64,000 nt of DNA, taken from contig JAKSZU010000008.1 in assembly GCA_026018925.1 (NCBI GenBank), positions 61,713,027-61,777,026 of the forward strand, written 5' to 3'. The first letter of the stretch is position 1, and every line of letters starts with the position of its first letter. The notes below the pieces were generated by a model. The model worked only from the letters and a program-made list of their open reading frames with translations, did no database searches and was not told where the DNA came from. The position numbers and the translations under genes are program-made. Source of the DNA: Tupaia tana (Eukaryota; Chordata; Mammalia; Scandentia; Tupaiidae). Of the stretch, positions 1-64,000 are shown in pieces.

Positions 1-521
1 GTCAGTTGGCTGCCTGATTAATGCACATGGGGGTAGAAAGGAAAACCAGTATTTAATTCAATTACAGGCATTTTTTAAAAATGATCAAACAAAGCAATTC
101 CAGCTATCTCCCATTTAGATATAATTTTCAGTTAAATCCTAACAGACATAACTCTTAACAACAAGGCATTGTCTGGATAGAGTCCAAGGGAGAAAATTTG
201 TGTTAATGCTGTTTAATGAGACTGAGCAATTTATTTTTGGCCTTTTTTCAGGTTTTGTTTTTGTTTTGTTTTGTTTAGTTTTGGTCATCAAAACTCATGA
301 AGAATCTTTGCTAAATCTACTCATTGCCTCTGGTTGCCTGAGTCTCTGGAGCACTTGAACCTCAGAACTCATTGCAGTGTGCCTATAGTACACAAAGCCA
401 ATGGAAACATAGGGAATATCTTTATAGAAAGTCAATTTTATTGTAAAATTTATAAGTAAAAGCATTATTGTATATTTTAAAATCATAACTTGTCATTTTA
501 CTTCCTATCTTACATTTATAA

Positions 522-789
522 TTTCTTTTTTTTGGGGGGGAGAGGTTTTTGCTATAGTGCACGTGCGCTCACCAGAAAGACAGAGACAGAGAGACAGAAA
601 GCAAGAAATTACCCCCCAGAGGGGATGGCCATGCCACAATCCCTTCTCCTCCATTCTCCTCTTGGGCGGGATCTTGGGCATGCATGCACACACGCCCGGC
701 GTGAGTTTTAAGCCACCAGGTCCGGGACACGAACCACGGTCGACTACATGGGAGTCCAGCGACATAGCCATTACGCTAAGGGCTGGTCC
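522..789 (-). mobile_element. tRNA-derived SINE, long type
   Basis: The poly(A) end is to the left as a T/G run, and the tRNA-like head at the right ends GACCAGC on the minus strand. The B-box-like CACGAACCACGGTCGACTAC is seen in reverse. TSD CTTACATTTATAA is at 509-521 and 790-802, perfect. Confidence 0.92.
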
Positions 790-2639
790 CTTACATTTAT
801 AAATTGGAAAATGAGCAAGATCATTTCAGGCTGTACCCAAGGTTTAGGGGGCTTCATTCTTTCTCTCTACTTAGGTGCATTTCAGTGGAAACGTTTGTAA
901 CACTCAGTGATTAATAACACTAGGACTAACATCAACTAAATTTTAGTGTAAAGTACTCATACTATTAAAAACCCTAAGTAGCAGTCACTTGTCTGTATTC
1001 ATAGCAGATATTTAAACGAAGCAACTTGGTGATCCTCCATCTCCAAATGATTACTATTAATTAGCCTCACATTTTAACTTTTTAAGATATACCTTACACA
1101 AAAATGGAAGATATGATGGTATTAGTTAATGTATACTTTAAAAAAACAGAACTATAATTGAAAGTGCACAATATAACGTAATGTTCAATTCGAGGAAGAT
1201 GAATATGTCTAAATCCTTGACTGATTATAACACATTGTGTGTATGTTTGAAAAACCACACTATACCCCAAAACAAAACATTCAATGATTATATGAAAACC
1301 AGAAATCACACTAAAAAATAAATAAATGAAAAATGATGGTGTCATGGTTTAGTAGGCAGTGTTTTTATATTTTCACCGAAAATGATGATGCTGTTTAAAT
1401 CACTGGTGTTTCAGAGTCTATAAAACACATTTTAAAAAATATTGGCAGAATTCCATTATATTGTGCACTTAATCTTACCAAACCTATTAAATTCTAGTCA
1501 ATTTGAGGTCAGATTCAAATGGAAAACATGCCATAGACAAAGTATACCATATACAAGAAACCAATTCTGGATGCCAGTTATACTTTGCTTGATGATGATT
1601 GTATTCTTATAAATAAATAAATGTTTAAATATAAAAAATACGTGTATATCAAAGATATACGGGGTTCTGTCTACAAACTGAAACAAATAAAATGCTTTCA
1701 ATAACTGTTTTAGAACTAAATCTTTACGTGTATTACTTATCATCATTTTTTGTCAGAAGATACACAAGACAAGTGCAGGAAATTTCCGTTTAATAAATAA
1801 AGTACATGTGGCCAAAGTTTTATTCATTAACTGCGAAGTATTCTCATGAGTGCTTTATCTTGGATTATAAACTTTTTGGAGGAGACAATACAGGTTTTGT
1901 ATGCTTCCATTCACTGGGGGATTAGCTACCAGCACTTTTAGTTGAACTGAAATTAAGTACATGCTTTCAGATGGTAGTCACAATGACATTGATTTTGGCA
2001 AAGATGTAAAGAGAGGAAACAGAGACAAAGCTGAAGGTCAAATGTGGAACCAATCCTGTTAGGCTTACCATGAGGTAAGCAACACTGACTAGCTCTAGGT
2101 TGCATGAAGCCTCGCATGAAAAAGCCAACATTGACTAGATAACTAGGTTCAACCACACAGAGAAATTTAGGGTGAAGTATTAGTGTGAAAATCACAGAAT
2201 CAACAATGAAGTCTTTGGTGAAGACAAAAAAAAAAAGGGGTCGTTAGAAGTTGATGGGTTGAAGGCATAAGATCTTCACAGATGAGGTTGCTGGCACACA
2301 GGCCCTCATCTCACAGGTGACCATCCGGTTCCTTCTACTGGTGGCCCCATGGATAAAGGAATAAAAAGCAATTCGGGTTTGGAGGACCATTTAGAAGTAC
2401 AGGGCTTATGAATCACATACCCAAACATGCAAAAAAACAATTTCTTGCTGTTTTTCAACCAAAATTTAACACAATCTTCAATATAAGGTAAAAACATTTA
2501 AAAGAGTTTTTTTTAAATATAATTTATAAACTAATAGCAAGCATAAAACAGCCAACCAACCAATCCATCTACCTTCTCCCTTGCAAAATACACGACTCTA
2601 ATAAAGATGGAGAAAGTCATTAAACTCATAAAGTTTCTA

Positions 2640-3175
2640 ATTTTATCCCTGTGGTAGGCAAGCTTCTACAATAGCCATATCTTTCTTGCCTCATAAAACT
2701 CACATACCTGTGTAACCCTCTCCCCAGAACATGTGTTGGATTGAGTGACTTGCTCTAATCAATAAACTACTCCAAAGTTGATAAGATGCTACTCTTGTTA
2801 CGGTTGCAAATGATTGTCACTTCCATTTTTTCTAGTAGACTGTCTGGCCTTTTCAGCATGCATGCTTTGATGTAGCAAGCTGAATGTTGGAGAGGCCCAT
2901 GTGGCAAGAAACTGTGAACTTACATTCTACTGCCTGTGAGAAACTGAATTCAAGAGACCTATCTTTCCCAGTCTGTCTTTCAGAGAACTTGGCCTCAGCT
3001 AACACCTGGATTATGGCCTCAGAAGAGACCCTGAAGTGGAGGAGCCATGTGAGCTGAGCTGTGCCACATTCCTGACCAACAGAAATGTGAGGTGATAAAT
3101 GTGTATTGTTACAAGTTCTAAATTCTGGATAATTTATTATGCAGCATGGGTAAATAATACAGCCTCTCAGTATCT
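2640..3175 (+). mobile_element. Solo LTR, MaLR (MLT1-like)
   Basis: The order of blocks fits MLT1-type solo LTRs: ACTTGCTCTAATCAATAAAC, a mid block on animal-gland-like CATGTGAGCTGAGC, then ATGTGAGGTGATAAATGTGT and GGTAAATAATACAGCC. No internal retroviral sequence was found. Confidence 0.65.
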
Positions 3176-3321
3176 TCCTGTGACTTGGAATATATTCCAC
3201 TTAACCTAGGATCAATAAGAATTCTATTAATATCTTTTCAACAGTAATACATCTGTCTGTAAATAGATAGAAGGCAGTGACTTTGTCATTGTGCTACATT
3301 TTTTAAAAATAGAAATTCATG

Positions 3322-3580
3322 GCGGTACTAACAGATGTGTAATGGCTACATCGCTGGACTTTCATGTAGTTGACCGCAGTTTGAGTCCTGGACCCATGGC
3401 TTCAACTTACACTGGGCGTGTGTGGTGCGTGCCCACGATCCCGAGGAGAATGGAGGAGAAGGGATTGCGGCGTGGCCATCCCCCACTGGGGGGTGGTGAT
3501 TTCTTGCTTTCTGTCTGTCTCTCTCTTTCTTTCTGGTGAGTGCATGCGCCCTATAGCAAAAACCTCTCCCCCTGCCCAAA
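3322..3580 (+). mobile_element. tRNA-derived SINE, long type
   Basis: A-box region GTAATGGCTACATCGCTGG is followed by B-box-like GTTTGAGTCC, the body CCCGAGGAGAATGGAGGAGA and an A-tail. TSD is about 17 bp (AAAAATAGAAATTCATG at 3,305, one mismatch at 3,581). Confidence 0.9.
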
Positions 3581-4029
3581 AAAAATAGAAATCCATGCTG
3601 GCAGAGAAAATATTCTGAATTCATTTTGAATAAGCTAGGTGATATGAATACATAAATATAAATATATATTTCAATTCCTGTGTATAGCTGTTGGCAATTT
3701 TAAAGTACTCATAAATAACCTTTTTAAATTTTTTTCTTCAGGCTAAATTAAAGGATTTCTTAAAAAGTTGCATAAGGATTTCTCTGAGTAACTTTTGTAG
3801 ACATGTAGAATATATTGAAAGATCAAGAAACTCTAAATCTCACATTACATAAATCATATATTAAGTATGCTATTAAATTTAGACCGTGTAAAGATTGATC
3901 TAAAGTTAGAACAATTGTATTTTTTTAAATATAGGAACAGGTTAAGAAGAGACTCTGGGATTGAGCATTCACTTGGGGCTAGATCTGGCCGTAATTAGGC
4001 AAGTGAAAGCCTAGGTAGGATGGCAGGAA

Positions 4030-4225
4030 ACATAAATTCTAAAGTGAGCCAACCTCAGCTCTTGTCCCTGCTCTACCATATGACGGCTATGTGACATTGG
4101 ATCATTTCTGTATGCCTCAGTTTCCTCACGTCTAAAATGAAGTTAATAAAATCATTCATCTCAGATGAGGATTGGGTGAGATAATACATGAAGAGCTTTT
4201 GCAGCAGTTTCTGGCATGTGGTCAA
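4030..4225 (+). mobile_element. MIR SINE
   Basis: CTCTACCATATGACGGCTAT, then TGCCTCAGTTTCCTCACGTC, matches the MIR core order. Confidence 0.78.
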
Positions 4226-4448
4226 GGCAAAATAAACATCCTAGCTAAACGACAAAACGATCATGAGCAGAGCAGACAATATAGCTCTAGGCATTGTGGT
4301 TTTTCCAAGTACAAAATAAGTGCTTGAATGGGACATATTTTTAATGTCTTCTCCAGTTTTAAAGACTTGACTATTTATGTCTTCTGTCATGGAAAATACT
4401 TCCAGTAGTTAGAAAAAGAATATTCATTCATTCCTTCATTTAACTATT

Positions 4449-4523
4449 GGGTGGTCTGGAAAGTCATGATGCATTCTTGCATGGAAAAGCATAGGAAAAT
4501 GCACTCTGACTTTTCCTGACAAC
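4449..4523. mobile_element. MITE-like short inverted repeat element, family A
   Basis: Terminal inverted repeats are built on TCTGGAAAGTCATGATGCAT and its diverged reverse complement at the right end. The same family occurs at 43,853-43,912. Confidence 0.65.
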
Positions 4524-4614
4524 TATCTCTATCTAGTCCCTAGCATGTTTAAGACATACAAGGTGTTTTACTAGGATAAAAGCCTTCTTCTGCCTTCTAG
4601 GTGTTATTCTAGAC

Positions 4615-4800
4615 AAGCAGTCTGGAACTTGGGGTTTTATATCTTTGAATAATTTTTTCAACTCTCAGTGCCACAGTTTCTTGTCCTTTGAAATGGGAAT
4701 AATAGTTACAACCCCATCAATTCACTGTGAAGACTGAGTTAATAGGTAAATCCCGTAGACAGAACTTGGAATATAGTAAGTACTATTGTCAGGAGTTGAG
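4615..4800 (+). mobile_element. MIR fragment
   Basis: CAACTCTCAGTGCCACAGTT, CTTTGAAATGGGAATAATAG and GAACTTGGAATATAGTAAG. Confidence 0.65.
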
Positions 4801-6367
4801 TCAGATGTGAATACCACCAACACTGTATGGTAAGGGTGATGACTAGGGATAGGATGTGCACAAGGAGACAGAGCAGGAAAACAGAGTGAAATAAATCAGT
4901 GTAGAGGGGACATGAAAATTTCCCAGGTGAGCCAATTTTTTACCTCATATTAAAGAATTAAGAGACATGGCTGAAGATAATAATCACAGTATGGTTACAT
5001 AGTTCAGGGTGAAATATTAAAGAACAATAACAGAATTTCACCAAAAGACTAAGTGACCAAAGATACACTCGTCCCCATATATGCTAAATGATGAGTCTAA
5101 ATTTACCGTCTTTTTCCCTTAAGCATACACCTGATTTCCAAATAAATCCAATATAGAGCTAAATAACATCTCTCAAGATTGCTAGTAGCAGCCATATGCT
5201 AAGGATAAATAATCCACAGAACTATATTATTTTCCTTGGGCAAGTTGATTTAAAACATCATGCTAACTAGTAGCTTTTCAAACACAATTTTGGGCAAGGA
5301 ACTAGTGTGGGATTTCTGTTCTCATAATCCTCATCTAACTCTTTCCACTCAATTACTGTCCTCAGATACTTAGGAGGTTGCCAAGTGCACATTAATTTAA
5401 CTTATATATTGCTAGGAGGTGCAGTTCTAGGAACAAGTTCCAGAAAAGATTTCCATCTGAGAGGACTTTCTAATGCTTAGAACTCCTGCTCCTTCTGGGA
5501 GTCTTTCCACTGTCCAGCTAGAGCTAACCCTGGCACTGAAAATATGTGAGCAGACTATACAGTCAACTATCGGGGTGTTATAATGGGGATTGTGATAGGT
5601 TGAACTGAGTGAGAGGTATTTTGTATGCAGGGAGAAGTTAGACTAAACAACTTACAAATTCCTCTAAATTCTAAGGGGCAATTCAATTGCTTAAATATCC
5701 ATTTCACTGAGTATGAGGTATGAATCAGGATAAGGTTTTCCTGGGTATTTAGGTTAATACCTATTGATGAAATTACTAATAAAGCACATTTGGATCCCAA
5801 AGATATCTGCATTAAGCACTAGAGATAATCTATCTATTTGTTTTTTAAAGGAGCACTCCTCAAGGAAACTGTGATCCAGTCCCACAGAGGTCAATAACCC
5901 GATTTAAGGCTGAAAAGAATGATCTCTGGTTCTTCCACTAAAGTAGGGTTTTTTACCTCACAAAAAGCTAGTATCATCTCTTGCTCCTCACTGCTCTATG
6001 CTAAACCTTCTAGGCCTAGTCTACCTCCTACATTTTATGTAGGTTAGAATGAAAAAAGAATTAAGAAAAAAAATAATTCTTAATACCAAGAAAAATGCAG
6101 GGGTTTCAGCATTTTCCTGAATACTAATTGTTTAAAACTTATAATTGGGAAACATCTAAATTAAATTGTTTATTTTCCTTCATTTTTACCTAAGGACTTC
6201 ATTCCATCTTGATGGGCTATAAGTAGAATGATGGAATGCTATTCCTCATCCAGGTCTCACTCAAAGTCATGGCTAGGCAGCAGACTCTGAACAAAGACTT
6301 TCAAGGGTGAAGATAACCTTAAATTACAATTAAAATATAATGTGTTGGACAAGTGGCTCAATATCTT

Positions 6368-6626
6368 TTTTAAAAAAATTTGTTATTGGTGTTTGCACTA
6401 GCCAGAGAAAAATAGAATGAGAGAGAGAAAGAGAGAAAACAACCCCCAGAAAGGATGATCATGCCACAATCCCTTCTCCTCCATTCTCCATTCTCTTCTC
6501 AGGATTTTGGACATGCATATGCACACAACTGGCATGCTTCTCACACCACGGGGTCTGGGAATTAAACCATGCAGTCAGCCAAGTTGAATCAGCTGCCTTA
6601 GCCACCATACAACCAGCTGGCCCATA
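6368..6626 (-). mobile_element. tRNA-derived SINE, diverged long type
   Basis: It carries the GA-rich tract, ACCCCC block, CCTTCTCCTCCATTCTCC body and head ending AGCTGGCCC. Imperfect TSD TGGCTCAATATCTT is at 6,354 and 6,627. Confidence 0.8.
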
Positions 6627-6913
6627 TGGTTCAATATTCTTAAAGTTCCTGGTGGATAGAAATGACAAACCCACCCAAAAATATAAGTTAATATAGATAA
6701 CTTGAAGCTTTTACTTTTAGCTTAAAATAAAACAAACAAAAACACATGGATGAGGAAGAACAGTTATAAAATTTGTTCATGTAAAGAAACTTGAGGCCAT
6801 ACTTAGGGTAGTATGATCTAGTAGTATCATAAAGCTACTAAGAATGACCAAAGTCTTGGTTGAAATAAAAGAAGTAGAATGCCCAGAATATGAACAGAAC
6901 AGTCCTTTGGTTT

Positions 6914-7058
6914 TCTTTCTTTCCTTTTTGTTTAGAGAAACTTTTGGTATAGGGCACATGCACTCACCAGAGAGAGAGAGACAGAAAGCAAGAAATCACC
7001 CCCCCAGAGGGGACGGCCACATCACAACCCTTTTCCATTCTCCTCTTAGGATTTTGGG

Positions 7059-7107
<49 letters not shown>

Positions 7108-7199
7108 GGCATAGGTTTCAAGCTGCCAGGTCCAGGATATAAACAACAGTCGACCATGTGGGAATCCAGAATCTTAAACACTATGCCACCTGCTGGCTC
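6914..7199 (-). mobile_element. tRNA-derived SINE with expanded internal (CA)n
   Basis: Standard long-type body, but the GCACACA stretch has grown into an uninterrupted CA run at about 7,062-7,107. TSD-like CAGTCCT-TGGTTTT flanks it at about 6,900 and 7,201. Confidence 0.88.
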
Positions 7200-7221
7200 C
7201 CAGTCCTGTAGTTTTTGTTTT

Positions 7222-7226
<5 letters not shown>

Positions 7227-7266
<40 letters not shown>
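7227..7266. repeat. Poly-T tract
   Basis: About 40 uninterrupted T just right of the SINE at 6,914-7,199. It is not clearly the tail of a recognisable element. Confidence 0.8.
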
Positions 7267-7267
<1 letters not shown>

Positions 7268-7486
7268 TGTGAGGAACATGTGATCCTGTGTTCAGTCTTA
7301 TGAAAACTATGTTTGTCTTTACAATTTAAAGTAAAATTGACCAGCTAATGGCTATTAAAAAGAGATGAATAAGAATGCATAACTGGACAAAAAAGAAATG
7401 TTAGGGAGGTACAATGACCTCTCTAAAATACAACAGCAACAATAATTATGCTATAGTAATCCCATCATTGATAGATTAGTGTTTTT

Positions 7487-7694
7487 TAATATTTATTTTA
7501 ATTTTATTTATTCATTCATTTATTTTTTAATTTGACCAAAGACAGACAGAGAGTTAGAGAGACAGAGAGAGAGAAACAGAGAGAGACAGAAAGAGAAGAA
7601 AAGTGAGAAAGCAAGCTACCAGGGCCAGGACTAGAACTGTGGTTGGCTATGTGGGAGTGTCAGTGCCTTAGCCACCATGCCACTTGCTGGTCCC
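7487..7694 (-). mobile_element. tRNA-derived SINE, short type
   Basis: The ATTTATT-rich tail is followed by GACAGAGAG tracts, then directly by the reversed tRNA head (CCAGGGCCAGGACTAGAACTG to GCTGGTCCCC). The central CCTTCTCCTCCATTCTCC segment is missing, which defines the short type. Confidence 0.85.
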
Positions 7695-8614
7695 CAATAA
7701 GGTAGTGTTTTCTATGTACTAGAGTATGCTCGCAGTAGAGTTGCCTGTCCCACCTAGTAGTGATTTCTCCTTCGTTACATGTGTTCGAAACAAGTTGAAC
7801 TATCAGGGATGGACACCACCTAATTTATGTATTCTATGTTGGTTAGGAGATAGAGCTAGGCAGGCTTCAGGTTTCCCTTTTAACATTAGTGTCCATGATC
7901 TGAGTCTGAGAAAAGGGATACTTTTGTTGACTTGGCATTACTCACTTATTTAGGTCAAATAAAAATAAATAATACAGTTTTAAAAATAAAAATGAGATTA
8001 AAAAAATCATTCAAAGCAGTTGTTAGTTTGAATTGCTAAGCCTCTTCTATCAAAACATTCATTCCAGCTATCCTACTTTATTCTGCATTGGTTGTATTTC
8101 ATTTGGGTTAGATATTTTTAAAGCAATTATATGCATTTCAACTATATATAATATTAGTAGGAAGAGTAATAACAGGGTTTTAACCACAAAGTTGCAGAAT
8201 ACAGTTATTTTAGATCTTCTGGACATATGCATGGGTTGCTGTTGCTGAACATTCTTAAGCATGTCTCCTTCCTGAAATTTAAACTCCTCAAACATTACAG
8301 GAGGCCTGTGGTAAGTGGAAGGAACCCTTCCAACTGAGATAAAATTACAAGGTATTCACAAAGGAACGTTACCTATCCAGCTGATATATTTGGGCTACTT
8401 GTACTCAATCAACTTTCTTCCTCAGATTTTGTCAATTGTTCGAGAGTGAGATTCAAGTGGTAATAAAAGAGAATAGTAACTAGGTTACCTGCATGAACCA
8501 GCTATAGTGAAACTGGGAAAACACAGCACAGGTACTTGTTGCTTTGCACAGTACAACTACCAACCTTTAGGGTATAGCCGTGAAACAGGGCGTGCTCATT
8601 TAGTTCTCTTTTTT

Positions 8615-8715
8615 AAAATTTTCTTTCTTTTTTTTTTCTTTCTCCTCTCTCTCTCTCTCTCTCTCTCTCTGTCTTCTTTTTCTTTCTTCTTTTTTTCTTT
8701 CTCTTTTTTTTTTTG
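8615..8715 (+). repeat. Pyrimidine-rich low-complexity tract with (CT)n
   Basis: TTTC/TC-rich run with an uninterrupted CT stretch at about 8,645-8,671. Confidence 0.8.
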
Positions 8716-8984
8716 TAAATTTGTATAGTGTCTTTAGTATGTCATAGGTGCTACAGGCAAGGACAAACAACTTCAACATAACAGCTCCTGGTATCTAGAG
8801 CTCACATTTAAGGGAAATGTGAACTTCCTGAGCATTGTAAATGTGTATTTCACTAGCTGATCCATTTATATATTGACCAAGTCCAATTCTTTACTTTTTA
8901 TTTTCATTGTTCTATGTATCTCTTCTCTATCTCTATTAACTTAAAACACCACTATCTGTGTGACCACTTGATCCAATTTTTATG

Positions 8985-9115
8985 GGACTGTCCACCCTGT
9001 GAGGTTAGTGACGACGTTTGCTTTTGTTCATCTTTGTCTTCTGTGTTTTAACACAATGCTTTGCACACATGGTATCAGTCAACAAATACTTAGTGAAGGA
9101 ACAAATGAACAAATG
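8985..9115 (+). mobile_element. L2 3' end
   Basis: TTTGTTCATCTTTGTCTTC, ACACAATGCTTTGCACACAT and GTCAACAAATACTTAGTGAA match the L2 3' terminus. Confidence 0.65.
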
Positions 9116-10235
9116 CAACCTTGGAAAGCAATTTTTTATTAACCACAGGCTTTATGAACTATCTGCACAAGCTCTAGGACAGACTTTATTATATACAAAG
9201 AATGTCATTGTGGAAAAGTTTAAGGCACAACCATTCTCACACTCTTGGAGAACAATGCCATTAGTTATGTCATCTCTGAAAACTAAGACAGGCAATAAAC
9301 ACAGCCCACAAATCAGCTTTAAATTGGCCAAAGTCTAGGATGTTTTTCCATCCCTAATTTATGCAATTTTATCACAGCAATCTCCTTTTTTTTATTTGAA
9401 AGCTAAGCCAGATTTCTGACTTTTCAAATTGTACTTCATAAGCTCCTAGCTAACATACAACATGTTTCTCACGTGTTACCAAGCGATGAGATTTGACATA
9501 AGGAATATGGATAACAACACCATGCCACATTTTAAAAATGCCTTTTCATGAGGCATACAAAAGAATAACATCATACAGACTTTGCTGGCTTGGTTGCATG
9601 TTGCCTTTAACCACTCTCTGTAGGCTGAAATGAGCAGAGAATATTCCACAACTGATCTCTGTACAATCTGCGTAATGTCATTCACAACTGTTACAGAACA
9701 GAGGCGTCAAAACCATAACCATATTCTCACAACAAAAACAAAAAACAACTTTCCAGAGCTCATGGAACATAAAAAATGTTTGGAGATATTTTGTTTTATA
9801 GTAAATACTTCAATAAGATGACTATATCATTCTAATTTCTTGTTCTGGTACAACTTATACCCCTTTTAATGATAGACAGGAAATTAATATGCTTTTTGAA
9901 AGAAAAAATTATATCCTGAGCATTCTCACTCACTTTAAAAGCCTGTAGCCTCAAGGGCTTAGGAGAAAGACATTTATAGAGTCTGTAATGTTATGTTAAG
10001 TGTGTGCCATTAGCAAATCTACTAAGTTTTTTCATTTGCATTATTGCGGAGAGGTAATAAAAGAATACATCAGATTGCATGTAATTCATCCTCAGTGACC
10101 TGGCAAATTCACTTTTATATGCTCACAAAGGTCTTTGTTTTCTAGAAGTATAAACTTTTCTGCCTGTAACTATCATGTCACCCACAAACATTAGGAAGTA
10201 TTCCAGGGCTTTTTCTTTCTTCTTTTCTTCTTCTC

Positions 10236-10405
10236 TTTTTCCTTCTTTTTCTTTATTTTTTAAAATTTTGCTATAGGGCACATGTGCTTGCCAGACGGAG
10301 AGAGGGAAGATGAGAAAGCACCCTCCACAGGGGATGATCACGCTCCAATCCCTCCTCCCTCATTCCTCCTTTCACATTTTGGGTATTTATGCACATGTGC
10401 CTGGC

Positions 10406-10450
<45 letters not shown>

Positions 10451-10778
10451 CTTTTTTTTTTAGAGAGATTTTTACTATAGGGCACATGTACTCACCAGAG
10501 AGACAGAGAGACAAAAAGCAAGAAATCACCCCCATTCAAGGGGGGATGGCCATGCTGCTCTTAGGATTGTGGGCACGCACGCACACATGCCCAGCATGAG
10601 CTTTAAGCCTCGGTCCGGGAATCAAACTGTGATTGACTATGTTGGGGTCCAGCAATGTAACCATTACTCCATCTGCTGGTCTCTGGCATGTTTTTCAAGC
10701 TGTCAAGTCAGCTTGAATTGTGCATATGGGATCTGCCATATGGGATCCAGTCACCTTAACCAACGCACCACCAGTTGC
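10236..10778 (-). mobile_element. tRNA-derived SINE interrupted by a younger SINE
   Basis: The 3' part (10,236-10,407) ends GCACATGTGCCTGGCG. The remainder, including the head, resumes at about 10,684 (CTGGCATGTTTTTCAAGC) and ends near 10,778 at ACCAGTTGCCC. A second SINE splits it. Confidence 0.8.
10408..10682 (-). mobile_element. tRNA-derived SINE nested in an older SINE
   Basis: The element has a long poly-T (over 40 bases), GAGAGATTTTTACTATAGGG, a long-type body and head to CTGCTGGTCT. Its TSD lies within the host SINE (CTGGCGTTTTT versus CTGGCATGTTTTT). Part of the CTTCTCCTCC segment is deleted. Confidence 0.85.
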
Positions 10779-11571
10779 CCTGCATTACAGGCTTTAGGGC
10801 AAGGTGTTTGTTTGTTTGTTTGTTTGTTACCTTTCTCATATCAGGAGGATTTTAAAGAATTCTTTATACTGAGGAACTGGAATCTATATTTTTGCAGACC
10901 CTTTTCTACTCAAATAACTCACTGTACATAGCAAGCATTGCCCAGCTACCTGATTTGTTATCAGATTTTCATTGAGAGAAGAACTATTCATGTTACAATA
11001 TAATTAGCTGATAAAGTTCTTCTTGAGATCTACAGAAATCAAATGAATAACATAACCATGCATCTGTATCAAATTCAGGGAAGTAAACATTTTCATGGGG
11101 ATTCGTATATCTGCTTGTCTATTTACTTATTTAATCATCCTGTTAAATACAGTCCACATTTTTCACATTAATTTATCTCATATTATTTTGTGGCCCAGGT
11201 TCCCATCCAAAATACCACATTACATTTATTCATCATTTCTCCATAGATTCCTCTTGCTTTTTTGATGACCTAGCATTTTTGAGCAGTATTTGTCAGACAT
11301 TCTGTAGAAGGTCCTTAAATTGAGATTTTAAAAAAGATTTTTTTTTGGTCATGATTGGATAGGGGTTATGAGCTTTGAGAAAGATCACAGAGAAAAGTAT
11401 CATTCTGTGCTGTTGTTGTAATGTCGATAACCGAACATGACTTACCAACATGACTTATTACTGTTGATCTCGACTTGGATCACCAGGCTCCAGGTCTTGT
11501 TTGTCAACCTTCTCCAGTGTGAAGTTACTATTTTCTTTTCTTTCATTACAGCCCTTTTTAGGAGGAAGTTA

Positions 11572-11815
11572 AATTGCCCCATAGCCTGGTGATTAAGGGA
11601 ACTGGATTCCATATGGCCAATCATGGTTCGAATCCTGGCCCTTGTGGCTTGAAAAACACACTGGGCTTCCCAAGATCCCCACAGGAAGGAGAAGTGAAGG
11701 TGAAGGGATGGCAGTGTGATGAAACCCCGATTAGGAGTGCTTCCCTCCTCTCTTTCTCTTTCTCTGTCTCTCTCTTGCAAGCACACATACCTTCTGGCAA
11801 TTAATAAGGAAAGAA
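11572..11815 (+). mobile_element. tRNA-derived SINE, older subtype
   Basis: The head CATAGCCTGGTGATTAAGGG and B box GGTTCGAATCC are followed by GGCTTGAAAAACACACTGGG and a CT-rich tract. The distinct ...GGTGATTAAGGGA head separates it from the TTAGCGTAATGG type. Confidence 0.8.
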
Positions 11816-11849
11816 AATTGCAACTTATTAAACTCATACTAGGTGCCAT

Positions 11850-12000
11850 GCTTTATTAGGTACTTAGTGACTCTTGTCTCACATAATCACTATGACAACC
11901 TTCTGAGGAACGCACTATTATTCTCATTTCATAGATGTGGAAGTCTGAAGTCTGAAAGGTAAAGTAGCCTGCCCAATTCATGTATCACATGCTGAAAGCA
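11850..12000 (-). mobile_element. MIR fragment
   Basis: ACTATTATTCTCATTTCATA followed by GAAAGGTAAAGTAGCCTGCC is a reversed MIR core. Confidence 0.6.
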
Positions 12001-12049
12001 AAACTATATTCATGCACAACCATGTGTACACACTCACACACACAGACAT

Positions 12050-12163
12050 ACAAGGGGACTTCAAAAACTTAATGGAAATGTAAAGTATGAGTTTATTTTA
12101 GTGAAAAATAATTGAAATCTATGCATAGTTTTTTCATAATGCACATTTTCTCCTCATATAAGT
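12050..12163 (+). mobile_element. MITE-like element, family B (mariner-like)
   Basis: GGGGACTTCAAAAACTTAAT, ATGAGTTTATTTTAGTG and ATGCATAGTTTTTTCATAAT recur in reverse orientation at 43,965-44,112. Confidence 0.65.
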
Positions 12164-13859
12164 GGATTACAGATGGTAAAATAGCGTGTTTTCCTATAAA
12201 AAAGGCAGGAGGCAGGAAAATAATTCTGGTTTGTCTTTTTGTTCAAGTAGAGAAGATGGGCTAATTGAAGATTTCTCATTTTATCCCACTTGTTTTTCAT
12301 AAAAGAATGTAAATGTCTCTCCTCATCTCCACTACCAACAGCCTGGTCATCACCTATCAATAGTTTGAGTTCTTCAGTTCTCCAGAGGACTTGGTCAGTT
12401 AGAGTGAATCAGACTCCATGATACAAAGTCATGAGAATGTAAGAGGAATGTGTGTTTTTAAGAGAATGTGAATTTCCCAGTGAGCATATTTTATTTCCAG
12501 GCATAAATATGCCTTTGCTTAAATAGCCACACAGTCCATGTTTCAAGACCACTATTCTTGCTGAGCAAACATGAAATGTCTATGTTTTTACAGAACCAGA
12601 TTTTTACTCAAACATTTCCTCTGAAACTTGCAGGACTATCAGTTGATGCATATTCCCAATATTAACCAGCTATCTCTGGGTCATACAAAGTCACAACATG
12701 CATTATCAAGTACCATCCAGTGTGAAATGCTAAACAGGGCTTCAGTTTGCTATTAGAGACTGCACATGCTTACAGATGTGTTAATACAATGACTCTATCA
12801 TCAGGCTCAGGTAGCTTAAAAAAAATAATAAGCAACATGAGCCGTGTAGGTCATCAAATATCACTTATTGTACCTTAATACCTCTCTAAAGAGACTCTTG
12901 GTACATAACATGATTCTTCCTTGGAATGGTTAATTCCTTTATTTTAGAATAGAACCATGGTATTTTTTTTTTAGTGGGATTCACTTAATTTACAAAAATC
13001 AAAGAGACTAAAAAAAATGCATTCTTTTATTTAAATGTGTATATAACACAAATAGACTAATGTAGTGTGTATTTTGCCTGATAGTGAAAGTGTGTACTTT
13101 TAAGTGGATGGAAGTCACAATGTAAGTAACTTAGACTTAAGTAACTCAACTCCCTAACACATTTGGTGCTATATAACTTGTTTAAAGGATAAACAGGGAA
13201 ATGGAACACAGAATATGACTCTTTATCCCGGGTTGACAACTTTTATAATAACTTAGGATCATCCTTTCTTCCTCTCATTTAGAAAGACGGGAATGCAGTC
13301 AATATCACATTATACAATATTAAGGATTATTATGAAAGGCATCCAGAATCGATGGTCCCATATCACATAGATACAGAAATACTGCATTTTTCACAACAAG
13401 CACTTATTACCTGAATAAAAGATTTTTTGCAATGAATCCAGTTTTAAAATCTCAATATTATTGATTAAAACTTCCAGTTTATTTGTATTGGTCTGATTTT
13501 ATTACTTTCCACTCAAAATTTAATCTGCTGCCTGATTTCCTTACTACTTCCCCCTCTATTCATGTATCTGTCTAATTATTCTATTACTTTAGAGTTTATT
13601 TCCTTTACTCTCCCTGCTATTCCTGCTTCACTCTTTCATAACACAACTGCAGAATCCAAACTCATTGTCTTACTATGATGATTGTCTCTGCTCTTTAAAA
13701 ACTTTGAAGGTAAGTTTTTACTATCTTGTTTATCACCCTCCCTGTCAAATTCTATCACCTAAAAGTGAGTTGCAAGACATATATCACATCTAGTCATTCA
13801 GTTATTCCTCCAGTAATCCATACGTATCCATTATGTAGAGTTTGGAAGATGGAGCAGGA

Positions 13860-14140
13860 GAGACGCAGGTAATTTCCTGCAGCAAAGCATGCACAACGTC
13901 AAAAGAGTAAGCCATGATATTGTCACAGAATTACTAGGATTTAGAGATGGCCAGAACATAAAGAACAACGGAGAAAATTGTGAAAGGTGAAATAGAGAAG
14001 GAAGCAAGTGCCAATGTATAGAGGTAAGATACAGAATTTGAACTTCATTCTGAGGATTTTATGGGTTCATTCCTGTGTTTTAACTAGTGGAATGGCGTGA
14101 TTGGTTTTGATTTTTGGAAAATTCTGGCTGCCTAATGAAG
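13860..14140 (+). mobile_element. Ancient interspersed repeat, family not assigned
   Basis: Blocks such as TTGAACTTCATTCTGAGGAT and TGGAATGGCGTGATTGGTTT recur in style at 28,020-28,520 and in many mammalian genomes. I cannot name the family securely. Confidence 0.4.
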
Positions 14141-14160
14141 ATTGCAGTGGGATCAATATT

Positions 14161-14324
14161 TTTCTTTTTTAGAATTATTTTATTTTTTATTTATTCATTC
14201 ATTTTTGTTTTTAATTTTACTAGAGAGAGAGAGAGAGAGAAAGCCACCAGGTCCAAGACTTGAACTGTAGTCAGGCATGTGGGAGTGTCCAGCACCCTAA
14301 CCACCACTCCATTTGCTGGTCCCC
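14161..14324 (-). mobile_element. tRNA-derived SINE, short type
   Basis: TTTATT-rich tail, GA run, then AAGCCACCAGGTCCAAGACT and the reversed head to GCTGGTCCCC. TSD CAGTGGGAT-ATATT is at about 14,146 and 14,326. Confidence 0.85.
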
Positions 14325-14987
14325 ACAGTGGGATAGATATTAAGTTCCTACAAAGTAATTTCATGTATTTTATCTTGCATAGTCAGAACTTCCTTAATTT
14401 CCCTCCTATATTTCTTTTTGTTCTCTTTGCTACATTAAATCCTGGAGCACATAACCTTGGATTTATATTCTACAAACCTAGATAAACCTAGATAAACTAT
14501 TTGTCTTCTGTTTTATAACTTGTAAATTCATGAATAAAATTCTTTTAATTTACTTCTTCCTCTGAATAGACAGGATAAAAATCAACCAAAGATGTGGACT
14601 ACCCCAACCAAATTTTTGTCTCTATAATTTACAATTTTAAGTGCTCTCAACATTAATTTTTCAACAAAAGTACAGAAACAAGAGAGTAAGAAATAAAAAA
14701 TTGTATAAAATGAATAAATGATCACAATATGATAAAAGCAGATTCAGAATTTGTCTTATAAGAAGATAGCTGTTTTGATGGTAATACATAGAGAAATCAA
14801 AGGAAAACTCCCTGTCCCAAAATATGTCTCCAGTGTTTCCTTTTGTACAGATTCTGCTACTATTTGTAAAGGTACCTTCATATTTATTTACCTTGAGAAT
14901 AGTAATTTTGAAATCTTTTGGAAATTTTATTATGGTTTTAAATATACTTATCTCGTCTTGTCCACTTAATTCTTGCTTATTTTTATT

Positions 14988-15025
14988 TGTCTTTTTTTTT
15001 ATTTGCTATAGGGAGCATGCACTTC

Positions 15026-15062
<37 letters not shown>

Positions 15063-15262
15063 AAGAGAGAGAGAGAAGAAATTCGGGGGGTCGGGGGGAT
15101 GACCACACTGCAGTCTCTTCTCCTCCATTCTCATCTCTGAATTTGGGGCACACATGTACATGCACCTAGAGTGTTTTTCAAGCCATCCGGCCCAAGAATT
15201 GAACTGGACAGTCATCCATGGGGTATCCATCCACCTTAACCACCATACCACTGACAGGCCTA
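14988..15262 (-). mobile_element. tRNA-derived SINE, older subtype with GA expansion
   Basis: GCTATAGGGAGCATGCACTT is followed by a GA/GAAA microsatellite (about 15,028-15,077), the CTTCTCCTCCATTCTC body and head GTATCCATCCACCTTAACCA. Confidence 0.82.
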
Positions 15263-15726
15263 TTCTAAATAGACCTTTTATTTCTTTCTTTCAAATAAAG
15301 CTTACGTTACTTTGATCGAAAATTGGTAATGTTCATATTGTACAACAACTAAAATAGTCATAGAAGAGAAAATGAAAAGATATTCTTCAATTCCATTACT
15401 AGAAAGTAATCACTGTAACTACTTGGGATGTGATCCTTGCCAATAGTTGTGTGCCTGTATTTGTAAATTTACACTCATGACCTATTTCCTATACATAAAG
15501 TCAGGCCTATAATACACACACCCCTTCTATAAAAGGACAAAACAGTACCTATGTACAGAGTGGTGAGAGTCACACAAACTAATGCCCTTAAAGTGTCGCC
15601 CCAGAACTTGGTATGTATTAACTCCTCAAAATATTGGTTATTATTTTTAGCACTGTAATTATTCAGATTTATAACCTACTTGTTCTTTCAACATCTTACG
15701 GGTATCTTCTCTTGTCCAAATATGAT

Positions 15727-15903
15727 TTTTTTAATAATCATTTTATTTCATTTATTATTATTTAATTTGCTGTAGGTAATGTGTGCTCACCAGAGAGAGA
15801 CAGAGAGTAAGAAAAGGAAAGTGAGAAAGCAAATCACCAGGTCCAGCTTGAACTGTGGTCAGCCATGTGGGAGTCTAGTGCCTTAACTATCAAGCCAACT
15901 GCA
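15727..15903 (-). mobile_element. tRNA-derived SINE, short type
   Basis: A/T tail, CTCACCAGAGAGAGACAGAG, TCACCAGGTCCAGCTTGAAC and the head to CAACTGCAGTC. Confidence 0.8.
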
Positions 15904-16991
15904 GTCTTGAGGTCACTAAAGACATGCCCTTTCTTTATCCTGAGTTAGAATGTCTACCAGTTTGGCCATTTATTGCTATGAGAGCTTGCACACCATTTTC
16001 TTATTCAAAGCTTATAGCTAATGCTTATCTTTCAGGTATTTTTAAGGATTAGATACCAGGCATGGAAGGTATCGTAGTAGGTACGAAATAAATAATAATA
16101 GTTATGATCTCCAATGTTTCTGCTATGATAGCTGTAATAAGTAGGTTTATATATATTGCTTTTTTCTTCTGTTGAGTTATTTCCTTGGGAATGATTCCAG
16201 ACATTGTATTACTGAGTCAAAGAATACAAAAATAGCTATGTTCTTTGTATTTACTCTCATTTTCCAGTAACTTTTAATCAGAAAAGAATATAATAAGCAA
16301 AGCATTTCATATATTTACATGAATATTCCTGTACCTGTTTTATCAGAGACCAGATCTATGCTCATCAGTGAAGAAAAGGTGACTCTGGGATAGATTTTAT
16401 TGCAAAAATTTCAAACCTTTGGGAATTGAACAGATGGTGCTAACTGATTTTACATTTGGGAGATCACCAGTCAGCCATGCTCAGTAACAGCTTTCAGAAA
16501 CATCTGGATTTAAACTTATAGCCCAAACATGACAGGGTAAGTAATATAGAGTTATAAAATAGCTTCATGCCTAGATTCTCAAAAATTTGATTCACTGAGA
16601 TTTTCACAATCTTTAAATGGTCAGAAAAAAAAATCACAAACCATGTAAACATTAAGTCACATAAACTAGCACAGTACATCATTCTGGTATTAAGGCATTT
16701 TCCTCTACTTGGAGCTTAGGTGGTCTCTGAGGCTTTTTTTCAAATACTATTTTGAAAGTAGAAAAATAAGAATTTTACTTAAAGGAGCACACAGATATAT
16801 TCAGCCTTCAAGTTATATGTATTGAATCTTACTAAATTCATGTGAAACCGAAATAGTTAACCCATTAAGAAGAGAGAAAGACAGTAAATGTATTAGCCTA
16901 ACAACCAGCACTTAAGACATTCTATTCATATTATAATCCTTACTAGAATGCAAGTTTCTGGTAAGCAGATATGCCTTATGCACTGTTCTTT

Positions 16992-17265
16992 TTTTTTTTT
17001 TTTTTTTTTTTTGAGAGGATTTTGCTATAGGGCACGTGCGCTCGCCAGACAGACAGAGAGAGACAGAGAGACAGAAAGCGAGAAATTACCCCCAAGGGGG
17101 GATGGTCATGCCACAATCCCTTTTCCTCCATTCTCCTCTCAGAATCTTGGGCACGCACGCACACGCGCCCAGCGTGAGTTTTAACCCACCGGGTCCGGGA
17201 CACGAACCGCGGTCGACTACGTGGGAGTCCAGCGACATAGCCATTACGCTAACTGCTGGTTCCCT
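16992..17265 (-). mobile_element. tRNA-derived SINE, young long type
   Basis: It is CpG-rich and well preserved (CACGTGCGCTCGCCAGACAG; CACGAACCGCGGTCGACTAC). TSD TGCAC-GTTCTTT is at about 16,979 and 17,266. Confidence 0.92.
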
Positions 17266-18056
17266 GCACCGTTCTTTCATAGCTAGTTTAGTGATAGGCA
17301 CCATGGTAAGCCCTGTGTGTATGCCTAAGTAAATGATAATTATCCAGTCACTACTGTTGATTTTCTGTATTACTTCCTAAACTTAGCAGCTTGTAATAAC
17401 AGAGTCTATGGATCAGTATTTCAGACAACAGAGGGGATATTCTGGATGTTCATGATATCTCAGGACTTAACTCCAAGTCTGGAGGAATCTCAGTGAGGGG
17501 GGGCTAGAATTCTGTGAAGGCTCATTTACTCACATGTCTAGAGCCTGATCTAGGAAGGCTCAAACACGGGGATTTGCTAGCCAGAGTATCCACGCATGGC
17601 CTCTCCATGTGTCTACTTCCTCAACTTGGCGACCTCAGGATAAATGGTCTTTGAACACAGAAATCTAGGGCTTGAAGTACGTGTGTTGTAGTGAACAAGA
17701 TGGAAACCGAGTTTTATTACTCAGTCATGTTCAAGGGGAAGGGAATTCTTCATGTGAGGGTGGCTCATGAAACAGGTGGTGCTGTTGTGATCATTTATCC
17801 TCTAGTCCTGTTCTTCATCTACTTCACCTATACTCTTTCCATCTCATTAAAAACAAACAAAAACCAAAACAAAACCACTATATTTTATTTACATAGTGTT
17901 AGTATTTAGACATGCTAGAGTATTAAAATTTTGTTCCTAAACTTTAAAACTGTATATAGCTTTTCAAACTATACCTTTCTCAAAGACTATAATACAACTC
18001 TACTGAGAAAACAGGTAAGACATGTGTATATTCCTTATTAGAAAAAAAAAAAAATC

Positions 18057-18299
18057 ACGGGGCCAACAGGTGGCATAAGGTGGCCAACTGTAGTTCGTGT
18101 CCCAGACCGGCAGCTTAAAAATCACACTGGGTGCATTGTTTGTGCATGCTCAAAATCCTGAGAGGAAAAGGGATTGCAACATGGCCACATACCCGCACCA
18201 CCACCACCCCCTCCCAAGGGGTGATTTCTTGCTTTCTCTCTCACTGTCTCTGCCAAGCAAGCACAGGAACCCTATGACAAAAATCATAAAAAAAAAAGA
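18057..18299 (+). mobile_element. tRNA-derived SINE with deleted head segment
   Basis: GGGGCCAACAGGTGGCATAA runs directly into GGTGGCCAACTGTAGTTCGT, so part of the tRNA-like head is lost. The body and the ACCACCACCACCCCC block remain. Confidence 0.82.
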
Positions 18300-18590
18300 G
18301 ACCATTTTGCCATGGAGTTCTCAAATACTCAGTAATCAGAAAAAGAGTAAACATGCATCAATTTTTAAAACGGAATATTTTGTATATCTCCAGAAAAGAC
18401 ATTCTCAAAATATTTGGTGAACTATCTGAGAATTAAAAAAATTTAAATATACCTATGTAGAATTTATTTAATTTTTTAGTTCTCTCTAATATGTTTTTGC
18501 TTTTGATCTTCAAAATTAAATCCAATGGAAGATATTAATATTTTGAAATAATAAAATGGCTCTCTCTGTGCAGATAGCACACCTGCAAAC

Positions 18591-18876
18591 ATGGCGAATG
18601 GCCCTAAAACCCGCTGGACTTCCTGTAAGAAGTTCAAAAAGGGCAAGGATTCTCTGTGTGCTCAGGGAAAGCAGCATTATGACAGGAAGTAGAGTGGTCT
18701 TGGTGGACAGACCAAGGCTCATTTTCCAGAAAAAGGCAACAACTCCATAGAAGGTTATGCTGAAGCTTGAATGTGTTGAGCCCAACTGCAGATCTAAGAG
18801 AATGCCAGTTCTTAAGAGATGCAAGCATTTTGATTTGGAAGAAGATAATAGAAAGGGTCAAGTGATCCAATTCTAA
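18591..18876 (+). pseudogene. RPL36A: Processed pseudogene of ribosomal protein L36A (eL42)
   Basis: The region aligns end to end with the coding sequence of the large-subunit ribosomal protein eL42. It starts ATGGCGAATGGCCCTAAAAC ([14 protein letters not shown] against the family N-terminus), passes through [12 protein letters not shown], and ends GQVIQF followed by TAA at 18,874. A stop (TAG) interrupts it after YDRK. A frame change follows the GGQTKAHF-like segment, and several more stops lie beyond. No introns are present, and 3' UTR-like sequence (GAC-AATAA region, to about 18,916) follows, so it is a retrocopy. The poly(A) tail is no longer obvious, which suggests an old insertion. RPL36A and RPL36AL cannot be told apart with confidence. 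Confidence 0.88.
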
Positions 18877-19439
18877 GCTTCATTTATTTTATCATAAAGA
18901 CAATAACTTCTTGAGGTGAATGTTTACCTCATGTGATTACAGTTGGTCTGTCTGCAAGGGAACAGTCAGTAAAATTCCCCTTTGTGGGGAATTTTGATTC
19001 ATGGAGAGAAAAAAAAAGAGCATATATATAGGGATAATTTATGCTTAGCATAATTTATTTTCTTAGTGACCTTTTCCTTTGCAAAATGCACAAGTTTGAT
19101 TTGTGAACTCAAAGTACGTAAGCTTTAGTTCCATATGAAACATGGTCAGAAGTAAAAATGTCTCTTACTCTCTGACATGGAGATTTTTATAGCTCCTGTG
19201 TATATTCAGTACTCAGCAGGAGTTTTCTTTGTTGAAGGCTGAGCATGGGATTTTCACTTCTATTGTCAGCTTCAATCATTTATTTGAACCAAGATCTCCT
19301 CAGTTCACTAATTTATCTTGGCTATCAATACAAGATACCAATACTTTCACTTTCAGAAGTGTTTATGTTCTGTTTTTCTTGCTGAACATAAACTTGAGAT
19401 AAACACGGTTTTGCCATAATGCTATCCCCCTTTATCAAC

Positions 19440-19570
19440 CTCCCTAATGGGATTACAGGTGCATCACAGTGAATAGCCTTTAGGTTGGACCAGGAATTGA
19501 ACTCAGGCCTCCTACGTGGTCCTAGCCTGTGGAAAACAGGACAGCATCACAGTGGCATGTGCTATTGAAC
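19440..19570 (-). mobile_element. Possible old tRNA-like SINE
   Basis: CAGGAATTGAACTCAGGCCT resembles a reversed B box, but no matching body or TSD was found. Confidence 0.3.
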
Positions 19571-20214
19571 CTGCATCCAATGATTTTTCTTATAAACTGA
19601 AACACTTAAAAAAAACCAAATACATATGGCATTTGTTTTTTTTTTAAGGCAATAAATGGTGACTCTCAAAATACTACACATGAACAGTATCCTAATTCAT
19701 TAATGTTCAAAATATTAAACAATCTCCTCTATTAAATATATCTTAACTCTACTTAGCTGAAAGAAATATAACTTAGTACTATAATGTAGTATTTCTTAGT
19801 AAAAATGCAGATAAGCTCATTTAAAGTATTATCTTTATTTGCATATTTATATCAGGATAACCCTGACTGAAACAATTTGTCTGAGAAACTCATTTATGCA
19901 TTTGAAAACAAAGTATAAATAACAATGAATTATTTGTCTTTGACATATTTGTGAAATTAAAAAAAAAGTACTGGAGCAGAAATGATGCTTAAAAAGCAAT
20001 TCTCCTAAGATTAGTAGCCTTCTTACAACAATTTGTACATATGTATAGTAAATTATTCTGACTAACAAAGGAGCCTGTTTATCACGAGTATATTCTCCAA
20101 ACATTTCTACAAAGGCTTCATTCATTAGAACCTCTTCCAGCCCCCCACCACTCAGAATTTTTTTTAATTTATGAAAGAGGCAAAAACTAAGGAAGGTCTT
20201 TACATTTAACAACT

Positions 20215-20345
20215 CAGAAAGTCTGGGTTCAAATTCTACTTCTGACTGAAAGTAAATGTTCCCTTTTAAAATATTTTGCTTTCATTAGCCCTTAGTTTCT
20301 TTATCTATAAAATTAGTTTATTATTACCTACTATTTATAAAATGT
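20215..20345 (+). mobile_element. MIR fragment
   Basis: GTCTGGGTTCAAATTCTACT then CCCTTAGTTTCTTTATCTAT. Confidence 0.65.
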
Positions 20346-21894
20346 ATATATTTATCTATTCATTTATGATACTGTTTACCAAGGGAGATTAATTAATAAC
20401 CTAATTATAACTAAACATTTGCATTAAAATAGTCATTTCAATACTTGCTTTGGTGACAGAACATGCACTATTCATTGCCCTCTTTGTAGATCTATGATTT
20501 ATTTTACCCACAGGCAGGAAATGCGACTGTTATATGAATAAAATAAATCTTATCAGTATCTTGTGTCCCGTAAGGAACAAGCTGCTCAATTAAACCTAAG
20601 TCAATTCCTAGCTTCCATGAATGTGTAGTTGTCACATTGCCAGCTATCTCTTGAGAGGAGATGAAAAGTAACACAAGCCATAGCTGGAAGAAGAAAAACA
20701 CAGTCAAAAAGGAAACTTGACACTGAGAAAATTGTGCTTCACTTAAGAGTGAGCCACAGATCAGGCAAGAAGCTCTGTTATTCAATATTAGCACTAGACT
20801 CCTTCAGTCTGCTTCACTGAATTAGTAGTCTCCCCCAAGTAGCTTGGGCACAACATGATACACTTACATCCTATAGGTATCTACCAGGCACCTACCACGT
20901 CAACTTGCCAAACAGTTAGCGGATAGCACTGTTTTCTAAAATGTGTTAGTTTCTCCCACCAAGGGAAGGTGGGGGAAAAATCATAGTTGAATTCTGTTTT
21001 GTCCTTTTTTTTCTCCTTGGGAATAATCCATGAAGAAGAATGGACAGAGGGAAGTGAAGGTAGTCTGGAGTCTCCCCCTTTCATGTGGTTAGTCTTCATC
21101 AGCTATGGAAGGAGAAACCCTCAAAGCCCAGACTTGAGTCATCAGACCTCCAAGATCAGAAAGAGAGGATGAGCCATTACAATTGCCTGCAAGTAGCAGT
21201 GTTCTTGGCCTTGAACCAAATACCAGAAATATTTTAATTAATAGAGACAGTGATAAATAAAATAGGAAGTGAGATAAGAGGTTATTGCCTGAGAAAACAA
21301 GGCTTTTCTTCTCATTTTTACAACTCTCTGAATGACCCACCAAAGAAAGTGCATGCAAATAATATTTTAAGTTCCAGAATGTGCTTTTGCTTTTCCAAGC
21401 AGGATTGCCTACAGACAAATCTAAGAGGGAGGTCATTAAATTGAATGGGAGATATTTAGAATAGGCAGCTTCACCCCATGTAAAGCAATTGTAAGCCTTT
21501 CTTTGTGTTTTAGAAGTTTTTAGATAAATAGTCAGATTCAATTAAGCTCTATAACTTCAAGAAGTGGTGCTTCTATGGAGATAGGCGGGAGGGACTACAG
21601 ATGCGGGATTCTACGGTCTGTTAACAGACCTGTGGGAGGGCAGAGAGAATTGGGCTATTGTGCTTCGATCAGCAGCATAACCTTCGCCACAGTCAATTTA
21701 ACCACGGGGCTTTGGAGTTGGGATGAGGACAAATGGTTGTCTAAAACAGGACTCGAGAAAGGGGCAACTCATTTAGTATGAAAGAATTAAGGTTTTAGAC
21801 ACAAAGACTACTATAGGAAAGTTTTTAAATACAGACTTAAGGTTTGAGGGTTGACAAGAGGAGACATGATAAAAGTGGCTGTGGCTAATCCCAC

Positions 21895-22130
21895 AGTTGG
21901 TGAAGCACAGGTCATGGAGCCAGGCTGCCCGGGTGTGGGTGCTGGCCCTGACACTTAGCCAGCGTGTAACCCTGGGCGAGTTATTCCTCTCTTTGTGCCT
22001 CAGTTTGCTCATTTGCCATATGAGACAATTGTAATATTATCTACAACATATCGGCTTTAGAGAGTATTCAGTGAACTTGCACATGTGAAGTTCTTGCAAA
22101 GTGCCTGACAGTGATGAAACTGCTCAACAC
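21895..22130 (+). mobile_element. MIR SINE
   Basis: CATGGAGCCAGGCTGCCCGG, GTAACCCTGGGCGAGTTATT, GTGCCTCAGTTTGCTCATTT and GCAAAGTGCCTGACAG form a nearly complete MIR. Confidence 0.88.
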
Positions 22131-22189
22131 CTAACACTGCTTTCCCCTAATATTTACTTAGTATTTACTATATGATAGAATGTATAAAA

Positions 22190-22345
22190 GTAACTAACTT
22201 GAATTATGCATATATTTCCTATGGTATAGATACACTTATCATCTCAATTTTACCTATAGTGAAACGAAGGCACAGAGAAGTTGAAGAACTTGCCCAAGAT
22301 CACACAGCAAGTAAGTGGTACAGTCAGGATTCAAATCCAGGCAGT
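22190..22345 (-). mobile_element. MIR fragment
   Basis: GAAGTTGAAGAACTTGCCCA, GATCACACAGCAAGTAAGTG and GGATTCAAATCCAGGCAGTC are a reversed MIR. Confidence 0.85.
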
Positions 22346-23029
22346 CTGCATCTAGGAACAACACGCCACATCTCTGGATTGTACTGACTTTATATTTGCC
22401 ATAGAAAAAGGTAGATACAAACAATGTATTTATTTTCATTTCTGCCTATTTTGGTGGGTTTAGTCTTCCCAACAATAGGGGCTATAGCAGAATCCTTCCT
22501 GCCTCCCAGTCCTTTGTACACCACCTTGTTTGCCATGTGTATTTGATTGGCTAACTGGCTATCCAGCTGCCTGTCCTTTGTCAATGGCAAGTGCTAAGCT
22601 CCATGACTTCCGCCTGCAGCCTAAAATCCCATGACAGAAATCATTGCTGTCCTTCCTGGAGCAATCCACCCCATACTGCTACAATCATGTGACCCCTCAT
22701 GGAGCCCCACACTAATCTCAATAAAGGGACTGTCATTGGTCTCCCTGCACATTCACTTTCTCCCATATTCATCCTCTTTCCAGCATTCCCACTCCGTGGA
22801 CAGCATGTGGAAATCACATGGAACTTTCTTAGAAACAATAACAGAGGAGAGAAGAGAAGTGAAAAGAAGAGATTAGCTTGGGAGGTCCCTTTGTCTTTGC
22901 AGTTCTGAGGACTTACTCGCTGCCTCTGCTTTCCTGGTTTTTGAGGCTCAGAAGTCTCTAAAGTGCATAGAGAGCAAATCAGGGTTGGAAAAAGACAAGT
23001 TACAGGAAAGCCAAAAAAAAGTTAAAACT

Positions 23030-23217
23030 TTATTTTTTAAAGAATTATTTATTTATTTTTATTTATTATCATTATTTTAAAATTTTGCTGTAGGGTACAT
23101 GTGCTCACCAGAGAAAGAGAGAGAGAGTGAGAAAGCAAGCCATCAGGTTTGTTGCTCGAACCATGGTTAGCCATGCTGGGGTCCAGTGCCTAAACCACCA
23201 CACCACCTACTGGCCCT
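23030..23217 (-). mobile_element. tRNA-derived SINE, short type
   Basis: The A/T tail and GAGAGAGTGAGAAAGCAAGC are followed at once by the reversed B-box region and head ending ACTGGCCC. TSD AA(A/G)CTTTA-TTT is at about 23,025 and 23,220. Confidence 0.83.
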
Positions 23218-23788
23218 TAGAACTTTAATTTCTAAAACAATAGTAAAGTTAATAATAAAGTCATGTAAGAGCTGACATTGGAGCTGTGCATTATTCATCT
23301 ACTGAAGAAAGAGAGAAGGCTCCTTAGAGCTAATAGAATGAACAGCATTGCCTTCACTTGGTCATCCTCTTTGGGCATATTATGATGTAGCACGATTTAG
23401 GAGTGTTTGAGAAAGTAGCTTCATAAACTACCTTTACAACATGGACAAGTGTCTTAAAAGAACAATAAAATATTACCACATACGGAAAAGAAAATAGCAG
23501 GTCTGAGATTTCTATTCCTGATAAATGTCATATAGTAAAAGTAAAAATCAAGATTAGCTAAGTAAATCTAATATACCAGAAGGAACATTTTGAAAATAAA
23601 GTGAATATTGTAACTTTCATTATTGAGCAATCATCAAACACTACATGTTCCTAAATTAAAAACAGATAAATATAAATTATAATAGATTTGGGCAACTTAG
23701 GAATTAGACAAATTAGACTTGCCACTAATGAACAAATAATGTCTATTATTAACAAATCTGGTCGTATTAAATGTAGGTGGTTCTCAAC

Positions 23789-24044
23789 ACTATTTTTTTT
23801 TAGAGAGATTTTTGCTATAGGGCATGTCTACTTGCTGGAGAGACAGAGTGAGATAGAGAGACAGAAAGCAAGAAATCCATGTGGTAGCCATGCCACATTC
23901 CCTTCTCCTCCATTCTCCTCTTGGATTTTGGACACATATGCACATACATCCGGCATGAGTTTTAAGCCGCCAGGTCTGGAATTCAAACAGCGGTTGACTA
24001 CATGTGAGTCCAGCAACGTGATCATTATACCATCCGCTGGTCCT
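23789..24044 (-). mobile_element. tRNA-derived SINE, long type
   Basis: GAGAGATTTTTGCTATAGGG, long-type body, head to CCGCTGGTCC. The short duplicated TCAACACT is at about 23,784 and 24,049. Confidence 0.85.
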
Positions 24045-24677
24045 GGCCTTCAACACTTAGAGCATATAGAATACCTGACACTTTATAATTTACACATTGA
24101 TACCCTTAAAATGCTCTATATACAGTAGACTTGGACATCTGTAGACATCTGTATGTCATCTTGCCAATAGATATTCAAAATAGCAAGTGGTTTCTTTCTG
24201 CCCACCAGTAGACTGGTTTGAGCAGCTTCACCTTCCTTATATTTGATTATTTGAATGTTTATTGCAGCCATTTTGAAACTACATTCCTTTCAACATATAG
24301 GGATAAGTAAAAAATGCCTCTGGGAAAGATGCAGAAAAGAGCGTATGGGTTTCAACTTCTGCCTAATTGCTTAAATATCAAGCTCCATTGATAATAATTA
24401 TTTAAAATTTATTAGTTTATTCATACAAAACTACCAAGCCTTTATTATGGGCCTCTTTAAGTTATTAAATGTTCAATTTATTCAATAAATATTAAGACAA
24501 CTGTCATCTGATAGCTCTGTTCTTATTATTTAAAAACTGAGTAAAATAGAAAAATAAAGAAAAGATCAGTGACAGTAGAAATAAGGTTATACTTCTCACC
24601 CATTATATCTGTGTTATTAAAATAAGATGGATACCATGACCTGCTGGGTACAGCTGACCTTGAACTGTCATTAAATA

Positions 24678-25003
24678 CAGATTGAGCATCGCTTATTCAA
24701 AATGTTTGGATCCAGAACTGTTTAAGATTTGGATATTTTTGGTTTGGGGAATATTTACATTGATTTAATGAGACATCTTGGGGATAGGATGCCACAAATT
24801 CATGTTTCATATATGCTTTATGCAAATAGCTTGAAAGCAATTTTTTAAAAATATTTTTGTATTGCAGCATTTTGACTGCGATACAGCACATGAGATCAGA
24901 TATGAAATTTTCTACTATGAAATCTTTTGGCACTCCAGAGTTTTGGATTTTGGAACATTTTGCATTTCGAATTTTCACATTAAGCATGCTCAATCTATAC
25001 TCA
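24678..25003 (+). mobile_element. Tigger-like DNA transposon fragment
   Basis: ACAGATTGAGCATCGCTTAT at the left is matched by reversed AAGCATGCTCAATCTATAC at the right. Internal GATTTGGATATTTTTGG and AATGAGACATCTTGGGGAT match a common mammalian Tigger/MER consensus. Confidence 0.75.
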
Positions 25004-25135
25004 TTTCATTTTAATCTAGTCAAGTATAAACTAACAATGAAGACAAGAATGGTGTTAAAATGTTTTTACAAAATCTAGTGATTGCCTTTAAGGCTTTAGA
25101 GAGGAAATATAATTTGTGATTTTAAAATATTTAGT

Positions 25136-25318
25136 GGGAGACTGACAGGTGGTATGGTGGTTAAGGGCGCTGGACTCCCACATGACCGACCATGGTTCAA
25201 GTCCTGTACCTAGCGAACTGCTTTCTCACTTTCTTTCTCTCTCTCTCTCCATCTCTTTCTTGCTCTGTCCCTGTCTGGTCAAATTAAAATAAATAAAGTA
25301 AATAAAGTTAAGTAAAAT
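25136..25318 (+). mobile_element. tRNA-derived SINE, short type
   Basis: Head GACTGACAGGTGGTATGGTG, B box GGTTCAAGTCC, then a CT-rich tract and AATAAA-rich tail with no central body. Confidence 0.85.
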
Positions 25319-25551
25319 AATTCTTTTAAAATATTATTGTTTCTCTAAGACTGGAAAATCTTCAGTAATGTTTAGGACCTAGTATTATCATTTAACTTGT
25401 TCAGTTTTCAGAAACAAAATCAAGTCTGCCTATAAAATGTGTCCCCTCTGAATGAGTTCAGTGATACAGGTCACTAACCTTGAAAATACACCCTCTTCCG
25501 CAATTGCTATCAGCTATTTTGTAGAGGTTTATAGTAACTTTATGATACAAT

Positions 25552-25800
25552 TTTTTTTTAGAGGTTTTTGATATAGGGTATGTGTGCTTGTCAAACAGAA
25601 AGAGACAGAAAGACAGAAAGTGAGAAATCACCCCCTAGGGGGGATGGCCACTCCAAATCCCTTCTCTTCCATTATCCTTTCGGGATCCTGGGCATGCACA
25701 TGCGCCCGGCGTGAGTTTTAAGCCACTGGGTCCGGGACTCAAACCACAGTCGACTACATGGGACTCCAGCAACATAGCCATTATGCTAACTGCTGGTCCT
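25552..25800 (-). mobile_element. tRNA-derived SINE, long type
   Basis: AGAGGTTTTTGATATAGGG, CACCCCCTAGGGGGGATGGC, the body, and head to ACTGCTGGTCC. Confidence 0.88.
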
Positions 25801-26544
25801 GGTACTATACTTTTTAATACCAGTAAGCTTGATAGCTTACATGTATGTACTACTAACGATTGATAATATCCACATTTCACTTGGATTTTATTAGTATTTC
25901 AGCTGCCGATTTACTTTAGACATATCTTTACCCCTACACTATAATAAGTGACCTGTGCAGTGTTTCAGAATAGTACAAACCAGTAAAATTTATCTTGCAT
26001 TTTCCAATAGCTACTGATGAAAGAAAAGATCTGCACAGGACAGAATGCATTATCGATGAGATTATTAGTTATAGGTAGAGCTGCATGAATCTGGCGTTGT
26101 ATGTTTTACATTAGTATCTCTGTTAGAAATTATATTTTTATTTATTTGAAAAAGATATTCAGATCACATGCGTAGACAACTAAGACCAAAGAAGCCTGTA
26201 AACTCACTTCTAATGTTTTAATGAAAGAATTAAAGAATATTCAGGTAGAGACACTACAAATAAAAAAACTCCAAGTATAAAGAAAAGGTAATCCACAGAG
26301 AGCTTCATTCTTGATAAACTTCTTTGATAAGAGAGGGGACACATCTTTTGTACACATTATAAAAAGCTTTAAACACTAAGAGGCCCTCTCTCCCTCAAAC
26401 CATGGGCTAAAACCAAAGGGGGTTTGGAATTTCCCAACTTCACTGTAAGAGATAATCTTATATTGCAACAAATGTTGAAGATGACTCAGATTGTAATTAG
26501 AGTTGCGCATCTAAGCAAATGACACAATAGAGCTTGTGGTATTA

Positions 26545-26582
26545 AAAAAAAAAAAGAAAGAAAGAAAGAAAAGAAAAGAAGA
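26545..26582. repeat. (GAAA)n microsatellite
   Basis: Poly-A followed by GAAA and GAAAA repeats. Confidence 0.85.
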
Positions 26583-27282
26583 CAAGGCCCAGGAAAAGGC
26601 TGCTAGTGTTTCCATGCAGAGACATGGCCATGTCAGAATGAAAACAAACCTTCTTAATTAGTAAATTATAGCACAGAGGCTGGTAAAGCTGTGTACTTAG
26701 TAGCTGAGTAACCTACTTTCTGCTCCTCCCCTCTCATCATCTACAAAAGTGAGAACACATCTAGTGTTTACTTCTAAAACACATGATAGAAGGAAAGAGA
26801 TTTCTAAATGGACTGGGTGCAAGAGGCTGAGCTGAAGTCCCATTTCCAAGAAAACAGAATGCTTCTAATATTTTGCTAACATTCTTGCTAATGCCCCAAC
26901 CAATTGGATGAAACAGGCAGAGAAAGCAGAGGACCCTGCAGCTTAGACTTGTTTATCCAGAGGCTGCTAATCTTTACTGCTATTCAGGTGCCTTTTCTTT
27001 TCAGCCATTTATCCGCTTTGGGAGTTTTCCCCTGTCCATGTACTGGTGAGCAGCAGAAGGAAAAGACTTGAAATTTCCCTGCCTGTATGTCTCTACAATG
27101 TCACCTCACAGCATGTCCAGACACCAAGCCAAGAAATGGCTTAGTCAGGCTCTCTGCCAGCTGGCATGGACCTAAAGATTACTGGGCCTCCTGGAGGGCA
27201 AACTTTTTCCCACACAACAAACCTCACAATTTACCTTGCAATGATCCCAATATTAATACCAGTTCCTCTTGTGATGCAGAGT

Positions 27283-27560
27283 GGGGATTAGCAAACCCTT
27301 TCTGAAAGGGGCAGGTAGTTAAATATTGGAGGCTGTATGTACCACTTGGTCTCTGCTGTGACTCTTCAACCCTGCATTTGTAAGAAGAAAGCAGCCATAG
27401 ACGCCAAATAAACAAATAGATGTGGTTCTGTTTCAAGAAAATTGTTTTATAAATTCGTAGATAATATTTAAAGGAATGGGTACGGTTGCTTACTAATAAA
27501 ACAATTTTACAAACACAGGTGGTGGGTAGAGTTTGGCCAAAGGGCAATTGTTGATGACCC
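27283..27560 (+). mobile_element. hAT-Charlie-type MER element
   Basis: GATTAGCAAACCCTTTCTGA, GGGGCAGGTAGTTAAATATT, AAGCAGCCATAGACGCCAAA and ACAAACACAGGTGGTGGG follow a well-known mammalian nonautonomous hAT consensus. Confidence 0.75.
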
Positions 27561-27736
27561 TTGATATAGAGAATAAAAATTCAGAATATTAATGAAAATT
27601 TCTCCTATTATGCAGATAAAAGGTAATGTATAGGATATAGTTGAATCTCTGTTTCATGCACACATGTAATTATTGTCCAAATCTGCCCATGAAATTTATT
27701 CATTTCTCTGTTCAATTAAAAAATTATTCTCTGCCA

Positions 27737-27893
27737 GGGTTGGCAGGTGGCATAATGATTAAGGGTGCTGGACTCCCACATGGCTGGTCATGGTTTGATT
27801 CCCAGACCTGTCAGCTTGCTTTCTTACTTTCCTTCTCTCTCTCTGTCCCTCTCTGGTCAAATTTAAATAAATAAAGTTAAATAAAATATTTGT
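27737..27893 (+). mobile_element. tRNA-derived SINE, short type
   Basis: GGTTGGCAGGTGGCATAATG head, GGTTTGATTCC B box, CT tract and TAAATAAATAAAG tail. TSD AATTATTCTCT-CC is at about 27,721 and 27,896. Confidence 0.87.
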
Positions 27894-28019
27894 TTTAATT
27901 ATTCTCTACCCCCTATAGTGTAGGTATTATGCTACAATAGTCAATCTGCCGCAAATAATAATACATAAAAAATACTGAACAAGACAGATACAGTCTTTGT
28001 TTTATAGAACATGGTGTCT

Positions 28020-28520
28020 GTGAGAACAAGGAGTCACTCATTACACAAATACTTATTAAAATCTACACATCAAACATTCATCTTAGTGTAAGAGACCTCA
28101 CATCAATAAGATAGATCAGAATCTGGTGCTCGTAGAGCTTCATTTTTATTAGGGCACACAGAATGAATAACCCGGGAAACAATAATTAATATATTAGCAA
28201 ATATCATGAAGAAATAGAACAGAATAATATGATAGGAAGTTGCTTTGTGTCCGGAAGGTAGTAAGTAATAGTGGCCATTTAAGCTAAGGAGAATTTTCTG
28301 AGCTGAGTAAACAGCTTGTAAAATCCCTAAAGCAAGAATGAGCTTGTCTGTTGGAGAAAAACCAAAAAGGTCAATGTCGTTTGAGTGTCTGGAATGTCAT
28401 TTGAAGGTAGTAAATAAGGAGGCCATGTCTCCATGGTAGGGGCGGATCTCAAGGGCCACATAGTAAGAAATTTTGAGTTTATTCTTATGTAATAGGAAAC
28501 TGTAGGAGGAGTTTAAGAAA
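28020..28520 (+). mobile_element. Ancient interspersed repeat, family not assigned
   Basis: AAATCCCTAAAGCAAGAATG, GTCTCCATGGTAGGGGCGGA and GAGTTTATTCTTATGTAATA are in the same order as 13,860-14,140 and as a common old mammalian repeat. Confidence 0.45.
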
Positions 28521-28931
28521 AATAATGACACATTGTTCACTGTACATTACACTAAAACAACAATTACACATGAAATGAGTGCTATTCAAAGGCTCAGTAT
28601 GAAAGCTCCATCAGCGTAAGGTAGAGCTGTAATTAGCCACAAAAAGGACCTTCTTACTATGACCCTAGACCTGAGACCCATGAGTGGAGACAGTTGGGGA
28701 AAAGTTTTCTAAAAGGCTGATAGAACTCTAACTGCTCATCTTCTGAGCCATATAGGTTGTATTACTTCTTGGAATTTTGGATTCTGACCTGTAACAAGCG
28801 GACTGTAAAGCCTATCAGTTGAAAAGTTAATATAAATGCTATAGGGCTCCTACTTGGCATGAGAATTAAAGTCTATTCTCCAAATGAAGTAGGTGGGACA
28901 TTTCCACAATGCGATTGAGAAGATAATTATT

Positions 28932-29190
28932 GTGGGCTAACTCTGTGGCCTGGGGGTTAAGGGAGCCAGATTGTATGCTGCTTACCCTACAGTTCAAGTC
29001 CTGGCCCAGCAGTTTAGAAAATACTCTGGGCAGCTATGTGGGCATGCACCAAATCCCAAGGTGGAAAATGGAGGGAAAGAGATTGCAGCAACACCACACC
29101 CTCCTGGGGGAGTGCTTTCTCCCTCTTCCTCTCTCTCTATTACTCTGTCTCTCTCTGGCAAGTTCATGTGCCTTCTGGAAAGTAGAAGGA
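28932..29190 (+). mobile_element. tRNA-derived SINE, older subtype
   Basis: Head GGGCTAACTCTGTGGCCTGG followed by GGGTTAAGGGAGCC, B box AGTTCAAGTCC, body AAAATGGAGGGAAAGAGATT and tail. A younger SINE lies directly downstream in opposite orientation. Confidence 0.82.
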
Positions 29191-29213
29191 AAAAATTTAA
29201 GACAATTATTTCT

Positions 29214-29482
29214 TTTTTTTTGGGGGGGGGGGGGCGGGGGAGAGGTTTTTGCTGTAGGGTGCGTGCGCTCGCCAGACAGACAGAGAGACAGAAAGCGAGA
29301 AATCACCCCCCAGGGGGGGTATGGCCACGCTGCACTCCTTTCTCTTCCATTCTCCTCTCGGAATCTTGGGCATGCACTCACACGTGCCTGGCATGAGTTT
29401 TAAGCCACCGGGTCTGGGACCTGAACCGCGGTCGACTACGTGGGAGTCCAGCGACATAGCCATTATGCTAACTGCTGGTCCC
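29214..29482 (-). mobile_element. tRNA-derived SINE, young long type
   Basis: It has a perfect 16-bp TSD TAAGACAATTATTTCT (29,198-29,213 and 29,483-29,498). The body retains CpGs. A long G-run follows the T-run at about 29,221. Confidence 0.95.
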
Positions 29483-31360
29483 TAAGACAATTATTTCTAT
29501 TAATCTTCTTGGCAACTGCCATTTTTTTCCCTAATCTCTATGCATAAATCATACATATTTATTGTCTTAAAGTTTAGTGACAAATTATTAAAACATACTT
29601 ATCAACTGTCTACTTATTTTACACAATGAGGAAGTCCCCCACATGCAAAAATTAAACAAAAGAGAATCCTCTCATTTCATATTGCAGCCTCAGCCACCGA
29701 AACATTGACAAAAGTAAAACAGACCTTCTCAGGATTCCCTACACTCTAGAACATTATGTATTTTAAATCTGAATATTTGAAAGATAAGTCTTTGTGAATT
29801 TCTACAATATGGGAGAAAGAAAATAGTAGTTAAAGAAGCACCAGATATGGGCTAGACATTAATACATTTCTCTGTCACAGAAAGGTAGGAAGGGGTGATA
29901 AGAAAATGGCAATGACACAAAGACCATTCATATTGATCATTACTTACTCAAGATCTGGTCTCTCTCAGGTATGCAGTATGGGTTGCTAATAATCTTAAAA
30001 AAAAAAAAAAAAACCTATATGATAGAAGAGATGTAAACACATACGCACCCAGTTGTTTCCCCTAATGAAAGTGTGCTATTGGACCTCTCACTTATCCTAC
30101 TTTTCCTTTTGACAAGTCAGGCTATTGCTATCAGTGTCACATTTATTATCCATGTTTATTGACAAGTCATTCTGGAAGTTGATCTCCTTCAACTTTCTAA
30201 TATTTACAATGACCAACATATCATTTGTCCCCTGGATATTTGCTTCTCATCCTTTTTTAGCTGTGAGACCAGAAAAATGTGAGAAAAAGACATTTGACAG
30301 TCTATGTCTAGTAAAAATAACTTTAGACTTGGCCAGTGTCTTATAAGGAACACTTAAAAGAATCCAGTCTTCAGGAATGTGAAGAGATTAACATAAATTA
30401 TCATCTAGCTTCATCTAGCTTTGATAGTACACATTTACTCTGCATCAGAAATGTTCTCGATAGGGATGCCATGAGCTGCATAATAAACACTGTGCTTGGA
30501 TTAATTATTTTGTTGAATAAGTGGACGAATTAATTTCACTTACATACAGTGGAGGTCTAAGTTTCTGGTGTGCATTTCTCCTTATCCTACAGCTTCTTGG
30601 AATCAAAATATAAGTAGTACAAATAGTAACCAAATGGTTATAGTTAACGGACCTATTTGAATTACCAAATAAATACATTACATAAAATGTAGAACTTCAA
30701 GTGAAGGAAAATCTCTAATTAATGGAAATTTATAAGAGCCTTTAGCTAGTTCTTTGCTGAATGCATGTTTGGTTTCTTGATCCTCCAACCAATCACATTG
30801 ACAATGACAAAAGATATGCAAATTTAAACAGACAATAGTCAAGCCAAACTGCTCTGACTCATACCAACAAGGACATTTTCAGCATATATTCAGCTTGATT
30901 CACACACACAAGGGTTGATAAAACCAAAGAACATTTTAATAGTTACGCTTGCCTATAATCTGTGAGCTATCCCATAATCATCGACCAAGAACAATGCAAA
31001 CAAGAATCAAAATTATTTCACAAAATAAATTGACATATGAAACATATGCATGATTTAAGCCCAACAGAATTATGTTTACTCTGTCACTGCTGAATAATTG
31101 CATAGCAACAAAAACTGTGCATTGCTATGTTTAAATCACCATTTTGATTGTATGCTTTAAGAAAACAAACTACATTTTTGGTAGAATAGTTCATTTATGG
31201 CAATTTGGAGCTAAATTTCCCTCTCCATGCCCCTCAAAAGATCTAGACCAATTTACAATGATTGAATTATAATCAAAAATGATATGATTGGTATATTGAG
31301 AGAATAACAAGCTATCCAACAAACTTCATTTGTTTACTATGAAAATAAGTTTTCTCATTA

Positions 31361-31409
31361 AACACACACACACACACGTGCACACACACACACACACACA
31401 CACACACAG
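31361..31409. repeat. (CA)n microsatellite
   Basis: CA run broken once by CGTG; not inside a recognisable SINE. Confidence 0.9.
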
Positions 31410-32301
31410 ATATACAGATATCCCATCATAACCTACTATTTCAGGTAGAACCTGAAATTTAAGCTACAATTATCAAAATTTGTAGAATTCTTCTGCTGTC
31501 TATTTTCCTGCCTACCTACTTATTTTCCACCTGTAGTCTGTAATAGGAATTACTACTGTAATACAAATTGCAGGTTTGGAAACTCTAGAACTACCCAGTT
31601 CCAGTTAACTCAAAATTAAAATAACAGTGATCTTAGTTCGGTCCCTAGTGGACAAAAGTAGTATAACTTATATGGCATGATTCAGCAGGAGGTGACCTAA
31701 GAGAATGTGACCACACAGGAACAAAAAAGAGCATTTGTCCTTCCCCTATCTTTTATCTTCTTAAAGGGTTCTCTCTGTTAACAGACTATCTTAAAGACGC
31801 CTGGTTGCATTCCTATCCATAGGCACCAAGTGAACGAATCCCTTTGCAAAGGCCCTGAGGCAAAAACTTACACAAATGGGGACACTTCCACCCTTCTAGC
31901 AGCACTGTTCAATAGCTGCTGCTTACCTGTTACACAACTGAACAGAGAACAAGGGAGACTGAATGGCAGAAAGTGTGTTTCTAATTAAATAGGCACATCT
32001 TCAACAAAAGTTCTTTACTGTTTTCAAGATAAGTACGTGAATAAGGGGTTTAATTTGATTTCTATAAACTGGGATGAAATGCATACTTGACATTAAATTA
32101 TCTGGATACTTAAGACTCCAAAAATGGCACTTTCTCTGAAACCACAATGCCCAGAGAAAGAAGGTAGTGTGGGAGGATAGCAGAGACTGCATGTGTTCAG
32201 CCCAAAGCTGCAGGTGCATCTTCCTGACAGCCACCATGTCTTCTCTCATCATGGGCAAACAACACCCTCCTGAAAGTTCACATTAAAATGTATGCCTTTG
32301 A

Positions 32302-32327
32302 TTTTTTTTTTTTTTTGAGGACAGAAA

Positions 32328-32361
<34 letters not shown>

Positions 32362-32367
32362 TATATG
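32302..32367. repeat. Poly-T, poly-A and (TA)n tract
   Basis: About 14 T, GAGGACAG, about 21 A, then an AT run. The T and A runs form an imperfect hairpin about 570 bp downstream (sense) of the ANGPT1 exon 1 donor. Confidence 0.85.
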
Positions 32368-32935
32368 AAAAAAATCAGTCCTCTACCATTCTTTTGCTTG
32401 CTGAAATGAACAGTTCCCTTTGCTTAAACATATAATTTCTCCAATCAAATATTATATTTTATGTTTATTCTCACATTGTGTTCATTTCACTAGAGGTTGA
32501 AAAAAGTAAATATTTTGTGATGATTTCCCATCCTAGCTGCATGGAATTTCCTGATATAAAATCAATTTGATCCTAAATGGGTATTGTCAATATTCTTTTT
32601 TTTTCCCCAAACATGCTTTTTATTATTTTTTAAAGTTGGTCTCGGACAGGAGAATATTCAGTTAAGCTTAAAAAAACTAAAAAGAGAAAACCAGAAAAAT
32701 CATAAAATATGCCAATTCCTGGACACACGGAGTGCCACTGTACATTTGCAGACTTGGACAATCCTGAAAACCTTGGCTTACCCAGGAAGTCAAACCGGGA
32801 GAGCCTTCTTGCATTTGCAAACACTGCCCCCCTGGAGCAGAAGGTAAACACACCAATGCCCCCCTAAGGATCTCTAAGTTAGCTGCAGTGCAAGAACGGA
32901 AAAGCCTCCCGTGCAATTAGAAACTGAAAGCAATC

Positions 32936-32941
32936 ACTTAC
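32936..32941 (-). promoter_or_regulatory. ANGPT1: Splice donor of ANGPT1 exon 1
   Basis: GTAAGT on the minus strand lies exactly where homology to angiopoietin-1 stops. Translation past it gives unrelated residues (VSDCFQF). It is a near-consensus U1 site and defines the start of intron 1. Confidence 0.93.
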
Positions 32942-33238
32942 TTTTTGCAGCCACTGAGTATAATTTTCCATCACATGCTCCAGATGTTGAAGTTTCTGGG
33001 AAGAGAAATCCGGTTCCACGTGTGGAGCATCTCTCTGCAGAGCGTTGGTGTTGTACTGGTCTGTCGTACTCTCACGACAGTTCCCGTCGTGTTCTGGAAG
33101 AATGAAAGTGTAGGCGCATTGCCCATGTTGAATCCGGTTGTATCTTCTCCCACTGTTTTCCGGACTTCGGCGCTGATTGCTGCACCCTATGTGAGTCAGA
33201 ATGGCAGCGAGGAAAGCAAAGGAAAGGACAACTGTCAT
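32942..33238 (-). CDS. ANGPT1: ANGPT1 (angiopoietin-1) coding exon 1
   Basis: This exon encodes the N-terminus of angiopoietin-1, the secreted ligand of the TIE2 receptor in vessel maturation. The 99 codons start MTVVLSFAFLAAILTHIGCS, a hydrophobic signal peptide, and continue through the superclustering region with cysteines at residues 19, 41 and 54. They end in the start of the coiled coil (ENYTQWLQK, with an N-glycosylation sequon at Asn92). From memory the human protein is almost identical here; the only difference I see is Val for Phe at residue 4. The start ATG at 33,236-33,238 has A at -3. The frame opens further upstream only through a TTG, so this ATG is chosen. The exon ends in phase 0 after CAAAAA and is followed at once by the donor GTAAGT (32,936-32,941). 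The coiled coil and fibrinogen-like domain lie in exons outside the window, to the left. Confidence 0.96.
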
Positions 33239-33900
33239 TGTACTGCCCGGACGCTCCTTCCGTGCCTCTCGCAAACCTTGCTCCTTTCTTCTGACCTTTA
33301 AACTAGTTCTTTATTTCAGGTAAAACTGCTTGCTTGTTTGACTTTTTCCCCTTCAAAGGAAACGCTGGAAAAATCATAGAAAACTAGCCATTTGTTAGCT
33401 TTGTTCTAAATGTTAATTTTTTTATTTCACTGTAATGATAGTTTCCTTCGTTAAAACTTGAGATATTTATTGCATAGTAGCGGAGATTTATTGTTTCCTC
33501 CCAGTGTAACCGTTCAGCGTGGAGCCTGAGTCAGCTGCGTGTACATATTCTAGACCCTTTCCTCTGCCCTATCTGCGGCAGATCTGCTATTTTCTCCCAG
33601 ACCTCAGTGAGTTTTATTAAGGTTGCACATCCAAGCCAAGCTGGAAGCAGGCAGCCTTTCACAAGATGACTTGACAGGAATGCATGAGTGTGCCCCTATG
33701 CTAAGGATTGCTGATGGCTTAGGGCGGGGGATCGTCTTACAAATTGGCTAGATGCGCATGACCTCGATCATGTATGGCCCTCCCGCCCCTTCCGCAGACA
33801 ATTGCCCTAAGCCTTTGGAGCAGATTCATGGAAAATCAATAAATAGAGCAGTCCACCTTAATACACTTTTGTGTGCATGCCTGTCCTACTAAAATCTAGC
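33239..33900 (-). promoter_or_regulatory. ANGPT1: ANGPT1 5' leader and probable promoter
   Basis: This repeat-free stretch lies immediately upstream of the ANGPT1 start codon. Two GC boxes are visible at 33,722-33,729 (GGGCGGGG) and 33,782-33,789 (CCCGCCCC). An AP-1 type TGAGTCA at 33,527-33,533 overlaps an E-box CAGCTG at 33,532-33,537. An ETS core with adjoining AACAAT lies near 33,488-33,500 on the minus strand. Absence of SINEs here contrasts with the rest of the window and suggests constraint. The transcription start cannot be placed from sequence alone, and there is no clear TATA box. Confidence 0.55.
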
Positions 33901-34975
33901 AAACTAGTAGTGTGCTTATACAGTTCCTATTTAATTGAGGGCTCTAAGAAGAAAATTGATAAAGCTCAATGAAATTCTTTTTTGGAGTAAATGATAAATC
34001 TGTATAATTGCTAAACTTCTTTAAATCACATTTATGCTTGACTCTTCAGAAAAATGTATTAAGAACTATTTTTAGAGATGGTCTTTTTCTCCTGTATTCA
34101 CTTTGACTTTTAGGAGTTGGTGAAAATAATCAGAGGAGAAAATTGGCAAGAAAATGACCATAATTTGTCACTCAAAACAATATAGCATGGGCATATTAAA
34201 AAGAATTATCTAAGAACTTTGTGAGGGTATGAAATTTAAATGAAACTGATTTCCTGATCAGAATACAGCCTGTCATGCTCTGGATACAGAAATTGAGCAA
34301 CTTCCCTAGAAAAACAATGTGGTCACAATTTAAGACAGTAGCCTGAGAATTATTAATTCCTGTGGCACAGCCTAATCATATATTTCACAAGGACCTCTCT
34401 GGTGTTGCTATGGCTATCTTTAAACTGGTATCTAAGTCCCACATAAATCCTCCTGTGACTGCATAGGCAAACCATCCGGGACGAAGCATATATTGGGATT
34501 GCCAATAGCTGGCAAAGGACTGTACAGATGTTTCTGTGGCTCTATTAAAGAAGAAAGACACATTTTCAGAAGGTGATTTCCTAAATGCAGACTATAACCA
34601 TTTGAACAAAGGGACCAACAACATATAAAGAAAAGACAGTAATTATAGAATTTAGGATACAGCCTTGAGATCTGTACTAGATGTGTGTAGAAAGCATGAA
34701 TTACGAGCACAGTCTTTCACCAGGTTCTGGGGGGTATTTTAGGCAATGGAGCCTTTCAACTGCACTCATAGTGTAAAAACAGAACCCACACATGTTGACT
34801 TTTGTGTCCAGGAGTGAAATAGTTCAGGTGAAGGTCAGTATTGGCTAGAGATGAATATTTTAAAGAGAAGTTAGAGGAGAGGCAAAAACAATTTCCAGAA
34901 AGAATGTGGTTTACCTGGAAGAAAAACACCTTGCTGAGATTCATCAGTCCTTTGCACACCAAATTACCAATTTCT

Positions 34976-35251
34976 TTTTCTTTCTTTTTTTTTTTTTTTT
35001 TGAAAGGTTTTCGCTATAAGGCGCATGCACTCACCAGACAGACAGAGAGAGACATGGAGACAGAAAGCGGGAAATCACCCCCCGGGGGGATGGCCACACC
35101 GCAATCCCTTCTCCTCCATTCTCCTCTCGGGATCTTGGGCACGCACGTACACGCACCCGGCGTGAGTTTTAAGCCACCGGGTCTGGGACGTGAACTGCAG
35201 TCGACTACGTGGGAGTCCAGCAACATAGCCATTATGCTAACTGCTGGTTCC
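34976..35251 (-). mobile_element. tRNA-derived SINE, young long type
   Basis: It has a perfect 17-bp TSD CCAAATTACCAATTTCT (34,959-34,975 and 35,252-35,268), a TTTC-rich tail and a full head to ACTGCTGGTTC. Confidence 0.95.
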
Positions 35252-35394
35252 CCAAATTACCAATTTCTGATCAGATGGAAATGGAAGCGAGTTATGCCAA
35301 ATACCTCAATACAGTCTTTGAGCCACCTTTGAAGCCTCTTCTTACACTGCTGCATGTCTCCCTACTTGGTGATATGTCCCTCCTGTGCAGGCAT

Positions 35395-35650
35395 ACTAAT
35401 ATGACATTCTTTAAGAGGTTACTATTGGCTCGGCCTGTGCTAAGCATTCTGTACACAATATCCCATTTACTCATCCCAACAACTCTAAGTCATAGATACG
35501 TTTAACCTCATTCTATCAATGGGAAAACAAGTGGCAGAAATGCTAGTTTGTCACAATTCACCTAGCTAGCAATCAATAGTACCATTATGTCAATTCAGGC
35601 AAACTGACTGAAGCCCGTATTTCTAACCTCCAAACCAGCCTACCTTTGAA
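35395..35650 (-). mobile_element. MIR fragment
   Basis: GCTAAGCATTCTGTACACAA, TCCCATTTACTCATCCCAAC and CAATTCACCTAGCTAGCAA are a reversed MIR. Confidence 0.7.
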
Positions 35651-36469
35651 AACCTCTGTGCAGAATGCATGTAATTGTAAAAGGGATCCAGTTGCATTGA
35701 CTTACAGACCTAAAGCTGGGTAAGTGATAGTATCAAGGAGAAAGGGGACTGTAAAAGCCAGTTGGCAGTTTATACCTCCAAAGTGATTTCATCATTTCCC
35801 TACCTAGGGAAGGTAACATACACCAAGTGACAGGTAACGTACACACATCCACAAGGAAGAAGTGGACTGGCAAAACACAGATCATCTAAGGACATTTTCC
35901 AACATTGCTCGCTTTGTAAATTATCCATGGAAATTAGAGAATCCAAAACCAACACCTATAAGTGCTCTGTTAAGAAATAGAGTAAAAAATTGGCTGAGAA
36001 TGAACGATGTGTGGTGAGGTCCCTATTACAGGGCGCCTATGTTTTTAAACAGCTGAGACTATTAGAAATCTGTGCCTTCGTATGCCTGTGTGCAACTACA
36101 TATGTTATCTCTGTGAACTTTTCCAGTGCGAACAAATGTAAAGAAGGAATGCACAATCCCGGAGGGAAAAGCAGACAGCTAAGAAAGGGAAGACTGAAAT
36201 GCACGTGAAGAAAAAAAAAAAAGAGGGACATGGATCATAGGGGAAAGAGAAACAGAAGGGAAAACAAACAAACAAAAAATCCCAGAAATCTATTTATGTC
36301 TTTTTCAGAAAAAACAAAAACAGACAAAACAAATACTGGAAATACTAGAGTCAAACTGAAAAAAAAAATCTGAAGATCGATTTTAAGCAGTTAGAAAATA
36401 CAGTCATACAGAATCAACCTCGATGCTTTGAAAACTCCAGCTGAAGAGACAGTAGGTATAGTGGAGAAT

Positions 36470-36748
36470 CTTTTTTTTTTTTTTTCTTTAAGAGAGGTTT
36501 TTGCTGTAGGTCATGTGCACTTCCTGGAAAGAAAGAGAGAGATAAAGAGACAGAAAGCAAAAAATCATCTCCTGAGAGGATGGCGGCACTGCAATCCCTT
36601 TTCCTCCATTTTCCTCTCGAAATCTTGAGCATGCATGCACATGTGCCTGGGGTGGAGTTTAAGTTGCCAGGTCTGGGACTTAAATCTCAGTCGACTATGG
36701 ACTATGGGAGAGTCCAGGGACGTAACCGTTACACCATCTGCTGGTCCC
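36470..36748 (-). mobile_element. tRNA-derived SINE, long type
   Basis: GAGAGGTTTTTGCTGTAGGT to CTGCTGGTCCC. TSD GTATAGTGGAG-ATCTT is at about 36,456 and 36,750. A short ACTATG duplication lies in the head (about 36,694-36,706). Confidence 0.9.
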
Positions 36749-37284
36749 AGTATAGTGGAGCATCTTGACCTTAACTAAAGATAGTATGTTTGGGGGTGCC
36801 AAGAACCGCACCAAGAGCAACACCATTGGTTGTTGCTGATTATTCAGAAATGGTGCCCAATTCGGGGGACATTCGAATTTAGAGAACAATGTGAAAAAAA
36901 AAAGCCATAAAAAAATTTTACTATACCACCCAAAATGGCAAAACATTTCTAAAGAGCTAAATAATTCTATTCAATTAAATTTTATGGTAGCTTGATCTTG
37001 AAAGTTTTGCATTTTATTTACACTGTTAGAGCTCTGGAATAAAGAAGTATAAGTGTGAATGTTCTGGTCATACCTATGAGCAGTCCTACTAAGTCCAGCA
37101 ATATCCAGTGATACCAGAAACACCATTTACATGAGAACATAATAGCCCTATATCTGTCCAAAGATCTGGTCTTTGTTACTTATTTTCTGAACCTTTACTA
37201 ATTTCCTCAGTTCCAATAAGGGGTTCTTTCTATTGAATTTCAATAGAAATCTCTTCATATCTCTATAAAAGCACTTTTACCTTG

Positions 37285-37574
37285 CTTTTTTTTTTCTTAA
37301 CACAGTGATTTTCTTTTATTATTATTATTCATGGTAAAGTACGTTTGTGCACAAGAGAGTGTAACACAGAGAGAGAGAGAGAGCCACCCTCTACAAGGTC
37401 TGGCCACATCACGATCCCTTTCCTCCAGTTTTCCAGCCTCACAGATCTTGAGCACACACGTATGTGCATGAGGTGTTCCAGTCCAGGGATTCAAACCATG
37501 GTCACCAGGTGGGATTCAGCTTCTCTTGAGCAGCATATTACCACATCACCACTGTGTCAGGGAGCTGGCCACAC
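37285..37574 (-). mobile_element. tRNA-derived SINE, older subtype
   Basis: Diverged copy: GA run at 37,371, CCCTCTACAAGGTCTGGCCA, ATCTTGAGCACACACG, B-box region ATTCAAACCATGG and head ending GAGCTGGCC. Confidence 0.7.
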
Positions 37575-37859
37575 CTTGCTTTCTTTTTTTTCTGTCTCCC
37601 TCTCTAGCCACGAGCTGCTCCATCTTTTAACACCGATTTCCTAGCACTTGAAGCACTTTATTTAAAGAAATGAATGAGAAAATGAGCTAATTAATTACTT
37701 AATTGGTACAGTTTCCTAATTCGCTATTTGGCTACTCCCTGAATGGACACACCCTATTGCATTTGTATGATGAAATTGGCTAAACTACAAAGGTCTGGGG
37801 ATAAAGCAAAACTTACTCTAAGAGATATTAGACACAAGAACATACTAAAGTAATAATAT

Positions 37860-38055
37860 ATCATATTTTAATCCTCAGGTTAATGTCTTCACTTAATGCT
37901 TACAGAAAATACATGATTATGTATTATTATTCCAATTCTGCAAATGAGAAAATTGAGGTGCATAGTGGTTAATTGCCCAAGATCAATGATTCTTATGTGG
38001 CAGGGCAGAATCCTCAATCCATCACATTCTGAGGCCCACATTCATATCTAACTGA
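37860..38055 (-). mobile_element. MIR fragment
   Basis: TTATTCCAATTCTGCAAATG, GAAAATTGAGGTGCATAGTG and TTGCCCAAGATCAATG are a reversed MIR. Confidence 0.7.
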
Positions 38056-38881
38056 GCTATACCGCTTACAACAATACCCCAGTATTAGAAAAAAGGGAAA
38101 AACATTCTTAGAATGTAGGGTATAGGGAAAAAAAAAAACAATAATTCATTGAATCGACACAAAAATGAAAAGTTGTTTGCTGGTGATAATGTATATGGTA
38201 ATGTCTTTGTCTTGACTTATATTCACTGCATTCATGCTGGGAGAAACCAGCTGTACACTGTAAAGATTTATAGTGAGTAAATGTAAATTAGGTATAATTT
38301 AAAAAGAACGTAGGGGACAGGAACAACATGGCATCTATCACTGAAATTAGTGCCCTTCTCCCATCACCCACAGCCTTTATAGTCATGCTCTGACCTTCCA
38401 GAACAAGGCTAATATTAAACCAGAATATTGGTATATAGTTGTCTCATCTGATTACCACCAGCCAATCCTATTGATCAGGTTTCACTTTGGATACTTTCTG
38501 AACGGTTAGTCCTATGCCATAATACCCATTGTATGCCTTGATTATTACCCCTGCTGGAAAATAAGATGAAACCAAATACATTTATTTCCCCAGAACTCCA
38601 TCAGAAAATAAGATACAAGATAGTGCTCTGATATTCATATGACCCCCTCTAATGGTAAGAGCTGGCACAGTGTTCTCCTCCCATGTGTATTGGACACCAT
38701 GTAGTTCAGCAACCGAGGGGGCCATACTCTCTGACTCTGCTCTGGTCCCTTTAGGGATCGAGAGTATCATCACAGCGATGGCAGCACAGCTCTGTGTAGA
38801 AGGAGGACTGAACCAATATCGACTCTATTCATGATGGGAAATTAATTTGGCATGCTGTGATTATACACATTGAATGTACAG

Positions 38882-39022
38882 AATGGGCACTTGAGCTATA
38901 GAGGTTTAGAGGTTCTGAGGGAGAAGGGTCAAAAGAAAGAGACTTGTGGCTGTGTGGCCAGGAGAGACTTGGGATGATATAAAGAGTAAGGAAGCTGGAG
39001 TGAAATGATGTTTCCTATGCAA
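38882..39022 (+). repeat. Direct repeat, copy 1 (~140 bp)
   Basis: Starts AATGGGCACTTGAGCTATAG and includes TCTGAGGGAGAAGGGTCAAA. It recurs with about 93% identity at 39,497-39,636. The flanks of the two copies do not match. Confidence 0.85.
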
Positions 39023-39496
39023 TCAAATGTACAGCAATCAAATGTACAGTGAAAAATAAGGAAAAAAAAAAAGGACACTTGGTTGTCATTCTTGGAAGCA
39101 AAGTCAAGACCTCCTGCACACGACTGTAAAGATAGCAAAAGGTTATCCACAACAGATGGAGATATTATAGGGGGCTAAACAGAAAAACAGGAAGATGGAG
39201 GATCTCCCCTGGTGACTGACCTGAGTACATGTGAAATATGTTTGAGAACTTTAGATAAATTGCCAGACTTTACAAAGAGCTGAAGATACTGAAATGGGAG
39301 GCGATATGTAGGTAGGTGAGGAAAATAATAATGATATAAATATTCTCCTGCCTTCCAATGGAAAAATTCCAGGAAATTGGAGGGTGTCTTGTTTGCTAAG
39401 TTACAGCCAGGCAAGTTGAAGACAGCTGAAGCAGAATTAATTTGTTCTCCCTAAGAAAGGAGGAAAAGGGTGAAGGGACTGAGGGAAAGACCTGAA

Positions 39497-39636
39497 AATG
39501 GGCACTTGAGCTATAGCGGTTAGAGGTTCTGAGGGAGAAGGGTCAAAAGAAAGAGACCTGTGGCTGTGTGGTCAGGAGAGATTTGGGATGATAAAGGAGT
39601 AAGGAAGCTGGAGTGAAATGATGTTTCCTGTGCAAT
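39497..39636 (+). repeat. Direct repeat, copy 2 (~140 bp)
   Basis: Same sequence as 38,882-39,022, offset 615 bp. It may be LTR-like ends of an unknown element or a local segmental duplication. Confidence 0.85.
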
Positions 39637-39937
39637 AACCCTTTCTTTTTCAGTAAAATATATGCTTGGGACAAGTAACTTCTTTAGACTGAAGAAGAAG
39701 AAACATTGGTCCTTGCTACATACATGGAAACAGCTAACATGTGGATTACATGGACTATTGCCACGAACACAATGAAAGTCACTTGTTTCATGTTGGTTTT
39801 TCACCCCAGATCAGCATCCCAGACCTATTGCATACGCCTTTCCTGTGCATAGGAGGAAAATATCTGTCATCCAGCTGACTGTGACTGATTCACTCACTTT
39901 TACTCCTGGTGATGAGAGCTAAAGACATAGAAGCATG

Positions 39938-40028
39938 GGGACCAGCAGATAGTGTAATGGTTACATCGCTGGACTCCCACATAGTCGGCTGCAGTTTGGT
40001 CCCAGACCAGCAACTTGACATTCACACC

Positions 40029-40066
<38 letters not shown>

Positions 40067-40200
40067 ATGCCCAAAATCCAGAGAGGAAAAGGGATCGTAG
40101 TATGGCCCTTCTCCCGGGGATGATTTCTTGCTTTCTCTCTTTGTCTCTCCAGTGAATGCAGATGCCCTATAGCAAAAATCTCTATCTCTAAAAAAGGAGG
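39938..40200 (+). mobile_element. tRNA-derived SINE with internal (GT)n
   Basis: Head GGGGACCAGCAGATAGTGTA, then a GT run at about 40,029-40,065 in the same site as the CA run of the copy at 6.9 kb. TSD AGACA-AGAAGCAT is at about 39,922 and 40,220. Confidence 0.9.
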
Positions 40201-41189
40201 AAAAAAAAAGAAAAAGAAGAAGACAGAAGCATCATCTATTCCGTTAGAGGCTTTCAGTCGCTGGCCTTACTGAGGCCTTACATAGTCACATTAAGTCCAT
40301 GGATTCGAAGATGAATCCCAGCAGTGGTAGTGAAATAATCTAACATTCCCAGTCACTTATGGACATCGACATGGTTGAAAAACCATTTGAGAGACATCTC
40401 AGAAATACCTTCCAGTGTGCGATTACTTGTTAAATCTACAACAGGGATAACTTCTGCAAGTACACAAGTCAGAAAAGAAAACAAACAGCTGGGGATTGTA
40501 CCAAGCAGAAATACAGATGCCAACATTCCCTTCATACCAGAACGGAGACACAGTGTCATTGGAGATTCAGTGAGATGAGACCATATTAAAGGAAAAAAAA
40601 AAAACATATAAACCCCTTTGCATTTACTAACTACATCCTTTCTTCTCTTTTTTTCTCAATAGAAGTCTTGATTCCTAGATGAGAGAAAAATGCAAAGGCC
40701 TCTCTGTCTCAACCTTTTCAATTTCAAAAAGAACACACATTTTACATAGTCTCAGAAACTCTCAAAAGAACAAGTATTTTTAAGAAATGGCTGGAATTAC
40801 CATTGACAAGTCATGATACCTAATGAGACATGGATGGTGACTAGTCCTTGTAGCCAAGGCTGACTAATGCCTCCCCCAAAGCAGTGGCTCTAAAATGTCA
40901 GACTTTCTTCACAGGAAAAATAAAAAAATAAATAAATAACAACTGCATTGTGATCGGAGAATTGTGACACCCTCTACTCATTAGTGAACAATATGATCAC
41001 TCACAAGTGTTGTAAATCCAGGTTAAAAAACATGATTAAATTAATTCTCTAAATTGTTCTAAGATTGCTTTTTATTCCTGTTTTAGTGCATTTCATACTC
41101 TTTGTTAATCTAATCTTTCTCCTGATGTAATACTGTCTTATCTCTCTTCTCTCCCTCCAGATTGGATGAACTATTCTACAGTGGTTAGG

Positions 41190-41420
41190 GTGGAAGACAG
41201 ACCAATTTGTTTTGTTTGTACTGCAAATTCTTGTCCATGTTATTTCATGTTGGATAGTACGGACAAGATGATTCTGAACTCAGTTTCAGCATCTATAAAA
41301 TGTGGATAGTAATAACAGTACCAATTTTATAAGGACGTTGTGAAGATTAAATAAGATAATTGATATAAAGTACTGGGCACAGTGTTTGGAGCATATTGAG
41401 TGCTCTAAATACTAGTAATT
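41190..41420 (+). mobile_element. MIR fragment
   Basis: CTCAGTTTCAGCATCTATAA, GTGGATAGTAATAACAGTAC and ACTGGGCACAGTGTTTGGAG. Confidence 0.75.
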
Positions 41421-41563
41421 TCTAAACGTGATTTCTTGCTTGTTATAAACAATCCTACATTTTACTCTGTTGAACTGAATATTATGACTAGATTTGCCTA
41501 ATTCCACTCCCTATCATTTTATCCTCTTAAATTTAGAAACCTCTTAAAAATCACACATTCAAG

Positions 41564-41822
41564 GGACCAGCAGTTAGCGTAATGTTGCTGGACTCCCACA
41601 TAGTCGACCACAGTTCACGTCCCAGACCCGGTGGCTTAAAACTCACGCCGGGTGCATGTGTGTGCGTGCCCAAGATCCCAAGAGGAGAATGGAGGAGAAG
41701 GGATTGCAGCATGGCCATCCCCCCTGGGAGGTGATTTCTCGCTTTCTGTCTCTCTGTCTCTCTCTGTCTGGCAAGCGCACGAACCCTATAGCGAAAACCT
41801 CTCCAAAAAAAATTAAAAATCC
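41564..41822 (+). mobile_element. tRNA-derived SINE, young long type
   Basis: It has a perfect 18-bp TSD AAAAATCACACATTCAAG (41,546-41,563 and 41,823-41,840). A few bases are deleted in the A-box region (GCGTAATGTTGCTGG). Confidence 0.95.
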
Positions 41823-41934
41823 AAAAATCACACATTCAAGAAGCACATTTTAAATGAGAGAATGACCACATCACAATGACGTTCACATACACAGCTCTGG
41901 TATCTTTGATAACCGGAGAAGGACTTTAGTGTTT

Positions 41935-42015
41935 TTCCTTGCTGCTGCATCCCAAAAACTTGAAAAACATAAATGCCTAGTGAATAATAGGTGCTCAAAA
42001 ATATTTGTTGACTAT
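41935..42015 (+). mobile_element. L2 3' end
   Basis: TAGTGAATAATAGGTGCTCA followed by AAAAATATTTGTTGAC. Confidence 0.6.
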
Positions 42016-43704
42016 ATAAAACAAATTAGTAAGAATGTACTACTCTGGTCATTGAAGCCATAGGAACATCTAGTAAGACAAACAGACATGTAAAGCAATC
42101 AGATTTGCTAGTGAGAATTTTATGATCTGGGAGCCATGAAAGTAATGTGGATGCCATTTATGGCTTCATCACCATGACTTGTAATCCAGCTCATTTCCGG
42201 CCAACTCAACTAGATGACCTTATTTTTAAGAACTTTTATGAATAGCATTGTGGCATATATCATTCCATTCTGCTTCCTGGGAGATAATGTGCTTGCCTCT
42301 GATACAACAAAAATGCACTAAAACACTTTTCTATTACTTGTCTAAGAAATTTGCACTTTGGTGTGACTTGTACATGCACAAAGGATACTTTATTTTATCT
42401 ATTTTTCCCCCAAACCCAATTTCATTCTCCACAGGCTCTAATCAGATTAGGAATTTGGCAACTAAATTAGGAAATAAATTTCAGTGACATATAAAAAGCA
42501 TTTTGAAAGTATGATTTCCTTAAGCAGGTTCTTAGTTCATCAGTTGACTGGCTAAGACTGGTCCTTTTAATGATTACCTTAAACAAAGAGTCTGTTAAGT
42601 CTAAAAAGTTTATACTTTCTTTTTCACTGGATGTATGTCTTGGTTTGTTCCTCTTGATCTCTCACTTATAATCAGTAAAAAAATCTTCAAGGGGAGAAGT
42701 GTGGCAACTAAAGAAAGAATAGGATAATGAGCAATCACAAATGACTAAAATAATGGAGAAGACTGTCATAGCCACGTTGCTCTCTATAGATACATGTTCT
42801 TTCTACTTCTGTTATACACAGATGGATCATTTTTAGTTTTGGAGACACCAAATAGTCTGCCTATTTTGCAGAATGTTTCCCACATTTGTATTATGTCCAT
42901 GCCACCTTCATGGTATTTGCCATGCCTCTTGTAATATTGTATTTCTAGTTTCCTTAACTCAATTTTAAGCCTTCTAAATTTCTTAGATTTACCCTAAACA
43001 ATAGCAGCTGGAGAACCAAGAACTTGTGTTTTTCTTAATTGATATTAAAGTAAATTTTTTTACGCATCACCCACCAGTATTCCATGTTCCAGTGGAACAT
43101 ACTTCACATTTTGAGAAACACCAATTAGTGCTATTAAGAGTAAAGTCATCGTCTCTTGCAAAATGAATGAAACAATGCCTCTTGGTGTAGCTGCAATTCC
43201 TCAAGATTAGTCTGCATCATGTCTAAAGTGTTTGGGGATTGATTCCATTCTGTAATTAAATTAGAAATAAAAAAATGTTTTTGAAACAGAGGCTTCTGCA
43301 CTTAGGCTGCCAGAAAGCACTTAACAAACATTTCTAGGTGGCAGAGATTGGCAGCAGCTCGATTTGTAATTCTGTCTACTAACAGAAATGCCCAACAGAA
43401 GGCCTAAAACTGAAACTAATGATTGATCAAGAACTTCAATAGCTCTTCTTTTGACTCTGGCGATGGAGAGAATAGTGAAGTTATTTAGTGTCTGGAAAGT
43501 AATTCTTCACTCAATTTTTTGTCGTGCATTTGATAAAGTGTTGGGAAAACAGTAAACAAATTTATTCTCAAGATTTTTATTCCCCTTGGAGAATTTGTAT
43601 TCCCCTACAATATCCTCAAAAAGGCATGAAAACACATCAGTTTAAAAGAAGGGAGGAAAGTTAATATTTAAAGGAGCAGTTAGTAATCAACTACCCTCAG
43701 TTTA

Positions 43705-43852
43705 TTAACGGCTAACATGTATCAAATATTTATGATATGTCTGGGTCTATACTAATCACTGTACTTGCACTATCTCACAATTAACATCATCATGACAACC
43801 CAATATGTAGCAACTTTTATTACCATCATTTGCCAGAGAAAAAATATTAGGT
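43705..43852 (-). mobile_element. MIR fragment
   Basis: ATTTATGATATGTCTGGGTC, TTGCACTATCTCACAATTAA and CATCATGACAACCCAATATG. Confidence 0.55.
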
Positions 43853-43912
43853 CCTCAGGAAAGTCATGATGTATTTTCCTATGCAAAAACACGTCATGAC
43901 TTTCTTGATGAC
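43853..43912. mobile_element. MITE-like short inverted repeat element, family A
   Basis: GTCCTCAGGAAAGTCATGAT pairs with ATCAAGAAAGTCATGACG of the other strand. It is almost all hairpin. It is probably a mariner-type MITE. Confidence 0.65.
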
Positions 43913-43964
43913 TCAATAAATTTGAAGAACTTTCAGAGTTTTCTGATTCCAGACCTGAAACTTT

Positions 43965-44112
43965 TGATAATTATATTTATGAATTTTCAAAAAGTTCTCA
44001 TAATATTGCATATTATGAAAAAAGTACATGGATTTGAAAAACAATTTTGCCTCAAAATAAACTCACACTTTTAATTCCATTTGCTCATGAACTTTTTGAA
44101 GTATCCTCATAT
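43965..44112 (-). mobile_element. MITE-like element, family B (mariner-like)
   Basis: Its reverse complement starts TATGAGGATACTTCAAAAAG and shares GTGAGTTTATTTTGAGGC and TTTTTTCATAATATGC with 12,050-12,163. It abuts the family A MITE on its left. Confidence 0.65.
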
Positions 44113-44396
44113 ACAAACTCTCATTTTAAAGGATCTACTTATATGGATTCACAAATTAATTATCTTTCTGATTTTCATATTCCTCTTTCTATTTGTTAAT
44201 CCAATAAGAAGCACAGGTCTGGATAGTCAGTTAGACTTAAGAAAAGAGTAAGAGTTGAAAATTAAAGCTACACAAAATGTTAATAGTAAGTGTGAATTTA
44301 CTGTAAGTCTATCACATTACATACTTTATCAGATTTAACTCTTAAATATGTTATGCTCATTTCAGAGATAAACTTTATATATACAGAAGGAGTAGC

Positions 44397-44640
44397 TTTT
44401 TTTTAATTTGAGGGTTTTTTTTGTTTTGTTTTGTTTTTTGTTTTTTGTTTTTTGTTTTTTTTTTTTTTTTGCTATAAGGTGCATGCACTCGCCAGAAAGA
44501 CAGAGAGACACACAGAGATAGAAAGCGAAAAATCACCCCCCGAGGGATGGCCACACCACAAATCCCTTCTCCTCCATTCTCCTCTCAGGATCCTGGGCAC
44601 GCACTCACACATGCCTGGCATGAGTTTAAGCCACTGGGTC
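44397..44640 (-). mobile_element. 5'-truncated tRNA-derived SINE
   Basis: A long T-rich tail (TTTTG repeats) and body are present, but the element stops at AGCCACTGGGTC, so the tRNA-like head with its promoter is absent. TSD AGGAGTAGC at 44,388-44,396 and 44,641-44,649 directly abuts the break. The head was therefore lost at insertion, not by later deletion. Confidence 0.9.
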
Positions 44641-44814
44641 AGGAGTAGCATTTTAACCAGCATTTTAATTGGACTCAAGAGCCCAATTGTCTTAATGAAT
44701 ATGCTAAGGAAAATTCTATAAAATAGGTAAAAACCCTACCTTCAAGGTATTTATATGGAAGACTTTAACCAGCTTTATCCTCATCTTTATTGAGTGCAAA
44801 GAACAAGATTCATT

Positions 44815-45000
44815 TATTATTCTTAAAGTGTGATTCTAGGCAGGCTACATCAATATCATCTGGGATCTTCCTTGGAATGCAAAATCCTGGCCCTCACTCA
44901 TATCTACTGAATCAGAAATCTGAGTGTGGGACTCAGTTTCTTTTAATAATCCTTGAGGGCTATTCTGATGGAAGCTCACATTAGAGGTCCACTGGCTTGA
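44815..45000 (+). mobile_element. MER5A (hAT-Charlie MITE)
   Basis: CATCAATATCATCTGGGATC, TCTACTGAATCAGAAATCTG and a GGAAGCTCACATTAGAGG end follow the MER5A order. Confidence 0.75.
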
Positions 45001-45004
45001 TTCA

Positions 45005-45165
45005 TTACTCCCTGACCTTAGCAGTATGTTAAGATCCCTTGGGAGCTTTGCATAAATTAAGATGCTTGTCCCTAAAGATTGTAATTCAGTTGATCTGGAG
45101 GGCGATCTAAACAGTAGGATTTGTAAAAGGGCATCAGGTGTTTCATGTGTAACCAATGGCTTAAT
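45005..45165 (+). mobile_element. MER5A-like second copy
   Basis: CCTTGGGAGCTTTGCATAAA, CTAAAGATTGTAATTCAGTT and AGGTGTTTCATGTGTAACC give a second, more diverged MER5-like copy directly after the first. Confidence 0.55.
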
Positions 45166-45824
45166 GGAAAGAATTGACCAAGAACCAATGCTGTAGAAAG
45201 AGCTAATTGGTTCACTACCAAGAAATAAAGAGTAAAACAAAGAAATAAAGAATTAACTCACTTGGATGTGCCTGATATATTTCTGGAAGTTTCTTTAATT
45301 CTAGGATTATAAAACAATGACCTTTGTGACTTTAAAGTGTTGTATATTTAATTTCTGGAGCAATTAAAGACACACAGATCACCAATATCAAATAAACTGG
45401 CCCCAAGAGATTAAGCACTTCCATGGTTCATATTGTTTTGTTGTTGTTGAAGTAATTTATCTCCTGAGTTTGTATTTGTAAGGTTTTTAAAAATAAAATA
45501 TTTGTGTCTTGATTACTCATGAACATCACATTGACTCCCATTTAATAATTAATGATAGCTGTTAGGATTACATTTTGTCTATTTCATGAAGCAATTTTTA
45601 TTTGCTTCTCCAAAACTGACAGTGCCTGTGTTCTTACCCCAACTGTTCCAATATTTAACTTTACACCATGTGGATGAAGTGACTGGGAAAAGAGTATTAG
45701 CAAGATGTCTTCCCAAACAAATACTAAAGGCTTTAGAGGTACTGATTATACTTTCGGTTATAATAACTCAAATGAATCTATATCTTCTACAGGAAAACCA
45801 TGAGATTCTGGATCAACTCTTTTT

Positions 45825-46015
45825 TTTTTTTTTTTTATCAAACCATATGTTCATAGTAGCATTATCCAAAATAGTCAAAAGAAAGAACAACCTAGACTCC
45901 CATGAATACATGAATAGTTTTTTTCAATGTGATATATCCTACAATAGAGTATTATTCTGCCACACAAAAAAAGAATGAAGTATTAATATATGCTATGACA
46001 TACATGTTCCTCAGT
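45825..46015 (+). mobile_element. L1 3' end fragment (old L1M type)
   Basis: GTTCATAGTAGCATTATCCA, CATGAATACATGAATAG and GAGTATTATTCTGCCACAC match the familiar L1M 3' region. Confidence 0.7.
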
Positions 46016-46289
46016 AACACTTGTTAAGGTAAAGACATAAAGGGCCATTCTGATATGATAGACATTGCTCAGGATGTTAAGAATTTAACAATGAATCAGA
46101 AAATTTTTCTTGACACCACACAACTTACGTTACAATGAGGAAAAATAAAAATAAACAAACTAAACTATTAATATGTACCAGACTGCATACTATATGGGAA
46201 TGCAATGTTATTTTAAAAATTAAGCAGAAAGTAAGACAGGGAATATCATGGTGGAGGTGAATTTAAATATAATTATCAGAAAAATTAAA

Positions 46290-46990
46290 AAGTGATATCA
46301 TGCCCCCCCTAAAAAGTCCACATCCTAATTCTTAGAACATGTGTATATGTTACACCTGGAAAAAACGACTGTTCAGACATGGTTAAGGTTATCAATCTTA
46401 AGTTGGTGATACTTGGGCTAGTCAATGTCATGGAGGTTAAGGTGACTGGATCCCACATCACCAACTGCATGATTCGAGTACCAAACTTGGTGGCTTGAAA
46501 AACAAACCAACTGCATGTGTGTGTTCAAAATCTGAGAAGATAATGGATAAGGGATTGTGGCATTGTTATTTCTCCTTGGGGATGCTTCCCCTTTCTCTGT
46601 CTTCAGTGAGTGTGCACACCCAATAGTAAATTTAAAATAAAACTTTAAAAAGATGATGACCTTGTTCAGATAAGTCCTTAAAATCAACACAGCTTTCCTT
46701 GCTAATATCTGAGGGAGATGTGTATATGTACAAAGGGTCAGACAGATGCAATTTTGTTCACTTTGAAGATGGAGGAACCTTGCCACAGCCAACCAATGAG
46801 TGTGGTTTGCCTCTAGAAGCTAGAAAAGCAAGGATATGGACTCTCCTCCAGGACTTGCTGAAAATAACATAGATGCTACTCCCCCCCAACACACACATAC
46901 GAACATATACCTAATGCCTTGATTTTAGACCAGGGAGTCTTACATCTGCATTCTGACCTACACAACTGCTAAATAACAAAATTCATATGT
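46290..46990 (+). mobile_element. LTR, MaLR-type, split by a SINE
   Basis: CATCCTAATTCTTAGAACAT and ATGTTACACCTGG on the left, then after the SINE TTTGAAGATGGAGGAACC, CTCTAGAAGCTAGAAAAGC and CCTTGATTTTAGACCAGG. These blocks are typical of MLT1-like LTRs. Confidence 0.72.
46412..46655 (+). mobile_element. tRNA-derived SINE, older subtype, inside an LTR
   Basis: GGGCTAGTCAATGTCATGGA head, ATTCGAGTACC B-box region, GGTGGCTTGAAAAACAAACC and CTTTAAAAAG tail. It splits the MaLR-type LTR at 46,290-46,990. Confidence 0.78.
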
Positions 46991-47079
46991 GCTCTTGAAA
47001 AAAGGGCTTCAAGAGCATAGTGGGAATGTAGGGTGCTAGCTCTTATTGGAGAAAATTGGAAGACAAAAAATTGGCATCT

Positions 47080-47122
47080 TCTAGTGAATATGATCACCTC
47101 TTAGGTGATCATATTCACTAGA
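47080..47122. repeat. Perfect inverted repeat, 20-bp arms, 3-nt loop
   Basis: TCTAGTGAATATGATCACCT, loop CTT, then the exact reverse complement to 47,122. No other sequence nearby shows such pairing. It is too short for a typical miRNA precursor, and a fold-back copying event is the simplest source. It lies about 330 bp left of the HAL1-like element. Confidence 0.85.
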
Positions 47123-47447
47123 TCAAATAGCGACATCAATCTCATAGAAGGAGACATCCATGAAAAAACATTTTAAAAGGTTTCCCACTGCATCTCCTGT
47201 TTACTTTATGAGAAAATGAGGACATAATATTTAAACCTACAATTCTGGTTTGAAACATGCTTACCTGGACTCATTGACCTCGTAGGTTTTGGCTTTAGTA
47301 TTATAATTTCATGCCTTGTTGTGCCAGTAGAGTTACTGAAACAAAACCTTTACATCTGCAATAAAGTATCCTAAACTCTCTTGCACAAATAAACAAGCAT
47401 TATTCTAAGAGGCATCACTGTCCGAAAACAAGTCTAACTGTAGACAT

Positions 47448-47461
47448 AAGAACACAATATA
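47448..47461. repeat. TSD, left copy, of HAL1-like element
   Basis: AAGAACACAATATA is repeated exactly at 49,781-49,794 and sets the 5' boundary of the element at the first monomer. Confidence 0.9.
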
Positions 47462-47462
47462 G

Positions 47463-47728
47463 ATTCAGATAAGAAGCATTTTAAAGCTGAGGTGTGTCCT
47501 AGCATGTTCAATGAAGCTATGCTCTAAATTCCATCTCCTAGACTCCCAAAATATTCAGATAAGGAGTCATTTTAAAACTGAGGTATGTCCTGGCATGTTC
47601 AGGGAAGATATGCTCTAAACTCCATCTCCAAGACTCCCAAAATATTCAGATAAGAAGCTGTTTTAAAGCTGAGGTGTGTCCTGGCATGTTCAGGGAAGCT
47701 ATGCTCTAAATTCCATCTCCTAGACTAG
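47463..47728 (+). repeat. Three ~90-bp monomers forming the 5' end of the HAL1-like element
   Basis: Units start with ATTCAGATAAG at 47,463, 47,553 and 47,644 (90 and 91 bp apart). They share TTTTAAA-CTGAGGT-TGTCCT, CATGTTCA and CTCCATCTC cores with several substitutions. Tandem monomers upstream of ORF1 match the arrangement of mouse L1 promoter monomers. They are unrelated in sequence to the monomers of the 50-60-kb element. Confidence 0.85.
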
Positions 47729-47874
47729 GATAAGCACAGTGGAGGATAGATATTGTCACAGAATGACCAGAAACAATTGCAGAGGCACAAGAAACATAAG
47801 AAATCAAGACAATATCTCTCCCCTAAGGGGAAAAGAGCAATCTCTCATGATCCACAGACAGTACAGTAGAACTC

Positions 47875-48768
47875 ATGGAAATGCCTGATAGAGAATTCAG
47901 AATATTCACGTGACAAGACTAAATGAGATGCAAGAACTGAGAGATAATGGACTCCAGAAGATGCAGGAGAAAAGAGAAAGAGAAAAGAGTTCCAGGAGTT
48001 GTTGAAGTTCTTCCATGATTCGAAAGAGGAAACACACACCATAAAAAAAATCAAATGGAGCTATTAGAGATGAAGGCTGCCATTCAGGAAATCAAAACCT
48101 CCCTTGAAAGTATTAAAAGCAGATTAGTCCATGCAGAAAATCGAATTTCTAATGTTGAAGGCAAAACCTCTGATCTAGAAAAAAACAAACAAAGAAAAAC
48201 TGAGAAAATAACCAAAAAAGAAAATACTATGCAAGAAAAACTAGACAGCATTAAACACCCAAAGATCTGGATAATCTGTATCCCAGAAGGTGAGGAAACC
48301 AATAAGGGCATTGATAATCTATTTCATGAAATCTTGGAAGAAAACTTTCCAAATCTATAGAGGCATTCAAATATCCAGACCCAAGAAATACCACGGACCC
48401 CTAATAGAATCAACCCAAGAAGATCTTCTCCAAGGCACATCGTAGCCAGACTGGCCAAATCTACAGATAAAGACAAGATACTAAAAATTAGCAAGAGAGA
48501 AACGTCAGTTATTTATAAAGGTTATCCAATCAGATTAACCTCAGACCTCTCATCAGAAACAATGTGAGCAAGGAAAGAATGGGAAAATATGTTCAAAGTG
48601 TTAAGTGAAAAATAGTTTCAACCAAGAATACTATACCTGGCAAGATTATCTTTTATATGGAAAGAAAGGATAATAACATTGTCAGATAAACAAAACCTGA
48701 AAGAATTTGCCAATAGCAGACCCACTCTTCATGAAGGTCTGAAAGGAGTGTTCTATCAGGAAAACTAA
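47875..48768 (+). pseudogene. Decayed L1/HAL1 ORF1 (RNA-binding coiled-coil protein)
   Basis: The stretch begins near ATG 47,875 (MEMPDREFRIF) and continues out of frame through EFQELLKFFHDSKEE. A one-base shift in an A-run near 48,050 brings in the clear coiled coil MELLEMKAAIQEIKTSLESI. The RRM follows (WIICIPEGEETNKGIDNLFHEI, about 48,260-48,355), then the C-terminal domain (TPNRINPRRSSPRH, YKGYPIRLTSDLSSE, LARLSFIWKERI). Stops at 48,358, 48,565 and 48,613 interrupt one frame that ends at TAA 48,766. L1 ORF1p is a trimeric RNA chaperone that coats the transcript. The frame is broken, so no product is expected. Confidence 0.88.
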
Positions 48769-49780
48769 AGACATATACAAAAATAAGAGAACAAAAGGCA
48801 ACTAAAAAACTGACTAATTTAATGCTACAGACAAGAAATATCAATAATAATGTTGAATGTTAACTTCTAGGATTTAAATGGAAAGACTGGACCACAGTAA
48901 CACTGCATATTCAACAGAAGAGAGTTTGAACCTAAGACTGAAATCATGAAATAGAATTTTATGACTTTTGAGTAAGACAGTCCTGATTTCTTTTTTTTTT
49001 TTTACTATGCTTCATTTTCCCAATTTAAACATTTTATTTTCTTTGGAGCTGTTGATAGGTTCAGCAATTTGTCAAAATATTTTTCTTGTTTGTTTCTTTA
49101 AATGGAAACATAAACTTTTCTTCCTTCCTGACTCCTCTTGAATTGGAAATATTTGGGAGTTTTCTTATTTTGTGGCAGAAAGGTTATGTGCATAAGTTCA
49201 ATAATGCTTGTTTCATTGAATCAGAAATGGGAAATACTCATTATTGGACAGGGAATGTCATACCTGAAAAAACAGAAATAATAATAAACATAATCAGAAA
49301 AAAGCAATAAACATAATCAGAAAAACTATGGAACTAAGGTGGATCTCAAGTAAGCCAACAGAAGCTCTTAGAAAGATGGCCTGGCACCATAAAGAGTTCT
49401 GCCTGGCAGAGAAGATTAGAGAAGATACATGAAAGAATTTGTAACATAAAATAACCTAGACTTTTCCAGCACAGCATTGTAATCAGGAGAGATTGCAAAA
49501 GAGCAACTACACCAGAGGATTATCTTGAGTAGTTGACATGTAAATATTCTCTCAAAAATATTTAAAACCATACTGCCTCTGTTGTTATAGAGTCACAAAC
49601 AAAATTACACAAAATTATAAGAAATATTTGGAACATTATCTTTAAAATTCAGTATTCTAAAATTTTGAAAGTTGTTCATTAGCTGTCAAGAACTATGTAT
49701 GAGCAAAAAATTTTTGATATGTAAAGTAAATATTTGTGAAAAAATGTAAAAAGAAAGAAAGAAAGAGAGAAAGAAAAAAA
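48769..49780 (+). other. 3' region of HAL1-like element, no ORF2
   Basis: About 1 kb of A/T-rich sequence separates the ORF1 stop from the A-rich tail. I cannot find endonuclease or reverse transcriptase motifs. A short direct repeat (AATAAACATAATCAGAAAAA) occurs twice around 49,280-49,325. Confidence 0.6.
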
Positions 49781-49794
49781 AAGAACACAATATA
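49781..49794. repeat. TSD, right copy, of HAL1-like element
   Basis: AAGAACACAATATA follows the A-rich tail directly and matches 47,448-47,461. Confidence 0.9.
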
Positions 49795-50378
49795 ACCCTT
49801 TTACTTGGCTTGGCAATTTTTTTTTTTTTTTTAATGAATTACTTTTCTCTTTCATGGCAAAAACTTTGTAGTTTCCTATTAAATGAGCAATGACTAGCAG
49901 CAGGAAATTTATGCTTGGAGATTATATATATATCTTTGGTTTCATTTTTTTCTCCTTAATTATTATGGGTTCATATCCCCACTCCTTTTGACCTGGGAGG
50001 TAGGAGAAGATGTCCTGAGTGGTATAAAATGACTTGGCAACCACTTTGGAAATAAAAGAAAAACCCTACTGATTTGAGATAGTCTACCAATAATATCTCA
50101 AGAATCATTTTTCTTCTGAGTTTTTACATGGCTTTCCTTAATATTGTTTCCTTTATTTGGAAGATAATCACATCTTCTTTCTAATTATTTCATTCAAATA
50201 TAGCATAAAAAGCTACTGAGGAGTAAGTCGAATGTTATTTTACCTAGAGAGGCAAGAGAAAAGAAAATGCAATTGGACTTGGTATGTTAGAAAACTGATT
50301 TCAGACATGAAATCCCCAAATACTTATGAATACTTAAGCAAATTTAATATATAATTAAGGTAAGACCTCAAATCATTG

Positions 50379-50393
50379 GGAAAAGGATTTTTT
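50379..50393. repeat. Target-site duplication, left copy, of composite element
   Basis: GGAAAAGGATTTTTT lies at the poly(A) end of the composite element and is repeated perfectly at 59,845-59,859. Its T-run merges with the poly(A) tail, so the inner boundary is uncertain by a few bases. Confidence 0.9.
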
Positions 50394-50424
50394 TTTTTTT
50401 TTTTTTTTTTCTCTTTTTTTTTTT
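50388..50424 (-). repeat. Poly(A) tail of composite element (poly-T on plus strand)
   Basis: A T-run from 50,388 to about 50,410, a CTC interruption and a second T-run precede the TATTATTATCC tail. This is the expected signature of target-primed reverse transcription for a minus-strand insertion. Confidence 0.9.
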
Positions 50425-50807
50425 TATTATTATCCATTTTTTGTTACATTGAATTACATATAACTTTACAGTGTATTACATTGCTTTTTCAAAAGGGAAT
50501 GCCATGCATGTCAGTCAGTACAGAGACATTAATCTCCCCACTTCAACATTCAATATCTTTCCTATGTATCCCCCAATCATTATTATTATTATTCTAATTA
50601 TTTTTTATGATAAACATGATTTTTTTTTTCTCCAACTATCAGATCATAAAGTTCCCAACAAGAGGGAACGTAGACTCCACTCAGGGCTGGACCAAGAGTG
50701 GGTCTCGTGCAGCCCCGCAAATGTAGGTGAATCTCCATGGAACACAGTTTCAGGAACGCGGCTCAGGGAAGCAGAGACGGCCATCAGCTGATGCAGCACG
50801 CGAGGCA
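50425..50807 (-). other. 3' tail of the composite element
   Basis: In sense orientation this begins just after the VNTR (near CAGCTGATGGCCGTCTC) and becomes A/T-rich, ending ATGGATAATAATAAAA before poly(A). It may be the 3' UTR of the L1 partner, needed for recognition by its reverse transcriptase, or a captured genomic sequence. I cannot assign it. No AATAAA hexamer is clear; ATAATAAAA is the nearest. Confidence 0.6.
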
Positions 50808-52107
50808 GACCCCGGCCACGGCTTGCAGGGTCAGAGCCCCGGCCACGGCACGCAGGGGCAGGCCCCGGCCACGGCTCGCAGGGCAGACCCCGGCCACGGC
50901 ACGCGGGGCAGACCCCGGCCACGGCTCGCAGGGTCAGAGCCCCGGCCCCGGCACGCAGGGTCAGAGCCCCGGCCACGGCACGAGGGGGCAGGCCCCGGCC
51001 ACGGCACGCGGGGCAGACCCCGGCCACGGCTCGCAGGGTCAGAGCCCCGGCCACAGCACGCAGGGGCAGGCCCCGGCCACGGCTCGCGGGGCAGACCCGG
51101 GCCACGGCACGCAGGGCAGACCCCGGCCACTGCTCGCGGGGCAGACCCCGGCCACGGCTCGCGGGGCAGACCACGGCCACGGCTCGCGGGGGCAGACCCC
51201 GGCCACGGCACGCAGTGTCAGAGCCCCGGCCACGGCACGCGGGGGCAGGCCCCGGCCACGGCACGCGGGGCAGACCCCGGCCACGGCTCGCAGGGTCAGA
51301 GCCCCGGCCACGGCACGCAGGGGCAGGCCCCGGCCACGGCTCGCGGGGCAGACCCGGGCCACGGCACGCAGGGCAGACCCTGGCCACGGCTCGCGGGGCA
51401 GACCCCGGCCACGGCACGCGGGGCTGGCCCCGGCCACGGCTCGCGGGGCAGACCACGGCCACGGCTCGCAGGGGCAGACCCCGGCCACGGCACGCAGTGT
51501 CAGAGCCCCGGCCACGGCACGCGGGGGCAGGCCCCGGCCACGGCACGCGGGGCAGGCCCCGGCCACGGCTCGCGGGGCAGGCCCCGGCCACGGCTCGCGG
51601 GGCAGACCCCGGCCACGGCACGCAGGGTCAGAGCCCCGGCCACGGCACGTGGGGGCAGGCCCCGGCCACGGCTCGCGGGGCAGACCCCGGCCACGGCACG
51701 CAGGGTCAGAGCCCCGGCCACGGCACGCAGGGTCAGAGCCCCGGCCACGGCACGAGGGGGCAGGCCCCGGCCACGGCACGCGGGGGCAGAGCCCGGGCCA
51801 CGGCACACGGGGCAGGCCCAGGCCACGGCTCGTTGGGCAGACCCCGGCCACGGCTCGCGGGGCTGGCCCCGGCCACGGCTCGCGGGGCAGACCCCGGCCA
51901 CGGCTCGCAGGGTCAGAGCCCCGGCCACGGTACGCGGGGGCAGGCCCCGGCCACGGCACGCGGGGCAGACCCCGGCCACGGCTCGCAGGGTCAGAGCCCC
52001 GGCCATGGCACGCAGGGGCAGGCCCCGGCCACGGCACGCGGGGCAGGCCCCGGCCACGGCTCGCGGGGGCAGAGCCCTGGCCACGGCACGCGGGGCAGAG
52101 CCCCAAT
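50808..52107 (-). repeat. GC-rich VNTR, about 50 units of 25-27 bp
   Basis: The plus-strand unit is CCCCGGCCACGGCACGCGGG followed by GCAGA, GCAGG or TCAGAG. Three interleaved unit types thus differ in their last bases and in CACG versus CTCG. I counted about 50 copies of the GGCCACGG core over about 1.3 kb. Longer stretches recur: 51,028 onward resembles 51,286 onward, and the rare CAGTGTCAG variant recurs at 51,213 and 51,495. This implies expansion by blocks of roughly 260-280 bp. Most units carry about four CpGs, making a dense CpG island. Frames are open on both strands only because the unit lacks stop triplets. Confidence 0.93.
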
Positions 52108-52249
52108 CGGGCCGGAACTTCAGAAGGGCACGTGGAGCGGAGCCCCCGCGCCCTGACCCCGCGCCCCAGCACGTGGAGTGGAGCCCCCGCGCCCGCCTCC
52201 CCAACCCCATGCGCCGGCACGCGGAGCGGAGCCCCCGACTGCCGCCCCT
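52108..52249 (-). repeat. GC-rich 42-48-bp repeats at the ORF1-VNTR junction
   Basis: Three related units carry the plus-strand core CACG(T/C)GGAG(C/T)GGAGCCCC near 52,130, 52,171 and 52,218. They are distinct from the 25-27-bp VNTR units next to them, and separate the VNTR from the ORF1 breakpoint at about 52,250. Confidence 0.75.
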
Positions 52250-52743
52250 GGACGTTTAATTGTATCTAGTACTTCTTGCATATTATTCTCAAAGTTTTGG
52301 GCCATTATCTCAGTCTTTATGGTGGACCTTTCTAGGCCAGCCATTTTCTCTTCTACATTAGAGATTCCATTTTCTGAATGATCTAGTCTGCTTTTAATAC
52401 TTTCAAGGAAGATTTTGACTTCTTGTATTATATCCTTCATCTCTAACAGCTCCATCTGATTCTTTTGTAAAGTGTGAAACTCCTCTTTTAGATCTTGCAT
52501 GAATTTCCTCACCTCCTAGAACTCTTCAACTCTTTTCTCCTTCCCCTTCAGCAGATCCTTGTCTCTCTTCTCTTTGCTCTCTGTTAGCTTTGCCATTATG
52601 AGTGATCTGAATTGTTTATCAGACATTTCCATGAATTCCCTTGAACTGTGTGTGGATGAAGAGGAGCTATCCGTTTCAATTGGAGGAGAGGCATTTTCCT
52701 GCTTCTCCATATTTCTTGTGGTCCTGCAGCGATTTCTGGTCAT
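52250..52743 (-). pseudogene. L1-type ORF1p 5' half, truncated and fused to VNTR
   Basis: Reading starts at the ATG at 52,741-52,743 (MTRNRCRTTRNMEKQENASP), a typical basic then Ser/Pro-rich L1 ORF1p N-terminus. A coiled coil with heptad-like leucines follows (KNQMELLEMKDIIQEV, LESIKSRLDHSENGISNVEE). Homology to L1 ORF1p stops at DTIKRP, exactly before the RRM that begins IRIIGIPEGEE in other copies, including the plus-strand element at 48.2 kb. From there the frame runs into the GC-rich segment and ends at TGA 52,120. One in-frame TAG at 52,516-52,518 splits the frame where the 47.5-kb element has a glutamine codon. No RNA-binding RRM or C-terminal domain remains. It is either non-coding or could at most encode a coiled-coil fragment. 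Confidence 0.85.
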
Positions 52744-52954
52744 CTGGTGGATGGTCGGTTTCTTCCCGAAATTTTGAAGATTAATACGAGGGTTGGGAAG
52801 TGTACAGAAAAGGAAGCAGAGAGAGGGAAACAATACCAACAACAACAAAAAACAGACAAGAAACAGAGAAAAAGAAGAGAAAAACTTTGGAATAAATCTA
52901 AAAAACAAAAATTAATATTCAAAAAATTTCAATAAAAATCAAAAATTAGAAAAC
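52744..52954 (-). other. Pyrimidine-rich leader between monomers and ORF1
   Basis: In sense orientation this is T/C-rich and runs up to the ORF1 ATG at 52,743. It contains TAATTTTTGTTTTTTAGATT, close to TAATTTTTGCTTTTTAGAAT of the 326-bp monomer core, so it may be a diverged monomer. It takes the place of the tether between monomers and ORF1 in mouse L1. The open frame running through it lacks an ORF1-like sequence until MTRNRCRTTRNM. Confidence 0.6.
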
Positions 52955-52980
52955 CGCGCGGCGCGCTAGCGCGCCGCGCG
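52955..52980. other. Perfect 26-bp CpG palindrome
   Basis: The left half reads CGCGCGGCGCGCT and the right half is its exact reverse complement, with no loop. It contains ten CpGs and sits within otherwise A/T-rich sequence. It lies exactly between the ORF1 leader and the first 326-bp monomer, which starts at 52,983. It may be a hairpin or cruciform former, a protein-binding site, or a relic of the joining event. I recognise no known element. Confidence 0.9.
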
Positions 52981-52982
52981 AA

Positions 52983-55900
52983 ATGTCTACATCTCAGGAG
53001 CCATGGAGCAGACTGTCTCTTGAAGAAGGGCTGTTCTGGGAGGAGGAGAGGGGATTATTAACAAAACAAAGGCCTAGGAGGGAGGGGCCAAAGGGCCCTG
53101 TAAGACGCCTCACCTTAAAAAATTCTAAAAAGCAAAAATTAAAAAAAAGACAGACAGACAGACAGACAGAGAGAGAGAGAGAGAGTGAGAGGTAGAGAGA
53201 GACCAAGATTGATTCAGAGACAGGAGATATGAAAGGGGTTTTCCTACCATGTGGGATTTTGTATGCTGGAGGCCCAGTTAGGAGTGGGACCTCTTCCTTC
53301 CTCCCAGCATGTCTACATCTCAGGAGCCATGGAGCAGACTGTCTCTTGAAGAAGGGCTGTTCTGGGAGGAGGAGAGGGGATTATTAACAAAACAAAGGCC
53401 TAGGAGGGAGGGGCCAAAGGGCCCTGTAAGACGCCTCACCTTAAAAAATTCTAAAAAGCAAAAATTAAAAAAAAGACAGACAGACAGACAGACAGAGAGA
53501 GAGAGAGAGAGTGAGAGGTAGAGAGAGACCAAGATTGATTCAGAGACAGGAGATATGAAAGGGGTTTTCCTACCATGTGGGATTTTGTATGCTGGAGGCC
53601 CAGTTAGGAGTGGGACCTCTTCCTTCCTCCCAGCATGTCTACATCTCAGGAGCCATGGAGCAGACTGTCTCTTGAAGAAGGGCTGTTCTGGGAGGAGGAG
53701 AGGGGATTATTAACAAAACAAAGGCCTAGGAGGGAGGGGCCAAAGGGCCCTGTAAGACGCCTCACCTTAAAAAATTCTAAAAAGCAAAAATTAAAAAAAA
53801 GACAGACAGACAGACAGACAGAGAGAGAGAGAGAGAGTGAGAGGTAGAGAGAGACCAAGATTGATTCAGAGACAGGAGATATGAAAGGGGTTTTCCTACC
53901 ATGTGGGATTTTGTATGCTGGAGGCCCAGTTAGGAGTGGGACCTCTTCCTTCCTCCCAGCATGTCTACATCTCAGGAGCCATGGAGCAGACTGTCTCTTG
54001 AAGAAGGGCTGTTCTGGGAGGAGGAGAGGGGATTATTAACAAAACAAAGGCCTAGGAGGGAGGGGCCAAAGGGCCCTGTAAGACGCCTCACCTTAAAAAA
54101 TTCTAAAAAGCAAAAATTAAAAAAAAGACAGACAGACAGACAGACAGAGAGAGAGAGAGAGAGTGAGAGGTAGAGAGAGACCAAGATTGATTCAGAGACA
54201 GGAGATATGAAAGGGGTTTTCCTACCATGTGGGATTTTGTATGCTGGAGGCCCAGTTAGGAGTGGGACCTCTTCCTTCCTCCCAGCATGTCTACATCTCA
54301 GGAGCCATGGAGCAGACTGTCTCTTGAAGAAGGGCTGTTCTGGGAGGAGGAGAGGGGATTATTAACAAAACAAAGGCCTAGGAGGGAGGGGCCAAAGGGC
54401 CCTGTAAGACGCCTCACCTTAAAAAATTCTAAAAAGCAAAAATTAAAAAAAAGACAGACAGACAGACAGACAGAGAGAGAGAGAGAGAGTGAGAGGTAGA
54501 GAGAGACCAAGATTGATTCAGAGACAGGAGATATGAAAGGGGTTTTCCTACCATGTGGGATTTTGTATGCTGGAGGCCCAGTTAGGAGTGGGACCTCTTC
54601 CTTCCTCCCAGCATGTCTACATCTCAGGAGCCATGGAGCAGACTGTCTCTTGAAGAAGGGCTGTTCTGGGAGGAGGAGAGGGGATTATTAACAAAACAAA
54701 GGCCTAGGAGGGAGGGGCCAAAGGGCCCTGTAAGACGCCTCACCTTAAAAAATTCTAAAAAGCAAAAATTAAAAAAAAGACAGACAGACAGACAGACAGA
54801 GAGAGAGAGAGAGAGTGAGAGGTAGAGAGAGACCAAGATTGATTCAGAGACAGGAGATATGAAAGGGGTTTTCCTACCATGTGGGATTTTGTATGCTGGA
54901 GGCCCAGTTAGGAGTGGGACCTCTTCCTTCCTCCCAGCATGTCTACATCTCAGGAGCCATGGAGCAGACTGTCTCTTGAAGAAGGGCTGTTCTGGGAGGA
55001 GGAGAGGGGATTATTAACAAAACAAAGGCCTAGGAGGGAGGGGCCAAAGGGCCCTGTAAGACGCCTCACCTTAAAAAATTCTAAAAAGCAAAAATTAAAA
55101 AAAAGACAGACAGACAGACAGACAGAGAGAGAGAGAGAGAGTGAGAGGTAGAGAGAGACCAAGATTGATTCAGAGACAGGAGATATGAAAGGGGTTTTCC
55201 TACCATGTGGGATTTTGTATGCTGGAGGCCCAGTTAGGAGTGGGACCTCTTCCTTCCTCCCAGCATGTCTACATCTCAGGAGCCATGGAGCAGACTGTCT
55301 CTTGAAGAAGGGCTGTTCTGGGAGGAGGAGAGGGGATTATTAACAAAACAAAGGCCTAGGAGGGAGGGGCCAAAGGGCCCTGTAAGACGCCTCACCTTAA
55401 AAAATTCTAAAAAGCAAAAATTAAAAAAAAGACAGACAGACAGACAGACAGAGAGAGAGAGAGAGAGTGAGAGGTAGAGAGAGACCAAGATTGATTCAGA
55501 GACAGGAGATATGAAAGGGGTTTTCCTACCATGTGGGATTTTGTATGCTGGAGGCCCAGTTAGGAGTGGGACCTCTTCCTTCCTCCCAGCATGTCTACAT
55601 CTCAGGAGCCATGGAGCAGACTGTCTCTTGAAGAAGGGCTGTTCTGGGAGGAGGAGAGGGGATTATTAACAAAACAAAGGCCTAGGAGGGAGGGGCCAAA
55701 GGGCCCTGTAAGACGCCTCACCTTAAAAAATTCTAAAAAGCAAAAATTAAAAAAAAGACAGACAGACAGACAGACAGAGAGAGAGAGAGAGAGTGAGAGG
55801 TAGAGAGAGACCAAGATTGATTCAGAGACAGGAGATATGAAAGGGGTTTTCCTACCATGTGGGATTTTGTATGCTGGAGGCCCAGTTAGGAGTGGGACCT

Positions 55901-57872
55901 CTTCCTTCCTCCCAGCATGTCTACATCTCAGGAGCCATGGAGCAGACTGTCTCTTGAAGAAGGGCTGTTCTGGGAGGAGGAGAGGGGATTATTAACAAAA
56001 CAAAGGCCTAGGAGGGAGGGGCCAAAGGGCCCTGTAAGACGCCTCACCTTAAAAAATTCTAAAAAGCAAAAATTAAAAAAAAGACAGACAGACAGACAGA
56101 CAGAGAGAGAGAGAGAGAGTGAGAGGTAGAGAGAGACCAAGATTGATTCAGAGACAGGAGATATGAAAGGGGTTTTCCTACCATGTGGGATTTTGTATGC
56201 TGGAGGCCCAGTTAGGAGTGGGACCTCTTCCTTCCTCCCAGCATGTCTACATCTCAGGAGCCATGGAGCAGACTGTCTCTTGAAGAAGGGCTGTTCTGGG
56301 AGGAGGAGAGGGGATTATTAACAAAACAAAGGCCTAGGAGGGAGGGGCCAAAGGGCCCTGTAAGACGCCTCACCTTAAAAAATTCTAAAAAGCAAAAATT
56401 AAAAAAAAGACAGACAGACAGACAGACAGAGAGAGAGAGAGAGAGTGAGAGGTAGAGAGAGACCAAGATTGATTCAGAGACAGGAGATATGAAAGGGGTT
56501 TTCCTACCATGTGGGATTTTGTATGCTGGAGGCCCAGTTAGGAGTGGGACCTCTTCCTTCCTCCCAGCATGTCTACATCTCAGGAGCCATGGAGCAGACT
56601 GTCTCTTGAAGAAGGGCTGTTCTGGGAGGAGGAGAGGGGATTATTAACAAAACAAAGGCCTAGGAGGGAGGGGCCAAAGGGCCCTGTAAGACGCCTCACC
56701 TTAAAAAATTCTAAAAAGCAAAAATTAAAAAAAAGACAGACAGACAGACAGACAGAGAGAGAGAGAGAGAGTGAGAGGTAGAGAGAGACCAAGATTGATT
56801 CAGAGACAGGAGATATGAAAGGGGTTTTCCTACCATGTGGGATTTTGTATGCTGGAGGCCCAGTTAGGAGTGGGACCTCTTCCTTCCTCCCAGCATGTCT
56901 ACATCTCAGGAGCCATGGAGCAGACTGTCTCTTGAAGAAGGGCTGTTCTGGGAGGAGGAGAGGGGATTATTAACAAAACAAAGGCCTAGGAGGGAGGGGC
57001 CAAAGGGCCCTGTAAGACGCCTCACCTTAAAAAATTCTAAAAAGCAAAAATTAAAAAAAAGACAGACAGACAGACAGACAGAGAGAGAGAGAGAGAGTGA
57101 GAGGTAGAGAGAGACCAAGATTGATTCAGAGACAGGAGATATGAAAGGGGTTTTCCTACCATGTGGGATTTTGTATGCTGGAGGCCCAGTTAGGAGTGGG
57201 ACCTCTTCCTTCCTCCCAGCATGTCTACATCTCAGGAGCCATGGAGCAGACTGTCTCTTGAAGAAGGGCTGTTCTGGGAGGAGGAGAGGGGATTATTAAC
57301 AAAACAAAGGCCTAGGAGGGAGGGGCCAAAGGGCCCTGTAAGACGCCTCACCTTAAAAAATTCTAAAAAGCAAAAATTAAAAAAAAGACAGACAGACAGA
57401 CAGACAGAGAGAGAGAGAGAGAGTGAGAGGTAGAGAGAGACCAAGATTGATTCAGAGACAGGAGATATGAAAGGGGTTTTCCTACCATGTGGGATTTTGT
57501 ATGCTGGAGGCCCAGTTAGGAGTGGGACCTCTTCCTTCCTCCCAGCATGTCTACATCTCAGGAGCCATGGAGCAGACTGTCTCTTGAAGAAGGGCTGTTC
57601 TGGGAGGAGGAGAGGGGATTATTAACAAAACAAAGGCCTAGGAGGGAGGGGCCAAAGGGCCCTGTAAGACGCCTCACCTTAAAAAATTCTAAAAAGCAAA
57701 AATTAAAAAAAAGACAGACAGACAGACAGACAGAGAGAGAGAGAGAGAGTGAGAGGTAGAGAGAGACCAAGATTGATTCAGAGACAGGAGATATGAAAGG
57801 GGTTTTCCTACCATGTGGGATTTTGTATGCTGGAGGCCCAGTTAGGAGTGGGACCTCTTCCTTCCTCCCAGC
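52983..57872 (-). repeat. 326-bp tandem monomer array (15 copies)
   Basis: Fifteen head-to-tail units start at 52,983 and then every 326 bp to 57,547, with no difference seen between copies. Each consists of a 54-bp left part and a 60-bp right part shared with the 114-bp monomer. These flank a 212-bp core with GACA and GA microsatellite tracts and an A-rich block. In sense orientation the core is a long pyrimidine tract ending TTTTTAG, then AAGGTGAGG, which resembles a splice donor. The position between the short array and the ORF1 leader suggests the inner part of an L1-like 5' UTR. Confidence 0.95.
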
Positions 57873-59844
57873 ATGTCTACATCTCAGGAGCCATGGAGCA
57901 GACTGTCTCTTGAAGAAGGGCTGTTCATGTGGGATTTTGTATGCTGGAGGCCCAGTTAGGAGTGGGACCTCTTCCTTCCTCCCAGCATGTCTACATCTCA
58001 GGAGCCATGGAGCAGACTGTCTCTTGAAGAAGGGCTGTTCATGTGGGATTTTGTATGCTGGAGGCCCAGTTAGGAGTGGGACCTCTTCCTTCCTCCCAGC
58101 ATGTCTACATCTCAGGAGCCATGGAGCAGACTGTCTCTTGAAGAAGGGCTGTTCATGTGGGATTTTGTATGCTGGAGGCCCAGTTAGGAGTGGGACCTCT
58201 TCCTTCCTCCCAGCATGTCTACATCTCAGGAGCCATGGAGCAGACTGTCTCTTGAAGAAGGGCTGTTCATGTGGGATTTTGTATGCTGGAGGCCCAGTTA
58301 GGAGTGGGACCTCTTCCTTCCTCCCAGCATGTCTACATCTCAGGAGCCATGGAGCAGACTGTCTCTTGAAGAAGGGCTGTTCATGTGGGATTTTGTATGC
58401 TGGAGGCCCAGTTAGGAGTGGGACCTCTTCCTTCCTCCCAGCATGTCTACATCTCAGGAGCCATGGAGCAGACTGTCTCTTGAAGAAGGGCTGTTCATGT
58501 GGGATTTTGTATGCTGGAGGCCCAGTTAGGAGTGGGACCTCTTCCTTCCTCCCAGCATGTCTACATCTCAGGAGCCATGGAGCAGACTGTCTCTTGAAGA
58601 AGGGCTGTTCATGTGGGATTTTGTATGCTGGAGGCCCAGTTAGGAGTGGGACCTCTTCCTTCCTCCCAGCATGTCTACATCTCAGGAGCCATGGAGCAGA
58701 CTGTCTCTTGAAGAAGGGCTGTTCATGTGGGATTTTGTATGCTGGAGGCCCAGTTAGGAGTGGGACCTCTTCCTTCCTCCCAGCATGTCTACATCTCAGG
58801 AGCCATGGAGCAGACTGTCTCTTGAAGAAGGGCTGTTCATGTGGGATTTTGTATGCTGGAGGCCCAGTTAGGAGTGGGACCTCTTCCTTCCTCCCAGCAT
58901 GTCTACATCTCAGGAGCCATGGAGCAGACTGTCTCTTGAAGAAGGGCTGTTCATGTGGGATTTTGTATGCTGGAGGCCCAGTTAGGAGTGGGACCTCTTC
59001 CTTCCTCCCAGCATGTCTACATCTCAGGAGCCATGGAGCAGACTGTCTCTTGAAGAAGGGCTGTTCATGTGGGATTTTGTATGCTGGAGGCCCAGTTAGG
59101 AGTGGGACCTCTTCCTTCCTCCCAGCATGTCTACATCTCAGGAGCCATGGAGCAGACTGTCTCTTGAAGAAGGGCTGTTCATGTGGGATTTTGTATGCTG
59201 GAGGCCCAGTTAGGAGTGGGACCTCTTCCTTCCTCCCAGCATGTCTACATCTCAGGAGCCATGGAGCAGACTGTCTCTTGAAGAAGGGCTGTTCATGTGG
59301 GATTTTGTATGCTGGAGGCCCAGTTAGGAGTGGGACCTCTTCCTTCCTCCCAGCATGTCTACATCTCAGGAGCCATGGAGCAGACTGTCTCTTGAAGAAG
59401 GGCTGTTCATGTGGGATTTTGTATGCTGGAGGCCCAGTTAGGAGTGGGACCTCTTCCTTCCTCCCAGCATGTCTACATCTCAGGAGCCATGGAGCAGACT
59501 GTCTCTTGAAGAAGGGCTGTTCATGTGGGATTTTGTATGCTGGAGGCCCAGTTAGGAGTGGGACCTCTTCCTTCCTCCCAGCATGTCTACATCTCAGGAG
59601 CCATGGAGCAGACTGTCTCTTGAAGAAGGGCTGTTCATGTGGGATTTTGTATGCTGGAGGCCCAGTTAGGAGTGGGACCTCTTCCTTCCTCCCAGCATGT
59701 CTACATCTCAGGAGCCATGGAGCAGACTGTCTCTTGAAGAAGGGCTGTTCATGTGGGATTTTGTATGCTGGAGGCCCAGTTAGGAGTGGGACCTCTTCCT
59801 TCCTCCCAGCATGTCTACATCTCAGGAGCCATGGAGCAGACTCA
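57873..59844 (-). repeat. 114-bp tandem monomer array (17 full copies plus a 34-bp partial)
   Basis: Units begin (plus strand) ATGTCTACATCTCAGGAGCC at 57,873 and recur every 114 bp to 59,697, with a partial copy at 59,811-59,844. Each is the 326-bp monomer minus an internal 212 bp, joined at GCTGTTC/ATGTGGG. Both translations repeat without change through all copies, so the units are essentially identical. The array is the 5' end of the composite in sense orientation, the position of promoter monomers in rodent L1 5' UTRs. The partial first unit is what transcription from inside a monomer would leave. Confidence 0.93.
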
Positions 59845-59859
59845 GGAAAAGGATTTTTT
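59845..59859. repeat. Target-site duplication, right copy, of composite element
   Basis: GGAAAAGGATTTTTT matches 50,379-50,393. The following bases are AAAATAT, so the plus strand reads TTTTTT/AAAA at the nick, matching L1 endonuclease preference. Two bases (CA, 59,843-59,844) between it and the monomer are not explained by the monomer sequence and look like untemplated 5' bases. Confidence 0.9.
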
Positions 59860-59873
59860 AAAATATAAATGGG

Positions 59874-59905
59874 GTCAGCCTGTGGCATGGTGGTTAAAGC
59901 TATTC
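59874..59905 (+). mobile_element. Fragment of tRNA-SINE head
   Basis: GGGTCAGCCTGTGGCATGGTGGTTAAAGC resembles the 5' end of the older SINE subtype but no body follows. Confidence 0.4.
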
Positions 59906-59954
59906 ACTAAAACCTTATTTATATATAATTACAGTTTGCTAAATGAATTATGAC

Positions 59955-60255
59955 TGAATGTATGAAAAATTCCAGGGAAAAAAACCCTTATTCATAATAG
60001 CAAAATAACCCAACTGCCTTTCAATGCAGATTTGTAATATATACTGTGAAACATCCACCCAAGCAAGAGTACTATGCATTTATGAAAAGCAAGGAGAAAG
60101 CTCTCTCACTATGGATGTGGAAAGAATCCCAGAATGTATGGCTGCATTTAAAAAGCAAGGTCATAAAATACGGTATACAATATGATAGCTTTTGTTTATA
60201 ACAGAGGTCACTAGAATGGATAGGAACAGAGGTTGGAAAAAACCTTCATGTTATT
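59955..60255 (+). mobile_element. L1 3' end fragment (old L1M type)
   Basis: TTATTCATAATAGCAAAATA, CAACTGCCTTTCAATGCAG and ACTATGCATTTATGAAAAGC follow L1M 3' UTR order. It lies just outside the right TSD of the composite element. Confidence 0.6.
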
Positions 60256-61015
60256 GCAGTTTGGGTTTTTGAATCATAAGAATGTAAAATCTACTCAAAA
60301 AATATTGAGTGAAATAGAAGCAAAGAAGAATCTGAATGCAATCCTGATTCACTTTCACTTATAGATGATGTCAACTTGAATGATTTCTTAATTATCCTGA
60401 GCTTGGTTTCTTTGTCTATAAAACTGGGAAAACAAACCTTATTATTTCATTTTTTTATAAAAAGGACATTTTTCTGATATTTTTTGTTAAAATGTTTTTT
60501 GAACTTTGAAATGCATGACAGGAAGACATATTATCTTTTATTTAGTTAGTTATTTATTCTGAATGACTTGCTGGCAAACCTGTATATAAAATAGGTAACA
60601 GTCTAATCAAAAAGATGGATATAGAAAACTCTAATATTCAGTTCATTATTTATACTTCTCATTCTCCTTTCATTCTTCTCAAATTGTGTTTTACCCATAA
60701 AAACTTTTTTCCCAGCATGGAAATAGAGAACAGAGACGGGGGACCAAATAATTGAACCTCTGATGATAGCCCCTCTAGATTCTCCCCTCTATGTTCCTTG
60801 TCTACTTTCTTCCTTGCCTGGTCACTAGGTGTTTCCCCCAGATAATCTCCTGCTACCACCATAGCAGCACATTCTTAATACTGTGTGCACTTTTTGCCAT
60901 CTCTCCTGTCCCCTCCTCTACCCAATCCACTTTTGTGTTCCCATTTCTGCATCTAGACTCTGAAGAAGGCAGCCTAATTAGGGACCAAGAACAAGCCACA
61001 GAAACAGCCCTTTGG

Positions 61016-61276
61016 GGACCAGCAGTTAGCGTCATGGCTATGTCACTGGACTTCCACGTAGTCGACCGCGGTTCGCGTCCCGGACCCGGTGGCTTAAACT
61101 CACGCCGGGCGCGTGTGCGTGCGTGCCCAGGATCCCGAGAGGAGAATGGAGGAGAAGGGATTGCGGCGTGGCCATCCCCCCTGGGGGGTGATTTCCTGCT
61201 TTCTGTCTCTCTGTCTCTCTCTGTCTGTCTGGCGAGCGCACGCGCCCTATAGCGAAAACCTCTCAAAAAAAAAAAA
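61016..61276 (+). mobile_element. tRNA-derived SINE, youngest-looking copy
   Basis: Head GGACCAGCAGTTAGCGTCAT, B box GGTTCGCGTCC, nearly all CpGs kept and a pure A tail. Perfect 16-bp TSD AGAAACAGCCCTTTGG (61,000-61,015 and 61,277-61,292). Confidence 0.96.
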
Positions 61277-61855
61277 AGAAACAGCCCTTTGGATTGACTT
61301 CCCATACACATCCCTTTAATAGCCAGATCTGTGGCATCTCTTGCTCCCTTTTCCCCCTTATGTCGAGTGGAAATACCCACCTGTAAGGCCTAGGCCCACC
61401 CGCAAGTCTTTTTACTGTAGCCTGAATCATGTGACTTTTCTCTTCAGGCCTTCTGCACCTCCTTCCATATGGAGCAATTTCTGTTGTTCCTCCACCCTTA
61501 TCTCTGGTTAGCAGTGAGGGGACTTGGCATCCCCACTGCATCACTCTGCTGACCCCATGGCTCCTTCCATGTGTGAGCAGGCTGATCGCCCTGCATGGGA
61601 AACCATGGCTCCCTGGTCTCATCCTACAAGTGTCACCAGCCCATGAAGTTTTGGTTAACACACCTCTGAATTCTGGTCAATTCTTCATTTAAGAAGAATG
61701 ACTCGGGCAGCTACAGACCCTGTAGACCTTCCCTGAAATAACTGCTGAGCAAAATTAAAATGCTAGAACAATACACTCCCACCTTGATTGATGAGTATCA
61801 GATTTTTCTAAAACACATGACCCCAAATTTTTCTCTAAAAATCTGCTGTAAATTG

Positions 61856-62102
61856 GGACCAGCAGATGGGATAATCGTTACATTGCTGTATTCCCAAATG
61901 GCTAGCAGTGGTCTGAGTCCCAGGCCCAGCAGCCTGAAACTCACACAGGGCACCTGTGTATACATGCCCAAAATCCCAAGAGGAGAATCAAGGAGGGATT
62001 GTAGTGTGGTCATTCTCCCTGGGGGCGTGATTTCTCACTTTCTGTCTCTCTCTCTCTCTGTCTCTCCAGTGAACACACATGCCCTATACTAAAAATCTCT
62101 CA
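61856..62102 (+). mobile_element. tRNA-derived SINE, long type, diverged
   Basis: GGGACCAGCAGATGGGATAA head. TSD AAAAATCTGCT-TAAATT is at about 61,838 and 62,104. Confidence 0.9.
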
Positions 62103-62267
62103 AAAAAAATCTGCTATAAATTAATTCACTTCAAGTATAATGTCATATAACACTCTGGGACTGACTAGGAGCAAAGTGGCAACATCACTGGAATTCCAGC
62201 ACCTATGTTGCTATGTAATCTGCCTAGTCATGGGTTCAGCTGAAGCAAGCAGGAATATAATCTTAGG

Positions 62268-62465
62268 GGCCAGGTGGCAGCACAGTGGTACTACAACTTG
62301 ACTCACATAGGAAAGGTCCTGGGTTTGCATTCTGGGACCTCCTTGACCATGCTAACTGAGGCTGAAGGTAAATGGTGGCAGGAAGGCCCTGTTGGGGGTG
62401 CCTATCTCTTTTTATTTCTCTCTGTTTCTCTCATGAAAAAATAAATAAAAATAAGCAATAATTTT
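62268..62465 (+). mobile_element. Divergent tRNA-like SINE, third type
   Basis: Head GGGGCCAGGTGGCAGCACAG, B-box-like GGTTTGCATTC, an unrelated body (GGACCTCCTTGACCATGC, GGCAGGAAGGCCC), CT-rich tract and AATAAA-rich tail. Its body does not match the other copies in the window. Confidence 0.7.
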
Positions 62466-62546
62466 TTCAAAGGAATGTAATCTCTATTAAAAGTAAAATC
62501 ATTATAAAAATCACTTAAAAGATCAAATTAAGAGTGTAAAGTTTTT

Positions 62547-62841
62547 TAAAAATTTTTGTTTACTTTTTGTTTTGTTGTGTTTTGTTTTGTTTTTCAGTTT
62601 TGCTATAAGGTACGTACACTCACCAGAGAGACACAGAGAGAAGGAAAGTAAGAAATCACCCCCGAGGTGTGATGGCCATGCCACAATCCCTTCTCCTCCA
62701 TTTTTCTCTCAGGATTTTGAGTATGCACACACACACATACACACACACGGCATGATTTTCCATCCTCCAGGTCCGGGACTAGAACTGTTTAGTCTGCCAT
62801 GTGGGATCCTGCTGCTTTAATCTTCATGCTACCTGCTGTTC
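62547..62841 (-). mobile_element. tRNA-derived SINE, first of two at one site
   Basis: TTTTG-rich tail, CCAGAGAGACACAGAGAGAA, body, diverged head. TSD AAGAGTGTAAAGTT is at 62,530 and 62,843. Confidence 0.87.
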
Positions 62842-62856
62842 AAAGAGTGTAAAGTT

Positions 62857-63121
62857 GTTTTTTTTTCTTTTTTTGGAGAGGTTTTTGCTATAGGGCGCGT
62901 GCGCTCGCCAGACAGAGAGAGACAGAGAGATAGAAAGCGAGAAATCACCCCCCAGGGGGGATGGCCACGCCGCAATCCCCTCCCCTCCATTCTCCTCCTG
63001 GGATCTTGGGCATGCACGCACACGCGCCTGGCGTGAGTTTAAGCCACCGGGTCCAGGACTCGAACCGCGGTCAACTACGTGGGAGTCCAGCGACATAGCC
63101 ATTACGCCAACTGCTGGTCCC
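62857..63121 (-). mobile_element. tRNA-derived SINE, second of two at one site
   Basis: CpG-rich young copy (GGGCGCGTGCGCTCGCCAGA). It is flanked by the same AAGAGTGTAAAGTT at 62,843 and 63,123, that is, it inserted into the TSD of its neighbour. Confidence 0.93.
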
Positions 63122-63221
63122 AAAGAGTGTAAAGTTTTAATATCCAAATTATTCAGGTTAATTTTCCAAAATAAAGGTCATTAAAACCATGAGATAAATG
63201 TATTTCTTTACTTCTTTCTTT

Positions 63222-63440
63222 CTTTCTTTTTTTTTATTTAAGAGAGATTTTTGCTATAGGGCGTGTGCATTCGCCAGAGAGACTAAGAGACAGAAAGAAA
63301 GAAATCAACCCCCTCCCCCCCAGGGTGAATGGCCATGCTGCAATCCCTTCTCCTCCATTCTCCTGTCAGGATCCAGGACTCAAACTGCAGTCAGCCATGT
63401 GGGAGTCCAGTGACATAACTATTAGGCCATCTGTTGGTCA
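63222..63440 (-). mobile_element. tRNA-derived SINE with internal deletion
   Basis: The segment from the GCACGCACACGCGC stretch to AGCCACCGGG is missing between TCAGGATC and CAGGACTC. TSD GAGATAAATGTATTTCT is at about 63,190 and 63,441. Confidence 0.9.
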
Positions 63441-63522
63441 CTGAGATAAATGTATTTCTAAACACCAGAATTTTAAAATGCATGTACTGTAGCGAAGCCT
63501 GTATTAAAACTAGGAAAAGTAT

Positions 63523-63790
63523 GGGACCAGCAGTTAGCGTAATGGCTATGTCGCTGGACTCCCATGTAGTCGACCGCGGTTCGAGTCCCGGACCCGGTGG
63601 CTTAAACTCACACCAGGCACGTGTGCATGCGTGCCCAAGATCCCGAGAGGAGAGTGGAGGAGAAGGGATTGCGGCATGGCCATCCCCCCTGGGGGGTGAT
63701 TTCCTGCTTTCTGTCTCTCTGTCTCTGTCTGTCTGGCGAGCGCACATGCCCTAAAAGCAAAAACCTCTCCAAAAAAAGAAAAAAAAAAAG
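63523..63790 (+). mobile_element. tRNA-derived SINE, young long type
   Basis: GGGACCAGCAGTTAGCGTAA head, B box GGTTCGAGTCC, A-rich tail. Perfect 16-bp TSD AAACTAGGAAAAGTAT (63,507-63,522 and 63,791-63,806). Confidence 0.96.
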
Positions 63791-64000
63791 AAACTAGGAA
63801 AAGTATAGCTATATATGTCATTGGACTGCCACAGGCTTTGGAAAGAGAAAGCATGCATCCCTGGTACCAAGAGAATAAGTGGTATCAAAACTATGGTTCA
63901 TGTTCAACAACACTTAAGAACTCACAGATGCAGTGCCAGCTGCTGAATGGCCTGTGCTCTTCTAGAGCTCAGTTTGGTAGAAGTGTAATGTTTTCATGCA

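What the first reader, a model, noticed from the sequence alone, without database searches (positions are those of the whole stretch)
50394..59844. A 9.45-kb composite, L1-mobilised, VNTR-bearing retrotransposon of a type I do not recognise
Seen: perfect 15-bp TSD (50,379-50,393 and 59,845-59,859), poly(A) at the far end, TTTT/AA target, and inside it two tandem monomer arrays, an ORF1 5' half, a GC-rich VNTR and a 3' tail, all in one orientation. Known: SVA (hominoids) and LAVA (gibbons) are nonautonomous VNTR composites moved by L1. Inference: this is an independent, convergent invention in another mammal lineage, built on an L1 5' UTR-ORF1 front end. Nothing here encodes reverse transcriptase, yet it was inserted at full length.
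Basis: partly seen in the sequence, partly recalled or inferred. Interest (0 to 1): 0.95.

Follow-up and report, generated by a model that had tools for sequence, protein, structure and literature searches.

The report
Spliced VNTR retrotransposon built from HAL1
In an unnamed, likely mammalian genome, hundreds of copies of one jumping element join the front half of a HAL1 element, a GC-rich repeat array and the tail end of an L1 element; it is likely copied by L1 proteins, and its repeated start units carry an intron-like segment that is likely spliced from its RNA, which makes it a probable second invention of the SVA design known from apes.

Summary
The ORF1-VNTR junction occurs 556 times genome-wide (at most 2 mismatches in 30 nt; reversed control 0). 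Target-site duplications differ between loci (found in 15 of 18 fetched loci tested). The front end is not an ordinary L1 but a HAL1 (ORF1-only L1 derivative); its parent lineage sits in the same genome, with the same exon, intron, leader and ORF1 half (84-92%) and no VNTR. The last 166 bp are 93% identical to the 3' end of an L1 with a long open ORF2 frame, the likely driver. A stop at ORF1 codon 76 is shared by 14 of 14 complete copies. The two 'monomer arrays' are one monomer with and without a 212-bp GT-AG segment. Other copies join the same donor to further AG acceptors, in many patterns. Fourteen of 25 arrays begin at one base preceded by an unmatched G, a likely transcription start. It works like SVA/LAVA but is not a member. 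Splicing, start site and trans-mobilisation are inferred from sequence.

The parts
50394..59844 (-). whole composite retrotransposon, 5' end at 59,844, 3' end at 50,394
59845..59859 (.). target-site duplication, copy at the element's 5' side
   Evidence: GGAAAAGGATTTTTT
50379..50393 (.). target-site duplication, copy at the element's 3' side (last six T's merge with the poly(T))
57812..59842 (-). array of 114-bp units (spliced-form monomers, 17 exon-exon junctions); starts at exon nt 22, the commonest 5' end of the family
52983..57926 (-). array of 326-bp units = 114-bp exon + 212-bp GT-AG segment (15 retained), identical to each other
52955..52980 (.). 26-bp perfect palindrome CGCGCGGCGCGCTAGCGCGCCGCGCG between array and leader; partly missing in some other copies
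52744..52954 (-). pyrimidine-rich leader; holds the AG acceptor (52,762-52,763) joined to the monomer donor in the fully spliced copies
52249..52743 (-). N-terminal half of HAL1 ORF1 (coiled coil), broken off at DTIKRP before the RRM; TAG at codon 76 (52,516-52,518)
50794..52248 (-). GC-rich VNTR, about 25-bp unit, about 50 units here
50611..50793 (-). tail segment of unknown origin
   Evidence: no match in the HAL1 loci L037, L038, L045, L046 or the L1 3' ends L047, L048
50445..50610 (-). 3' end derived from an L1 3' UTR (93.4% over 166 bp to L048)
50394..50444 (-). AATAAA-type A-rich end and poly(A) (poly(T) on +)
47763..48780 (+). context: old, decayed HAL1/L1 ORF1 relic, 71% to the element's ORF1 half (not part of the element)

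Best explanation
It is one copy of a dispersed, effectively non-coding composite retrotransposon family (HAL1 front end, GC-rich VNTR, L1 3' end) whose RNA is likely started inside tandem monomers, likely spliced at an intron in each monomer, and likely reverse-transcribed by the proteins of an L1 of the same genome. Shown by sequence: the parts and their parents in the genome; 556 copies of one junction; differing target-site duplications; a common 5' start with an extra G; one GT donor joined to several AG acceptors; a shared stop codon that rules out full-length ORF1p. Inferred: (1) Pol II starts at exon nt 22 of a monomer; (2) the spliceosome removes the 212-nt intron from some monomers, or the last donor skips to the leader acceptor just before the ORF1 ATG; (3) the L1 family with the 1,343-codon ORF2 frame, whose 3' end the element carries, supplies the reverse transcriptase; (4) arrays lengthen again by duplication of monomers, mainly at the DNA level, so that copies shortened by splicing are not dead.
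For: Family: (556 junctions, control 0). Insertion by target-primed reverse transcription: duplications of 12-20 bp (three with one mismatch) beside poly(A) in 15 of 18 fetched loci tested plus the window, each scoring above the same upstream sequence against the other loci; 5 of 20 fetched loci are cut short inside the VNTR, and one (L017) has a short 5' inversion. Parent: L046 carries exon 88%, intron 84%, leader 88% and ORF1 half 92%, then runs on into the ORF1 C-half with no VNTR; L045 has an intact 331-aa ORF1; no ORF2 frame in the stretches held. L1 tail: 93.4% over 166 bp ending at poly(A) in L048, taken beside a 1,343-codon ORF2 frame. Splicing: the two unit types differ by exactly GT...AG with a pyrimidine tract; the same donor joins CCCAG|AACAG, AACAG|CCCTT and GGGAAG|AAACC in different copies; the leader join occurs 10 times, all exact, control 0, in copies that differ at ORF1 codon 2; the more distant HAL1 L037 shows the same e/I pair with its own exon (read by eye). 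19 of 19 arrays not chosen for splicing contain a spliced-type junction (18 canonical, 1 odd), and 27 arrays show 22 patterns. Start site: 14 of 25 arrays start at exon nt 22, all 14 preceded by G where the template has C. Non-coding: stop at codon 76 in 14 of 14.
Against: No RNA was seen. The perfect identity of 31 exons and 15 introns in the window array and the eI alternation in L010, L041 and L042 need DNA-level (or RT-level) duplication on top of splicing, so part of the pattern may be inherited rather than newly spliced. One join (L044...ACATG|GAAGAAACC) does not use an AG acceptor in the sequence as read. Eleven of 25 arrays start elsewhere than exon nt 22 (some are plain 5' truncations, and L035 was not resolved). 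Only the last 166 bp match the L1; trans-mobilisation by it is inferred. L009, L012 and L014 gave no clear target-site duplication. Assembly polishing could have made the arrays look more uniform.
Confidence: 0.85

Rival explanations
1. The 114-bp units arose by one DNA deletion of 212 bp in a monomer and spread by unequal exchange; no splicing is involved.
For: The window arrays are perfectly uniform and some copies alternate eI in blocks, which points to DNA-level amplification.
Against: The missing piece is exactly GT...AG; the same donor joins two further AG acceptors, one in a different part of the element; a more distant HAL1 with a different exon shows the same e/I pair; the leader join recurs in copies that differ at ORF1 codon 2.
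Confidence: 0.1
2. Ordinary HAL1 or L1 with one chance rearrangement and a satellite-like expansion at this locus only.
For: The parts are HAL1- and L1-derived.
Against: 556 copies of the same junction and differing target-site duplications.
Confidence: 0.01
3. The long arrays of the window copy are partly an assembly artefact (collapse, expansion or polishing).
For: Fifteen 326-bp units without a single difference, microsatellite tract included.
Against: Other copies show differing units and differing microsatellite lengths (L011, L016), and the VNTR of the same copy keeps its variants. It would not touch the family, the parts or the GT-AG joins.
Confidence: 0.15
4. The element is mobilised mainly by HAL1 ORF1p and any L1 reverse transcriptase, and its L1-like 3' end is a passive relic.
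For: HAL1 with intact ORF1 is abundant (132 scored of 86,176 candidates); the front ends are related.
Against: The element's 3' end is that of an L1 with long open ORF2 frames, not of HAL1.
Confidence: 0.3

Closest known systems
SVA / LAVA / PVA / FVA (VNTR composites of hominoids; PMC4432496 abstract and passages; PMC7353768 start of abstract in a listing)
   Same: Non-autonomous, target-site duplications and poly(A) (recalled for SVA), central GC-rich VNTR of variable length, parts taken from different elements; LAVA is named for an L1-derived part
   Different: Front end is HAL1 monomers, leader and ORF1 half, not CT-hexamer/Alu-like; VNTR unit about 25 bp against the 30-50 bp stated there; intron-bearing monomers; host not shown to be a hominoid
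HAL1 (half-L1; passages in PMC5753468, and PMC5322556)
   Same: Shares exon, intron, leader and ORF1 N-half with a HAL1 lineage of the same genome
   Different: ORF1 is cut at the coiled coil/RRM border and stopped at codon 76; VNTR and L1 3' end added
Human SpIREs (spliced integrated L1s; PMC5860796 abstract, and part 1 of the discussion)
   Same: One GT donor with several AG acceptors, fixed in the genome by retrotransposition
   Different: In human about 2% of full-length L1s and called dead ends; here 19 of 19 arrays not chosen for splicing carry spliced-type junctions, and the repeated monomers may keep promoters
Mouse L1 monomer-tether 5' UTR (PMC9022269 abstract and passages)
   Same: Tandem monomers, then (in Gf_I) a truncated monomer and a tether before ORF1; cryptic splice sites predicted in monomers of one Tf_I element and suggested to account for 22 genomic copies
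   Different: Here every unspliced monomer holds a complete intron
SVA_F1/MAST2 and chimpanzee STK40-SVA (PMC6139936 abstract)
   Same: Splicing shapes the 5' end of a VNTR composite
   Different: There a host-gene exon is spliced on; here the element's own monomers are spliced

Membership tests
Hominoid VNTR composites (SVA/LAVA/PVA/FVA) | central GC-rich VNTR of variable length | tested here: met
   15 loci and the window with complete VNTR: 990-2,158 bp, GC 0.81-0.83, 33-78 core motifs
Hominoid VNTR composites (SVA/LAVA/PVA/FVA) | shared 5' CT-hexamer / Alu-like region | tested here: not met
   the 5' part matches HAL1 exon, intron, leader and ORF1 at 84-92%; no direct alignment to Alu was run
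Hominoid VNTR composites (SVA/LAVA/PVA/FVA) | target-site duplications and poly(A) | tested here: met
   15 of 18 loci tested, plus the window
Hominoid VNTR composites (SVA/LAVA/PVA/FVA) | mobilised in trans by L1 | not testable with these tools
   needs a cell assay; L1s with long open ORF2 frames exist and the 3' end is shared
HAL1 | encodes complete ORF1p and no ORF2 | tested here: not met
   ORF1 ends at DTIKRP and has a stop at codon 76 in 14 of 14
HAL1 | shared 5' UTR and ORF1 sequence | tested here: met
   L046, L045, P0007
L1 | ORF1 and ORF2 | tested here: not met
   the long frames inside 50,394-59,844 run through the repeat arrays, and two long ORF2 motifs were not found; no reverse-transcriptase profile was run on the window alone
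SpIRE-type spliced insertion | GT donor, AG acceptors, otherwise normal insertion hallmarks | tested here: met
   exception L044
SpIRE-type spliced insertion | the same splice seen in RNA | not testable with these tools
   no transcripts were available
Mouse-type monomer-tether promoter | tandem monomers, partial monomer, then non-repeated leader | tested here: met
   promoter activity not tested

The most novel reading that the evidence does not exclude
A retrotransposon with a splice-and-regrow life cycle: each promoter monomer carries its own spliceosomal intron, splicing is a routine and perhaps required step (19 of 19 arrays not chosen for splicing show it, and retained introns sit at the 3' side in 12 of 15 mixed arrays), and tandem duplication restores monomers, so splicing, a dead end for human L1, becomes harmless or useful. 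The SVA design would thus have been invented a second time from HAL1 and L1 parts.
Probability: 0.5. Interest if true: 0.92.

Novelty: new variant of a known kind. Interest (0 to 1): 0.82.

Why it matters
VNTR composites are described as specific to hominoids (PMC4432496 abstract; PMC7353768 start of abstract). A second one assembled from other parts would show that 'L1-derived front, GC-rich VNTR, L1-compatible 3' end' is a repeatable recipe and lets one ask what the VNTR is for. The intron-bearing monomer bears on a question raised for human L1 (PMC5860796, discussion): why splice sites that harm the element are kept. Here each copy keeps a record of which monomers were spliced, so splicing, start-site choice and monomer regrowth can be read from the genome.

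Tried and rejected
Pfam and PDB searches with the ORF1 half gave only weak coiled-coil matches (LINE-1 ORF1p at E 0.078, tied with a designed protein), so identity rests on HAL1 relatives. Viral and phage collections gave nothing; Rfam and tRNA scans of the window found none. The HAL1 3' end as source of the tail: no match. The L1 with 1,290-codon frame (L047) as source: no match. A scan for two long L1 ORF2 motifs in 344 kb of held DNA found none; one search then answered the question. A script for 5' ends and one for reading frames gave wrong positions because of fuzzy matching and were redone; the first poly(A)/TSD script failed and was redone. The host was not identified: the SINEs in the window made me think of Erinaceidae, from recall only. 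No total copy number: the tail-junction pattern did not complete; nor were the exon-exon pattern and the combined exon/intron pattern.
Full report
What is there. The element lies on the minus strand, 59,844 to 50,394, between copies of GGAAAAGGATTTTTT. In its own orientation it reads: a partial exon and 114-bp units (57,812-59,842), then 326-bp units (52,983-57,926), a 26-bp perfect palindrome, a pyrimidine-rich leader, the N-terminal half of an ORF1 (ATG at 52,743), a GC-rich VNTR, a tail and poly(A).

It is a family. The tail-VNTR query scored 40 of 2,496 candidate places, on many contigs; I fetched the 20 rows that follow the window in rank. All 20 carry VNTR and tail; 13 have the complete ORF1 half, 2 a partial one, and 5 are cut short inside the VNTR. 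A 581-bp query across the ORF1-VNTR junction scored 40 of 4,559 candidates, all 40 at 99-100% over full length; five other loci reach the same bit score as the window against itself. The 30-nt junction occurs 556 times with at most two mismatches (68 exact rows), against none for the reversed control. Target-site duplications, different at each locus, were found in 15 of 18 fetched loci tested and in the window (L010 and L017 not tested; L009, L012 and L014 negative; L011 and L026 are A/T-rich and weaker). Pairwise divergence among 14 complete copies (window and 13 loci) is 0.12-1.66%, median 0.83%, over ORF1 half and tail. The VNTR varies from 990 to 2,158 bp over the window and the 15 loci with a complete VNTR.

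Where the parts come from. The ORF1 half is 75% identical over 132 residues to P0007, which is filed as Streptomyces narbonensis but is 98% identical to ORF1 copies of this host (132 scored of 86,176 candidates; the rows show no internal stop and mostly 340 open codons). The loci L037 and L038 have a 333-aa ORF1 and no other frame of 100 codons on that strand, with flanking duplications that I read by eye; this makes them HAL1. A closer lineage, found by its leader, is the direct parent: the leader pattern gives 973 matches, 41 exact, control 0, of which many are not composites; L046 has exon, intron, leader and ORF1 half at 88, 84, 88 and 92% and continues into the ORF1 C-half; L045 has an intact 331-aa ORF1; neither has VNTR or ORF2 in the stretch held. 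The composite breaks off at DTIKRP, at the coiled coil/RRM border, and goes over into the VNTR. Its last 166 bp are 93.4% identical to the 3' end of L048, taken beside a 1,343-codon frame that matches the reverse-transcriptase profile PF00078; that this is an L1 I read from its ORF2 C-terminus, from recall. In one search, 150 of 24,721 candidates were scored; counted by eye, 14 rows show 1,343, 6 rows 1,322 and over 30 rows 1,290 open codons. About 180 bp between VNTR and L1 tail are of unknown origin.

Non-coding. The 14 complete copies all have a stop at ORF1 codon 76 (TAG in the window), and L016 one more at codon 47. At most a 75-aa N-terminal peptide can be made. The long frames that one search lists inside the element run through the repeat arrays (114 bp is 38 codons); two long ORF2 motifs were not found in the window.

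The intron. The 326-bp unit differs from the 114-bp unit by exactly 212 bp that begin GTAGGA and end CTCCTCCTCCCAG on the element strand; 31 exons and 15 introns in the window copy are letter-identical. In other copies the same donor ACATG|GT is joined to CCCAG|AACAG (e), to an acceptor 5 nt further on (f), or to GGGAAG|AAACC in the leader, 18 nt before the ORF1 ATG (L). The L join is found 10 times, all exact, control 0, plus a mutated one in L022, in copies with ATGACC, ATGACT and ATGATT at the ORF1 start. Nineteen arrays were not chosen for splicing (window, 13 loci, 5 of the 6; L039 has no array and was left out): they hold 88 e, 7 f, 56 I (unspliced), 3 L and one odd join, and none lacks a spliced-type junction (L010 and L042 run off the fetched stretch). 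Of 15 mixed arrays 12 have all retained introns at the 3' side; for most of these a shuffle would often do the same (0.05-0.5 each), while the window's order has a chance of about 2e-9; L010, L041 and L042 alternate instead. With the 8 arrays chosen for the L join, 27 arrays give 22 patterns. The HAL1 L037, with a different exon, shows the same pair of spliced and unspliced monomer. I take this as splicing, recorded by retrotransposition, with later duplication of monomers. L044 is an exception whose acceptor does not end in AG as read.

The start. 14 of 25 arrays begin at exon nt 22, and all 14 have a G before it where the template has C (L010, L042 and L039 left out; L035 not properly resolved; the rest start at other points). 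This is what reverse transcription of a capped RNA starting at A of CA would give. Every monomer would then carry a start site, as in mouse monomer promoters (PMC9022269, abstract and passages).

Mechanism, committed. Pol II starts in a monomer; introns are spliced, the last donor sometimes to the leader acceptor; the polyadenylated RNA is taken by the proteins of the L1 whose 3' end it carries and is inserted by target-primed reverse transcription (TTTT/AA in the window). Confidence 0.85 for this as a whole; the choice of driver alone is weaker (about 0.6), because only 166 bp link the two.

Known relatives. VNTR composites are called specific to hominoid primates (PMC4432496 abstract; PMC7353768 start of abstract). 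HAL1 encodes only ORF1p and arose several times (PMC5753468, passage). Human SpIREs use one donor and several acceptors, make up about 2% of full-length L1s and are called dead ends (PMC5860796, abstract and part 1 of the discussion). A mouse Tf_I L1 has predicted cryptic splice sites in monomers that may account for 22 copies (PMC9022269, passage). Ten literature searches listed, in titles and starts of abstracts, no VNTR composite outside hominoids and no intron-bearing monomer; a word search inside PMC13174262 on L1 chimeras showed no HAL1. The library holds open-licence papers only, and the key HAL1 paper was not held. The element works like SVA and LAVA but fails their 5' criterion, so I file it as a new variant of the kind, not a member.

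Noticed in passing
P0007: A protein filed under Streptomyces narbonensis (GCM10010230_68260) is 98% identical to HAL1 ORF1 of this host: likely animal contamination of a bacterial record.
   Followed up: partly
window 47763-48780: Old decayed HAL1/L1 ORF1 with N-half, RRM and C-terminal parts, 71% to the element's ORF1 half, only 2 kb from the insertion.
   Followed up: partly
L038 (about 1303-1500) and L045 (about 960-1085): Two HAL1 copies with intact ORF1 carry other, unrelated 5' sequence ahead of the leader (read by eye), as if HAL1 swaps its 5' end by splicing.
   Followed up: no
window 52955-52980; L011, L016, L040, L042: The 26-bp palindrome at the array-leader border is whole, half or missing in different copies, as if reverse transcriptase jumped over a hairpin.
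   Followed up: partly
L017 7247-7481: Short 5' inversion within the ORF1 half, as in twin priming.
   Followed up: no
L015 about 7086-7366: A tRNA-type SINE has inserted into the last monomer of this copy, with a repeat of the flank.
   Followed up: no
window 57558-59888 (-) and 57793-59868 (+): Because 114 bp is 38 codons, frames of 776 and 691 codons run through the spliced-form array on both strands; no sign that they are translated.
   Followed up: no
window 16996-17264, 34985-35256, 61014-61281, 62858-63122, 63522-63787: Abundant tRNA-like SINE of about 270 bp, copies roughly 86-92% alike; host not identified from it.
   Followed up: no
window 47463-47726: Tandem repeat of 91 bp, 2.9 copies, beside the old ORF1 relic.
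   Followed up: no
G000: Two kinds of long open ORF2 frame (1,290 and 1,322/1,343 codons), so at least two L1 families look intact in this genome.
   Followed up: partly
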